DNA of 64,000 bases. Origin: Ulva prolifera (Eukaryota > Chlorophyta > Ulvophyceae > Ulvales > Ulvaceae). The translations under genes and the position numbers were made by a program. Shown here piece after piece: positions 1-64,000 of the stretch. The stretch covers positions 248,001 through 312,000 of the forward strand of contig CM041200.1 in the NCBI GenBank assembly GCA_023078555.1, in the 5' to 3' direction. Numbering within the stretch: the stretch's first letter is position 1; every line of letters starts with the position of its first letter. The notes under the pieces are model-generated. The model did not search any database. It was not told the DNA's origin and saw only the letters and a list, made by a program, of their open reading frames with translations.

Positions 1-567
1 CATCAGGCGCGCAAATGGGTCTGCTGTGCAGCTGGTCAGTCTCATGGTGGAATCTTTTCCAGGATTCAGGGACCATGCGGTTTATAAAGGAAGGCAAGTG
101 TTCTTTTACAAGCGTGCACAGATTTTTGTCGCTGATGTTTATGGAGCGTTTCAAGGTTGTGGTTTTGGGAAGTTCAATGACATTGGTGCACTGACCATGT
201 TCGCGGACTATCGCATTCCAGTCGTACTCTGCAAACTGGGAATTTTGCAGCTGAGCGGCAAGCTTGCATTAAAGGTGTGCACTGCCAACGCTGCATGAAC
301 CGCCTAACTGGGACACGGGACGGTCCATGCAACGTTTGAGTGCAGATTCAAAATCATGAGTGGCTGCCATCAGGATCAGAGGAGGAATGCGAACTACGTG
401 CAGCAAGTATCCAAGCTGTGAGCATGATGGTGGCACAATTGAAAGCTCTACATGGTGTAGAGTCCTGTCCAACTGCCGTGCAGCTGGATTGGTGGCTGTG
501 GACTGCCGGAGAAAGCTCCAGAGCCAGCGACGCACCTCATCACCGGACCATGACAATATTTTACTGA
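1..567 (+). CDS. QNG1: Queuosine salvage protein (queuosine 5'-phosphate N-glycosylase, DUF2419), 3' end
   Basis: Last two exons of a gene that begins left of the window: 1-274 and 346-567, with a 71-bp intron (AAAG|gtgtgc ... tgcag|ATTCAA) and a TGA stop at 565-567. The first exon shows the family block VESFPGFRD, KGRQVFFYKRAQIFVAD and MFADYRIPVVL. The second has SGSEEECELRAASIQAV and ends PHHRTMTIFY, the family's usual C-terminus. Members of this family release queuine from queuosine 5'-phosphate so that it can be reinserted into tRNA; eukaryotes cannot make queuine themselves. The assignment rests on remembered family motifs. The gene converges on TRAPPC9 with 189 bp between the two stop codons. 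Confidence 0.85.
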
Positions 568-756
568 TTTTGTCGGGTCCATGCGTCATGCATTTGAAAG
601 CTTCACTTTCTGAGTACACACGTCGCTATTTCTGGGATGCTTTGCCATGAGTATCGGAGCAGTCGCACACGTACGAGAAACTTAATGATGGAATCTCAAC
701 AACTCTTTTGCAGCCTTCGATCCTGTTATCAAACGGCCTGTGATCATGTAGTATTG

Positions 757-3700
757 TCATGCGGGGGCACATTGCAAATCGCTGGGAACATCTACCTGCA
801 GGTGCAATGGATGACATACAACATAGTCATGCACCGACAGACTCATCCCACTGTCATGATCTGTGACACTCTCAATTTGGAGTGACACGTCATACTGCCC
901 AGAGTGCAGAAAAACACCATGCAGAGTGCAAGAACGTGAGCCTGCCACAGTCCCAACATTCAACACTGTGGATAAGGTCCCTGCCCCAATGAAAGACTCG
1001 GTTATTCTTGAGCTGGAGCCATGTGCAGACATGACCAGGCCAGCATCTCCATGAAGGGTTGCCATGCGTTGAAGCGGCCTCAATCCAGCGGCTGCACCCT
1101 TTCCTACATTTTCAGCAAACAGTCGCTGCTGTGAAATATCTCGCCGCCTTCGCTCCGTCACCATTGCCGGGTCCAAACGGACACTTTCGTCGCTGGCTCG
1201 GCTGACGAGCCATGAAACCAATACGTTCACGTGCTTGTGCGTGAGACAGCGCACTGTCGCAATCAGCTTGCATTGCTCCAAAGTATGCAACTGCACATCG
1301 CACAAGCCACACATCAGGATCACAAATGCAAACAAGCGTTGTTGCCAACATGTTTGGCACCCTGAAGATGCCGTGCCCAAGCGCAGCGAAGCCATCACCA
1401 TGTGCCATCAACACAAGCCCAGGCACGCTTTAGCAAGTAATGGACTACCCTGCCTAGCAGGATACCAAACAACGCAGGGTTGGCAAAAGCATCATACACT
1501 GGAGATCTCCTTGAATGCGCTGGATTCCCCTTGGCCCGCTTGGGAATGGCAGCAGGAGGTGGACACAATTGGCGCGTCCATCATGCGGCGCAACCCACTG
1601 CCGCTCACACTCTGATACTCGAGAAACATCTGCAGCAACTCAACAATTCAAGATGAAACCGCGAATAGCTGCAGACAAGATATACATCACATGTGCGGTT
1701 ACAACGTGACATACCTGCTTTGTCAGCAAATGAGTGCCCCAGACCAGTGTATCATGACTGCTTATGCCGTCTGCCGCGAGGTCATCACTTGGAAGCAGGG
1801 CCCACAGAACAAGCATAGCATTTGCAAAGTGGTTTGCTGATATCTGCAGCTGCTCATTGACGGGGGGCATCCGCAGTCCGGTGTGGGGGGGCTTGGCTGG
1901 CTTGCCAAAAGTCTTGACAGCCGGAAAGGCCGGTAGGGACGCTTGTAGTGAGCATGTTGAGACCTCAGCAGCCATGGAAGCGCCGCCGTCGCCACGTAAG
2001 TAAGCACAGATATTTGCGTAGCTTTGACCTGCCTTACTGCTGGCATTGCTCAGCAATGTGGCCAGCTCGGCTTTGGTACACATTCTTGCCTGCAGCGGAT
2101 ACAAAGAGCCTTGCCATGAGTGTGCACCGCCAAAATCTACAACAGCAGCACAGCAGAGCCACATCCTGATCCACCAATTACCTGGGATGTACCCAAAAAA
2201 GAGTCTGAAGTACATGCTCCATAAATGGGGCTACCGCCCAGGGCAACTACTTCACTGACTATCAATTTCTAAGCGATGGTACATTGATCCCACAGTAAAA
2301 GATTTGGCGAGCCCGAACCAATTGCAAGCACCGTCGGCCAAGATGCCGGCGCCAATCCTCCACTCCGCAAACCCAAAACCGCACACGTGAGCCATAGACC
2401 AAAGGCCTGGACTGCAGACGCACTGTGCAGGATATTACCATACAGAACACAATCATGATTGGGCCGTCACAGAGATGGTACTTGCACACCACGAGGAAGC
2501 ATACCAGCAGAGCGCGTTCTGTCCCATGCCGCACTACTTGCACTGTCACATTGAGGTCACCGAGCCCCTGATCCTCAGCGGGCGTACCGCTGCTGACAGG
2601 CTTGCCTGGTTTTGAAGCCGGCTGTGACAACACCGACGCAACCCGCATGTGCCGCAACACGTCAACATGCACCGTGAGTGTTGCTTGCCGTGCCAGCACT
2701 TGATCAGCTGTGTCTGTGAGGGCTTTGATCGAATGGTGTTTCGGCTGGCAGGCCTCAGACCAGTAGCTGACGCGAACGGTCACAACATGCCGCATTGTGC
2801 CTCCCTGGGCTCCGGCACTCAGTGTGCCTGCAGTGAGATACAGTGGCACAATGCATGAGCTGGCGCCGGGCCTTGGTGGTGTTGTGCGGCTGCGGGTCTG
2901 GTACACGAGCGGCGTGACAATGCTGTCCTCCTTTGCGTGCGCGAACACACCTGCACCGTGGGTACCACCTCAGCATCAAGTCCTGTCACATGTTTACATG
3001 ATCCAGTGCGCCATCGTTGTAGGGCCACATCTACCATAATCGATGAACAGCCCGGATTCAACAGGGCCGCCCTGCACACTCGAACTGAAACAGCGGCTGC
3101 GCCCAGCCGTTGCTAGTACTCATCTCACATGAGTCATCTGGTGCAGCGGCTACAGACGGCACATGAATTGTTGTGATGTTTGCGCACACAGGGCTGACCC
3201 ATAGGCGCCTGAAGGAGCATCATGCGTTCATCAGCTTTCTAAATGTGGCCCTGTGGAGACCCCAAGATGTAACGTTGCGCATAGGGATTGAAGCTTGCCA
3301 GCGATAGAGTCATGTACGCACCCTGGAACGGCATAGTGGGATGAACATCTCGAGCATATTTAGCAAGCAGAGTATTGGAGCTCTGCACGTCCAGAATGAC
3401 GCGGTCGACATCGAAACGTCCCACATTCTCGATCTTGAGATGAAGGATGCAACACTGGCCCTGCAGAATACTGACCTCTGCCGGCATTGTCTCCATCGGC
3501 GGCTCCAGGATCGCCGACTGCATTTTGTCTGGCCGCTGAGTGCGGCCGCTCTGCAGAGGGGCGGTGTGCTTAGTTCACTGGGCCTGAGCTGCCCTCCTGT
3601 GCCGTACTGGGAGAGGCGCAGGCTTTGCAAGTGTCCCAGCCATACCATGCCAGCTAGAAATTGACCTTGTCCTTTGGAATAGCATCATCGTTGTACGCAG

Positions 3701-6700
3701 ACGCAGTCTTATAGTCGAAGAATGTAGCGAAATTGGGAACCCACGGGCAAATGCTCGCCCGGCGTTCATGCGAGAGATTTGACATGCGTGCATGGAACGC
3801 ACCAGCTGCGAAACAGACGGATTCTCAAGAGTGAGCTGAATCAGGGGCTGTGCGGGAGCAATCGGGATGTTGATCACGGGTGCGCGTGCAGGGTCAGCAG
3901 CGGACGCCTGGTCCGTCGGGGCGACGCCTTGCCGAAGTAAAACACTCTCTAGTCGCCGCGCCTCTGCTTCCAAGTTGTCTTGATATGAAGGCAGCGGTAT
4001 TGCATGGGTCATTTCGCCCGGGAGCTTGTCTGACCACTGCTGTACAAACTGTGCCGGGCCCCATGTCATCATGATGCCCTACATCCAACGTGTCCAGGCG
4101 CTTCAACAGTAGTAGTAAGTCATGCCGGTGGCAGCACATGCAGAAGCACAGCAAGAGCAGGCGGAGCAATATCACAGACGTATCAGCTTGGCATGGCATG
4201 GAGGAGTCATGCACTCGCTCCAAAGACAACATATGCTTGGTGCAGCATCCTGATGGTCCTGTGCAATGCAAAAGTCATCAAGGTAGCACGACCTGGTCAA
4301 TGCGGTGCAGATGAACAGATTCGCAAGTAGAGTGACAGTGTGTCTGGATAGAAGATTGTGTCCCCACATGGAAATTCGCACCTTGAGACGAGCAACACCA
4401 GCCTCACGGGGCCGCAGTTTGAGAGTTGTGCAGCCTTTAGAGGCAAAGTCAGTCACGGAACGGTGCTGCAGATTCAGCCCTGCCGGGACTTGCACTTGAA
4501 AGCACTTTGCCACAAATGGCTGAGATGCGCGACCGTTCACCAGGCTGCCGTCCGGCGCAACTAGCAGGTGGTCACAAGCAGCCGTAAGAATGAGATATTG
4601 GTCCATTTGGCGGGGGATGGGCACCAGGCAGGGATTTAGCACATATACTTGCACCGAAGCACTTTCGTCTTGCACCCAAATCACCTCCTACAAAAACGGA
4701 ACACTTCAAAGCCCCGCTCAAAGACCTGTTTGACGGTTTGAGGGCCCGTCTTGGGCTTACCCGCATTGATGATGCAGGTGAACAGACGACCACCTGAATT
4801 GCTGAGAGCGACCTCACGCACTGTGTGTGTTGAACAGTAAATATGCACCCATCTCGTTGAACACAGTAGTTGCCACCAGATGTCACGTCACACATTCTCA
4901 GCCTTTGATGTGCTGACAGCACATGTCGGCATATGTGGAAGGCAGCACCTCTGGGGGCAAGAGCTCTTCGTCTCTGTTGGTGCCTGCCATTTCTGCACGG
5001 TACTGGAAGACAGACTCGGCCTGCTGCCCAGAAGTGCGCTGTAGCACAATTGGGCGCCTGCTGGGCCCAAGAGGTAGCAGAGCAGCGCACTTCACAAGCG
5101 GCGGTGGACCTTCTGTCAGCTCGACAGGACCTTCAGAGCTAGCCTCACTCTTCACTCCCTCTGCTGCTGCCTCAATTAGATTCAGTACCTTCAGGACGCA
5201 CGCTCACATGAAAGAAAATCTTGCAGGACACAGTTGACGAATGTGCACCCTATGCTGTGCAAGTGCCACGCGCGGCATCATCCAGTTGCACAGCCCATGA
5301 AAAAGGGGAAAGGACAAGTGCATTGGATTGACTGGCAGCTGGGCAATCACTGATTCCAGACATGCCAGCGACACCACTGTTGGATGGCCATGGTACTAGC
5401 AACGGCCATGGCCGAGCTAAGCTTCAGGGAAACAAATGGTTAGCTTCAACGACAAGTCTCGTTTGTGACAGGCGTCATACATACTGAGTGCCCCATGCAT
5501 GCCCGTATATGGCTTGTGAATTCATTACTTTCACCTTGCTGCTGGGAGCCACGCACTTCAATCTGGTGCTCCTTGCGCATGCTAGCTGCATACTCACGCA
5601 GCAGCTTGCTGCCGCAGCGCCACGCAAGCATCCATGTTTGGTGACCCTGTGCAGCACTGGCCATGCTCTTTACGAGGTCCATGTAGGCAAACTTCCACTT
5701 TGGTGACAGCTGCCAGTTCCATAGGTGCGGCGATTTATATACCTGCACATGACTGCACCGATGCAACCACACACATCGCCACTGCCACACATGTGCACTC
5801 CCTCTATCACCAACATGACTACGCACGGTATGATATTGAGCGGCAAGTGCCCACATACCTTAGGCACCTCAGCTTGTAGACCAGAGCAGGCACCCTGGCA
5901 GAAATGTGTCAGACTCACGCACAAGCCGCTACAGACAAAGTTATACGATCCGCACAAGAGAACACTTGCGGCCACATGTACAGTCCACGAGGCGCATGTG
6001 GACGCAATACCTCACGCATACTTGTGTCGTTTAGCGGTGCTGGACACACCTGTCTAAATGCAATTTCTTCAGCGGCTGCGATAAGCTGTGATCCGAGAGC
6101 ATCACAGGCGCGCCGCAGCATTTCGCTGTTGCCTCCGGCGCCGCGGAGGCCAAGCACCCGTATGACCTCGGACAGCAGCAGGTGGCGCTTGCGGCCCGCA
6201 CCCAGCATGGAGCAAACGTCTGCACAGTCTATCTGCGCTGCAAGCTGGTCCTGCATGGACCCCATGTTGGCCGCTTCATGCATGACGCTAAGGAGCACTG
6301 CGAGCACGTGCGGTCGCCAGTTTCCGACCGAGATGCCTGCAGAGTGAAGCCCTCTTTTTCCTTGCTGCTAGGCATTGAGGCCGCAATTATGTGTCATTCT
6401 ACAATTGCTGCCCGTACCCTTTTCCATTCATTGGTTCCAGTGCATGTCGGCAGAGTCGGATATCGCACTTGCATGAAATCTGGCAGCTTTCAGCTTGAGT
6501 GATGCCACAAGTGGCCACGCCCCCCGCTCCTTGTACAGGCTGAGGGCGTTATCCAAGTGACCCTGCACAATCGCGGCAACCTTTGGCTCGCGGATCTTGG
6601 CACATGCCTCGGCAGTTGTCACACATCCGCCAGATGTGCGCAGGCTGAACGCCAGCAGCCGTTCTGCTTCCTCTGCCGTTGCCTCCTGTAAGGTGTCTCC

Positions 6701-8574
6701 AGCAAGGTTGGCCCGTAGCAGCGGAAATGCAGCCGTGAATCCAGAGGTTGCACCTGACGCGCCAGTGGCGTCACTGAAGCCACTATCATCACTGCCAGCT
6801 AGTGCCAGCGAAGATGATTCTGTGGCTGCTAAGTCCGGCTCTGTTTTACCCCGCTTCAGTGTGGTTGTCCTGCATCTATTCTGCAGAGTCTCCCATTGCA
6901 TATACACTGCTCAAGTATGGACAAGTCATGCCTGTCCATTACAGCAACATCTTGCAACCCAAAAGGGGCCAACGGAGCAAGGTGACACAGATTGCTGGCT
7001 GCACCATGTGCCAGAAAACCTATGAGGGCTGAAATTCAATGCATGTTACCTCGTGACACTCGTGATATGACAATTGCCTTTCATGGAGGGCCCGCACTGG
7101 TCATAGCGTTCCAAAAATGCGGCAGCAGATCCGCTCTCCAGGGCTGCAACCTCCAGCAGGACAGCTGCAGCGAGGTCCTCATGCGCAGATGCCACGTACA
7201 GGTGCTCACCAACAGCCCGCCCGGTAGCGATGGCCGTCTCATAGTGCCCCTTGGCATCCTGAGGGGACCCTGCCAGTAAGCACAAGTCCCCAAGGCGTTT
7301 GGCATAACGCGCCATCTTGCGCTTTGTCTCAATTGTGGGGTCTCTACTGCCGCTGCTGCCAAACCTGCACCACTATAGTGCTGCCGCCACACTCGAACAG
7401 CGTCTGATGCCTCAGGCTGACCCCATGTGTTGGCACGCTTGCATGCGCAGACACAGACGAGATCACTGTCAGAAATATTGCACAAGCGCTTGCGAGCGCT
7501 TTGAGGAGAGCAGCGTGCAGCTATGCAGGTCAGGAATGGCAGCACACCCAAATGCATGGTCCACAGGGGTGTCTAACGCCATTTCTTTGTGCTGCAGCTC
7601 TAGAACAGCCTTGGCAATGTTCATGTGCATGCAGCCTGCAAAGTCAAGCATGCAGAACCCCAGCATGACTGAGTCCTCGATCTCTTGGCGGGTTAAGGCG
7701 GCCAGCCCCTCCATCTCCTTGTTGGACAGTACTGCATCACGGCACGCTTGCACAGCGTGATCGGAGCCAAACCCAAATAGCCTGCATGCTGGATTTGGGA
7801 TGCCCGCAAGCTGCATAACACGCTTGGCTGCAGCCTGGTACTGAGCATACGTGTCCCTGACATCTTTCACCTTGTCACACTCAAATACGCCTATCACACC
7901 GTGGAAAACTCGGCTGCGTTCTAGGTCAGAAATGCAGGAGACGTAGTCTGCATCTAGTTCCTGCATGCTTGCCGACATCATATGCCGCATAATGGATTTG
8001 CACAGCATATGACTCTGCCTGTACTCGCGTGTACCACCGAACATACCGTTTCATAAGAAAAGTGCATGTAGCCATACTTCCATGGAATATGTTTGAAGGG
8101 AGATTTGACGTCCTCTTGGCAGATCAGTTGGACATCATGCAGTTTGACCTACACGGAAAACCGTAATGAGACAGGTAGACAGACATGAAAGTGCTCTGAG
8201 GTCCACCAGCGAGACTATCAAACGCAGCGCACATGCGAATATGCTTGAAATGTCCTGGCCCACTGCTGTAGAGTTTCTACTGCCATGTCACCGACTGGGA
8301 TGACAGCCTGCAATGACCAATCCATTTCAGGAGTCCACATGCAGTGATCATCACGAGGTGCTATCACAGCGAAAGATACTGTACCACTCTAATGAAGCCA
8401 CTTGAGAACAAGTTTTGTCCTTCGGACAGCCATTCCCCTGTGTATTGGCCCACATTCTCGTGTTTGTTCCGTGCTTTCAGCCGTTCAAGCATATTTGCCC
8501 CCTAGCAAGATCACGATATTACTTACTGGCGACTTGTCAGTCTTGACGTAGCGCTGAAGTTTACGATACCGCAT
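757..8574 (-). CDS. TRS120: TRAPP complex subunit TRAPPC9/TRS120, many exons
   Basis: Large multi-exon gene for a TRAPPII subunit, a tethering and Rab-GEF complex of the Golgi and post-Golgi. Supported exons include 8527-8574 (possible start), 8047-8148 with DVKSPFKHIPWKYGYMHF, about 7.57-7.96 kb (SRVFHGVIGVFE, ACRLFGFGSD), about 7.08-7.36 kb (KRLGDLCLLAGSPQDAKGHY), 6.43-6.85 kb (ESLYKERGAW-like helical repeats; LKLKAARFHA), 6.06-6.31 kb, 5.5-5.75 kb, 4.9-5.2 kb, 4.2-4.68 kb (WVQDESASVQVYVLNPC), 3.58-4.05 kb, 3.24-3.52 kb, 2.26-2.95 kb, 1.64-2.2 kb and 0.76-1.4 kb. The order matches plant TRS120 and human TRAPPC9: an N-terminal module, TPR-like helices, then Ig-like beta domains. Not every intron boundary was resolved. 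The called N-terminus is shorter than usual, so a 5' exon may lie upstream. Confidence 0.85.
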
Positions 8575-9270
8575 GCAAGCCTTGCGTCCTCGTCCGCGTG
8601 AGCATACGCAACATTGGGACGAAAATCTGTGTCACCGCGGTGCACGGGTGCTCCATCCAGACACGTCGCCGATCGCATGGAGAAAAGATATGCTATGGTG
8701 TGTTCACGATAGTTTGTGCCTGCCTCTGTGTGTGAGAACGCCGATACAGTTCGCGTCTGTCTCACATGCATAAGGTGCCAAGTTTACATGTACCCCCTGC
8801 AGAGCATCACGGCTGATCGGGTGCAGCACGGCCCAAGCTGGGCCCGGTTTCAGTCCGTGTGGCTACGGATGCATGAGGCCCTGCAAAACTCTGTGTGCTG
8901 CCTGCATAAAAACAAAGGCCTTGTCAAAGGCGCATGACCTCACGAACATACCTTTCACAATCCTCAGTCGCATGGGCATGCTGCTTCGAGTTCTGGCACC
9001 AGGCGACAATTTGCGCCTGCATAGCTCGCCCGCATAACACATCGGCAACATACGGAAGTTACGATGTCGCTCGGAAAATTCTATGTGCCTGCGTCGCGGT
9101 CGCAAGGGGCGCATGTCTCGGGACCGACCATGGGTTCAACAATCTCTCTAGGGTGTAGGTGGGGGGCTCACGTCACTGCAGATGCCTACTGCTCAGTCAC
9201 TGGCTGTCGCATGCAGCGTGACTCCATGTGGGGCATACATGTCTTGCACCTATCTGGAACAATCTTTTAG
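8575..9270. other. Divergent intergenic region between TRS120 and the alpha/beta hydrolase
   Basis: The two genes start outward from here, so this stretch should hold both promoters and the 5' exons I could not place. A short + strand reading frame begins at 9064 (MSLGKFYVPAS...), but its frame does not join the hydrolase by a simple GT-AG splice. I see no clear TATA box. Confidence 0.4.
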
Positions 9271-10998
9271 ATGGCACATGAAGCCATCGCTGTGGCATGC
9301 AGGGCACGTGTCAGTATTGTATGTGCTCCCCAAGCCTCTGATTTCCCAGATTTCGTTCCACAGGATAAGGCAGAGGAAATTATGTCGCCACAAGCGCGTA
9401 GCATGCTCATGAACTATGAGCGCTGTGAGGTAAGTGTGACTGGGTTGCCGCAGTTTAAGACCTCATATGTTGGCCCCTCTCTGGAGCCACAACGTGAAGA
9501 TGGCAAAGGCCGAGAAGACAAGCCGCCTATCATGATGCTACATGGATTCGATAGCAACGCTCTAGAGTTCCGAAACATTTACCCATACCTGTGTAGAGAG
9601 ACGGATGCATATGCAGTGGATCTGATTGGGTGCGAGCTTGACACCGTCAGACAGCAAAAACAGCACATGAGCTTACTGTCAACAGCTGTATCAGCTGAGT
9701 CAAGCAGCTTAGGCCTCACTCCGACAAAATGCAGACCATTGGTTGCAGGAGTGGCTTCACTGAGATGTCCTTCTACTCAGACGATGAGGGCCTGCCTCTC
9801 GGCCCTGAACAGATCCGGAACCAGCTGCATGAATTCTGGAAGGCTAAGATCGGGACTCCTGTGGTCGTCATGGGGGCATCGTTAGGCGGTACAGTCGCGT
9901 TGGATTTTGCAGCAGCATACCCTGAGGCACGGCACCGCTGTTCCCAGTTGTGCTTGTCGAGGCAATACCGATGTGGCCATGTTGTTGCACATCAAGCTTA
10001 CATGCCTGCGCACTGCTATTGAACACACTGAAGGCGCCATAGGCTTCTTTTCTGAGGACAAATGTACTATTTGCAGCCAAAGCTTTCGATGTGAACATTT
10101 CCTGCAGGCGGTTTCTGCAGTCGTGCTGGTGGCTGCTCCAGGTGTGATAATGATTATGCATCTTATGTTCTGCTACAAGTTTTGAAAGCTGTGATTCCAT
10201 GAATCCAGCACTGTTGCCCGAACTTGGATGCATGTGCTGAGCAGATTGCTGCTGCATTGGCTGCGTTGGGCGCCGATGTATGCAAAAATCTGATCCAGGA
10301 GTTGCATTAGTTATTGAGACAGAATCATAGTAGATCAATCTGCGCTGCATCACAACGCGGCACTGCAGAAGGTTGTCATCCTTACAGGGTACATTGATGG
10401 GATTGGGCCTGCCAGTAAAGCCCCTCGATTTCTCACAACCTGGGGAGTCAAGTTCCTGGGCAGCTACCCATTGCGTAGGAATGCAACTAGTCTTGGATTC
10501 GTTGACAAGGAACTCTTTTCGACTGAAGATGCTGTCCGCATCGGTAGGATGCACACCTACGACAGAGGTTGGGAGGCAGCCAAGCTTGCATTTATCTCAT
10601 CAGGAGGCTACAAGTCAATCTCACAGCAGGCGTGCACCACCAGACTGTACTATGCTATACCGGAGCCAGTATGTCGTCAACCCCAACACCAGCTGCAATG
10701 TGGTGCACATCTGCACTGCAGAGAGCCGGCTGATCTTTGCACTGATATTCCAATGTGCACTGCTGTGCAGATTCGGCAGCTGAACAAACCGTGCCTATTG
10801 CTTTGGGGCCGCCAGGATCAGATCCTGGATCCAAAGTACTATCACATGTTCATGAACGATCTTCAAGATGTGAAGGGGCACCTAGTCGATGGATGTGGCC
10901 ACTTCATGGTGATAGAGAAGCCACAGGAATGCGCAAAGCTCATATTAGACTTTGTGAACAGTGCTGCCATTACAGCAGCGACCACTTCCCAAACATGA
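9271..10998 (+). CDS. Plastid-type alpha/beta-fold hydrolase, 4 exons, two apparent GC-AG introns
   Basis: Exons 9271-9629, 9749-9926, 10369-10629 and 10771-10998. Exon 1 has the oxyanion-region motif MMLHGFDSNALEFR and ends AVDLIG. Exon 2 carries the nucleophile elbow GASLGG. Exon 3 has YIDGIGPASKAPRF. Exon 4 has LLLWGRQDQILDP and the catalytic-His region DGCGHFMVIEKP. The residue order matches the plant chloroplast alpha/beta hydrolase family; the substrate is unknown. To keep that alignment, introns 2 and 3 must begin with GC (GAG|gcacgg and CAG|gcgtgc) and end CAG, whereas intron 1 is GG|gtgcga. The ATG at 9271 follows directly after ttttag, so an upstream exon carrying a transit peptide is possible. 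Confidence 0.82.
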
Positions 10999-11325
10999 AA
11001 CACCCATATCACATCTGTCAGTGGCTGTTGTGCTGGACCGCATGATAACATGAAGTCAGTGTTGACCGCATAGTATTACGCAACGCATGGCTCTTGGCAT
11101 AGGCCAGGCCTTGCAGATGTAACTTTTGAACTCATACAACAACCATGACTGCTTCCTGCGCTGGTAAAGCACGCTCTGATACTATGTTGCAGTGCAAGAA
11201 TTGATATTCGATTCAGTTGCCCCAATTGAGTCCAGCTGAGAGAATTCACCACGCCCAGCAACAGGCCAGGCCTCTGTCAGTGAGCACAGCTCCGAATGAG
11301 AGGACTGCAAACCCCATGTAATCGG
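10999..11325. other. Convergent intergenic spacer
   Basis: Stretch of 327 bp between the hydrolase stop codon (+) and the violaxanthin de-epoxidase stop codon (-). It should contain both 3' UTRs. I see no other feature. Confidence 0.5.
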
Positions 11326-13341
11326 TTATGACTTCCTGGATTTGAAAACGCCATACTTGTCGTATGACTGCTCCATCCTCTCGAGGGTTTTGGTGGCGTC
11401 TGCGATCTCGCGTCTGATGAGCTGCTCCTCTGCAGTCAGCTCGTTCTGTACAGCTGCACACGATAGATGCATCTCAGTGTGCGACCTACCAAAGACTGAT
11501 GAGGTCTGTACAAGCTGCACTGCATCGGAACTACATATCAGGGCGGGTGCGCAATTGTACCTGTTTCTAGGACCGTAAATCCGCGGCCAAAAGACTGCAG
11601 ATCTTGTTCAAATTCCCGTACAAGACTAGCCTCAAGCTGCTGTGCACTTTGAAACAGGTTGAATGGGAATGGCTTCTTTGCTGGGTGGTCCGGGCAGCTG
11701 TTATCTGTGATGGTAAAGTCGGCCCATTTGAGCCCCACAGCCTCAGCTGCCTTGCGCATCTCAGGCTCATACTCCTTTGGAAACTGTGCAGCCCGAGTGT
11801 AGACAGTTGCACCACCGTATCCAAGCCAGGCATCATTGTTGCCTTTGTAGTAAATGAATGCATATTCCTCTGGTCTCCAACTCACGACATACCAGTCATC
11901 CTCGTAGTGCAGATACCTGTGCACTGAACAATGTTGGGCTATGCATGTGACGCTCGGGTCAGCAGATGGCTGATGATTGACAAGTGGCAATCTCACATCA
12001 CAACCGTGGATTCGGCAGTATGGCATCAGAACTGCGATGTTGCCTTGCAGATGGCATGGAGCGCACTCATTATCATGATTGTACAACTTGCTTGGGTGCA
12101 CAGGATCCTGCACACAGTCGGTCATGTACTGCCACCACTTGATTGCCAAGTGACATTTCAGTATGCACAATGTCAAGGGTCTCACAGATCTCAGGAGTCA
12201 GAATAGTCAGGACAGGTATGTCGGATCACATGATCAGTTCAACATACCTGCAGGAAGCGCTGCACCGTGGCCCGTTCAAGAAAATCTCCGTCAGACCTCG
12301 GAATGCGCCATTGAATATTTCCAAACAGCTTGCCAGGCTCCGGACTGGTAAAGTAGTGCTCCTGGCAATCAAAACAGTCAAACAGCTTATTGTACCCTGC
12401 TGTTATGTACCACCTGCCTTGAAATTGCGATATGTCGAAGGAATCATCGAGCACTTCATCGGCAGGAAGCGGATAGTTATCCGTAACGGCTTGCGGCACA
12501 CACTTTTGGTCACTAACGGCACATGCATTGAATATTGTCACTGCTTCATCTTCGTACAGATCACCGCATCTGCACCAATGACAGCACCCTGATTGATGAA
12601 AGAAATCTGGCATCAAGCATCGCAGAAGTTAACCTACCGTATCTCGCATTCCTGCTCATCGCGTTTCCCCTGGCATCCTTGTAGACAAATTAGATCTTGT
12701 AGACAGTTAAAATCTCCGATGCACTTAGCCAGTTGGGTCTGGCAGCTGGTCAGCAAGCAGGTCCCCACCGCAGCCACATCAGCCGCTTGTGCATTCAAAC
12801 TGCCTATGGGTGACAAATTCAGCACTGCAATCGCCAAACGGTTTTTCTAGACTTTCCTTTCATGGTATCGCATGAGGCCAGCTTGATGTCAGAATTCCTG
12901 GTGCACATGCAGCAAGCACTAGCGGCTCAGTGCAGCAACGTCCTAGTCGGAAAGATCTGCCTCAGGTAAGCGTCTGTTCATCTGGCGCACAAAACGATTC
13001 CAGGGTTATAGATGACTGGTAGCCGGAGCAGTACTCGCGCTAGATAGAATTTAATGGGATTGGCACGTGGCACATCATCGAGCTTACGCGACGGCAACAG
13101 GCTTCGCTTTCTAAACAGCTCAAAAGGCCAGACTCGTACCGACTGCAGCTGCCACTGCAGCAGATGCTTGCTGAAGCGGCGTTATGTCGACACCCGCAGA
13201 TTTGCGAGCTTCGCAGAGCTGAATCTTCTGACGCAGGGTCTGTTTTTTTGAAGCCGACACAGAGACCCCTCCCCATGCTTGACTGATCTGAGCAGATCGC
13301 ATATTCCCAAATGTCATAGAGCTGGACATGCTTGAAGACAT
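11326..13341 (-). CDS. VDE: Violaxanthin de-epoxidase, thylakoid lumen
   Basis: Xanthophyll-cycle enzyme that converts violaxanthin to zeaxanthin in the lumen at low pH, using ascorbate. Exons: about 13.14-13.34 kb (Ser/Ala-rich transit region from MSSSMSSSMTFGNMRSAQIS), about 12.637-12.846 kb (AVLNLSPIGSLNAQAADV, a lumenal signal with an AQA cleavage site, then the Cys-rich domain), 12248-12569 (CGDLYEDEAV; lipocalin start FQGRWYITAGYN, FDCFDCQ), 12067-12107 (DPVHPSKLYNHDNE), 11561-11916 (YLHYEDDWYVVS, NNDAWLGYGGATVYTR) and 11326-11453 (Glu-rich coiled-coil tail, EEQLIRREIADATKTLERM). All donors from exon 2 onward are GT. The exon 1 to 2 junction is not settled: two in-frame donors are possible. 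The domain order and the conserved cysteines match plant VDE. Confidence 0.93.
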
Positions 13342-15460
13342 GTCTCACGCATGTGGCTGACGATTGCAGAAAATTAGGCGTCGATCGAGCCAAAGTGCTC
13401 CCCCGTGGCAATTCACATAAGCAGCTTGTACTGCTGGTGACAAGTGAACAAGGCATTTACCTGCAGCGCTTAGCGCTGGCACCATTGTGGTAGTGGATGA
13501 AACGTCCTCTTACGTGTCGGTCAGCGTGTCGAGGTGGCGAGACACCACCTGCGACGAGTGGCTTTAGCGTGAAGACTGCCCCTGGATTTGAGGTTGTCGC
13601 GGCTTTTGTTTACCGCGCCACGTGAGTTCTCGCACCAGCCACCTGCTCCTTCTGTCGATGCAAAACTCTGACTGCTTAGTCGCGACATCCTGTGTCTATT
13701 TGGGTACGTTGTGAGGCACAACAGCTGTAGCAAGTGTCTCTGTAGCACGTGTCTATGTGGACTCGCATGCACGTGTACATAAGCGCCTACCACTCCCTCC
13801 ACAATACCGAAAGATTTCCAATCGCTGTCATGGCCAGGCCACAATCGCAGAAGCCATGCAGGTTTCTACAGTTCGGTTCCGCCGGGCATCCCCTTGCCTG
13901 CAGGTCATGCATGGGCCGGTGTGTTGCAGAACTGACAGGACTGCTGACTATGCGCAAACAAACCCGCACACTGTGTGTCACATCTGCCTGCATGACCCTC
14001 TGTTGTTGTATGGGCTGCCTTCCCATGCCCATATCACTGCCAGCACTCAGACTGTGCTTGAAGCGGTAAGTTGCGGTCAAGGAACAGCCGTGGTCCAGGC
14101 GAGTGTATTTCAGGTAGGAGAATTGGGGACAGCTCGCCCTGCCCTGCCTTTGGCAATGCCAGCAATTTGCAAAACTAGCATATAACTGATGTGACATATG
14201 GCATTGGACCAATCCGCCGCCTACGGCTTGGTCGCTGTGTGCTCTACATGATGGCCCCTCCACTACAATGGGCGGTATAAAAGCTACCCCTTCCTTTTCA
14301 GGAGTGCGTGGCTTCGATTCTGCGTGCGCTTTGGGGAATCGAAACGGCCGTGTGTGACCACCTCGCTTAGCACAAGAGGAGGCCCTGTGAGTTGCGTACG
14401 GTCGTCGGAGGGGGTTTTCCAGCTAGTTCACCCATTCTTCATATGTGGTCCCGTGAAATCGGAGTTGTCAATGTCCTTTCAGGATACGGCTCAAAATTTT
14501 TAAGTTTACTTTGCTTGACTACATTATGTGCCTGAGTCAATGCTACAACAGGTGATCTTCGGACCACCGCCACACACATGTGCAGCTTGGAGGCTCTCTA
14601 AAAGCAAGCCGTTTTGGTAGATTCGCGAAACTCAATTCGGCCTGAACCCAAATCTGCACCAGGGGGCACCGCTGATAATGATCTTTGCGTGCATTCTTTC
14701 GCAGCATCGTATAGGTCATGGCATGCGCGCAAGTGTACCTTTACGGATGTGTTGTGGTCGACGAGAATATCCTTGTTGGTGCGGCCGTCAGGCGCGCTGC
14801 AAATCTCCGCGCGTGACGCACCTGGCATCATGCACTGCTTCACCACAAGTCGACTTTGCCATAGGGCTCAATTCAAGGCGATTGCGGCGTGTATCGCTGC
14901 AGCCGGTGTGTCTCGCTGCGTAATCATTATCGAAGCAGCAAACCTTTCGCGTTGCATACGGCGCATCGCGAAGTGCTTGGCCGTTGGTGAGGCGCGCGTC
15001 TTGGCAAATTAAATCAGTGGCCGTATCACCCCTATAGACACGCGTTTTGCGCCTGCGAGACCAAGCTGGCTCGCAAACTGTGCTACCTCATTCTGCAGAG
15101 TCTCTGAGCTAGCACATTCTGCATTACGTTGCCGACCCATGCTGGCTCGGAAGTGCGGAGCCGTTGCGCGACGGCTGCCGCTGCAGATGGACGCTGGGAC
15201 GTGCTGCATAGCAGCGATTGATGGAGACTAAACGCACATCAACGTGCCACATATTGCTTATCTTCCTCTTGTACTTGGCTCCAGCATTCAGACGATTGCG
15301 GCGCGGTCGCGGAGGCTTGCACATGAGTGGTTAGATGAACTAGTGTCTCCGTGCAGTGCTTCCGAAGCAACACAATCTCGGTACAGAGAGCATGTGTGCA
15401 AGCGGTGTTTGTTGAACTCGTGCAGCAGCTGGAGTGTAGCTCTCCACAGGCCTGTCTAAA
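13342..15460. other. Gene-poor interval, no recognised gene
   Basis: Lies between the VDE start (-) and an intronless gene (+). A + strand frame at about 13.76-14.07 kb ends at a good donor (gcg|gtaagt) and could be an exon. Minus-strand frames at 15209-15009 (ETLQNEVAQFASQLGLAGA) and 14846-14598 could be exons of one gene, but I recognise neither. Nothing is firm. Confidence 0.3.
14273..14281 (+). promoter_or_regulatory. TATA-like box
   Basis: The string ggtataaaag is the clearest TATA-type sequence in this interval. About 35-75 bp downstream is a perfect hairpin-forming pair (ttcgattc ... gaatcgaa). No recognised coding or RNA gene follows, so its role is unknown. Confidence 0.25.
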
Positions 15461-16330
15461 ATGGCGCAGCAGGTTTCTCCAGATTCATCAATAATTGAAA
15501 TGTGTCAGGCATTGAAGTCGCTGGAGAATCTGCGTTCAACTGTCTCTGGCATCAGTAAAGAGGCTGACGAGCGACTCGAGGAAGCCACAGTGCTGTGGCA
15601 GGACCAGCAGCCTGGTCTAGCATACCAAATCCTCGTCAAGGCCATTGATATCTCTCGCTTGGGGATGACCAAGGTCAACGACGTGATTACTGGAGTGCGA
15701 GATGCCATTGAGGGTGGAGTCACATGCTTGGAGGACCAGAAGAGCCAGATCGCGCAGCTCCAACAGGATGTATCGATGCTCAAAGCCAAGATCAGCAAAA
15801 TGTCCGAGCAGATATTCAAGATACAGGCGGGTTTTGATGACAGTGCGAACAAGGCTGCAGCGGCCGAGCAGGCCAAACAAACCGCCGAGCAGGAGGTACT
15901 TCTGGGGCAAGTAGCCTACACGTTCTCCACTGTCTTTTACAAATACGTCTTCCCGGACGACCCTGACACGCTCCAACCGCCATCATTGCGAGATGTCAAG
16001 GCATCATGGGATGGAGGGGAACTGACTGATGTGCAGAAGCAGCGACTGCGCAACGTCATGAGCAAGGCTGGGCTATGGCAGGACGGGGCGCTGACCAGTA
16101 AGCTCATGGTGCAAGCTGACCTTGTATTGCGGAAAGTGCGCAACCAACCCGCTCACGGGAAATGGCCAGTTGCAAAGAAAGTGACATCCAAGCAGCTCAA
16201 GGAGTGGGCCCACAAGTACTTGGAGACAAAGCAGGTACCAGCAGTGTTGCAGTACATTGATGCATTGTCCAAGCTTTCCAAGGATGGCTGCCCGCTGAAC
16301 TTTGATGTGCAAAGCTTGCCCCAAGTGTAA
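15461..16330 (+). CDS. Intronless hypothetical protein with coiled coil, 289 aa
   Basis: Single open frame from ATG (15461) to TAA in a window where most genes have introns. Residues about 15-60 and 75-145 are charged and helical (LEDQKSQIAQLQQDVSMLKAKISKM, shown here only as a guide in part: QDVSMLKAKISKM), then an Ala/Glu-rich helix. The C-terminal half (GQVAYTFSTVFYKYVFPDD ... DVQKQRLRNVMSKAGLW) looks globular. There is no signal peptide or membrane segment. I recognise no family. Lack of introns could mean a retrocopy, a transferred gene or a recent gene. The long uninterrupted frame and consistent codon use make coding likely. Confidence 0.6.
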   Translation: MAQQVSPDSSIIEMCQALKSLENLRSTVSGISKEADERLEEATVLWQDQQPGLAYQILVKAIDISRLGMTKVNDVITGVRDAIEGGVTCLEDQKSQIAQLQQDVSMLKAKISKMSEQIFKIQAGFDDSANKAAAAEQAKQTAEQEVLLGQVAYTFSTVFYKYVFPDDPDTLQPPSLRDVKASWDGGELTDVQKQRLRNVMSKAGLWQDGALTSKLMVQADLVLRKVRNQPAHGKWPVAKKVTSKQLKEWAHKYLETKQVPAVLQYIDALSKLSKDGCPLNFDVQSLPQV

Positions 16331-17550
16331 AAAGATATAACTCGTGTATCGTTGCCTGCCGTGCTCGCGTACTCTAGAGCACAGCTAGTGGACCAGTGAC
16401 TTCGCACGGCTCAAAATGACTTTGTACGGGCGGAAAGACACTGATTTCTTGCTCGGCCTGCGATAAAGTGGTCCAAAGTTCGAATCTTGAGGTGCAGTCT
16501 TTTGCACGAGGTCCGCAATGCAATAACGTGTTCTTATAGGTAATGTCGACATGTGTTGGGACACCTTGACATCACCGACATTTTGTGACAGGTTCACGGG
16601 GTGGCTATGGCACAGGTGGCGTGTACTGGGGAGGACAACGTCCCCGGGATTCCCCGGGTGCAGGTGGTTTGCTGAGGCCGAAGACCGCTGCTGCTATCTT
16701 CGCAGGCCTGATCGGCATTAGTGCCTCAAGGACACCCACAGCAGGGAATTGTTCTCCTGTCTGCAGGGTCGGGCCTCAGAAGGGAGATGTTTGCCACAAT
16801 GGCATGATGTGCAAATTTTTCGCCCTGTTAGCGGACAATCATACTCCATATGTCTTGGTTCTGGGTGATACGGTTGATGCAACTGCAGAAGTGTACCGGA
16901 GTGACACTATAGGTTGGTTTTGCAGTTACCGCACAGGGCTTGTGTACAACAGCCACTACCAAAGGGCAAATAGGTGATGGTCCCATAGAAGGGTGAGACA
17001 CACAGGAGGATCAATAAAGTTTGGCATTGGGCCTATCCCAGAGTGGCAGCGGCCCCAGCATTTGGGAGGGCTGATGAAGCACCCATACGTTGTGCATATG
17101 CATGTGAGCCATCGACCAGAAAGCATTTGCCACAAGACCCGCACAGGGCCGTGCGAGCATCCCGGGAGCAATGATACACGTTAGGTGCCATGCAGAGGGA
17201 CTGCCCGTGGGGCAGGGGTCCGGGATGTCTGACTCACCGCAGCAGCTCCGCCCACCCCCGTGGCGACACTGGAGACGAAGCCCCCCACCAGCCGGGTACA
17301 GTCACCTTGCATCTGCGTCTGAGCTGGGCCAGCACTATTTAGCGCCAGGGCAGGGTCAAGCAGGTCCAGCCCTGCGACACAACCCCCCTCGTCTGAAGAT
17401 GCTCAGTGGACCGTAGACATGGCCAACGGGGCATCGCGCACAATGAGCAGAAGATTGACATGGCAGAGATTAGCGCTTGTTGCATCCGGCCATCCCAGAG
17501 GGGGCATGCGCGGGCCATGCAGCAGCAGGTGCTCTGTCAAGCAGCGGTGG
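16331..17550. other. Intergenic region with possible unplaced exons
   Basis: A + strand frame at about 16.59-16.73 kb (GGYGTGGVYWGGQRP ... AAAIFAGLIGIS) follows a cag acceptor. A minus-strand frame at about 17.23-17.40 kb (GLDLLDPALALNSAGPAQ) ends at a good donor (GCG|gtgagt). Both look exon-like, but I could not join either into a gene. They may be remnants of a gene disrupted by the chromovirus to the right. Confidence 0.25.
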
Positions 17551-18344
17551 TGTTGTAATTGCCAAGTCTGTCTGCTCGGAAGCACACATATTCCAGATAT
17601 GCAGGCACCGATTGTGGATACATGTATATGTATCTTAGGCTAGTGCCTTGCTAAAATGAGACATCCAAAAGTATCCCAAAGAATAACTCAGAGTGCAAGC
17701 ATGTACCACGTCAGAGCTGTGCACATGAGCTGCATACATACAACTACATGTGCATAATTCCACATGCCCATAAAGTGCCACCAGCATTCCTCAACATGTA
17801 TAATCTCATATGACTATGCCATGTGTCATGCCACCTTATGCCTCAGCCTTCTGGCAGTGCGAAGTGCCAGCGCAGTGTGTGCCCCATCATGCATGCGTCG
17901 CATGCATACCCCTAGACGGCGCTTGCGCACGCCAAGGGTGCAGCGTCAATGACCATGCCATCCAGTCTACGTTTGTGTCTCCATGCAGCACCATCATGAT
18001 GTATTGGATTGACAGAGGATGATACGTACCAAATCCCAATGCCCGCAGAAGATCGCCAGATCTCGCGGGATGCTGCACCATGATCCGTACAGAGATCAAC
18101 GAGCAGCGCGATTCCATAGTTCCCCAGAGCTATCAGTAGCGAGGACAACACAAAGCAGGGATGGGCCTGGCCACATATATTCCAAGTGTTTTGTTGTGAT
18201 CGACACAATTACCTTTGGTCGATTGGGGCGCTTCTGTTCCAGTCATTCCATCGTGTGCTGCATTGTTACCCCTGTCGTTCTCTCTTGTCGTTTCTGTACG
18301 CTCGCTAGGGTGCCCAGCTCCCTGCGCTACCCGACCAGTCAACA
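17551..18344 (+). repeat. Probable 5' LTR of the chromovirus
   Basis: Starts TGTTGTAATTGCC. Its first 71 bp match the 3' LTR start at 24747 with only three or so differences. It ends ...CAACA just before a primer-binding-like sequence. The 3' LTR is cut off at 71 bp by a copia insertion, so the remaining 720 bp cannot be verified from this window. An antisense exon-like frame lies inside it (see findings). Alternatively, 17551-17621 is an isolated LTR fragment. Confidence 0.45.
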
Positions 18345-18356
18345 GGTATCGGTGAG
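18345..18356 (+). promoter_or_regulatory. Primer-binding site of the chromovirus
   Basis: GGTATCGGTGAG directly after ...CAACA resembles the TGGTATCGGTGA primer site of the copia elements in the same window. Both resemble the complement of an initiator Met-tRNA 3' end (TGGTATC...). Confidence 0.45.
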
Positions 18357-18367
18357 ACTTCTCTGCC

Positions 18368-20163
18368 ATGGCCGATCCTAGCGAGTATAGTCAGTTTTAT
18401 GCGTCTGTCGTTCAGCCTCCAGATGACGATGGCGTACCTCCCGACCTCATCCAACTGTCAGGCTTCGACGCTTTGCAAGCAGCAGAGCGCGAGGCAATCC
18501 GCCTGGCCATATCCCTGCTGTTGACACTTACGAAGGCTTTCTTCGAAGCGACTCGGCGCTCGTCTGTCGAGGTGCTGAAGTCATACGGCCAGGCTTCCCG
18601 CACCCTGCTCCAGATGCTCGTCCAAAGCACCACCGACCAGACGCCCCCTCCATTCGAAGCTCTTCGACGAAGGTCCCACTTGAATGGCGATCAAGTGCGC
18701 GAGCAGCTACGAGCAGCCACTGCGATAACCTGCGCCTCAAACTGGGGTCCACCTGTGGCCTGCTTGCGCGATCTTCTCTCCGTCAGCGCGATGGCCTTCT
18801 ACACCTGGACTGGCGGGGCATTCGCTGCCACCATTCTGGACTTCGTATACCGTAGTAAACGTAAAGAGTCGTTGATGTCCGTCCCAAAAAAGATGAAAAC
18901 GACGAAATTTTCGTTTTGTCCCGTCCTGCGGACGGCAGAACGACGAACTGGGAATGTAATGATTTGTGGTGTCCCGGGGTCCTCGTCGCTGGCGCGACGA
19001 GTCACGAAACAATGAAATCTATCCTGTCCCGGTGGATGCCAGTACAACGACAGCTAATCGTTCTTTACGGCTGCCTTCGTAGCGACTTGTCTGGCATCAT
19101 TCTCGTCGAAAGGTTTGTAGAAAGCTGTGATCGTACGTTTTTGCACCTTTCTTACAGGCTCGTCGTGAACTTTCATGTCAACACAACCGGATGACTCGCT
19201 CATAGTGACTGCTCAAACGCTACTCAACAACAAAATTGGGTTACCTCGCGGCGGTGTAACGAGCGACCAACAAATGATTCCTGGTGTCCCGTCCGGCAGA
19301 GCTGGCAGCTGACGAGCTGTCAACAAACGATTTGACTGTCTGTCCCTGTCGCCACCAAAACGACGGCTCCAAAATAGCTGAAATTTTTTTCCGCGTCCCG
19401 TCCCTGCGGGGCTGGCAACGACTCTTTACGTTTACTACGGTATTCCTTCTCTACAGATGATGTTGTCTGGGCAACCGTATGGCTACAGTGTCCTGTGGAC
19501 CACTCCCACCTGGACTTCCCTGCCTTCGCCCTGCGCGTCACGTCGCATCGCGCACGAAGCACCGGCTCCAGCCCCGCGGCCATGGTGTCGCAGCTTGCCA
19601 CCCTCGCCGTCAGCGCCATTGAGCCGATCGTACGGTCCATGTGCACAGCAGCGTCTATCCTACCTGGGACTACAGCGAACTACTTCGAGGAGCAGCTGTT
19701 CCGCGCGACATCCGCGCAGGTAGCAGCAGCGCCCGCGTTGCAGTACGCCGGCATCGTGCGATCGAACCTGGTACTGTCATCCCTGCCTCACGCGTCGAGC
19801 CTGCCATTGTACACCCCGAACTTCACGGACGACTCGAGTGCAACCTGGTTTAGGTCTGCTGATTATTTCTTCGCATCCATACATTTTCCTTTGTCTGATG
19901 CGGTTCGCGGCGATGCATCCGCTGAGCGAAAGTGGCATCACTACGTGTGCGAAGTTTTGAACAACCGCGTCTTATGCATGAAACTATCTGAGGCCCAGGT
20001 GATCAAACATTTGTCCAAGGGTTTCACTCGTGATGCCATGCACTACCAGGTTGCCACAGAAAAAGCCATGTCTCCTGAGCGCACTGTTCGTGAATGGCTG
20101 GATGCCATCCGTGACTGTTTCTTCACCAACGGGCAATTCAGAATGCATATTGAGGGAGCCTGA
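18368..20163 (+). pseudogene. Chromovirus gag, interrupted by a 591-bp inverted-repeat element
   Basis: The frame opens at ATG 18368 (MADPSEYSQFYASVV) and runs to 18849. It resumes in the correct frame after 19442 and ends TGA at 20161-20163. Removing the inserted element plus one TA copy (593 bp) joins the two parts without a stop. The second half contains FTDDSSATWFRSADYFFASI and REWLDAIRDCFFTNGQFR, a capsid-like layout. I call it gag from its position upstream of RT. The link to pol is lost in a deletion just after its stop. Confidence 0.7.
18850..19440. mobile_element. 591-bp inverted-repeat element with TA target duplication (Tc1/mariner-like MITE)
   Basis: The ends are perfect inverted repeats of 25 bp (starting CCGTAGTAAACGTAAAG at 18850; its complement ends at 19440). 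Each side carries TA (18848-18849 and 19441-19442), as expected for Tc1/mariner-type insertion. Inside there is no long transposase frame, so it would be non-autonomous. It sits within the chromovirus gag frame and shifts it. Confidence 0.8.
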
Positions 20164-20289
20164 AGCAAATACTGTGCTGGAAAAGCCTCCAACTTCAATG
20201 ATTTGGTGCATCATGTCCGCATATATTACCAATTGATCTTTCTCGATTATGTGGACTTGCATGGCAAAATGTCCCTGCAAGATTTTGCA

Positions 20290-21078
20290 TCAATCTTGAC
20301 CGTGTGTTGACTAGGCTGCATGAACACAACTTTTTCTGCAATGCTGTCAAATGCCAATTTGCCATGCAAGAAGTCAAATACTTGGGCCATATTGTTACAG
20401 CAGATACCGTGAAACCAGACCCACACAAGTTTTCAGTGTTGCAACAATGGCCTGAGGCTGACTTAAAATTGTCAACCAATACCATCCGATCATTCTTGGG
20501 TCTTGCTGGCTATTTTCGCAGATTCATCCCGAAATTTCCCACCCTTGCTGCCCCACTGCTCGAGCGCATGAAAGCCAAAGGCAAGAGCGCATGGACTGAA
20601 CAATGCACTCGAGCTTTCAATGACATCAAACATGCTCTGATCAATGCCACAGGCCTGCGCCATCCCAATCTCAACCAGCCCTTCCATGTATACACAGATG
20701 CCAGTGATTATGCCTATGGAGCTGTCTTGATGCAAGACCATGAAGCAGCTCTGCACCCCATTGCATGGGTAGGCCGAAAAATGAATTCCTCTGAAGTCCA
20801 CCATGCCACTTTTGAAAAAGAGCTGGGCGCGATTGTTTTTGCTGCACGCCAATGGCGTTGCTATCTGGCAAATGGCCACCCCGTGTATGTCCCACTCTGA
20901 CCATAATCCGCTGAGGTACTTGCAGACCCAACAACGCTTGAATAACAAGCAAGCGTGTTGGGTAGAGACGCTGTCCCGCATCAACTGGCACATCATGTAC
21001 GTGCCTGGTGACAACAACGTGGTGGCCGACGCAGTGTCTCGTGCCACACACCTGCCTTCCATGACAGTAACTGCATGA
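20290..21078 (+). pseudogene. Chromovirus pol: end of reverse transcriptase and RNase H
   Basis: From about 20290: LTRLHEHNFFCNAVKCQFA, VKYLGHIVT (RT thumb), TIRSFLGLAGYFRRFIPKF (connection), then RNase H with YTDASDYAYGAVLMQ and FEKELGAIVFA. A frameshift near 20890 breaks the frame (...GHPVYVPL stop); it resumes as SDHNPLRYLQTQQRLNNKQ ... VPGDNNVVADAVSR and stops at 21078. The catalytic RT palm is missing upstream. Confidence 0.85.
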
Positions 21079-21900
21079 TGACCATCCCATTTCCTGTGCC
21101 TCTCGTGCGGGCAATGCCATTCCAGTGCAAGTTTCTTATGCATTTCCGGCTGTAAGTCTGACCACGGCTATAGCGCGCAGATGCCACTCTTCCCCATCCC
21201 CGGATCCAAGCGGATACGAGCTTCCAATCGCCAGCACTGGATCAACGGCCATATCATCTGGCCTGTCGCCGATGAATCAGGCCATCCCATACCACCAGAC
21301 GTTGCCAACAATCTCTCCCCAGCCCTGCGACTACTCCCGGCTACGGGAGAAGTTCGGTTCACCCCCGCCCGGCCTGTCCCCACCCATGCCAGACCTGCGT
21401 TCCCAGTCGCAATTTCCCCCTCTGTCCCAGCCGTAGGACCCACGGCGGCCCATGCAGCCGCCGCCACCAGTGATTTCCATCAGCTCGGGGTCCAGCCCCC
21501 GCATGGGCGAGCAGCTGGAGTCTCAGCGGTCGCCGGTGTTGATGCCAACGGGATCTCCGCCAGCGTTGCCACCGCCCCCATCCCCACTTCCCCGCCGGCC
21601 CATGCCAACGCCGACCCGCCGCCGTTCTGCGCGACCACTCCTGGTTGCCTCCGCACCCCATCTCCAATGTCAGACATTGACTTCACGCCTACAGCGGAGG
21701 AGGCCGAATTCCTCGGCCTCACCCCTCCACCAACAGCCCGCACATGAGGACGACGCAGCGACCGCGCAGCCCGATGCTTCCGCGGTGGACTGGGTCGACC
21801 AGGAGGACCTGGTGTGTGACGGCCGCGCAGTCGACGCACAGCGTGTGGGTACGCACTCACAAGCAGAGCTTCTTCTGAAACAATCCAACAGATACTTAAC
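21079..21900 (+). pseudogene. Chromovirus Pro-rich linker between RNase H and integrase
   Basis: Frames here are rich in Pro, Ser and Ala (PPPPVISISSGSS, PPALPPPPSPLPRRP) in two overlapping registers separated by stops. I read this as a low-complexity linker that has lost its frame. I see no known domain. Confidence 0.45.
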
Positions 21901-23642
21901 TCTAGATCTGCATGCGGACGACTTCTGGCAGCGCTTGCGTAGCGGCTATGCACATGATTCTGATTTTGCCGAGCCACCTGCATCATACCATTACGACCCT
22001 AAGCACCAGATTTATCTGCACAAGAACAAGATTGTTGTCCCTGATCATGATCACTTGCGCCGGCAAATTCTGTTGTGGCATCACGTACACCCCTGGCATG
22101 CACACATGGGGCGGCCCCCGGCGACCGGGCGGCCATGATGGGCGGCCTCAGGCAGCAGTGTGTTGGGTTTGGCCCTGTCGTACGGCGGCGGGCGTTGTGG
22201 TGCTGGTGGTTGTGATGTTGTGTGTCGGCCGTGGGGTTTGTGCGTGCGCGTGTGTGGGTTTGGGTTTGTGGGTGTGTGGGTCTGTGCGTGTGTGCGCTGG
22301 TGTGTGGGTGTGTGCTTGGCGGTCTGCGGATCTGTGTCGCTTGTTGCGCCGGTGATGGGTGAGATGTTCGTGGGTGTCTTGGTGTTTGCTTCGTCTGCTT
22401 GCTCCTTTCGCGGTGCTGCCCGACTTGCTGCCTTTGTCCTTGTAACACACATGGGTGTCTCTCGCACAGCATCATTGATCACAGACTCATTTTACTGGCC
22501 AGATATACACAATGATGTCAAGAAATTTGTGTCACAATGCCATAGCTGTCAGACCATGAAGTCCCCGTCGGAGCGGGAGGCAGTAATGTCCCCACTACCT
22601 ATACCTTCTGCATGCTGGCGTGTCGTGAGTGTAGACATGATCACGCAGCTGCCTAACTCCACGTCGGGTCACAATTGCATTGTTGTGTTTGTTGATCAAT
22701 TCAGTAAGATGGTAAGATAGATCCCCACAGTGTCTACTCTGAATGGTCCCAGATTCGCTGCATTGTTTTTCCAGCACATATACCCCCATTATGGCCTGCC
22801 ACTTGGCATTTGTAGTGACCACGGTACGCAGTGGAACAATAAAATTTTCACATCCCTTTGTGATCACCTAGGCATAACATTGCAGCTGACACTCTCCTAC
22901 CATCCTAGAGCCAATGGGCAAGTTGAGCGGTATAATCGCGTTGTGGAAGAAGCTGTTCGGCATTTCATCGGTCCTGCACATGATGATTGGGATGCATTCC
23001 TGCCCCATATCGAGTTCAGCATGAATAGCTCCAAGTCGGCAACCACGGGCTGCACGCCGTTCTCATTGAACCGTATCACTCCGCCACTGTCACCCACAGC
23101 CCTTGCGTTCAAATTGCCACAGCATCAGCAACCAGCTCCAGCCGTGATGCACCGCATGTACTACTTCCTAGCAAAGCAAGCTCTGGTAGAGGCCAAGCAG
23201 TCAATGTGGTCGGATTTCAACAAGAAATCTGCTTGGCCAACCTTTTCTGTGGGTGACTTGGTCCTGCTATCTATACGTAAGGTTGCTCTGCATCATCCAT
23301 CTCTCCGAAAGAAGTTGACTCCGCGCTGGTTGGGTCCCTGTAAAATTCTGGAAGTAGTGGGCCGGGCCACTGCCCGTATATCATTGCCGACCACGCTGCA
23401 GCGCCTAGGTCTACATGATGTCTTTCACTTCTCTGTGCTGAAACCTTACAATGAGTCCTTCGATGCTGCATGCGCCACCAGCCCTGAAGCTGCCAAGTCA
23501 TCGGCCAATGTGGACACGACCACTTATGAAATTAAATGTGTAGTCAATTACATGCAGTCGTGGCATCGCGATGACGACATCTCCATCGCGTGCCCTCACT
23601 ACCTGGTGCGCTGGGTTGGCTACGATGCATCTCATGACTCTC
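21901..23642 (+). pseudogene. Chromovirus integrase with truncated chromodomain
   Basis: The zinc-binding H2C2 part starts YHYDPKHQIYLHKNKIVVPD and continues WHHVHPWHAHMG. It is split by a 335-bp insertion, then continues VSRTASLITDSFYWPDI ... QCHSCQ. The catalytic core has VVSVDMITQLP, ICSDHGTQW and YHPRANGQVERYNR (D, D, E). A stop (TAG 22718-22720) interrupts it. The C-terminal part ends with KCVVNYMQSWHRDDDI ... HYLVRWVGYD, the first half of a chromodomain, followed by a frameshift at about 23640. Confidence 0.85.
22111..22445 (+). mobile_element. 335-bp 5'-truncated non-LTR retrotransposon fragment
   Basis: Very G/T-rich insert (gtgtgtgggtttggg...) flanked by a 10-bp direct repeat CACACATGGG at 22101-22110 and 22446-22455. 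Insert plus one repeat copy is 345 bp, a multiple of three, and removing it rebuilds the integrase zinc finger (HAHMG|VSRTAS). Its 3' end, ctttgtccttgtaa, resembles the 3' end of a second short insert at 44693. A variable-length target duplication and a shared 3' end suggest LINE retrotransposition. Confidence 0.65.
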
Positions 23643-24746
23643 GGGTTACCAGTTGATGAGTTGTCCGGATGCCTGGAGAAAGTTGCCGATTATCTGTTCC
23701 ACAATGCCTCTACTCAGAGAGCGCACATGATTCATGAGTTTCCGCGTGAAGCGCGGCTGCAACTGTCCCATATAGCAGCCAAGGCTGAATCCACCAGGCG
23801 TCCCGTCGCTGGGGGGAAGGTGCCCGCGGGTGGCAGCAACATCGACGATCCCAAACGCAAACCGCGTAGACGTAGTTCTCGGTTGAGCGAATCCCATAAG
23901 GCAGCACTTTCCAGGGTCACCTACTGCAGTTGTTGTGGTAGGATGCGGACTGAGTCCGCAAAGCGCATGTGCGCTAATGCTGCCCCCCCGCTGTGATGCT
24001 GAAGGGGACGCCTGGATGTAAGCAGACTGCCTCTGTGAGGCCGGGGATTTCCAGGCCATAGGTGATGTAAGGAGGGGGCTCCCGGGAGCAAGGCCAACCC
24101 CTGCCTAAATCTGATCCGCCAGGTTGCATGTCGCGGGGCAGCAACCTGTTTTTCCATCATGTGACTTCCATAAAACCCGACAAACCAAATTCCATCATCC
24201 CTGAACCCACCTATGTGTGCAGTAAGAAACCTGCCAGTCCCTGAGATCCCACAAGATCCGACATCCCATTCCCTCGTCCAGCGTCGACGCTTTCTCCAGA
24301 ATGTCCGCCAATTGATGCTAGATGCCACTACAATGCCAGCGCTTGGAGACTACCACTCTCAGTACCTCACTGACCTCTGCCATGTCAGAAGAGTTACCCG
24401 CAGGCTGCATGATGCGGTCCTAGACCTAGATGAGGCCATGAGTGAAATGATTCAGCGCTACTCAGGTCAACAATTGTTGCCAGAGTACTTCCATGATCTA
24501 TGCGAGGAGTTCCCCAGCCAGGTCTAGAACTAGCCTTATTTCCAGCGAGGTCACTCTTCCGTGTTCCAGATGAGTAGACCCTTCTTTGTAAATACCACTA
24601 TGCCACGGTCTTGTGATGTGCCCTACCATTCATTTTAATACAATGGGATGTCTCCATTTATCCGCTTACCAGAGCTTCCAGACTTGTCTTGAGCTTGCAG
24701 AGCATACTCTTGTTTGCCCTGCTCCACTCCCGTATGTGGGGGGAGG
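23643..24746 (+). pseudogene. Chromovirus 3' coding remnants and polypurine tract
   Basis: After the frameshift the chromodomain tail continues as LPVDELSGCLEKVADYLF, then a basic stretch (DPKRKPRRRSSRLSESHK) to a stop at 23996. A second frame, 24213-24527, encodes a 104-aa helical peptide (VRRVTRRLHDAVLDLDEAM). The polypurine tract gtggggggagg (24736-24746) lies directly before the 3' LTR start. Confidence 0.6.
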
Positions 24747-24817
24747 TGTTGTAATGGCCAAGTCTGTCTGCTCGGCAGCACACATATGCCAGATATGCAG
24801 GCACCGATTGTGGATAC
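24747..24817 (+). repeat. 3' LTR fragment of the chromovirus (71 bp)
   Basis: TGTTGTAATGGCC... follows the polypurine tract and matches 17551-17621. It is cut at ...GTGGATAC by the 5' LTR of copia copy A. The rest of the LTR is not found after the copia element. Confidence 0.75.
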
Positions 24818-25162
24818 TGTCACAATGCATGTGCCTGCGGGCAGCAGTGTGGTGACAGGTGCACCCATGCACGGATGATCCGCGGATCATGTGTAGGGGT
24901 AGGCCGCCAGCGGGAGAATCTCGGAGTAGTGAGGGAGATCCTGCGAGGATCTCCCGCCGTAATCTTGACTATTCAGTGTGCATATATGGCTGTGCACACA
25001 GAGACCTGTAACCATTCTTCTTACTGTCTCACGGTGTTAGCACTTATCTCTCTCTAAGCGTTCCTCGGTTCTACATGTGTGCGCAGCAGGTATGGAACGC
25101 TGGCTGACCTGATGTGAACTGAGACTGCGCGTCTGACCTGACGAAGGATAAATTTTCTGACA
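24818..25162 (+). repeat. 5' LTR of copia copy A (345 bp)
   Basis: Begins TGTCACAATGCATG and ends TTTTCTGACA, followed by the primer site TGGTATCGGTGAATG at 25163. A TATA-like gcatatatgg lies at about 24979. Sequence details (gactattcagtg, catatatggctgtg) place it with the LTRs at 58300 and the outer LTR at 59790 (subfamily 1). Confidence 0.9.
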
Positions 25163-25468
25163 TGGTATCGGTGAATGTTAGCGTTATGTCTGTTTATGGT
25201 CTTGTTCAGGAAGCCGTTGGCCAAATTCTGTGCGCAGACACGGCAGGCATTCCACTTCTCTGCCGGCGCTCAGACCGCGGTCATAAGCGCAGGCATCATT
25301 TAGCTTTCTCGAAGCATATTGTTGTTAGATATAATTCGAGAAGCTTGTTTTAATGATCAGCGCTGATAAAAGCGAATGCGTTCGCTTATTTTCTCAACCT
25401 GTCGGCTTGCGAGCCATCTCATGTGTTAGTTGCTGCGCGCGACTAATCACCGTCCGTCCTACTGCAGG
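25163..25468 (+). promoter_or_regulatory. Primer-binding site and leader of copia copy A
   Basis: The site TGGTATCGGTGA resembles the complement of the initiator Met-tRNA 3' end. The ~300-bp leader is shared with copies B and C and contains a short palindrome (aagcgaatgcgttcgctt) about 100 bp before gag that could form a stem-loop. Confidence 0.7.
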
Positions 25469-26533
25469 ATGTCTAACTCTGATCACTCTAACGCCAACTC
25501 TCCTCGCGAGGAGAGGCGGGACGAGGCTGAACAGCAGCCAATCGTGGACAGGGACGCTGACCAGCAGCTCCCTGACGGAGAACAGCCCGAGGGTATGTTA
25601 TTCCGAGGCGGACGAGTTGTCCGGCCACGACCCTCTTCCCAGCCTGGGCAGAGCAGCCAGCAGGTGCCTTTTTCCTCTCATGTTGTGAACGATCATGGTC
25701 ACACTGAGTCCTTTATCACACTGGAGACGTTGACCGAAGCGCTGCGTGCATCTCGGGGACGTAGCGAACCTGATTTGACCAAAGGGAAGTTGCCTGAATG
25801 GAATTTGAAGACCGAAAGCTTCGTTGCGTACGAGCAGAAAGTCTTTTTGTGGTTAGGCCAATTCGAGTTAGACCATTTGTTGCAGCACGCGCCGTCTGCG
25901 GACGAACAGCGTGTTCATGCTAGGGCGAGGACACAGGTCCTGATGTCTTTGCCTGACGCGGATAGGACGACTGTCTATCGCATGTCACACCTGTGTGAAG
26001 CATGGGCCTATCTGACTGCTAAGTATAGGCCTAGCACCGAAGCCGAAATCCACAGACTGTGGAGTCGGTTTAATTCTTTGTCACAAAACAATAGAGATTT
26101 TGCGACATATTGTGGTGATGTGATGAGTGTTTACACTCAACTGGAGGCACTAGGTGCCGATGTGGGCCAGCAATGGCTTCGTTTGAAACTTTTAGAAGTG
26201 GGGGAGGAGTTCAACGCTGTGCGCGGCGAAGTCCAACACTCCTCCCCTCATGTGATCATATCACGTTTGACTGAGCATGCTGACTTGCTCAAACAACAGC
26301 GGCAGCTGCAGGCTAGGTCTGGGGCGCCCGCGGGCAATTCAGGCCATGGCTGGTGCAAGCAGCCCCGTGGTGATGGTCCTGTGGTCGCTGCTCTCGCGGC
26401 TGGCCAGGCTCCTCGCGAGGAGACCAGGACATGTTTCTTCTGCAAGAAGAAAGGACATTTGCGTGCGAACTGCCCCCAACGCAAACAGGATGCGGCCAAG
26501 GATGTTTGTGCTGTAGAGATGCCTAAAAAATAA
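25469..26533 (+). pseudogene. Copia copy A gag with zinc knuckle
   Basis: From ATG 25469 (MSNSDHSNANSPREERR). Residues from about 110 match the gag frames of copies B and C (KLPEWNLKTESFVAYEQK, FELDHLLQHAPSADEQRV). The CCHC knuckle is CFFCKKKGHLRANC. A TAA at 26531-26533 (MPKK stop) replaces a codon that reads Tyr in copy C, separating gag from protease. Confidence 0.88.
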
Positions 26534-28020
26534 CCGCAACCAGACGCGTCTCTGCCTTGGAATATTATCGTTGATAGCGGTTCGGACATTCACATTGTAG
26601 GCAATTGTGAAATGTTTACTGAGTATGGCCCATGCCAGAGGACTGCCAATCCCGCGGGACCAGGCAAGCTCCCTCTTATGGGCAGGGGAACCATTCAGGT
26701 GAACCTGGGTACTTATGTTGACAAACATGGGAACAAGCATCCATTAGATATGGAAATCCCTGGTGTTTACTATGCGCCTGAATGTCCGTACAATCTGCTT
26801 AGCACAATGGGTCTTAGGCATGAGCAAATATTTTTGGATACGCGTAGGAATGTGTTGTATATTCCTGGTTTGGGTGATATGGCTACTGATATCGAGGACG
26901 ATGTCAAATATCAGGAGCTCGATGTGGATGGTCATCCTGTTTTTGCGTTCAAAATTGAGGTAGACACCAAGCCTATCCTTGTCGGTGCCCCAGTCAACAG
27001 GGGAGTAGTCTGGTCTAACCAGAGCAGCCCGACCTGCATGGTGGAGGACCAGCGACAGTGGCACCATGTGGCGGCTGCGGCCATTGACCTGCAGCGACCC
27101 AATGCTGGGTGAGCTGAGGTCCCACATGACGCTTACTTGCTGGACCCTGCTTTCATAGCGCATTTGTCATTTCATCAGTCAAATTGGGTTATCAAGCGTA
27201 TGTAAGCCAACGCTGATTTTTTTGGTCATTTGAATTTGAGTGTCGATTCCGAGCCACTGGGAAATCGGTGTCACGGCTGCAGAATTGGCAAAGTGCCTGC
27301 GGGTAACTTCTCTGCCAATGATCGTGAGCTCATGGGCCAGGCCAAATATCCTGGTGAGCAACTGCATGCCGATTTAGCTGGTCCTGTCACTCCAGTGGGA
27401 ATTGGAGGTGTGAAATATGTTTTGTTTGTGATGTGTGCCTTTACCCGTTCTACTTTCGTGGTCGGTCTGCGCAAAAAGAGTGAGGCCGCGGCCATGATCT
27501 CTTATATTATTGAACGCATTCGGGTGAATGTGGTGAAGCCAGGTGAACCGGGTGTGCGCATCCTACACACCGACAAAGGGGGAGAGTTCATGGTTGAGGC
27601 CTTAAAGCTCTACCTCCAGCGTCGAGGCATCAATCACCGCTTGACCCCCACAGCTGATCATCGCTGTAATGGCATGATCGAGCGGAGAATCGGAATCGCC
27701 TTTGAGGCACTCCGTGCAGTGCTGCTTGCGAGTGGCCTGCCTCTGTTCCTGTGGATCGAATGTCTTGCCAGTGTTGTACATGGACACAATCTCACGCCGT
27801 GCTCGGCGTTGTATCATGACAAACTGGCACGCATTCTCAAGTCCCAGAAAGCTCAGCATGCCATCAACGCTGCGGCGGATGTGGATGAAGCTGAAAAGGG
27901 CAAAAAGCGCATGAAAAAGGCCGAGCGCGATAAGTTGAGGGATGAGGAAAAACGCAAGTACCAGTTGCTTGCGACGATAGAGTTAGATGAGTTTTTAGTG
28001 CGGTCATGTGACAAAATATC
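26534..28020 (+). pseudogene. Copia copy A protease and integrase
   Basis: Protease motif NIIVDSGSDIHIVGN, then a shared block (GVYYAPECPYNLLSTMGL). The pre-integrase zinc motif is FGHLNLSV ... NRCHGCRIGKVP. The integrase core has LHADLAGP, ILHTDKGGEF and CNGMIERRI (D, D, E). Copy A has stops at 27110-27112 and 27203-27205, where copy C reads Gly and Gln, and a frameshift at about 28.0 kb. Confidence 0.87.
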
Positions 28021-28029
28021 ATTCCCTAT

Positions 28030-29577
28030 ATGGCCTTTTTCAGAGAAACCTCCGTTGAGGTGTTCCAAGATCTGCTGCGGCAGCAGCGTCCGTGGGGGGT
28101 TGAGGTGTATGCATACCCTAGGGATGAAAAGCTGCGGAAGTTGTCCCAAAGAGGTGTCCTTGCATACTGGGTCGGGGCTGGGCTGGGCCCCAGCATGCAG
28201 CGTGTGTACTCCCAGGATGTTCCTGGGGGTAGGGTTTTTGTTGTGCGTCAGGTTGTGTGCACTGCGGATCAGATGATCCGCCACGTACGAAAGTACGATG
28301 CGTCCGCCGTTGTGGACAAGAGGGAACCTGAGGAGTTTGCGAACTCCTATACGGTCGCCTTCGAGGGGGACGATGAGGGTGAGCGTGTGACTGACGCTGA
28401 TGTCCCTCCTTTCGCGGCGGAACACACGTATGACGGGGGAGTGTTGCGCCGTCTGCGTGACCAGCTTCACACCCCCCCTGGTCATGGTAGGGTCCCTGTC
28501 ATGGAAATGACATTCCGGCAGGATAACCCTGAGCCTAGTCATGCTGTGTACTCCCCGCGATTTGGAGCTGGCTCCTTTGCGGAGATAATCCGGCGCGACC
28601 CTTCTCGGGCCACGCCGGAGATAGCCAGATCAGCTTTGCATCGCACGCGTGCGACATCCAGAGCTGCTGCTCACCCTGACGTCCCTGTCCCCCATCGTGT
28701 GCGTGGCGAAGTGCATCACCCTGTCGCCACGCCCTCCCGCACTGCGCAGTATGTTGTCACGCGCAATGCTGTGTTGCACGACCCTGGTGTAGAAGTTGCG
28801 TTCCCTGTTCAAGTGTCTGTCAGTGCGTCTGATGACGACGTGGAGGAGGATGACGACAGTCCTGGCATCTATGACGACGATGACGAACAACGGATGGATG
28901 ACACCGTCTCAGATGATGAAAGAGCTGCGGCTCATCAGAATCTGGAGGCTCAACGGGTCCGTTCCGGGAGTAATTCGGCAGTGGCTTCAGCATCTGGCGC
29001 GGGGGTAGTTGCTCAGCCCTTGCGAGGAGCTGAGGCGCCGAGGCCCTTCTGGGAGGATGAGCCAGATGAGGTGGAGACCGGGTCCGAATTAGGGGGAGAG
29101 GATCCGGACCCCTCAGCCGCAGTTGGGGTTGATTTGCCTGACGAGGTGAGGGCCATTCCAGCCGCCTTGCCTCGCATAAAAATCAATCCTCTTGTACGCA
29201 GACGCCTTGTTCCATTGGCTGCGGATGTAGCAGCTGTGCATATGCATGAGCCTGCGGGCTCTGACATTGCTAGTAGTGAGACAGTTGTAGCTGCTATTGA
29301 TGTTTCAGCCTGCGATGAGGACACATCAGCCGCGGCTGACTGTGGAGTGTCCTGTGCAGGCCTGAAACCTCAGCATGTGGAGTCTAGCGAGCAGCAGAAT
29401 GCTCAGCGTCGTGGGTCGCGCAGAGCAGCTGCCGCCAGGAAGCAGAAGCCTTCCGACCCTGATCTGCCTTCAATGAAGGAAGGACTCGCGGGTCCTGACA
29501 GGGATGCATGGCTGCGTGCCATGCAGGAGGAGGTGGAAGCACTGGGTGAGCACGGGACTTTTATGTTGTGCTATCTG
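28030..29577 (+). pseudogene. Copia copy A region between integrase and RT
   Basis: Long open frame: SH3-like basic part (VEVYAYPRDEKLRKLSQRG), then an acidic linker (DDDVEEDDDSPGIYDDDDEQ), then the start of RT at GPDRDAWLRAMQEEVEALG. The frame leads straight into the inserted repeat array after HGTFMLCYL, which repeats after the array. The acidic, disordered linker is common between copia integrase and RT. Confidence 0.75.
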
Positions 29578-30170
29578 ACACTTTCGATTAGAGTGCATCT
29601 CAATTAAGAGCTCTAGACATAAGAGATGCGTGTGCGACCTTGGGCACGGACGTAAAAGAGCGAAAGGCTTACCTGCCACCTGGCTGTGGAAAAGCTCACA
29701 GACGCTGAAAATGGCATGCATGGGCTCAGCGAGAAGGGATTTTTGGCACTTTCGATTAGAGTGCTACTCACTGAAGAGCTCTACACATAAGAGATGCCTG
29801 CGCGACCTTTACTCGCAGCCGTTGAATAGCAACTTGCTTCCCTTTCACCTGGTTGTGCAAAAGTTCACAGACGCTGAACATGGAATGTATTGGCTCAACG
29901 AGAAGGAATTTTTGACACTTTCGATTAGAGTGCAACTTAGTAAAGAGCTCTAAACATAAGAGATGCGTGTGCGACCTCGGGCACGGCCGTAAAAGAGGGA
30001 AAGGCTTACCTGCCACCTGGCTGTGGGAAAGTTCACAGACGCTGAAAATGGCATGCATGGGCTCAGCGAGAAGGGATTTTTGGCACTTTCGATTAGAGTG
30101 CTACTCACTTAAGAGCTCTACACATAAGAGATGCGTGTGCGACCTCGGGCACGGTCGTAAAAGAGCGAAA
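29578..30170 (+). repeat. 593-bp tandem array of about 168-bp units inserted in copia RT
   Basis: Units start at 29580, 29748, 29917 and 30085 (each actttcgattagagtgc...), spacing 168-169 bp, 3.5 copies, the last cut at about 86 bp. Units 1 and 3 are nearly identical; unit 2 differs in its middle. Each contains agagctct near position 30. The array is flanked by a 30-bp direct repeat with one mismatch, 29548-29577 and 30171-30200, both encoding EHGTFMLCYL. I see no transposon ends, no protein frame worth calling and no canonical hammerhead ribozyme core. Confidence 0.85.
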
Positions 30171-31424
30171 GAGCACGGGACGTTTATGTTGTGCTATCTG
30201 CCTGCGGGTAAGAAAGCTATCTCGGGCAAGTGGGTGTTCAAGATCAAGCGCGGACCCGAGGTTTTCGTTGAACAGCCCCCGTACTTTACAGACGGGACAG
30301 CACGTGTATGGAAATTGCATAAGACTCTGTATGGCCTGAAGCAAGCCGCTCGCGAGTGGCATAAAGCTTTAGTAAAGGTCTTGGCTGAACTGGGATTTGT
30401 GTGCGCACAGAGTGATCCCGGATTGTATGTCAGGAAAACCAGTCGCTGCTTTATCTTTCTGTGGGTGGATGATTTGTTCATTTTCAGTTGCTCTGCGGGG
30501 CTGCAAGAAATCATCAGTGTCATTCTCACAAAATTTGAAGGTAGAGACCTAGGTGATCTGTCTTGGGCACTCGGCATTGAGATCACGCGTGATCGGAAGG
30601 CCAAAACAATCACAATGACACAACGTACCAAAATCCAGAACCTGCTGGAAAAGTACAGCATGTCTGACTGTCGTAAATCTCCCACTCCATTAGTGCCGCG
30701 GCAACAGCTAAGGAGTGTGAAAGAGCATCCTGACCTGGAGAAAGCCAGTGCTGCTGAGCATTCCAGGTTCATGAGTGCTGTAGGGAGCATCCAGTATATT
30801 GCAGGAGTGACACGACCTGACCTGAGCTATGTGGCACATGCCCTGGCCCGGCACATGTCTAGTAGTTTGAAGGAATATTGGTCTGCCGTGCAACATGTTC
30901 TGAGATACCTGCAGTCCACAAAGAACTTAGGAATAAAAATTTTAGGCTCTGAGGGACACGGGTGTTTGTTAGAGGCTTTTTCAGATGCAGACTTTGCGAA
31001 TTCTGCGGATCTGAAAAGCGTATCTGGCATGATTATTCGAGTGTATGGGAACTCTGTTCTCCGGCGTTCGAAGAAGCAGAGTACAGTGGCCGGGGATACA
31101 ACAGAGGCTGAGCTCATCGCGATGAGCTCAACAGCCAACGAGTTGATGTGGGTGAAGCAGTTGCTTCTCGATTTGAAACTCGTCCCACATAAGCCGACTC
31201 TGTGGGGTGACAATAAGAGTGCCAATATCTTGGCTGTGAATGCTGTGTCCACTGACAGATCCAAGCACATTCGTGTGCGGCACTTGCGAGTGCGGGAATA
31301 TGTCCAGATGGATGAAGGTAGCATGGGTAGGCACTATTGATCAGTTAGCGGATGTGTTTACTAAGGTGCTGCCCGGACCTGCTTTGCTAGAAGTTCGTAA
31401 TAAACTCCAGCTAGTGGAGACGTA
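30171..31424 (+). pseudogene. Copia copy A reverse transcriptase and RNase H
   Basis: RT resumes at EHGTFMLCYLPAGKKAISG, KWVFKIKRGP, then jumps to EVFVEQPPYFTDGTARVW: the usual block between (the ARLVAKGF to LDVKTAFL region) is absent. The catalytic FLWVDDLFIF remains. RNase H has FSDADFANSADLKSVSG and TEAELIAMSSTANELMW. The frame ends MGRHY stop at 31338-31340. A +1 shift restores the element's C-terminus (WVGTIDQLADVFTKVLPGP) to a TAG at about 31425. Confidence 0.88.
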
Positions 31425-31426
31425 GC

Positions 31427-31442
31427 AGGGTTTGTGGGGGAG
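31427..31442 (+). other. Polypurine tract of copia copy A
   Basis: gcagggtttgtgggggag directly before the 3' LTR start TGTCACAATG at 31443, the normal plus-strand priming position. Confidence 0.8.
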
Positions 31443-31789
31443 TGTCACAATGCATGAGCCGGCGGGCAGCAGTGTGGTGACAGGTGCACCCATGCACGGA
31501 CGATCCGCGGATCCAGTGCAGGGATAAGCCGCCAGCCGAGATTGTCTCGATGTAGTGAGAGAGATCCCGCGAGGGTTTCTCGCCGTAACCTTGAGTGTTC
31601 AGTGTGCATATAGGCATGTGCACACTGAGATCTGTAACCATTCTCATCACTGTTTCACGGTACTAGCTGTATCTTGATTCTTCCCCGCATTCCTCGGTTC
31701 TACCTCTGTGCGCAGCAGGTATGGAATGCTGGTTGCCTGACTTGACCTGAGACTGCGCGTCTGACCTGCAGATGAGTGACTTTCTGACA
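31443..31789 (+). repeat. 3' LTR of copia copy A (347 bp)
   Basis: TGTCACAATGCATGAGCCGG ... TTTCTGACA. It resembles the LTRs at 59838 and 60885 (gagtgttcagtg, gcatataggcatgtg; subfamily 2) rather than its own 5' LTR. The flank after it (gtgtg) does not match the flank before the 5' LTR (gatac). Confidence 0.88.
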
Positions 31790-34700
31790 GTGTGCCCATA
31801 GCATGTCATTATTGCGTCTTTGGCTCATGGCTTGGCGCCCACAGCTTGCTATATTTCTATGTTGTTGCCCATGGTTCTGTGTCCCTTTCAAGTCATTGTT
31901 ATTCTCTATCTTCCCAGTGACCAGCCATTACTGGCTTTGCTTGCCCACGGCAAGCTGCCGGTTTCTCCGCCCGCAGCGGGTGCACGCTCCTTTTGCACAT
32001 GGTGGATCAATGCCTAGGTTCTGTCAAACCCTCTGCTACTGGCAGGATATGTCTGTCTCTGCCTCAGCGGTTGTCAGCACCTCGGACCGCTCGTTCTTGG
32101 TCTGCAGACCATGGTCCCAAATCTGATCATAAGTTATTATCCGATTTTTTTTTTGTCTCGTTCCAAGTCTTGTTCCAAGCCAGACGAGGCCGTGCTGGTT
32201 GCATATCATGTCTTTCAAAGACTGCAGTGCAATGTTTGACAAATTTTCGCAGCAATTCAACCAGGCCATTGTGGCTCAAGTGCTCTGCTACTAGCAGAGG
32301 TAGTACCCGGCAGGTCGGATCTTGCCACACTGCCACCCGGTACGTCGGATTTTGATACACTGCTACCCGGCAGGTCGGAGCTTGATACACTGCTACCCGG
32401 CAGGTCGGATCTTGATACACTGCTACCCGGCAGGTCGGAGCTTGATACACTGCTACCCGGCAGGTCGGATCTTGATACACTGCTACCCGGCAGGTCGGAT
32501 CTTGACACACTGCTACCCGGCAGGTCGGATCTTGACACACTGCCACAGCAGGCCTTTGAATTCACTGCCGCAGCAAGTCGAGGTTTCACTGCTACTCGGC
32601 AGGTGGGACTATTGATGCACTGCCACCCGGCAGGTCGGATTCTTGCTGCACTGCCACTGCAGCTCACTGCCGCAGCAGGTCCTCAATTTTCTGAATGTGT
32701 TGTCATTCCATTGTCATTCAGCCTGTGTATGTACGTGCGTAGTGTCGAGCTCTGGACCTAATACCACTGGCCTGCATCAGATGCTAACGATTATCCCACA
32801 AGTTTAGGCGAGCAGTGACGAAAGTTGTGGTCAAACCAAGTTCCTGATCATTGCATAGCTCCTTGTTGCTCGTTGGACGTTTGTATGCTCTCAAAGCTCT
32901 TGTATGTAGGCCTGAAATTTCCAGCAGCAACTAATCTTGGGAAGTTTTAATTATATATTCCACTGCTTGCTCCAGCCATGCGTTCTTTGTGTACAATCCA
33001 TGGTTGGTACTGATGTCTTTGACATAAATCTCAGCAGTAGCCATGTTGTGGCGACCAGCACTGCGTAGCACCGCCTGCCTGCTCTCGATGAATGTCCCAC
33101 CAGCCATACTAAACTCGGGATAGTTGCGTAGATCAGAGTCTCTTCGTAGGCTTTCAGCTGGTCTCCAGTTGCAGCTTGACAAGAATTTGGTCCATGTACC
33201 ATCTGCCGCTCTTAAGTGACATCATTGACAGCCAGTTCCCTTTTAGATTCATCATTTCCGCTGAAGTCTCAAGCACACTCTCCAGGAATTATTTTGCCCT
33301 GTCGCTGGCATGTGGGCGCCCTACCATCCAGAGTCCGTCGCCTATCCTGTTCGTAACATCATCAGATTTGCCAGCGCGTAGCTTATAACTGTTCTGTCGA
33401 TGACACATGAATTCATTCCAGTTATGTTCGTGCTCTTGTCTTTAGGATGGACTGACTGCGACGCCCATGAGTTGCTGCGCCCTCGCTGCGCAACTGCTGC
33501 TCTGCCGAGTTGAGAGCATACAATGTCCGTGTGGATATTTCAAATTGAACTTGCTGAGTCTTCAAACCGTTCCGCGCTATCGGCGGTTCCTGCTGGTGCC
33601 ATACACCTACCCATCCTCGCTGCGATTCTCGTCTATTAAATCGAAAGTCTATGCAGCAGCCAAAACAACAGATGGATGATTCATCTGTACGTGTCTGCAT
33701 ATTCGTTCGTGTGATGCTGGCGCATTGGTGCAGCATTCGCAGTGCAGTATGCCTGCTGCATTGTCTCTTTATCTCGGTTGCCAGTGCTCCACTTGGTTGT
33801 CAAGCCAAATGGAGAAAAGCGAGTTCACCCATTTGTCGAAGCTGCCTGTGGCCACCCCATGCGTCCTTGATACGGCGCGTTCTGCTGAACACGGCCTTAG
33901 GACCGGTTATGGAAGACCCTTGCAAGGCCTTGCGGATGGCAAGTGACCGCTCACGTGACACCTCGACCTCAGCAGGGGGGTCTGCACTCGGGCCATGCAC
34001 ACGTCCACCGGGAACGCGAGCCACTCAGACATCGCCCAGGGCCCTGGGCGGTGTCTATAGACTCACAATAACATACTGAATGCACACAGGATGAGATGCT
34101 CGAGCGGTGTTGCTGCGCTGTAGCACGGTGTAAAGCTTAAGCGGTGCGCTCCTTGATAGAGAAATACATCCAGCTGCGCGCATAGGCATCATCTGAAGGC
34201 GCAAAAAACATAATCGTGCAGCGCAGAACACAAGCAATTGAATGCACGTGCTTTTGATGCATTTCCAAGATTTGCCGAAACTACCGAGACCACCACCGCT
34301 ATAGCGCGCTATACAGCGAGTTCCTGGACCAAAACTTCCTGGACCAAAACACACCAATCGGAAGCATGCACTAGAAGCTCAGCAATGACTGTATCTGGTT
34401 TCCCGCACCGATCAGTCAAAAGGACGCAAAAAGCAACTCCAGCTGGTGTGCGCACTGTATCTCTAGAGATAGGTGAACGTCGAGTTCTTCAGGTAGCTCC
34501 TGCAGCTGTTTTATCTGTGCGCAGATGGCGGCATTTCAGACAACCGATGATGCTACGTCATCAATAGTGACAGCCGTACTGAGGAATGCACGGCCAGAGG
34601 TTACGGCAGGCCTTCGGTACTTGCGCAAGTCACCATGCATGGCCATGTAGGATCGTGAGCGAGAGTCATCATGGACCAGTGCTGTGTATGCACCATTGTG

Positions 34701-37678
34701 GATCAAGCGTGCTGCCCGATCGGTTCGTGTTTCCAACATGGAACCCGAGAGGTATCACGAGCCTGATCTCAGCTGATACGTACCGCTGATTGATATAATG
34801 TTGCCGTTGTTGTTTAGATCATTGCCTGGCGAAGTCCGACCATGCCTCGCAGCATGCAAGAAGTGACCTGGCCAACGTTCGTACTCCATGCAATGAGTTC
34901 GCCAATTGAAAGATCTCAATAAGTGCACGCATTGGGGCCACGCGTGTTACCATGGCGGATCAATTGTCCACACAGCGCTCACCAAGCGGGATACACTAGG
35001 GCAGGCACTGAAGCTGGCTGAATCCGCCGAAATAAACGCGTAGCTAAAATTCATTGCGCTGTCACCATGTATCTCGAGATATCGTCAGGCGTATATGTTC
35101 GGTCTTCATATGAGCGCGAGTGGCTTCGAAGCTGTGATAGATGGCACCAATGAGTATCTCATGGCACCAATGAGATACATGCAAGCGATGCAAGATCTGC
35201 AAGCACAATTAAAACGGGTGCGTCTGGATGCGCAACACTGCCCAGATATTATGGACCTGTTGAGCCAGATTACTGATGCATAGCTGCTGCCTGGGATCGA
35301 GAGATGATATAGGCTGCAGGGATGGCTCAGCGTTAGCAAAGCTCGGTATTCCATGGACCCAAACAAGCTACCTCGGGCTGCAATGTTGCTGCCAACACTG
35401 AAGGTGTAAACGCACAGATAGACGGGAATGGATACTTCATTGCAGACTGGAAGCAAGATGACAGTGAAAAATCATCGACCGGCTCTCACATTCCCAACAT
35501 CGAGACTGATTTTGAAGCGGTGTTGCTGACAGCCAGTAACGCACGTCACAGGCTGACCACGACTTTGTCGCACGCAATTCCAGAGTGTTGAAGCATTCAT
35601 GCCATACCATCCAGCAAGGTCAAGAATGTGCATAAGTGCCTGGTGCTTGTTTACCAGATTGCCTGGTGTGTAAGCATGTTTGTGAGGCGGCGGTCAGGAT
35701 CAATGGGATATATGAATCATTGCGGACAGTGACCTGGCTGTCCTGACGCTACATAGTGGCTTCATGCTGCCTACGTAGGCATCTCAATGACTCAATTGTT
35801 GTCTACGCTCGCGGTCCAGACATCTACTGCTCGCTTGTGCCTGCCAACTTTATTCGAGGTGCCTGTTCATGCTGGGATAATTTGTAAGCACACAGGCCGA
35901 CATCAGCATGGCCAGAGATGTTAAAGAAAGCATTACATCGAACCTTGTCTGTCTTGGACTGAAGCGCGTGTGTGCCAGACATGCATTTGATGTTCATGTA
36001 ACGTGGCACCTAAAGCAGTGCTTGCGTGTGAATGCTTGTACGCATCAGTGCCTCCTGAGATGATGTTGCAGAGTGTGCTTACCAGACTCGTCCAAACACT
36101 TCATCACGCACATCACACCATAGCAGTGACTCTTCAACATCGTTGCTCGGTTTCTGCCACTCTGGGGTTCTGCCTGGTCAAGTTGTGGATGTTGACGGAC
36201 ATGACTTGTTACGTCACGCTTCGCCACCTGGCAGCCCACAGGTCCCGCGCAGGCGCCCAGTCGGCCGGTCCCGGGGCCTGCGGGGAGCTGGCCGACACTG
36301 GCTGCTGAAGCAGCAGCGGAGCATATGGCTGCGGGAGCTGCCAAGGTGGCCATGGTTCGTGCGGTTTGTTACCTTGGCTCACATGGGGGCACCAGGGATG
36401 GCTTGTAGGTGTTGATTCAGACCTCGGCAATTGGGGGCGTTGCCTTTTCAGCCCGCTTGCACATAGGTGCGCTGTGATTCCTGGGTCATGCATATGCCAG
36501 TTCATGGAGCGCCGTTCCACACAGAATTCTGAGTCGTCAGGCTGCAACGTTGATAGTGAGTTTATGATCTGCAGCCGTGTATGCGAACGTCACTAAAAGC
36601 GAGTGTTTGTTGTAGAAACTGTCTGTGGCAGTGCTGCAGAATTGCTCCCATCCAGATTGTGAGGCTTGGGTACTTTGGAGTCGTGAGACCGCTGGTGCCG
36701 CCCCCAGCTGCCCGGCTCTGCTCCAAAGCTCACCCAGCTCTGGTGCGCCCCAAACCACGCTTCAAAAGTTTGTTTCAAACTGTAATGACAACTCACCTGC
36801 AGCAGTATACTGACAGAGGAATGCTGCTTGAGCGTGGCAGTCACAATGCCCCACATGCAGCATTTTCTGTCGTACACGTACTCAAGCTGGAAATCACAAG
36901 TACCTATAGGATGTGCGGTCATGCATGCAGATCGAGCCTGACGTCTTGCATCTCCTCAAGTAATCGCTACTATTCTATCATAAGAGACACACGTGACTTA
37001 TGCATACACAGGAGCCACAAGCTTGGTGCTCACTTGGTGTGTACTCTTGATGTGTGGAGCAGTGAGCATCTTAGATTCAAGAGCCTAGGACAACGTTCGT
37101 TTCAGAGTCTTACGCCATGTTGTACATGCCGTACGTACGTTGCTACAAGCTTGAACATAATATTCATGTCATGCACATGGTAACCGCTATCCAAGAACGT
37201 GTGTTTACACTCGGATGTGTTGCTTACACTGCACAGCATGAACAAACATGCACATGTTCATTTACACACTATATAGACGCATTTCACCATTAGCATACAT
37301 ACACGTTCATGAACCCAGCCTCTTTTATGGCTCAGCTAAATCGTGCCTCGTCCTTGGCCCTTTGAACCATGTCCACATCCCCGGGGGCCCCCAGGGCCGA
37401 GGGGCAAAGATGGGGTGCATACAGTGCACCGCAGCCACATACCCCGATATGTAGCTCATGCATGCTGCATGAGGTTGATTGATCAACTTATCAGGTGTAC
37501 ACGTTGTTCGGCGCAAAAACCAGCGACGGGGCTTTGAGACACTAATCGGAATTGTTTGGACGTCTCCGTATAGGCGGTCTTAGTACACGCTGATGAACAC
37601 ATGCGGAATTCCGTTTGTGACACGAAGAGCCAATGTCGTCGGATACCTCCATGTGCACGACCGTCGAAGTCTTGAATC
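31790..37678. other. Poorly interpretable interval between copia copy A and SET/NAP
   Basis: Apart from a minisatellite, only scattered exon-like frames are seen. They are: minus 33182-32931 (NYPEFSMAGGTFIESRQAVL ... AVEYIIKTSQD stop), minus 34739-34536, plus 35095-35283 (MQAMQDLQAQLKRVRLDAQ, stop after SQITDA) and minus 36922-36593 (LKQTFEAWFGAHQSW). Several have plausible acceptors or donors, but I could not join them into genes or recognise a family. There is also a 15-bp direct duplication (cctggaccaaaactt) at about 34.32 kb. Confidence 0.3.
32306..32560 (+). repeat. 30-bp minisatellite
   Basis: About eight copies of a unit like ctacccggcaggtcggatcttgatacactg in direct tandem, with alternating gatc/gagc variants that hint at a 60-bp higher-order unit. 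Degenerate copies extend to about 32670. Frames through it give short peptide repeats (YPAGRILIHC), which I take as incidental. Confidence 0.88.
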
Positions 37679-39242
37679 ATGACAGATACACTTGCTGAAA
37701 CTGTTCAAGCACCCTTGAAGCGGCCATGCAATGATGCGATCGATCCTGCTGGATCAGACAAACGCCAGCGAGTTGATCTGGAAGACCCATCAGACATTCT
37801 CCAAAACGTACGAGCTGTTCAGAGTACGATAGGTGAGGTATGAAATACTCAGCCCGCGCGCCCAGCCTGCCTCTTTTCGAGTATTGTTGGGTCTCGGACT
37901 GGAAAGTGTTCGGGCGGACTTGTACGAATTATCTGGAATGCGTCACGCTGTGCCACCCTTAAAATGTAGTGGGAGCAAGAGATAGCCAATGTGGGCTGGT
38001 GTTCCGAACTGGTTGAGCGGGAGAGCTGTCTGCCAACAGGCCAGCACACATAAGTGACTGGGTGAGCACACTGCATCACTGCCTGGTGCATGAAGGGACG
38101 TGGTGATGTCGCAGATAAATGGAGCGTATGAGAAACAGATCAGCCAACTCCAGGAAAATCTTGTCGCTGAGCTACAAGCTCAGTATGCTGCCCGCAATCC
38201 ACTACTGGCAGAAATCCAACAATTCTGGAAGCAGACATTGCGAAATGCTTTCCGTCACTACCTGACTGAGCTGGATCATACAATCATGGACGATCTTGTA
38301 CAGGTCAGCACTGGTGCAGCCTGATTATGGCATGCTGGCGTTTCTATTGTGCCTTTGTACCGGATGGCCCACACCTCGCATCTTCACCGCTGCTGGCTGG
38401 TAGACAAGCAAATCGCTTTTGCAGATGGAAATTGATGAGCCGTTCTTACCAAACATTCAAGTCACTCTTACATTTTCGGAGGACAACCAGTATTTTGCCT
38501 CAAAGATCACCCGTTCAATTGTTGTGACTGATGAACATCGGACGGCGCATCTTGATGTAGAATGGAAGCCAACACAGGTTAGGTCGCAGCCCGATCGTAT
38601 GTAGGGTTTTCGCTTCTTTTTCGCGCTGATGATGTTCTTGGTGTCTGTAGGAGGCTGATGTGCTGAAGCATGATGTAGCCAGTGGCACAGGCGCATTCTG
38701 CTTTTTCGCCTGGTTCATTCAATCAGGTGAAGATCTAGAAGATTCGTTTGACAGCTTGATCACACAAGTGTGGCACGACCCGCTGCCGTATTTCAATGCG
38801 GAAATGGTATGCACGATTCTCCATGAATTATGACACAGCAGGGCTGTCACACTTGGCAACATCGGAGGCAATATCAGCACTGGCACAAGTCAATGAGCCT
38901 AGATTGAACAGGGCAAGTCAGTACATGCCGTCCGTACTGGATGCGGGTGAGCGTGCGCTGTTGCATGCGTGCTGTGTTTATTTTCCTGTTAATGTGGTGT
39001 AGGAGTTCCCGGCACCTGTTGATGGGGGAGATGGACAGTCAGAATATGGTCAAGATTCGGAGTATCCTGCCGCCGCAGTAGCAGATCTTGACGTGGCAGG
39101 AGCAGAAGTTCTTGCAGAGGAAGACGAAGACGATGAGCACGACATTGACGATGCTGGACCTGAAGAGTTCCTAGACGATGATAACCAGGAGGAAGAAGAC
39201 GATGAAGAAGACGACGATGAAGATGATGGGGATGCCTTGTAG
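37679..39242 (+). CDS. SET/NAP-family histone chaperone, 5 exons
   Basis: Exons 37679-37837, 38115-38303, 38425-38577, 38651-38806 and 39003-39242, all GT-AG and in phase. The protein has a basic N-terminus (DKRQRVDLEDPSDI), the dimerisation helix (INGAYEKQISQLQENLVAEL), then the NAP fold: IQQFWKQTLRNAFRHYLTEL, FLPNIQVTLTFSEDNQYF and FCFFAWFIQS. It ends in a long acidic tail (EEEDDEEDDDEDDGDAL). The layout matches SET/TAF-I-beta more than NAP1. These proteins bind H3-H4 and other basic proteins in nucleus and cytosol. About 250 residues, normal for SET. Confidence 0.9.
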
Positions 39243-39896
39243 AAAGCCGTTTTCCTGTTTGGTGAAGCTCACATTGCTGCGGCCTTGGCCTGGATGGTCG
39301 GCGCCCGGTGGGCTGCACATGGCATCTCCATGGGAAAGTACGCAGAATATTTCAGTGTATGTGCCGTGGTTTGACCACGTACTTGCATGAGAATCATCGG
39401 TACATGTACTCCATGGTGTTCACTGTGCTGGGGTTGGGTTACATTGGCTGGGTGACAAAATGTGTGTCCTGAAGGCACAGGAAACGCTATTCCAGTCTTG
39501 ACCTCTTGGATGTGGCTTCTTTGGATTTTCCAAATCGCTTCGGAAACAAGTAACGTGGGACCCACGGTGCACTTCTCGGCTTCTGTTGTGGTGAGCTACC
39601 CTTACAGAATGTGATAGAAGCTGATGCGTCGTGCTCTCGTGATTTGAGAGATACCTTCGTGATTGCTGCATCAACATACGCGGCGTTAATGTTGTTCGTC
39701 GAGACCACTTCAGTGATAGCACGGTTTAGAATTGGAGTTGATTGTAAAGTGAGGACAAACCTGTGTTGAATCCTGGAACAGAGACTTCGGCCACAGCAGG
39801 TGTCTGCATAGATACAAAGAATTGGATTCTGACCTGCATCGGATGAGCAATTTGTCACACATGTAAGCAGCAGAAGTAACATAGTATTAGCATCAC

Positions 39897-40627
39897 CTGC
39901 AAATGGTTTGCATCTGGCTCCGTGTCTGCATCTGCTATTCCACCTTGCCCATATGCCTCTTCAGTAGGTAGTGTTGTCTCGAATTGTTTCTCCAAGCTGG
40001 TGTGTATGAATTCCCGCCTGCAGACATCTTCAATAGACGATCATGGTTTTGTAAGCGACATGATGTGCTGTAGACTTCCACTAAATATGGTACCACAGCC
40101 ATGGGCTCAAGCCTGTGCAATTCACAATCGTGTATGAAGCAGTACTTCACACAGCACTGGAAGCATCATCAATAAGCCTACTTGTGTGGCGCAGTATATC
40201 ACTTCTGGCAGGTGCCTGAAAACCATGGTAAAGTTGTAGTGTAAACGTACATCCGTTTCTCCATCACATCTTCATGATACTTCATCCCACCAGTGATGTA
40301 CTGATGTTTCTTCCCATCAGCTGCAAAAGTGTAGCCCACGATCAGCTGAAGAGATGAGCTGAGAAGATGCCCCAGTTGGTATAACTAGGGTATAGGATAG
40401 CAATTCCTTCCACCGCTTCCGACCTAATGTGCCACGATGTAGGTACTGCTACTGTACAAGTGGCAGGGTGCGACACCTTGATCGTTCAAAGCAGCGGACA
40501 CGCTGACACCTTGAGTGCGCGTTTTTTCGTGATGAGAGAGCGCGGTATCAGATAGAACAGTTTGAATATCGTCAGGCTCTTCGCTGCTGTCGTCCCGGCG
40601 ACGCGACCGGAAATTCCTTTTCGGCAT
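39897..40627 (-). CDS. Hypothetical multi-exon gene (partial model)
   Basis: The first exon starts at about 40627: MPKRNFRSRRRDDSSEEPDD, then IQTVLSDTALSHHEKTRTQG. A middle exon at about 40.25-40.32 kb reads ADGKKHQYITGGMKYHEDVM. A later exon, 39897-40017, reads EFIHTSLEKQFETTLPTEE and ends LQ|gtgatg. The basic-acidic N-terminus recalls the spliceosome-associated C9orf78/Tls1 family, but later exons do not, so I do not assign it. The 3' part may extend to about 39.48 kb. Confidence 0.4.
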
Positions 40628-41224
40628 CTTCTGTCGAAACACGAGTATCTTTGATTGCATATCAAGAATGCAAGTGGTCGACGAAACCAAAACCGCACTG
40701 GTGTCACGCAACGCGTAGGGATCGCGCGTTCGTCGTGGGAGGGTGCAATATGATGGTCATACCAGCAACATGTGCAACTTGGCAACCAAGTGCCTGACAG
40801 ATATGAAGTGACGTGGTTTACAGGTGTTCACAGACCAGCTCACATTACAAACTCTGCTGCACAAGCCAGTGCACGGCATTGAACAATTATTTCAATTGAA
40901 TTGCACGTTAGCTACACGAACATCTCGTGCAGACTGCCCATTAGCACACGGCAGCTGCTTCGCTGTTTCGCTGGGAAGCATCAGTTATGCTGAACTACGA
41001 CAGGCGCACCTTCGCCATTGGTTGCGGCATCTGAAGAGGCGGAGACCCCGCCCTTGGCCCCCAACGCATGATGGACTCATGCTCACATGCTCGACACCGA
41101 ATATCAGTCTTTCGAATTGTGGCTTCTACTGTGAACGGGCCGCTCTCGTTTGCATATTTAGAAAGTTGTAACGGACAGGCTGTCGATGCCACAGCATCCC
41201 TCTTGCGGTGTCTGATTTACAAAA
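40628..41224. other. Divergent intergenic region upstream of IFT38
   Basis: Lies between the start of the minus-strand hypothetical gene and IFT38. It probably carries both promoters. No TATA box or RNA gene recognised. Confidence 0.4.
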
Positions 41225-43074
41225 ATGTCGTACAGAGAAGTGAGACGTAAGCATTGCAGTATCGTAATTTGAAGCTTCATCGGAAATCAGGTGCAAGGGT
41301 GTTCCGGCAACGATACTTCGTTGTGCAGGCCTCTGCGAAAGGATGAGGGCGTTGGGATGTAAGCAGCTGGTGTCCATGGAGAACTTTCGAACTCCGAATT
41401 TCGAGCTCGTTGCCGAGTTGTTATTCTGGCTGTTGCAGCGGTGCGATGGATGCCCCTGACCAACATGCGGCGGTGTTCTTCTACAGCCAACAAACAGCTT
41501 GTCTTGCAGGTATGATCCAGAGACAACCGTGCAAGACGACATTGACACCCCCGCTGAGAGAATGAAGTTTCTGCAGTCAGTGGCTCAGGCTTTGTACACC
41601 AAGGCACGCTTGAAGCTGAACATGAAGCGGTTGTATTCAGCAGATGGCAAGGCAGTGCCAGAATTGCTCAAAGTCACAGATCTGTTGTTCATAGCATCTC
41701 AACAGGCAACCTCCATTGCAGAGGTGAGGACCGACAAGACTGATGAGTGCTTGTCGGCCGGATGCTCCCATATGGCTGTTGACCGAACGCACAGGGTCTT
41801 ATGTTTATCCAGTGCAGGACTTGACCCGAGAGTCAGACTTGGCGTTGGAGTCTTTGGGGCAGTTAGAAAAGACTGTCAAGGCTGCGCGTGTGGCTGTTTC
41901 TGATATACAGCTTGCCGGGGAACGAATTTATACACATTTAGGGAACGAAGCACAATTGCTCAGTGTCAGGCAGAAAATTTTGGCTCAGCAAGCAGACAAG
42001 GCAGATGTTGACAAGGCTGTTCAAGTAAGTCGCATCGCGTCGCCTCGTCAGCCGATGATTGATCTGATGATGCTGAAACAGCTGACGGACTTTTGGATGG
42101 TAATATGGTATTCGTCACAGCCTTACCAGTAATTCACGTTTGTGATCTTTCTTTCGCGCAGGAAGCCCTCGATCAATTGGTGGAAGAGAATGAACAGCTA
42201 CAAGACAAGCTATCTCATCTCGAAGTTCAGAAAATTGAGAATGGTGACAAGCTGCGCCGGAAGCAGGCAGAGCGCGCACGGATGGAGCAGCGCCTACTGC
42301 AAATGAAAAACGTCAAATCTCCATACCAGGATGAGCTTGACTGTCTTCTTCAGGACCTCCAGATTGTCAATAACACATATGTACTCAAATTTAGATCCCT
42401 GGAGTATCTGGATGAAGAACTTAAAAGAATCAAAAAGTGGGAATTGGCCATGTGCATTGGATTTGGAACAGCGTTGTGGCTCACCATGGCACTCTCAGTC
42501 AATGGCCCGTCAAGGCGAACTAAATCTGCAGGGATCAAGAGGCACGTATGGTAGCAGAGGAGGCGAAATTGGAAAGGCTGAGGCAGCAGATAGAAGACCA
42601 AGATTGGAAACTCATGAGGGGCCAGCTGTCTGTGCACGAACATGATTTGGTGAATGAATTGAAGGGTATCGACGGTGATTCAGACGACTCCATGCATGTC
42701 CCGGAAGTTCATGGTATGCGGTGATGCGAATGCAATGAATATTATTTTACCACAGTCTAGATTTCCATCAACATGGCGTGGCAAGTGCTCACTGTAGAGC
42801 TACAGCTTATTATGTGGCGGGTCCTGCAGGTCAGTCCCAGGAACCACATGTACTAACCAGGGCTCTAGCATCTGGAGGGCTGAAGCAGCGAGATGCGGTG
42901 CAAGAAGATGGTGCAGAGGAAAGCGATCTCGAGGCGACTGAGGCAACCAGCCCAGGCCAGGCCGACCAAAGCGGCTTGGACAAGGACTTGGGGTTCTCTG
43001 AAGATGACATAGATGAAGACGACGACGACGATGATGATGCAAGGAGCGATACAATCGTTGACGATGTCTTTTAG
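41225..43074 (+). CDS. IFT38: Intraflagellar transport protein 38 (CLUAP1/FAP22), 7 exons
   Basis: Exons 41225-41246 (MSYREVR), 41329-41440, 41510-41723, 41818-42024, 42162-42436, 42532-42713 and 42830-43074, all GT-AG and phase-consistent. Exon 2 gives [20 protein letters not shown] and exon 3 [20 protein letters not shown], the calponin-like N-terminal domain of CLUAP1. Exons 4-6 are long coiled coils ([20 protein letters not shown]). The C-terminus is acidic ([20 protein letters not shown]), as in human CLUAP1. It is an IFT-B peripheral subunit needed to build cilia, so the organism can probably make flagella at some stage. Confidence 0.95.
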
Positions 43075-43607
43075 GCAAATTTGTTGTTGTCGAGGCTGCA
43101 GTGTGACTGGCATGACTGAAACACTTGACAACTGCAATAGTGCAGGCTTGTGTAGTGAGCGATAAGCCTTGGCTACAATGGCCTTGCATGACCATAGGAA
43201 AACACGCACATTAGACACCACTTGCTTAGACACCACTTGCTTAGACACATGCAAGTGGTGTCACATTTGTGCACTGCAAATCCGGAATAATGTTGGTTGG
43301 ATTTTGAATAATGGTGGATGGCTTCGGGGTAAACATCGCGCCTCTGCGCACGTGGAGTATGTGCTCACATCTGTGCGCAGCTGCGTACCTGGTCGAACTT
43401 GCTCGCCGGGTGTGATTATGTCGTACAGGGTAGAAATTTCAGTGCTGTGCTCTTCGTGCCGAGTGATCACATCGCGGATTTGCGGGCCAGCCAGTCTGTC
43501 CCACGTCTGTGCGACTGTATTTCAAAGTACGCGCATTACTCAGGCTAGTTTCTGAGTATAGAGCTGTGAAGTTTGGCAGTGACCGTTTTGCTGCTACCTG
43601 TGCCCGG
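43075..43607. other. Intergenic region with a small duplicated hairpin
   Basis: Contains two tandem copies of acaccacttgcttag at about 43.22-43.25 kb followed by the complement gcaagtggtgt, which can fold into an 11-bp stem. The rest likely holds the bL25m promoter. Confidence 0.45.
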
Positions 43608-44507
43608 ATGAGCCGGCTCCTGCTGTCGACAGCTTGCTTCAGTCGTCTGAGCCTCGTCCGCACCCCAAATAAGAGTCACAGGCAGCTTTCTGGATCCTCT
43701 GCATATATTCGAGAGGACCTTCCGATCATTGGAGGTATTCCGCCTTCAGTGACTGCACAACACCCACAGTTTTGGCTGGAGTTCAACAATGACAAGGTCC
43801 CGGACAGGTTTCAGCCTGGTGAGCTCCATCGAAATGTGGAACGCCTCCCTTTCATTTTCTCAAGCTTTAGAAAGGACTTGGGACTGCGGCCAGGATCGCG
43901 ATACTCCCGGAAGCTGCGGAGCTATGGTTTCATACCAGGCCTGCTGGACTCCCTGCCTATGAAACAGCCACCTGTCCACTTGGTGCATGCAAAAGGTCAG
44001 ATGGAATCCATGATCCGGACCCTTGGCACCAATGTGTCCTGCCAGCTGTCCATCCTTCATATCATTGCTCCAGACGAGCTTGCTAAGCTCAACATGCATG
44101 AGCATGATGTGCGAGAGATGCTGTCCAAGGGATGGCAGCCATCTATCCATCAGAGTTTTCAAGTGCTACCACGGCGTGTCCACTTCAATCACGTTCCGGA
44201 CGCGCTCCTAGGTATGACGTTCATGAATTGTCCAAGTCATCGGATTGTGGAATGCCTGGTTCCAGTGGTGCCAGTCAATGCAGACGAATCTCCCAGTGCA
44301 AAGAGGGGAGGGTACCCTTTGATCACCAAGCGGTTTTTGAAAGTAAGATCGATAGCGATCAACATCCCACAAAGTATCAAAGTAGATTGTAGCACATTTG
44401 AGACAGGCCATAAAGTATTTTTGCGGGACGTTGCTCTTGGACAAGGGCAACATGTCGTGGCCAATGGACCTGAAACATGTTTGATCGTTATGGAGACGAG
44501 TGGTTGA
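43608..44507 (+). CDS. Mitochondrial-type ribosomal protein bL25, intronless
   Basis: Single exon of about 299 aa if started at ATG 43608 (MSRLLLSTACFSRLSLVRTP), which gives an Arg/Ser-rich, acid-free mitochondrial presequence; an in-frame ATG at 43509 also exists. The central part has the L25 RNA-binding-like region. The C-terminal beta domain shows CLVPVVPVNADESPSAKRGG and RSIAINIPQSIKVDCSTF, matching the bL25/CTC C-terminal domain (VPV.F....CPGVKRGG; LP..IPE.IEVD). Binds 5S rRNA in bacteria; in plants similar proteins are mitochondrial. Two intronless genes in this window (this and 15461) stand out. Confidence 0.8.
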   Translation: MSRLLLSTACFSRLSLVRTPNKSHRQLSGSSAYIREDLPIIGGIPPSVTAQHPQFWLEFNNDKVPDRFQPGELHRNVERLPFIFSSFRKDLGLRPGSRYSRKLRSYGFIPGLLDSLPMKQPPVHLVHAKGQMESMIRTLGTNVSCQLSILHIIAPDELAKLNMHEHDVREMLSKGWQPSIHQSFQVLPRRVHFNHVPDALLGMTFMNCPSHRIVECLVPVVPVNADESPSAKRGGYPLITKRFLKVRSIAINIPQSIKVDCSTFETGHKVFLRDVALGQGQHVVANGPETCLIVMETSG

Positions 44508-45231
44508 CCTCCATCTGGCTTTGTCTTCTATTGTAACGGCCTTGGCTGGTTCGCAACTTCCAGGGTGCGTCCGGATTTCCCGGATAAGTCACCTGTGCAT
44601 CTTACATGTGCTCGTGCCTGCAACATTATGTAATTGGTGCTATCATCAGAAGATACCCAACGCACCATGAGTACTGGCACACACCTACATTCCCCTGGTT
44701 GCTGCTCGCGGTGCTACCTGCCTTGCTTGCTTTGTCCTTATAACACACCTACATTCGCAAGCTCCCATTGGGGTGACAGTCTAAGCCGTGGCGAATGCTG
44801 CGACATCCCGCTGGGTGCGGCAAGTCGCGGAGGCAAGTCTTCTCTGTGCTTGCATAGCCATTAGCAAGAACGCTGGGACGGCAAGGACAAAGTAGCAATC
44901 ATCTCATCCAGATATGCGCCTGGCTTAATCGCCTGCACCACAGCCACGGGTGCTCAACGCCTGGCATGCACGCGGATCTCGTGCCCCTCGAGAACAACTG
45001 TACAACGGGGACAGCAGCTGCATGCACCACATTAATTTCATTCCACTCAGCGGCGCAACATCTCTGGGAACAACTTGCGAAGTCTCTATAGTAGCGGCGC
45101 ATCAAGCTTTATTTGTGAATGCGACACGTGAGCGTTCCGTTTGAATAGTGGATGCAAATCACATTGAAATCTATATCGCAGCGACTTTATTATTTAGTTG
45201 CAAACAAGGCTATGCATTCCAGTGCGTTGCT
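44508..45231. other. Intergenic region between bL25m and NOC4
   Basis: Holds the bL25m 3' UTR (a tgtaa motif at about 44531), a 50-bp retrotransposon relic at 44693-44742, and presumably the NOC4 promoter. Confidence 0.45.
44693..44742 (+). mobile_element. 50-bp non-LTR retrotransposon 3' end with 14-bp target duplication
   Basis: The 14-bp direct repeat acacacctacattc occurs at 44679-44692 and 44743-44756. Between them is a 50-bp insert ending tttgtccttata, closely similar to the 3' end of the 335-bp insert at 22111-22445 (both share gcggtgct..., ttgcttgc/ttgctgcc, ctttgtcctt). This is what a heavily 5'-truncated LINE insertion looks like. Confidence 0.7.
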
Positions 45232-47733
45232 ATGAGCCTGGTCATCATGGACGCGCAAGCTTTCGTCAAGAAGGTCCCTAGCCTGCTGGCGGCATTGCGA
45301 AATATGCAGGCCGATGAAGAGGTTGGGTTCTGAAATATACTATTCGGTTCGGAATGCGTCATATCATGATAATACTCTCAGCTCTTTGTTGTCCAGCTCG
45401 TTGAGATCGCAATCTACAGGGAGGAGCTATTGCTCTGCGAAAGCTGCGGGTGCAGTTTGTAGACCTCTTGCACACAGACATGTTCAAGAATCGAAACAAC
45501 ATTCAAAATAATTCATCAGGGAAAATTCTTACGTACCTCTTGGACAGTTACCAAGAGTTCCAGAGCGTCTTACTGCAAACGCTAAAGGTGTCAGCTCGTC
45601 GCCAGATGGACGTCTTGCAGGCAGTCATGGAGTGCGCTCGTTCAGGCGCGCTCTTCACCAAATTCCGGCGTGCAGATGAGAGTTTCCTTTGACTTGAGTT
45701 CTCTCGCACCGATAGTCACGTCCGGGTGCTGTTGGCATGCAGAATGTGTTGGGTACTTCAGTCACCAGGTTTTCTGCCAGGCGGTGCATGTGTTTGTAAC
45801 AAGCAAGTACACGACCGTAGATGTTATAAATCACTTTGTCAGCAAATTTTTAGGCAACTGGGATGTACGTTATTTCTGGTTACGGCAGATCGAGAAGGTC
45901 TCTGCAACAGTGCTGGACCGGAGACAATGTGAGGTGCGCTCTCTTTTGTAGGCATGCCCCAGCCTGGCAGCTGCAAAGCTCTTGACATCTATCTCGTGCT
46001 GCCAAATCGCGTTGTTGCACCTTGACTCGAATGATGACCTCAATCCATCATAAAGGTGCTCCATACAGGACTGGCAGGACCCATCCCCTGCAGCGCTTTT
46101 GCTTGCCGCACTGTCTGCTGTGGATTCCTCGATCGACAGTAACCCTCAGTCCTGGTGTGGTGGGCTGGAGGCAGGCATGCTATCCACTGCTCCAATGAGG
46201 CGCGAAGGAACCAAAATGCGCCGCAAGCGCAAGCGCACTGAGGCAGCCCAGCGTGATGCAACAGACCGCTCTGCCGCTGGCTGTGCGTTATGGGCTTCTC
46301 GCCAAGCCCAGATTGCAGCATACAGGTACCAGACACACATCTAGTCCAGTGTATTGCAGTACAGACACATCTTCGTATACCGGCACTGTGCTGTCCAACG
46401 ACTCGATTTGAATCCGGGACGGCATTTGAGGCAGCAGCTGGGTGCAGCGATGCATGGCTGGCGTTCTTGCGCGTTCCCATCCCGGAGAGGCTCTTGAAGT
46501 CTGTGCTTCCTGTGGTGACGACGACTGTTGTCACCAACATGAAGAACCCGGTTGCACTGTCAGACTTCCTGACCAGGGCAACCAACCAAGGCGGCCTTGT
46601 TGGCATCCTTGCTTTACACGGCCTGTTTATCCTGGTGACACAGCACGGACTGGAGCACCCCCAATTTTACAAATGCCTCTATTCTCTTCTAACCGCTCAG
46701 GTGTTTCCCCGCTGTAACTGCGTGTCCACCTACGCGGGCTCGTTGTTCATGCTTTCTTCTGTGCCTATGGAAGATGTCACATCCAGTGCACATGCACATT
46801 TTCTTGACGAGACATAGGCTTGTCCTTGCATCCGCCTGGTGTGTTTGAAGCGAGGTATGCGACTTAGCAAATTGCTGTCCTGATCAATTACTGTCATGTA
46901 AGTGCACCACAGATGGAGCATACCTCGTGGATTTTGACCCTACAGTTGCCTCTCAGCTTCTTTTCCGAAGCGATGCCAGACGATGTGCCATGCCAGCGAC
47001 GTCAATTGGTTGGCGTTACAACCCTGCATAGTCATGCAGGTCTTCACTGCACGGTACCGGGTCAAGTTTCTGCAGTTGGTTGACATATTTCTTGCCTCCT
47101 CAATGGTGCCTGCATACTCTGCTGCGGCATTTGCCAAGAAATTTGCGCGCCTGTCGGTGAGCGCACCTCCAGTTGGTGCCTTGACATGCTTGGCCTTTGT
47201 GCATAATCTCATCCGCCGCCACCCAAGCTGCTTGTGCCTCATACATCGGCCGTCTAACGGTGCGCCCGGCGAGTCTCCTGATCCCTATGACATGGACGCT
47301 GAGAATATGGATGACTCAAAGGGTGTCGAGAGCAACCTGTGGGAGCTGAGTGCTGCGATCGTGCACCTGGACCCCACGGTGCGTCATGCTTGATGCATAT
47401 TGCGAACTTATGTTACACCTAGTACATCCTCTTGCAGAATTTCAGTCTTAGGCACCCATCTGTATGGCACAGATGAGAACGCTGTGTACATACAAGGCCC
47501 TCTAAGTGCTGGACATGCAGGTGGCTGCGTTCGCACGGCGATTTGAACTGGACATGACCGATCGGAAAAAGGTCGCTGAAGTCGACATGCAGAGCATACT
47601 AACTACCAGATATAGAACTCAGGTGCATGAGGCTCTAGACAGAAGGCCGCGGATACAGCCCGCAGTTTCGCACATTGAGACAAGTTCAGCAGATACTTTG
47701 CAGTTTTATTCATTGCCGGGCTGTTCTGCATGA
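45232..47733 (+). CDS. NOC4: Nucleolar complex protein 4 (NOC4/UTP19)
   Basis: Small-subunit processome protein that acts with NOP14 in 40S maturation in the nucleolus. Exons at 45232-45321, 45420 to about 45.67 kb, 45781-45933, 46069-46325, 46438-46700, about 47.04-47.38 kb and 47521-47733. Matches to human NOC4L: FLTRATNQGGLVGILALHGL, ILVTQHGLEHPQFYKCLYSL, RYRVKFLQLVDIFLASS, VPAYSAAAFAKKFARLSVSA, IRRHPSCLCLIHRP, DPYDMD and SNLWELSAAI. A basic stretch (KMRRKRKRTEAAQ) lies in exon 4. Boundaries of exons 2-3 and 4-5 are approximate because simple GT-AG choices do not keep phase there. Confidence 0.92.
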
Positions 47734-48322
47734 GATGAGGTATTCAGTGCATGTTTCCTCCTGTCTCAGTCCATGGCCTCTGTACGAAAATGTATGCAAA
47801 GTGTCAGCTCACATGCGCTCTGAGCTCAACAATGTAAGTGCCTTCGTAAAGTGAAGGTTTCCTCATACCTACTATTCAATTGATCCTCTATTCTTGGTGT
47901 ACTTGATTCGATTCGCACGTGCTTTGCACGTCCGTTCTTTACGTGAGGTGTCGGGCATCACACGCATCGGGGGTGGCGTGGGTACATCTGGTGGGGTAAA
48001 ACAAGACGAACGGTTGTGCACAGCGGCGGGGAGTTTTGTTGCGGCAACGATATGGCACGTTACCGAGACACGACTCAAGTAAGTTCAGCCGGAGTGGGCC
48101 TCGGGAGATGATTCACTCAGAAACACAAGGCGACATTATGATGCCTCTTGGCAGCAACCTGGAGGCAGTCTGTCAATAACCATTGCAAGAGGTAGCTTAT
48201 CACTCCGACAACCGTATCATGCGGCGGATCTGGCAACAACTGCATGACTTGATCAGCATATCGCTCATTTCAGAGTCTGCATAACGGCAGGCGTAGCTAG
48301 GCAGCTCGGACGTGACGTCGCG
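47734..48322. other. Intergenic region between NOC4 and the RlmN-like gene
   Basis: No feature recognised. It should contain the NOC4 3' UTR and the next gene's promoter. A minus-strand frame at 48078-47872 is unsupported. Confidence 0.4.
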
Positions 48323-50431
48323 ATGCGTGTGCCACACTCCAATAAAACAACCACTCAGCGGAGCTTCCTGCCTCACCCAAACAAAGATTCCCTTCAGACT
48401 CCAAGGTGGATTGTTGCTTTTGCCACCACCGCTGGGAGCACAAGGCTATCTGCGAAAGGTCTGCGCCTGACAGAGCTGCAGCAACTATTCGAAAGCTGCG
48501 GCGTGAATGCGGCCGAGTACAGTGCGCAGACAGTCTACAAGAAGATGTACAAGGAATGGATAACTGATGAGGACATAGGTAGCCTGCGGTATCAAGACCC
48601 GAAGATCAGTCAGGGCGCTGCAAATGTGTTGGTGAGCGACCTATGTTGCATGCTGCCTGACTTGCCGCTTGTGGCACACTACCAATTGGGCACGCTAGTA
48701 TCGCCAAGAAGTCGATGCGATGCAGGAAGTTGTGACATTGGATGGGCACCTAGTGTTGCATGATGTCAAGGAGTCAAAGGATGGGACGATCAAATTCCTT
48801 TTTGACTGCAGTGTCGGGGCTGAGACACCACTACTTGTCGACACGGTCCTGATTCCGATGTTGTCAGGACCAAAACGCACCAAACGCTACACTGTCTGTG
48901 TGTCGAGCCAAGTTGGCTGTGCCCAAAACTGTCAGTTCTGCTTTACTGGCAGAATGGGCCTGCTACAGCAGCTGTCAGCGGCGCAGATTGTTGAGCAGGT
49001 TGTACTTGTATCAGGCTTCATGCAAGAGCATGGTATTTCAGAAGCGGTGGCAAACATAGTATTCATGGGAACGCTTCTGCCAATTCCGCAACATCGCGTA
49101 GGGCCGCCTGGTGTCAGATGTATGAATCACGGAATTTAGTGGACGTGCATGCTGCTCAAACTCACGTTGATGTGCAGGACAGGGGGAACCACTGCACAAC
49201 CTCAAACATGTCATCACTGCAGTGGATATCATGTCGGAAAACCTTGGTTTGCGGTTTGGGGCAAAAAAGGTATTTGTCCTGTCAAGTGACCTCTGCGATT
49301 GATCCTGATTTGTCGCCCTGCTCCCAACTTGACCAGTGAGCCCTGTACTCATGCATGCAATCAACGGTTCAGTTCTTGCCATACATAGGTAGAGGCGTCA
49401 GCGTACCACCTCTGAAGTGCAGCCACATGCTCTCACATCATCATTGCAACATCATGCATGGTGCACGGCGTGTGCAGAGATTCATCTGGAATGGACGCGC
49501 CTATGGAGTTGTGACTGGATGCATGTGTGCACATTGCCTGAGTTGACTCCGCCTCCCTGTAGATAACAGTATCAACAGTGGGCCTTGTCCCAGAGATCCG
49601 TGAGTTTGTGAGATTGAGCAAGGCTCGACTAGCAGTTTCGCTACATGCCACCACTGATGAAGTACGGAACTGGATCGTCCCCGTGAACCTGCGGCACAAC
49701 CTGGCTGAGCTCCTGTCCACACTCGAGGATTTATTTCCTGCTACTGGCTCAGGCTTCGTGGTGATCGAGTGTGATCCTGTCACCTTTGCAAATCCACGCC
49801 TGCATCAGCACAGTTCTGTGCTGCTGTGGAAGGTTGCTATGTTTGAGCAGATGTGTGCAAGCGCCGCCTGTGATGCACATTTGCATGTCGAACCTTCCCT
49901 AAACATTTTGTCAGAGGTTGGGAAACAGAGGGTATGGGAATGGGGGGGGGTGCCCCGTGTACATGCGAATGCAGTGGTGCTTCTGTCACGGCAGTTACAA
50001 GGTGCTGGTCGTGCAGGTACGTACTATTGAAGGGTGTGAACGACAGTCTAGAGGATGCCGAGCGGCTGGGGCATATGCTCAGAGGAGTTTACTGCGCGGT
50101 CAATTTGATCATGTACAACTCACATGACGGCGCGCCGTTTGAGGCAGCAGAGACCATGGCAGTGTTGCAATTCCGTGACACCGTACGAACACATGGGAAG
50201 CTCTGCACGATTCGGGAGAGCAAGGTGCTGCATTCTGGCCTGTGATGGATGCAATCATGGATGTGGGACATGAGCAGTTTCTATTGTCTGCACTTCCTGG
50301 TAGTCATTCATTTTAGATATCGCACGCAAGTTGCGCAGGGTGACGATGAGATGGCTGCCTGCGGTCAGCTCGGAAGCGCAGATCGTCACAGAATTCCAGT
50401 CACGCCGGTCAAAAGTATCTTAGCTTCCTGA
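48323..50431 (+). CDS. RlmN/Cfr-family radical-SAM rRNA/tRNA adenine C2-methyltransferase
   Basis: Exons about 48323-48631, 48709 to about 49066, about 49178/49183-49269, 49563 to about 49.76 kb, 50017-50224 and 50339-50431. Motifs in order: N-terminal HhH-like part (LTELQQLFESCGVN), SKDGTIKFLF, the 4Fe-4S radical-SAM motif CAQNCQFC, NIVFMG..GEPLHNLKHV, ITVSTVGLVPEIREF, RLAVSLHA, LLKGVNDSLEDAERL, LIMYNSHD and the second catalytic Cys in GDDEMAACGQLGS. The start ATG is chosen because it gives a possible organellar targeting sequence (RVPHSNKTTTQRSFLPH). Bacterial homologues methylate A2503 of 23S rRNA and tRNA A37, so an organellar role is likely. The exon 2/3 junction needs a non-GT donor (see findings). 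Confidence 0.9.
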
Positions 50432-51147
50432 CGAGTTGCCTGTGACGCTGCTTACTTTGCGATGCGAAATATTTACTGTGGCGTTGAAGCATGTATACGC
50501 AACTGCATACATGTGTTTTTGTGGCGCTGTCATTGAGATAATTTGTAAATCAAATACGACTTCTATTTTCTTGCATGTTAAGAAGTAGACATTCCCAATC
50601 TCATCGACTACAGGAATGAATTGATGTCTACATGGAACGGTGTCTTTCAGTTCGCTCGCTCGCACCACAACTGCAGATTGGATATGTTGGGTATGAAATG
50701 CTGAACAAACCAGCGTGTGTCCTGACCTGACATACGTTTACAGAGGTAGGTTGGTGTGAAAAAGGTACATACCTACGCCGCTCAGGAAGATTACCGCATG
50801 CAGCATGACGTCAACATGCTAGAAAGAATAACAAATTCAGGCTGATGTGATTGTTCTTGGATAGACAAGGCAGATGATGTGCACGACGGCCGTTTAAGGC
50901 TGAGGAATATTCATCAAGACATTAACATGTCAGTCCTCTGCACTGAATGGTCACCTGTGAAGCTGTGTTAGCGTTATACTGTGCTGGGAAATTCGTGATA
51001 CACTTGATTCTTATCTTATGTATCAACACCGTTGCCAGATTGATACATCTCTGGCTTCGGTGTGCTCCCATTGCGCGCATATGTACATGAAAGATGCTTA
51101 CATTTACGTACTTCGCCATCACAGGCCATGTTAAAACGCATGTGGCA
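50432..51147. other. Convergent intergenic region
   Basis: Holds the 3' UTRs of the RlmN-like gene (+) and the membrane-protein gene (-). Locally A/T-richer than the exons. No other feature recognised. Confidence 0.45.
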
Positions 51148-51615
51148 TCATTTCTTGTATCTCTGCGGGAACCCCTCCCAAAAAAACTGGGGGAACTTGT
51201 CGCTTACTTTGAACACACGTCGTATAAGTATTCGCATCAAATATGCTACTGCATAGAATGCAACTAGTATGCCGATTGTTACCCGAATATCAGACACTTC
51301 TACAGAGTATTCGAAAATCTTTATGAACGCAACATTAGTTGTGGCGTACACAATGACTCCTGGCCACCATTGGGAATCAGGAATCTTTTCTGGCTTTTTG
51401 TCATTCGAGTCAGCCTCCGCCGAAACATCTCTGGGCACGCGAGGGGGATTACCGTCGTCTGCCCCTGAAGAATTCTTAGAATCCAAATTGTTGGAAAAGC
51501 CCCCGTCCGCCGCTGCTTGGTGCGCGATATTTTGTTGCCAGAATCGTTGGCTACGGTGGTGCAGACCAGACCGAAGAAAGGCTGGACTACTCGTGCGGAC
51601 CTGCATACCAAACAT
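51148..51615 (-). CDS. Small organelle-targeted membrane protein, intronless, 155 aa
   Basis: Single open frame. The N-terminus MFGMQVRTSSPAFLRSGLHH is basic and Ser-rich, without acidic residues, typical of a mitochondrial or plastid presequence. A polar middle part follows (residues about 40-80). Two hydrophobic segments come next: VIVYATTNVAFIKIF and IRVTIGILVAFYAVAYLM. The tail is basic and aromatic (FFWEGFPQRYKK). I recognise no family. Convincing as a gene because of the targeting plus membrane layout. Confidence 0.6.
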   Translation of the reverse strand: MFGMQVRTSSPAFLRSGLHHRSQRFWQQNIAHQAAADGGFSNNLDSKNSSGADDGNPPRVPRDVSAEADSNDKKPEKIPDSQWWPGVIVYATTNVAFIKIFEYSVEVSDIRVTIGILVAFYAVAYLMRILIRRVFKVSDKFPQFFWEGFPQRYKK

Positions 51616-52180
51616 GCCAAATGCAGAATCTGAATAAGAGATGTTCTATCTGTCTGTCAGTTTGATTTCAGAGCTGTCGAAGCGTGCGCCTGTGCGGTGC
51701 CGGGTCGTTGCGTGCAGAATACATACAATGGCGAGCCGCGTGCGACTGTGAGTGCATTCAACTAAGATCCAGGTGCGTGCTCAACGAGTTCTCAACGTAT
51801 GGCCTGATAAGCCCCATTCAATATTGCCCCTCGTCGCTGAGAATGTACGTGTCGTCAGGGCCAAATCAGCGATGCACCCACATCAGTACGATTCGTCACG
51901 CCAGCAGTCGTGTTCCTGAAGGAAGCCATGCCACACTGGAAGTATCCTCAGCTCAAAGCATGCTTGACGTTGTGGCCATTGACACTTTCCACAAAGGAGG
52001 AATCGACTCCGTCAAACCGCGCAAAAGTCAGAGTAGCAATGACCAGCTAGTGCTTTGTGCCAGCTTCAGGTTTTTAAACCTTGCCTTACGTCGCATTTGC
52101 ATCAGATCAGCAGCTCCAGCTGGACACAACGCAAGCGACTGTTTGCCGATTTCTCCTGTCTGCTTGAAACACGGCAAGCA
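51616..52180. other. Divergent intergenic region upstream of PABPN1
   Basis: Probable promoters of the 51.1-kb membrane-protein gene (-) and PABPN1 (+). A + strand frame (51684-52199) crosses it but lacks any recognisable domain and I do not call it. Confidence 0.4.
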
Positions 52181-53240
52181 ATGGCAGACGCTGAGCTAGA
52201 AGAATATGAAGAGATTGAGAATCTTGACGAGGTGCGTATGTTTTTGTTGAGGCACGAAGCTGAAGGCATTGCCGGCTTCACGGCGTTCATCCACCGTTTT
52301 CGGCGTCAGGGCTGGTGACACCTGCAGTTAGACGCACAAGAGGAAGCAAAAGCCAATGACATAGCTGTACTCAAGCAGAAGCAAGAGGTTTGTGCACACC
52401 GAGTGCCTTCCTCGCATCTATTGCCAAGTGCCTGAGTCTTTTCGTGCGCAGACTACACGATCAGGTTGCCCAATAAGAATCTTCGTGTCAACTGCAGGCT
52501 GCAGGTCAAGATGGCGTAGATGCCAGCACAGGGCATGGCTCGTCAGATGGATTTGACAAGGATCAGCAAAAGCAAGTGGATAACAGGTCCATATACGTCG
52601 GTAATGTAGACTATAGCGTAGATAGCAAAGCTATCGCAGAATTCTTTTCGGTAAGTGCCTCCCGTGTCAGAGCCTGAAAAGGCAACTTCGTAAATGGCCC
52701 CTGAACTCGTCACCAGCAGCCAGTCATCTGTGTGTCCTTGTAGAGCTGTGGCACGGTCAACAGAGTGACCATACCGGGTAACAAAGATAAGCATCCAAAA
52801 GGTTATGCTTATGTGGAGTTCCTTGAACCTGAAGCCGTAGAAAATGCACTGAAGCTGGAGAACTCTGAAGTGGGTGGTAGGAACATCAAAATAGCCAGAA
52901 AGCGAACAAACGAAGCTGGATTCAGCAGGGGTAGAGGTGGACGTGGACGTGCGCCTCGTGGGCGTGGCCGGGGCAGGAATCCCTGGGGCGGGATGATGCC
53001 CATGATGCCAATGCCATTCGGATTTGATCCATACATGTGCGATTATGCAAACACATGTGCAAGTATAGTGAAATGCAGTAACTTCGCGACATTGACATGA
53101 CAGACAGGTCTGGCTGCAGGGGCGCCGGGTATGCTCCTTATGGACGAGGCTATACACGGGGAGGGCGAGGTCGGGGCAGGGGTCGAGGTCCTGGAAGGGG
53201 GCGATCGGATCAAGAGGGTGATGCAGCCTGGCAAGGTTAA
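52181..53240 (+). CDS. Nuclear polyadenylate-binding protein 2 (PABPN1-type), 5 exons
   Basis: Exons 52181-52231, 52328-52387, 52498-52650, 52744-53036 and 53108-53240, all GT-AG and in phase, giving about 230 aa. Order: acidic start ([17 protein letters not shown]), short coiled coil ([16 protein letters not shown]), one RRM with RNP2 [10 protein letters not shown] and RNP1 [10 protein letters not shown], then an Arg/Gly-rich tail ([20 protein letters not shown]). This is the PABPN1/PABP2 layout. The protein stimulates poly(A) polymerase and controls tail length in the nucleus. Confidence 0.93.
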
Positions 53241-53663
53241 CAGACAAGGTGATGTGCATATGTGGCACCATAATATACGCAGTCTATTCAGACGACGTGT
53301 CAAACAACACACACCTGCCGACTTCATAGAATCCCTTGATTGAACTTGGGTTGTGGACTGCGCATGCACAGTCTTTGAGACAGATAGCATTCACTACTTT
53401 GCGTCAATGTAGAAGCCTAAATGACTCCAGTGACACTTTGATTCCGTGCGATGCATTCAGTGTGATCAGTGTTGCCTCGGAAGATAATGTAAAAGTTCTG
53501 GGAAGTAGATCCATACACATTCTGTTTGGCACAACTTCTATAGAATTTGCTACTCATGCATGCCCGGTAAGGGAAGAGCACGCTTACATGAATTATCTTC
53601 CTTGCAGTGGTGATGGGCAACAGATACGTCTGATGTTTGATTGTTCGGTCGTTTTACGTAAGA
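53241..53663. other. Convergent intergenic region between PABPN1 and CYP38
   Basis: Both genes end here. Nothing else recognised. Confidence 0.45.
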
Positions 53664-56078
53664 CTACCCGTTAACTAGTTTTTCAAGGCCACTCGTGATT
53701 CTGGCTTCGACAATTTTATCACCAGCTGCTAATTTCGTGACGGTGTCGTCCAGTCCTTTCGTGATGTATCCAAACACACCAAACCTGCACAGGTACATTT
53801 GACTAGGTTTGACTTTGCTATCTCTGTCCATAAGAGAGCATGTACTCAGGTGCGGGAAGAAAAGTCCAGTGCAAGCACATGCAGATGGTGAACTGTGCGC
53901 ACCGGCCTTCATCGAAACTAAGGCCCGATAACCCACTCTGTTGAGGGTCAAACAGATAGATAAAGAACTGATCGCCAGACATATAACCATCTACTCCGGG
54001 CAAGGATGTCATGGCACAGGCACCTTTGATGCTGAGAGGTAGCACTGCCAACTCCCCTTGCTGAGTCTCCAGCTGCACCAAAAAGCCTCGTGGAGGTGTT
54101 GGCTTCCTGGTCGCTGTTAGCGGCCATCACCTAGCCAATGATTGTTTCGCGAAATACTCCCAGCTCTTTGGGGATACTTTCACATGCACAAGCAAGTGCA
54201 TGCTTTGTTATCCATTGTGACCAGGATACCGCAAGTGCCAGCCATATTGTGAAATTCAGTGATATGACCACTACCGCTATCCCTCTGGGCCCCTGCACGT
54301 CGGGACGTGGAGGGGTCCAGTGGTACAGCGATTATGTCAATGGATTTGAATGCACTATGCGCGAAATTGTGAAAGGTCCCCTATTATGTAAGAGCATTGA
54401 AGGGGTTTGAGATGTGCTTGACCAAGCAGCGCACCGGGGTTCTATAGACTGGCTCAAATTCTCCTGTATGAACCAGCATGAATCAGCGCAAATAGAGCAC
54501 GTCGTGGTACAAGCACTGAAAAATACAGCTACCAGCGCTTGCAAAAGTGAGCTTACAGTGGAGGTCATACCGATCGGAAGAATCTCCAGTGGTATGGTAG
54601 CCCCAGGGGAGACGCCTTTGCCACCAACGACAGTGAGATACCCAGTAGAAATCTGCGATCCATCATACTTTGCATCGTTTACAAGCTTAGCAAAAGCTCC
54701 AGCTGTGACAGGTGCACTGAATCCATCTAATGTCATCTCGAACTTTCCTTGTTTCAGAAGGCCTCCCTGGGCCGAGTCTACAAACGCAGGCGCTCCGTCG
54801 GGCTTCTCCACAACAACCTCAACCGTAGCCCTGCCTTGTAGCAACGGAAAATGCCTGAATGCGTCAGGCACATCAGCGCCATCATTCCACCAGCGTTGAC
54901 TTACATGCGACCGTGTAGATGTGCACTTTCTGATGTTCTCTTGAAGCAGCACAGCGAGCTCACCTGTATGCTTGTGGCACTTGAAATCTCAGCGCCGGAG
55001 CCTGCACAACAGCAGTCTTGTACAACATAGGTCCATCAGAATCACAGAGAAACTCATGTACCAGAAGCACAGGTCAGAGACTTACTTTTTTTTAATATAT
55101 ATATTTAACTATATAGTGAATTATACTATAGCTAAAATAATTATACATATCTATATACACATAATTTTCTATTTCCTCTCTCGGCTTTGGAGGAACATGG
55201 ACATTGATCTCTGGCCAAGTACACATGATGACCGGCAGCGGCAGGCTGACGCCTCTAGCGCGACCCTTGACCATGCCAGACAGACTGCGAAAATATCGCT
55301 TGTGACTGGTACATGCGTTGAGCTATATGCTATGACAAGTTCAGAGACCACATTAAAGGATGGAGCAGACCTGGACGATTTCAAGCTTTGCTATGGTTGC
55401 TAGTGTCAACGCCACTGTGGTTGATGTGCGGTCAATGTCTTTCCGCTCGATGGCAAACTGCAGCTTCTCTAGCTGTGTTTGGAGACTAGAGATAAGCTCC
55501 TTTGCATCATCGTCTTTGCCAGGTGGCACAGACAGCATCATGGCAGCCCTGTCGGACACCAGATCAAGAGACTCTCGGACATTCTTGCTCATTCCACCCC
55601 TGCACAGTCAGCGTGGCGGCTGCTGCATGTCGCAAGGCCAAGCCACAATCACAAGCACAACGTTTTAAGCGGGTGAGCTGTGCATGTGTGTTTCAAGGAC
55701 CAACTGGCTGTTTGAGCATGGCCAGACCATTCCGGTATGACATTGCAGGCTGCATGCATACCAAGGTTTGCGCTGCGGGATTCGAAGCTGGAACTGGATA
55801 TTTTCCAGCCTGTCTTGAACTTCTTTGACCTGTGCGTTGAAAGCTGGCGTTGATCGCCGCAGTGCGGCATCTACAGTACGTGCAATCTGTGCATTTGGCG
55901 AATTCAGGACAGCTTGAGCCTGCAGCGGTGCCACCATGCTGTCGAGAGCCAGGGTGAGACCTGCCACTGCTGCAAATGCTGCCTGAGACGAGCTCACTGA
56001 TCTGTTTTCATTCTCTTTTTGGAAAGCAGGGCATCTCCCATGGCGTGGCCTGGAGCCAAAGTACATTCTGGTGCCATA
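53664..56078 (-). CDS. CYP38: Thylakoid-lumen cyclophilin CYP38/TLP40
   Basis: Exons about 55762-56078, 55371-55587, 54571 to about 54.90 kb, 53903-54072 and 53664-53784. Exon 1 has a bipartite transit peptide: basic part, then AAFAAVAGLTLALDSMVAPL and AQA, a lumenal signal. Helical N-domain: VRESLDLVSDRAAMMLSVPP and QTQLEKLQFAIERKD. Cyclophilin-like domain: VPDAFRHFPLLQGRATVEVV, APVTAGAFAKLV, FFIYLFDPQQSGL, and end VFGYITKGLDDTV ... ITSGLEKLVNG. The order matches plant CYP38, which assists photosystem II assembly and lacks clear PPIase activity. Exon 2 to 3 is linked by a long intron with an A/T-rich island. The exact ATG is uncertain. Confidence 0.9.
55086..55180. other. A/T-rich island in a CYP38 intron
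   Basis: Almost entirely A and T (tttttttttaatatatatat, then attatactatagctaaaata), sharply different from the surroundings. Its edges are abrupt. Confidence 0.7.
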
Positions 56079-56092
56079 CATGCTGATCAGGA

Positions 56093-56516
56093 TCACTCGC
56101 TGCCGTCCTCCACGTCAGCGGCCCGTGCTCGAGCAGCTTGCTCTGACTGATAGCGAATATATGGACTATTCTGATGGTCAGGTCCCACGTCCCTTGAGCC
56201 TGTGTTCAGGTATGCACCCCTGACCCCCGCAGTGTACCCTGGCAAGGCTTCCTCAGAATGAAATCCGCTCTGCACAACATATACAGCAGGATACGTTTAG
56301 TTCTGCATAGTGTGGTAGTTTGGGACATTGGGATTCGCATGCGAGCCCGAAGAATGAGACCAGCTCGACAGCATGTACCTGGCCAGAGTTCGTCCGCACG
56401 TACAAATATGTGACGAAAGACAGAGATATTGCGCCAGTTGCAGCTGCAAGCCCTATCGAGAGATTGCCGAATCGAGGTGGTGGTCCCATGTGCTTGTATG
56501 CTACGGCCGCACGCAT
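56093..56516 (-). CDS. Small single-pass membrane protein, 2 exons
   Basis: Exons 56379-56516 and 56093-56269, joined in phase (GGCCAG|gtacat ... tgtgcag|AGCGGA), giving about 104 aa. Residues 1-17 include HMGPPPRFGNLSIG, then a hydrophobic segment (LAAATGAISLSFVTYLYV), then a polar tail with PGYTAGVRGAYLNTGSRDVG and PDHQNSPYIRY. The tail motif looks conserved and I think it occurs in plant proteins of unknown function, but I cannot name the family. It ends only a few bases before the CYP38 start on the same strand, so the two are tightly packed. Confidence 0.6.
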
Positions 56517-58299
56517 TCATGTACACAATCCGATTTTGCTGCTGTATTCGAGTGGCCACGGCCCAGGTGTCGCAGGACCGCCAGCGGCATCAGTTCGTCG
56601 AGCGTATCACGAAGGACAGCTTTCTTCAAGACTGTACCGCCGGGGACGCCCAATCATTCGGCCCGGATGTACCGACCTCACCACAGGTCCCATGACCATG
56701 GCTGACCGAACCGCAGACGCCATACATTGCCCCTCCGCGTGCAGTTCTGTCTCCCGCTAAAAGGGGGTCTCCCGGGAACCCGGCCGACACTAAAAAACAT
56801 GCATGATGGGCCGGTCGAGCAGTTGCTCTGGGCAGGTCTGGTTCGTCTACCACAGACTATACATCTGATGCCTCCAGAACTGATCAAACATCGTAGTCAT
56901 ACCGTTGTGATTGCTATTGATGCTTGGTGTTGTGCTGGCAGCGGTATCGATGCGACCATGCAAGTGACCGTGCACGTAGGCGTCAGGACTGTCGCTGCGT
57001 AAAGTCGCTGCCGTGCATGAATTGATTCAACTCATGTAGCACACAGAAATAATCATGGGTAGATCGTGTATCAGTATGGTGCACAGCATACATATCGTGT
57101 TTTTGGAGTACGGCTTCCTGCGAGCGCAGTTGACAGTACCTTCACGTCACTGGCTGCATTGAAGCTTTCGACAGGGATGGTACAGAACTTCTCCCACATC
57201 TCATATCGATGGCGCGTTGCTTGCGTACAGCGACTTCACAATGTACACGCCTCGTATGCGTGATGCCATCGCGGGCGGTCATTCAACACAGATGTGCGTG
57301 AGGCTGCAGCCGCGCTGTATCTGATCACATAACTGCAAAATTCCATGGCGTGCATAAGGAAACGTGATGTCATGTTGTAATGGTGCCAAACTTGCCACCA
57401 CCACGGCTGCCGTACAGGCGATGTGTGCCTCGCAGCCCACTGCCTACAGTAGCATTGACGCGCATAGTTGCTTTAACTTTCTATTGCAGTGTATTTCATG
57501 GTCGTTTGTATGCGAAACTATTGCACTGGTATACGAAGAACACGACAACACACCGTTTTCAACTGCCCCACATCAAGGGCCGCAGATGTGGGGCAGTTGA
57601 ACACGGTGTGTTGTCGTGTTCTTCGTATACCAGTGTACTACTGAAATAGCCAGCTGTCCGCTTCACTGCACATACAAGAAGGCTCACACAGTATCCACCC
57701 AAACAAAATTTGGAAAGTGGTCACCACTAAATCGTCATTGCAGAGTGAGAACATGCCTCAGCAACATGACTGCAGTCATCAGCGGTGCATGTGCCACGGG
57801 CTTGTTATATCTGAGTAAGATTCTACTGTATAGGCAAAGACACGGGAAGACTGACCTCTGCAATGTCATGGAGTTGTGCTTAGTGGCTGTGCGAATGCCA
57901 CAGAGCTGTGACTCTGTGTGCAAGCGATGACATAGCCTATCACCATGCACTCAGCGTGCAGCACCTGATGTTGAAACTTGGTACTAATGATGCCTGTCAT
58001 ATGTGCATCAGCATACCTGACAATGAGATCTGTATGGTCTCAAGTGCTAGAGTGGTCAGCTCGGGTGCGCTGTGTGAATGCCGCAGATGTGCCGTTCTCT
58101 ATAGACTTGGTACTCGTGGTGCCTGTCACATGCAGACATGCTTGGGCTTCAAAACATGGAAACAAGAATACCTTCACAGGCGGTTCATGATTCTGGGCTC
58201 GCTCGACCTCAGGGTGCATCACTTGGCACCAATGCTTACTGGTCAAATGAAAGGGCAGCAACTCCGACACTCATTCCATTCAAGAGCTGCGCAACAAGT
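56517..58299. other. Interval without a confident gene, contains a long hairpin
   Basis: Exon-like minus-strand frames occur at about 58.16-58.22 kb (HWCQVMHPEVERAQNHEPPV, followed by a gtattc donor) and about 56.55-56.65 kb (VLKKAVLRDTLDELMPLAVL). The main feature is the inverted repeat at 57524-57635. No family recognised. Confidence 0.3.
57524..57635. repeat. 112-nt near-perfect hairpin (50-bp arms, 12-nt loop)
   Basis: The left arm 57524-57573 (cactggtatacgaagaac...) and right arm 57586-57635 are reverse complements with one mismatch. The loop is caagggccgcag. No target duplication is obvious outside the arms. Confidence 0.9.
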
Positions 58300-58634
58300 T
58301 GTCACAATGCATGCGCCTGCGGGCAGCAGCGTGGTGACAGGTGCACCCATGCACGATCGATCTGCGGATTCAGTGCAGGGGTAAGCCGTCAGCGGGATTG
58401 TCCCGGAGTAGCGAGGTGTCCCGCCGTAATCTTGACTATTCAGTGTGCATATATGGGTGTGCACACAGAGTGCTGTAACCATTCTCTTTACTGTTTCATG
58501 GTATTAGCAGTACTCTCTCCAACAGTGTTCCAAGGTTCTACCTCTGTGCGCAACAGGTTTGGAGCACTGGCGGACTGACTTGACCTGTGCATGACTGCGC
58601 GTCTGACCTGCATAAAGGGTAGTTTTTTTTTACA
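58300..58634 (+). repeat. 5' LTR of copia copy B (335 bp)
   Basis: TGTCACAATGCATGCGCC ... TTTTTTTTACA, then the primer site. Subfamily 1 by shared variants with the 24818 LTR (gactattcagtg, catatatgg). It contains a TATA-like gcatatatggg. Left flank is aagtt. Confidence 0.88.
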
Positions 58635-58936
58635 TGGTATCGATGAATGTTTGCGTCATGTCTGTTATGGTCTTGTTCAGGAGGCCGTTGGCTAAAGTTT
58701 GCGCGCAGACACGGCTGGCATTCCACTGTTCTGCCGGCGCTTAGACCGCGGTCACAAGCGTAGGCATTATCAAGCAGTCTCGTAGCAAATTGTTGTTAGA
58801 TACAATTCGAAACGTCTGTTTTAATATTAAGCGCTGGGAAAGCGAATGCGTTCGCTTATTTCTCAACCTGTCGGCTTGCGAGCCACCCATCGGTTAGTCA
58901 CTGCGCACGACAGACAACCGTCCGTCCTACCGTAGG

Positions 58937-60720
58937 ATGTCTGGCAATCTCTACAACCAGAACCAGAACCCTCTGTTTGTGGAGGTCGCGGGTAATGCTG
59001 ACCAGCAACTGCCCGACGACGAGCAGCAACAGAAGCAGTAGCCGGTCCACGCGCAGCAGGCACAACCTGAGGGCATGCGCCTCAGATATAGTCGCGTCGT
59101 CCCTGCTCGGGACGCTTCCCAAGCGGGGCACAGCAGCCAGCAGGTACCCCTTCCTTCTCATGTTGTGAACGATGCCAGTCACACTGAGTTGCTCATCAGT
59201 CTCAGAGAGACGTTGACCGAAGCGCTGCATGCATCTCGGGGACGTAACGAGCCTGATTTGTCGAAAGAAAAACTGCCTGAGTGGAATTATAAGACCGAAC
59301 GTTTCGTTGCGTACGAGCAGAAAGTCTTCCTGTGGTTAGGTCAGTTTGAGCTAGATCACCTGTTGCAGCACGCACCGTCCGCAGACGAACAACATGTCCA
59401 TGCTAGAGCAAGGACTCAGGTCCTTATGTCTTCGCCTGACGCGGATAGGACAACTGTCTATCGCATGTCACATCTGTGTGAAGCATGTGCCTACTTGACT
59501 GCAAAGTATAGGCCTAGCAGTGAAGCCGAGATCCACAGACTGTGGAGTCGCTTCAACTCGTTATCACAGAAAAGAAGAGACGTGGGGTCTTACTGTGGTG
59601 ATGTGAGTGTGTACACTCAACTGGAGGCACTAGGTGCCGATGTGGGCCAGCGATGGCTTCGATTGAAACTGTTAGAAGTGGGGGAGGAGTTCAACGCTGT
59701 GCGCGGCGAGGTTCTCCACTCTTCCCCACATGTAATCATTGCACGTTTGACTGAGCATGCTGATTTGCTCAAGCAACAGCGGATGCGGGTGTCACAATGC
59801 ATGCGCCTGCGGGCAGCAGCGTGGTGACAGGTGCACATGTCACAATGCATGTGCCGGCGGGCAGCAGTGTGGTGACAGGTGCACCCATGCACGGACGATC
59901 CGCGGATCCAGTGCAGGGGTAAGCCGCCAGCTGAGATTGTCTCGATGTAGTGAGACAGATCCCGCGAGGGTTTCCCGTCGTAACCCTTAGTGTTCAGTGT
60001 GCATATAAGCTTGTGCACACTGAGACATGTAACCATTCTTCTTACTGTTTCACGGTACTAGCAGTATCCGATCTCTCCCTCGCATTCCTCGGTTCTACCT
60101 TTGTGCGCAACAGGTATGGAATGCTGGTTACCTGACCTGACTTAAGACTGCGCGTCTGACCTGCAGATAGAGTACATTTCTGACAGCACCCATGCACGAT
60201 CGGTCTGCGGATCAGGTGCAGGGGTAAGCCGCCAGTAGGATTGTCCCGGAGTAGTGAGGGAGATCCTGTGAGGATCCCCCGTCGTAATCTTGACTATTCA
60301 GTGTGCATATATGGCTGTGCACACAGAGAGCTGTTGCCTTTCTTCTCACTGTTTCACGGTACTAGCAGTATCCGATCTCTCCCTTCGCATTCCTCGGTTC
60401 TACCTCTGTGCGCAGCAGGTTTGGAATGCAGGTTACCTGACCTGACTTAAGACTGCGCGTCTGACCTGCAGATAGAGAGTATTTCTGACAGCGGGCTAGG
60501 TCTAGGGCGCCCGCGGGCAAACCAGGCCATGGCTGGCGCAAGCAGCCACGAGGAGACGGTCCTGCAGTTGCCGCGCTCGACGCTGGCAAGGCTCCTCGAT
60601 AGGAGACCTGGACATGCTTCTTCTGCAAGAAGAAGGGTCACTTACGTGCGAACTGCCCCCAGCGCAAACAGGCTGCGGCCAAAGATGCGTACGATGTAGA
60701 ATTGCCTGAAGAATTCCCGG
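58937..60720 (+). pseudogene. Copia copy B gag, broken
   Basis: ATG 58937 (MSGNLYNQNQNPLFVEVAGN). A TAG at 59039-59041 follows QQQQKQ, then the same frame continues (PEGMRLRYSRVVPARDASQ; KLPEWNYKTERFVAYEQK). It is cut at 59789 by the LTR nest and resumes at about 60496 (RSRAPAGKPGHGWRKQ), with another stop before the zinc knuckle CFFCKKKGHLRANC. The protease motif is NFIIDSGSDIHIVGNRE. Confidence 0.82.
59790..60490 (+). repeat. Solo LTR containing a second solo LTR (nested)
   Basis: Outer LTR pieces 59790-59837 and 60186-60490 are flanked by the 5-bp repeat gcggg (59785-59789 and 60491-60495). An inner LTR, 59838-60185 (TGTCACAATGCATGTGCC ... TTTCTGACA), splits the outer one and is flanked by gcaca/gcacc (59833-59837 and 60186-60190), a 5-bp duplication with one change. 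The outer LTR is of subfamily 1, the inner of subfamily 2. Confidence 0.88.
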
Positions 60721-60884
60721 ATCACGATGTGTTGAAACCGTGGAATTTCATCATAGATAGCGGTTCTGATATTCATATCGTAGGCAATCGCGAGATGTTT
60801 ACCGAGTATGGTCCATGCCAGAGGACTGCCAATCCCGCGGGACCAGGCAAGGTTCCTATTATGGGCAAGGGAACCATTCAGGTG

Positions 60885-61232
60885 TGTCACAATGCATGAG
60901 CCTGCGGGCAGCAGTGTGGTGACAGGTGCACCCATGCACGGACGATCCGCGGATCCAGTGCAGGGGTAAGCCGCCAGCCGAGATTGTCTCGATGTAGTGA
61001 GAGAGATCCCGTGAGGGTTTCCCGCCGTAACCTTGTGTGTTCAGTGTGCATATAAGCATGTGCACACTGAGATCTGTAACCATTCTCTTTACTGTTTCAC
61101 GGTATTAGCACTCTCCTTTCAGCATCTCTCGGTTCTACCTCTGTGCGCAGCAGGTACGAGATGCTGGCTGTCCTGACCTGACTTGAACGAGGACTGCGCG
61201 TCCGCACTGCACATAAGATAGCTTTTCTGACA
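60885..61232 (+). repeat. 5' LTR of copia copy C (348 bp)
   Basis: TGTCACAATGCATGAGCC ... CTTTTCTGACA followed by TGGTATCGATGATG. Subfamily 2 (gtgtgttcagtg, gcatataagcatgtg). TATA-like gcatataagc inside. Confidence 0.9.
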
Positions 61233-61538
61233 TGGTATCGATGATGTTAGCGTTATGTCTGTTTATGGTCTTGTTCAGGAAAGCCGTCGGCCAATGTCTG
61301 TGCGCAGACACGGCGGGCATTCCACTGTTCTGCCGGCGCTCAGACTGCGGTCAATAGCGCAGGCGTCATTTAGCTCTCTCGTAGTATATTGTTGTTAGAC
61401 ACAATTCGAGAAGCTTGTTTTAATGATCAGCGCTGAGAAAAGCGAACGCGTTCGCTTGTTCTCTCAACCTGTTTGCTTGCGAGCAATCCCACTGGTTAGT
61501 TGCTGCGCGCGACAAACAACCATCTGTCCTGATGCAGG

Positions 61539-62684
61539 ATGTCTCTCTCGAACGCCAACTCCAACGCCAACTCTCCTCGCGAGGAGAGGCGTGACGATGC
61601 TGACCAGCAGCCTCTCGTCGACAGGGACGCTGACCAGCAGCTCCCTGACGGAGAACAGCCTGCGGGTATGTTGCTCCGGGGCGGCCGAATTGTCCGGCCT
61701 CGACCCTCTTCCCACACTGGGCAGAGCAGTCAGCAGGTGCCTTTTTCCTCTCATGTTGTGAACGATCCTGGTCACACTGAGTCACTCATATCACTCGAAA
61801 CGTTGACCGAGGCGCTGCGCGCATCTCGGGGACGTAGCGAACCTGATTTGACTAAAGGGAAATTGCCTGAGTGGAATTACAAGACTGAAAGTTTCGTTGC
61901 GTACGAACAGAAAGTCTTTTTGTGGTTAGGTCAGTTTGAGTTAGATCATCTGTTGCAGCACGCACCGTCTGCGGACGAACAGCGTGTTCATGCTAGGGCG
62001 AGGACACAGGTCCTAATGTCTTTGCCTGACGCGGATAGGACGACTGTCTATCGCATGTCGCACTTGTGTGAAGCATGGTCTTACTTGACTGCCAAGTACA
62101 GACCTAGCACTGAAGCCGAAATCCACAGACTGTGGAGTCGGTTTAATTCTTTGTCACAAAACAATAAAGATGTTGCGACATATTGTGGTGATGTGATGAG
62201 TGTTTACACTCAACTGGAGGCACTAGGTGCCGATGTGGGCCAGCGATGGCTCCGATTGAAACTGTTAGAGGTGGGGGAGGAGTTCAACGCTGTGCGCGGC
62301 GAAGTTCAACACTCCTCCCCTCATGTGATAATATCGCGTTTAACTGAGCATGCTGATTTGCTCAAACAACAGCGGTCGCTGCAGGCTAGGTCTGGGGCGC
62401 CCGCGGGCAAACCAGGCCATGGCTGGCGCAAGCAGCACCGTGGTGACGGCCCTGTGGTCGCTGCTCTCGCAGCTGGCCAGGCTCCTCGCGAGGAGACCAG
62501 GACCTGTTTCTTCTGCAAGAAGAAGGGACATTTGCGTGCGAACTGCCCCCAACGCAAACAGGCTGCGGCCAGAGATGTTTGCACTATTGAAATGCCTGCC
62601 AAGTATCCACAGCCGGACGCGTCCATGCCGTGGAACATCATTGTTGATAGTGGGTCGGACATGCATATAGTAGGAAATCGGTAA
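61539..62684 (+). CDS. Copia copy C gag and start of protease
   Basis: 381 codons from MSLSNANSNANSPREERRDD. Gag core KLPEWNYKTESFVAYEQK, FELDHLLQHAPSADEQRV; zinc knuckle CFFCKKKGHLRANC; protease start NIIVDSGSDMHIVGNR. It ends at TAA 62682-62684 where copies A and B have a Glu codon (GNxEMFTEYG), so this stop is probably a point mutation rather than a gag terminator. Confidence 0.85.
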   Translation: MSLSNANSNANSPREERRDDADQQPLVDRDADQQLPDGEQPAGMLLRGGRIVRPRPSSHTGQSSQQVPFSSHVVNDPGHTESLISLETLTEALRASRGRSEPDLTKGKLPEWNYKTESFVAYEQKVFLWLGQFELDHLLQHAPSADEQRVHARARTQVLMSLPDADRTTVYRMSHLCEAWSYLTAKYRPSTEAEIHRLWSRFNSLSQNNKDVATYCGDVMSVYTQLEALGADVGQRWLRLKLLEVGEEFNAVRGEVQHSSPHVIISRLTEHADLLKQQRSLQARSGAPAGKPGHGWRKQHRGDGPVVAALAAGQAPREETRTCFFCKKKGHLRANCPQRKQAAARDVCTIEMPAKYPQPDASMPWNIIVDSGSDMHIVGNR

Positions 62685-64000
62685 ATGTTCACTGAGTACG
62701 GCCCATGTCAGAAAGTTGCCAATCTCGCGGGACCAGGGCAGCTTTCTATCATGGGCAGGGGAACCATTCAGGTGAACCTGGGTGCTTATGTGGACAAGCA
62801 TGGGAACACGCATCCACTGGATGTGGAAATTCCTGGTGTATACTATGCTCCTGAATGTCCGTACAACCTGCTCAGCACGATGGGTCTTAGACACGAGCAG
62901 ATGTTCTTAGACACGCGTAGGAATGTGTTGTATGTCCCTGGTCTGGGTGATATGGCTACCGACGTAGAGGACGATGCCAAATATCAGGAACTAGATGTGG
63001 ATGGTCATCCTGTCTTTGCGTTTAAAATGGCAGTAGATACCAAACCTATTCTCGTCGGTGCGCCTGTCAATAGGGGGGTAGTCTGGTCTAACCAGAGCAG
63101 TCCGACCTCGGTTGTTGAGGATCAACAGCAGTGGCATCATGTGGCGGTCGCGGCCATTGACCTGCAGCGACCCAATGCTGGGGGAGCTGAGGTCCCGCAT
63201 GATGCATACTTGCTGGAACCTGCTTTTCTAGCACACTTGTCTTTTCACCAGTCAAATTGGGTCCTGAAACGCATGCAATCTAACAGTGAATTTTATGGTC
63301 ATTTGAATTTGGATGTCGATTCCGAGCCACTAGGGAATCGGTGTCACGGCTGCAGAATTGGCAAAGTGCCTGCGGGCAAGTTTTCTGCCAATGATCGTGA
63401 GCTCATGGGCCAGGCCAAGTGGCCTGGTGAGCAACTGCACGCCGATTTAGCTGGTCCTGTCTCTCCGGTAGGAATTGGTGGTGTGAAATATGTTTTGTTT
63501 GTGATGTGTGCCTTTACCCGTTATACTTTCGTGGTAGGTCTGCGCAAAAAGAGTGAGGCTGCGGCCATGATCTCTTATATTATCGAACGCATTCGGGTGA
63601 ATGTGGTGAAGCCAGGTGAACCGGGTGTGCGCATCCTACACACCGACAAAGGGGGAGAGTTTATGGTCGCGGCCTTAAAACTCTACCTCCAGCGTCGTGG
63701 CATCACTCACCGCTTGACCCCCACAGCCGCTCATCGCTGTAATGGCATGATCGAGAGGAGGATCGGAGTGGCCTTTGAGTCACTCCGTGCTGTGCTGCTC
63801 GCGAGCGGCCTGCCTCTGTTCCTGTGGATAGAATGCCTCGCCAGCGTTGTCCATGGTCACAATCTCACGCCGTCGTCGGCACTGTACCATGACAAACTGG
63901 CGAGCATCCTCAAGGGCTTGAAAGCTCAGCATGCTGTCAACGCATCTGCGGATGTTGACGAAGCTGAGAAGAGCCTGGGGAAAGGTAAGCGCATGAAAAA
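62685..64000 (+). CDS. Copia copy C protease and integrase, open to the window edge
   Basis: Same frame after the TAA: MFTEYGPCQKVANLAGPGQL, PGVYYAPECPYNLLSTMGL, the zinc motif (FYGHLNLDV ... NRCHGCRIGKVPAG) and integrase core LHADLAGPVSPVGIGG, ILHTDKGGEF, CNGMIERRIG. No stop up to position 64000. The long undamaged frame suggests a recent insertion. Confidence 0.85.
   Translation, partial: MFTEYGPCQKVANLAGPGQLSIMGRGTIQVNLGAYVDKHGNTHPLDVEIPGVYYAPECPYNLLSTMGLRHEQMFLDTRRNVLYVPGLGDMATDVEDDAKYQELDVDGHPVFAFKMAVDTKPILVGAPVNRGVVWSNQSSPTSVVEDQQQWHHVAVAAIDLQRPNAGGAEVPHDAYLLEPAFLAHLSFHQSNWVLKRMQSNSEFYGHLNLDVDSEPLGNRCHGCRIGKVPAGKFSANDRELMGQAKWPGEQLHADLAGPVSPVGIGGVKYVLFVMCAFTRYTFVVGLRKKSEAAAMISYIIERIRVNVVKPGEPGVRILHTDKGGEFMVAALKLYLQRRGITHRLTPTAAHRCNGMIERRIGVAFESLRAVLLASGLPLFLWIECLASVVHGHNLTPSSALYHDKLASILKGLKAQHAVNASADVDEAEKSLGKGKRMK

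Follow-up and report, generated by a model that had tools for sequence, protein, structure and literature searches.

A short array of satellite DNA interrupts the reverse transcriptase (RT) gene of a copia retrotransposon of Ulva prolifera, and it was probably captured there as a linear fragment while a staggered double-strand break in the resident element was being repaired. The array lies within the 64,000-nucleotide stretch of DNA that was analysed (hereafter the window), where 3.5 head-to-tail units of 168, 169, 168 and 87 bp fill positions 29578–30170. The insert is flanked by a direct repeat, GAGCACGGGAC[T/G]TTTATGTTGTGCTATCTG, whose left copy (29548–29577) and right copy (30171–30200) are identical at 29 of 30 positions. 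TRF called the array at 29579–30171 with a period of 168, 3.5 copies, 82% matches and a score of 876, and this call, together with the alignment of the direct repeats, bears out the original prediction of a non-coding tandem insert of 3.5 units within an unusually long, 30-bp target duplication carrying one mismatch. When the entire window was scanned for pairs of 30-mers no more than 1.5 kb apart and with at most one mismatch, only tandem arrays, LTR pieces and the 29548/30171 pair came up, while an equal scan of three mononucleotide-shuffled windows returned 0 pairs.

The 593 bp of the insert are made up of 1 + 168 + 169 + 168 + 87 bp, i.e., 3.53 units, all on the forward strand. The single leading base, a lone A at 29578, matches together with the preceding TG the junction between the second and third units (TTTTTGA followed by CACTTTC), hence microhomology at the left junction amounts to 2 bp at most. 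Unit u1 (29579–29746, 168 bp) is 94.0% identical to u3 (29916–30083, 168 bp) and 80.4% identical to u2 (29747–29915, 169 bp), which represents a distinct unit type with approximately 80% identity to both u1 and u3. The partial unit u4 (30084–30170, 87 bp) is a mosaic, being u2-like in alignment columns 19–52 (33/34) and then u1/u3-like (35/37). The insert begins and ends at unit positions ~0 and 87 of 168, so that roughly half a unit separates its termini in phase; these termini read ...GAGCGAAA on the forward strand and ...CGAAAGTGT on the reverse strand. Two bases at the left junction (TG) and one at the right (G) can be assigned to either side, and the length of the duplication is therefore 27–30 bp.

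The state of the site before the insertion can be read from paralogous copia copies. The downstream flank matches at least 39 further copies of the copia RT in the genome with 94–99% identity, a lower bound since 40 of 385 candidates were scored, and the DNA of 14 of these copies was compared at the site. In all 14, the insertion site is empty, the 30-mer is single and the sequence is continuous, running from AGCACTGGGT-type sequence (variants TGCACTGGGT in three paralogs and AGCACTAGGT in one) straight into CCTGCGGG; the insert and the duplication thus originated in the window copy. The 30-mer of seven of the 14 paralogs is identical to the left copy. Position 12, the one at which the two copies of the duplication differ, is T in eight paralogs, C in four, A in two and G in none, so that the T of the left copy is the commonest paralog state and the G of the right copy is private. 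Altogether, the window copy carries 10 private changes in 1375 bases relative to the 14 paralogs (3/278, 0/58 and 7/1039), or ~0.7%, which indicates that this copy, insert included, is young.

The host element extends from 24818 to 31789 on the forward strand, with a 5' LTR from 24818, a 3' LTR at 31443–31789 and an RVT_2 domain in the RT frame; the copia RT had no relative in the PDB. The RT had been described as otherwise normal, a description that does not hold, as 201 bp (67 codons) present in paralogs are missing at 30258/30259, the two LTRs are mutually only 83–84% identical and no matching 5-bp target duplication flanks the element (GATAC versus GTGTG). The deletion point, at a distance of 58 bp from the right copy of the repeat, shows 1 bp of microhomology. 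The missing segment is visible in six paralogs, and among the 39 further copies listed no match spans 30258/30259, hence the deletion is common to none of them. The relative L062 (5' end L110) has LTRs with 98.9% identity and TCCGA on both sides. The 3' LTR of the window copy is 98–99% identical to this relative and the 5' LTR 82–83%, so that the host element is a mosaic of two copia subfamilies. In a comparison of 13 paralogs with L062 across 1.79 kb, the sole internal length change of the order of 201 bp was a TA-repeat expansion; four paralogs (L066, L071, L072 and L074) lose homology towards one end. L064 was considered as a second case of filler insertion in the copia family and rejected, because its extra 62 bp are a TA repeat expansion and lend no support to recurrent filler insertion.

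Satellite DNA had been named as a candidate source of the insert, and this part of the original prediction was confirmed by homology to a satellite family on contig C2, with which the insert shares its period and, along its full length, its sequence. The insert aligns to this head-to-tail satellite over 589 of its 593 bases, with 71% identity over 599 positions in the best segment compared, and its full units are 68.5–71.1% identical to a C2 consensus built from 21 units, the partial u4 being 64.0% identical. A 35-position pattern shared by the insert and the C2 satellite matched 4045 times on the forward strand of the genome (three matches being expected in the window) and once on the reverse strand, with 0/0 for the control, and every match listed sits on C2. 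Stretches of the 168-bp array were located at 5.478–5.57, 5.62–5.65, 5.79–5.99, 6.44–6.46 and 6.75 Mb (up to 6.752), and this megabase satellite domain of the 12.5-Mb contig is, by inference, probably a centromere. Other satellites are interspersed in it, with periods of 334 bp at 6.20 Mb, 162/184/346 bp at 6.47 and 6.60 Mb, and 350 bp at 6.50 Mb; at a threshold of E ≤ 1e-3, none of them matches the insert or the C2 168-bp family. A 157/314-bp satellite at 9.0 Mb on C1, the sole one among 20 points sampled on C1 and C3, shows no similarity to the other satellites compared.

The window units constitute a sub-variant of this family, marked by the word CACTTTCGATTAGAGTGC at 168-bp spacing. Two sub-variant patterns, of 36 and 32 positions, matched only the window when the whole assembly was searched with up to 3 mismatches, and a third, of 35 positions, returned three window matches and one C2 unit at 3 mismatches. 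An 18-mer gave four window matches and one C2 unit at an array edge with 2 mismatches; its totals of 19 forward and 10 reverse matches show no excess over a control (19 and 24), and the 24 remaining loci, two of which (on C3 and C8) were matched at 2 mismatches, have no further similarity to the insert. The best C2 matches listed reach 71–75% over ~280–303 bp and 76–78% over 88–121 bp, and short C2 pieces of ~50 bp match the insert at 83–86% among the matches listed in the DNA search. Since some C2 units at 6.75 Mb carry window-like words, e.g., GGCATGCAT...CTCAGCGAGAAG, the window variant falls within the diversity of the family. Sampling for a donor covered C2 at 5.65, 6.20, 6.47, 6.50, 6.60 and 6.75 Mb, 12 points on C1 and 8 on C3 and left out C4–C44, and the pattern and DNA searches spanned the whole assembly; no closer donor was found at the sampled points or among the whole-assembly matches listed, nor was the sub-variant found in the assembled C2 array among those matches. 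Judged from these searches, the exact donor must be unassembled, lost or beyond the matches listed, and the insert preserves a satellite sub-variant that they did not reveal in the assembled array.

Capture of the fragment during break repair is the simplest account and would have proceeded as follows. Two nicks ~30 bp apart would open the copia RT gene, fill-in of the single-stranded overhangs would duplicate 27–30 bp, and a broken piece from an array of the C2 family would be joined between the ends via 1–2 bp of microhomology. Nicks, fill-in and the joining of a foreign fragment result in one insert flanked by one duplicated target, and the site has an empty counterpart in the paralogs, a single duplicated target, short microhomology and no element ends, with satellite sequence of non-integral length and without a recognisable ribozyme or poly(A) in between. 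The ends at unit positions ~0 and 87 argue for a fragment rather than a whole circle opened once, and a linear donor is inferred. Unequal exchange gives chromosomal satellites such mixed unit types, while multimers derived from a single circle would be near-identical; the heterogeneous, mosaic units of the insert accordingly fit a chromosomal array and not the rolling-circle copying of one template. The nearby deletion of 201 bp, at a distance of 58 bp, would probably be part of the same repair episode. That insertion and deletion occur together suggests a single complex repair event, because two independent adjacent lesions would be unlucky given the few internal length changes in 13 paralogs, an argument made without a formal test; coincidence of the two is possible. 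A close donor array is missing from the assembly matches although the host copy is young, which speaks against break repair, and with a single case recurrence cannot test the mechanism. The literature contains both insertions that are flanked by duplications and the filling-in of staggered breaks (PMC7971508, PMC8355091). In mouse and human cells, Cas9 nickases have been used to produce duplications through fill-in at complementary 3' overhangs (PMC8355091), and in rice, tandem duplications are reported to account for at least half of new insertions >10 bp and have been ascribed to the repair of adjacent nicks (PMC7971508).

Several other origins of the insert were weighed. The insert could be a mobile tandem element, either retrozyme-like, a circular RNA mobilised by Penelope or a satellite RNA mobilised by a LINE, with a long target duplication, and a multimeric non-coding repeat with a target duplication >4 bp is indeed reminiscent of animal non-LTR retrozymes, which occur as dimers to large multimers and have target duplications, where present, of >4 bp (PMC7229834). 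Such an origin is nevertheless highly improbable, as no Rfam ribozyme scored in the insert at E ≤ 10, the strings of a hammerhead core do not follow each other there in the usual order, and the folding energies are no better than those of shuffled sequence (z of 0.19 and 0.08 for u1–u2 on the two strands). The core CTGANGA...GAAA, noted as missing in the original prediction, is absent from either strand of the array and of circularised units: CTGANGA occurs once on the forward strand, in u2, with GAAA not in the usual order, and the reversed order, GAAA followed by CTGANGA, is present on the forward strand, yet without a score for any hammerhead family. Three places on the forward strand satisfied a permissive pistol-like expression, for which a bare AAANGA suffices, again with no pistol family scoring. 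Five C2 satellite stretches, related or neighbouring, were likewise free of Rfam ribozymes at E ≤ 1, and the Rfam matches obtained, snoZ162, snoR144 and PVT1_3 in the insert and HOTAIR_2 in L088, are at chance level and far under the gathering scores. Neither insert end carries poly(A), as a LINE retrocopy would, and the non-integral length, the different end phases and unit types too divergent for one circle also weigh against a mobile unit. The retrozyme-like or Penelope reading of the original prediction is thus not supported. That prediction had set against it a satellite confined to long chromosomal arrays and captured by recombination, and the searches largely agree with the latter: the listed relatives all lie in long C2 arrays of nearly single orientation, and the assembly matches listed include no further dispersed copy of this variant beyond the one in the window. 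Reintegration of circular satellite DNA had also been suggested; in this scenario, an extrachromosomal circle would be cut once and ligated into a staggered break. Circles are one proposed dispersal route for satellite units, with excision, rolling-circle replication and reintegration by homologous recombination put forward in the Tribolium report (PMC3411249). A whole-unit circle opened once would give ends in phase, but here 3.53 units end 87 of 168 bp apart and u4 is recombinant relative to u1–u3, so that this route would be feasible only if ~80 bp had been lost and is very unlikely. Two further origins were set aside: the longest stop-free runs of the insert (124 aa on the forward and 110 aa on the reverse strand) were given no weight as coding sequence, the open frame from the insert into the RT having a Pfam match to RVT_2 only, within the RT part; and two unit patterns had 0 matches in viral contigs, in a database that may omit the window's own genome.

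As the main alternative to break repair, the scars could also stem from reverse transcription itself, with the copia RT jumping to a putative packaged satellite transcript, copying 593 nt and returning ~30 nt before its exit point, and the 201 bp being lost by another jump in the same cycle. Double template jumps have been proposed as a source of chimeric retrogenes for Magnaporthe LINEs (PMC2104539). Template switching would require no staggered break for the duplication, would account for the 1–2 nt of microhomology at each switch, would explain, by an RT error, why one duplicate has a private T-to-G change and would cover the presence of both lesions, separated by 58 bp, in a single copy; its scars are similar to those of break repair. 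However, an RT product should show identical LTRs and a 5-bp duplication, as L062/L110 does (98.9%, TCCGA), whereas the window copy, with 83% LTR identity and no 5-bp duplication, is no clean RT product; its mosaic LTRs and the missing duplication instead indicate a rearrangement that followed a clean integration or took place independently of one. Moreover, the deletion occurs in 0 of the 39 further copies listed and the insert in 0/14 examined, and template switching is considered unlikely. The more far-reaching proposal, that copia particles package centromere-like satellite transcripts and that duplication, insert and deletion are scars of one RT cycle, is slightly less probable again; if it were true, retrotransposons would ferry satellite units between chromosomes. 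A satellite read misjoined into copia by the assembly would fit the occurrence at one locus only, but copia sequence continues on both sides and the target is duplicated, and as the searches did not recover the sub-variant from the assembled C2 array, a piece of that array put in the wrong position is an unlikely source of the insert, which leaves an assembly artefact extremely improbable.

Capture during break repair has counterparts elsewhere, and the window insert appears to be a clear-cut case of a known type of event rather than a new class of mobile element. Vaughn and Bennetzen reportedly described, in 2014, rice insertions with a flanking duplication that were explained by patch-mediated double-strand-break repair. 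The break-repair insertions of rice resemble the window insert in the duplication of tens of bp of target, in repair of nearby nicks and in requiring no transposase or integrase, although the cases given are simple tandem duplications, while the duplicates in the window are separated by ectopic satellite DNA (PMC7971508). Short arrays of a major satellite away from its main block are known from TCAST of Tribolium, whose copies are many, some of them resembling transposons in having inverted repeats and a 3-bp duplication (PMC3411249); the window insert differs from TCAST in being one copy without transposon-like ends. Dispersed short satellite-like arrays are also formed by Crassostrea Helentrons with satellite-like central repeats, yet these are reported to have fixed flanking modules and no target duplication, in contrast to the insert with its 30-bp duplication and no modules (PMC7492417). 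Retrozymes, namely plant LTR and animal non-LTR forms, share the non-coding tandem units, and the target duplications of the animal type can exceed 4 bp (PMC4918200, PMC7229834); in the window insert, by contrast, no hammerhead was found, the units are non-integral and the copy is single.

New satellite arrays may be seeded by short ones that lie in ordinary chromosome arms, but what such a site looked like before the insertion is often obscure. In the window, the junctions, the duplication and the age can be read directly because the insertion hit a young repeat of which at least 14 copies are empty. Elsewhere in the window, the gene for ribosomal protein bL25m was identified at 43608–44504, with 10 relatives and its closest PDB match in chain t of 7pkt, which is presumably the Chlamydomonas mitoribosome.

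The copia element that hosts the satellite insert (window 24818-31789) is a mosaic. In the LTR comparison, its 3′ LTR is 98-99% identical to that of the young relative, a copia copy in the same assembly, while its 5′ LTR reaches only 82-83%, and a 5-bp target duplication is absent at the flanks of the element. The RT gene of the host element carries, in addition to the insert, a 201-bp in-frame deletion at window 30258-30259 with 1 bp of microhomology, which was seen in none of the 39 other copies among the matches listed. A length change of another kind was observed in a copia paralog (L064), where the RT gene contains a TA-repeat expansion of ~62 bp around positions 1395-1467.

A stretch of ~75-80 bp starting near TGTTGTAATGGCCAAGTC is found at window 17546-17625 and at window 24742-24820, where it adjoins the 5′ LTR of the host copia, and again on contig C2 near 6.75 Mb (L111, from 1255), where an array of the C2 satellite, the 168-bp relative of the insert, ends at it. 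This recurrent stretch probably represents the beginning of an LTR from a different retroelement.

The array end at L111 belongs to a satellite domain of >1 Mb on C2 (~5.48-6.75 Mb; L003, L085-L089 and L111), which is probably the centromere of that chromosome. The domain holds several satellite families, with units of 162-184 and 334-350 bp, for which similarity to the 168-bp family was not found. Matches to the pattern of the 168-bp satellite lie on the forward strand in 4045 cases and on the reverse strand in one; this single match may represent a copy that is inverted or dispersed. On contig C1, a 157/314-bp satellite is present at L098 (C1:9000001-9000600), and similarity between it and the sampled C2 satellites was not found; from this dissimilarity, satellites seem to differ from chromosome to chromosome.

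A short distance downstream of the host copia lie two short tandem arrays, one with a 30-bp unit (window 32304-32543; 8 copies, 92% matches) and one with a 31-bp unit (window 32587-32658; 2.3 copies). Further along the window, a near-perfect palindrome of 112 bp (57524-57635) aligns with its reverse complement at 92.9%, and copia LTR pieces are clustered at 58300-60492, including two LTR stretches arranged head to tail (59838-60186 and 60186-60492). This cluster is adjoined by a further copia, which extends from 60885 to the window end.
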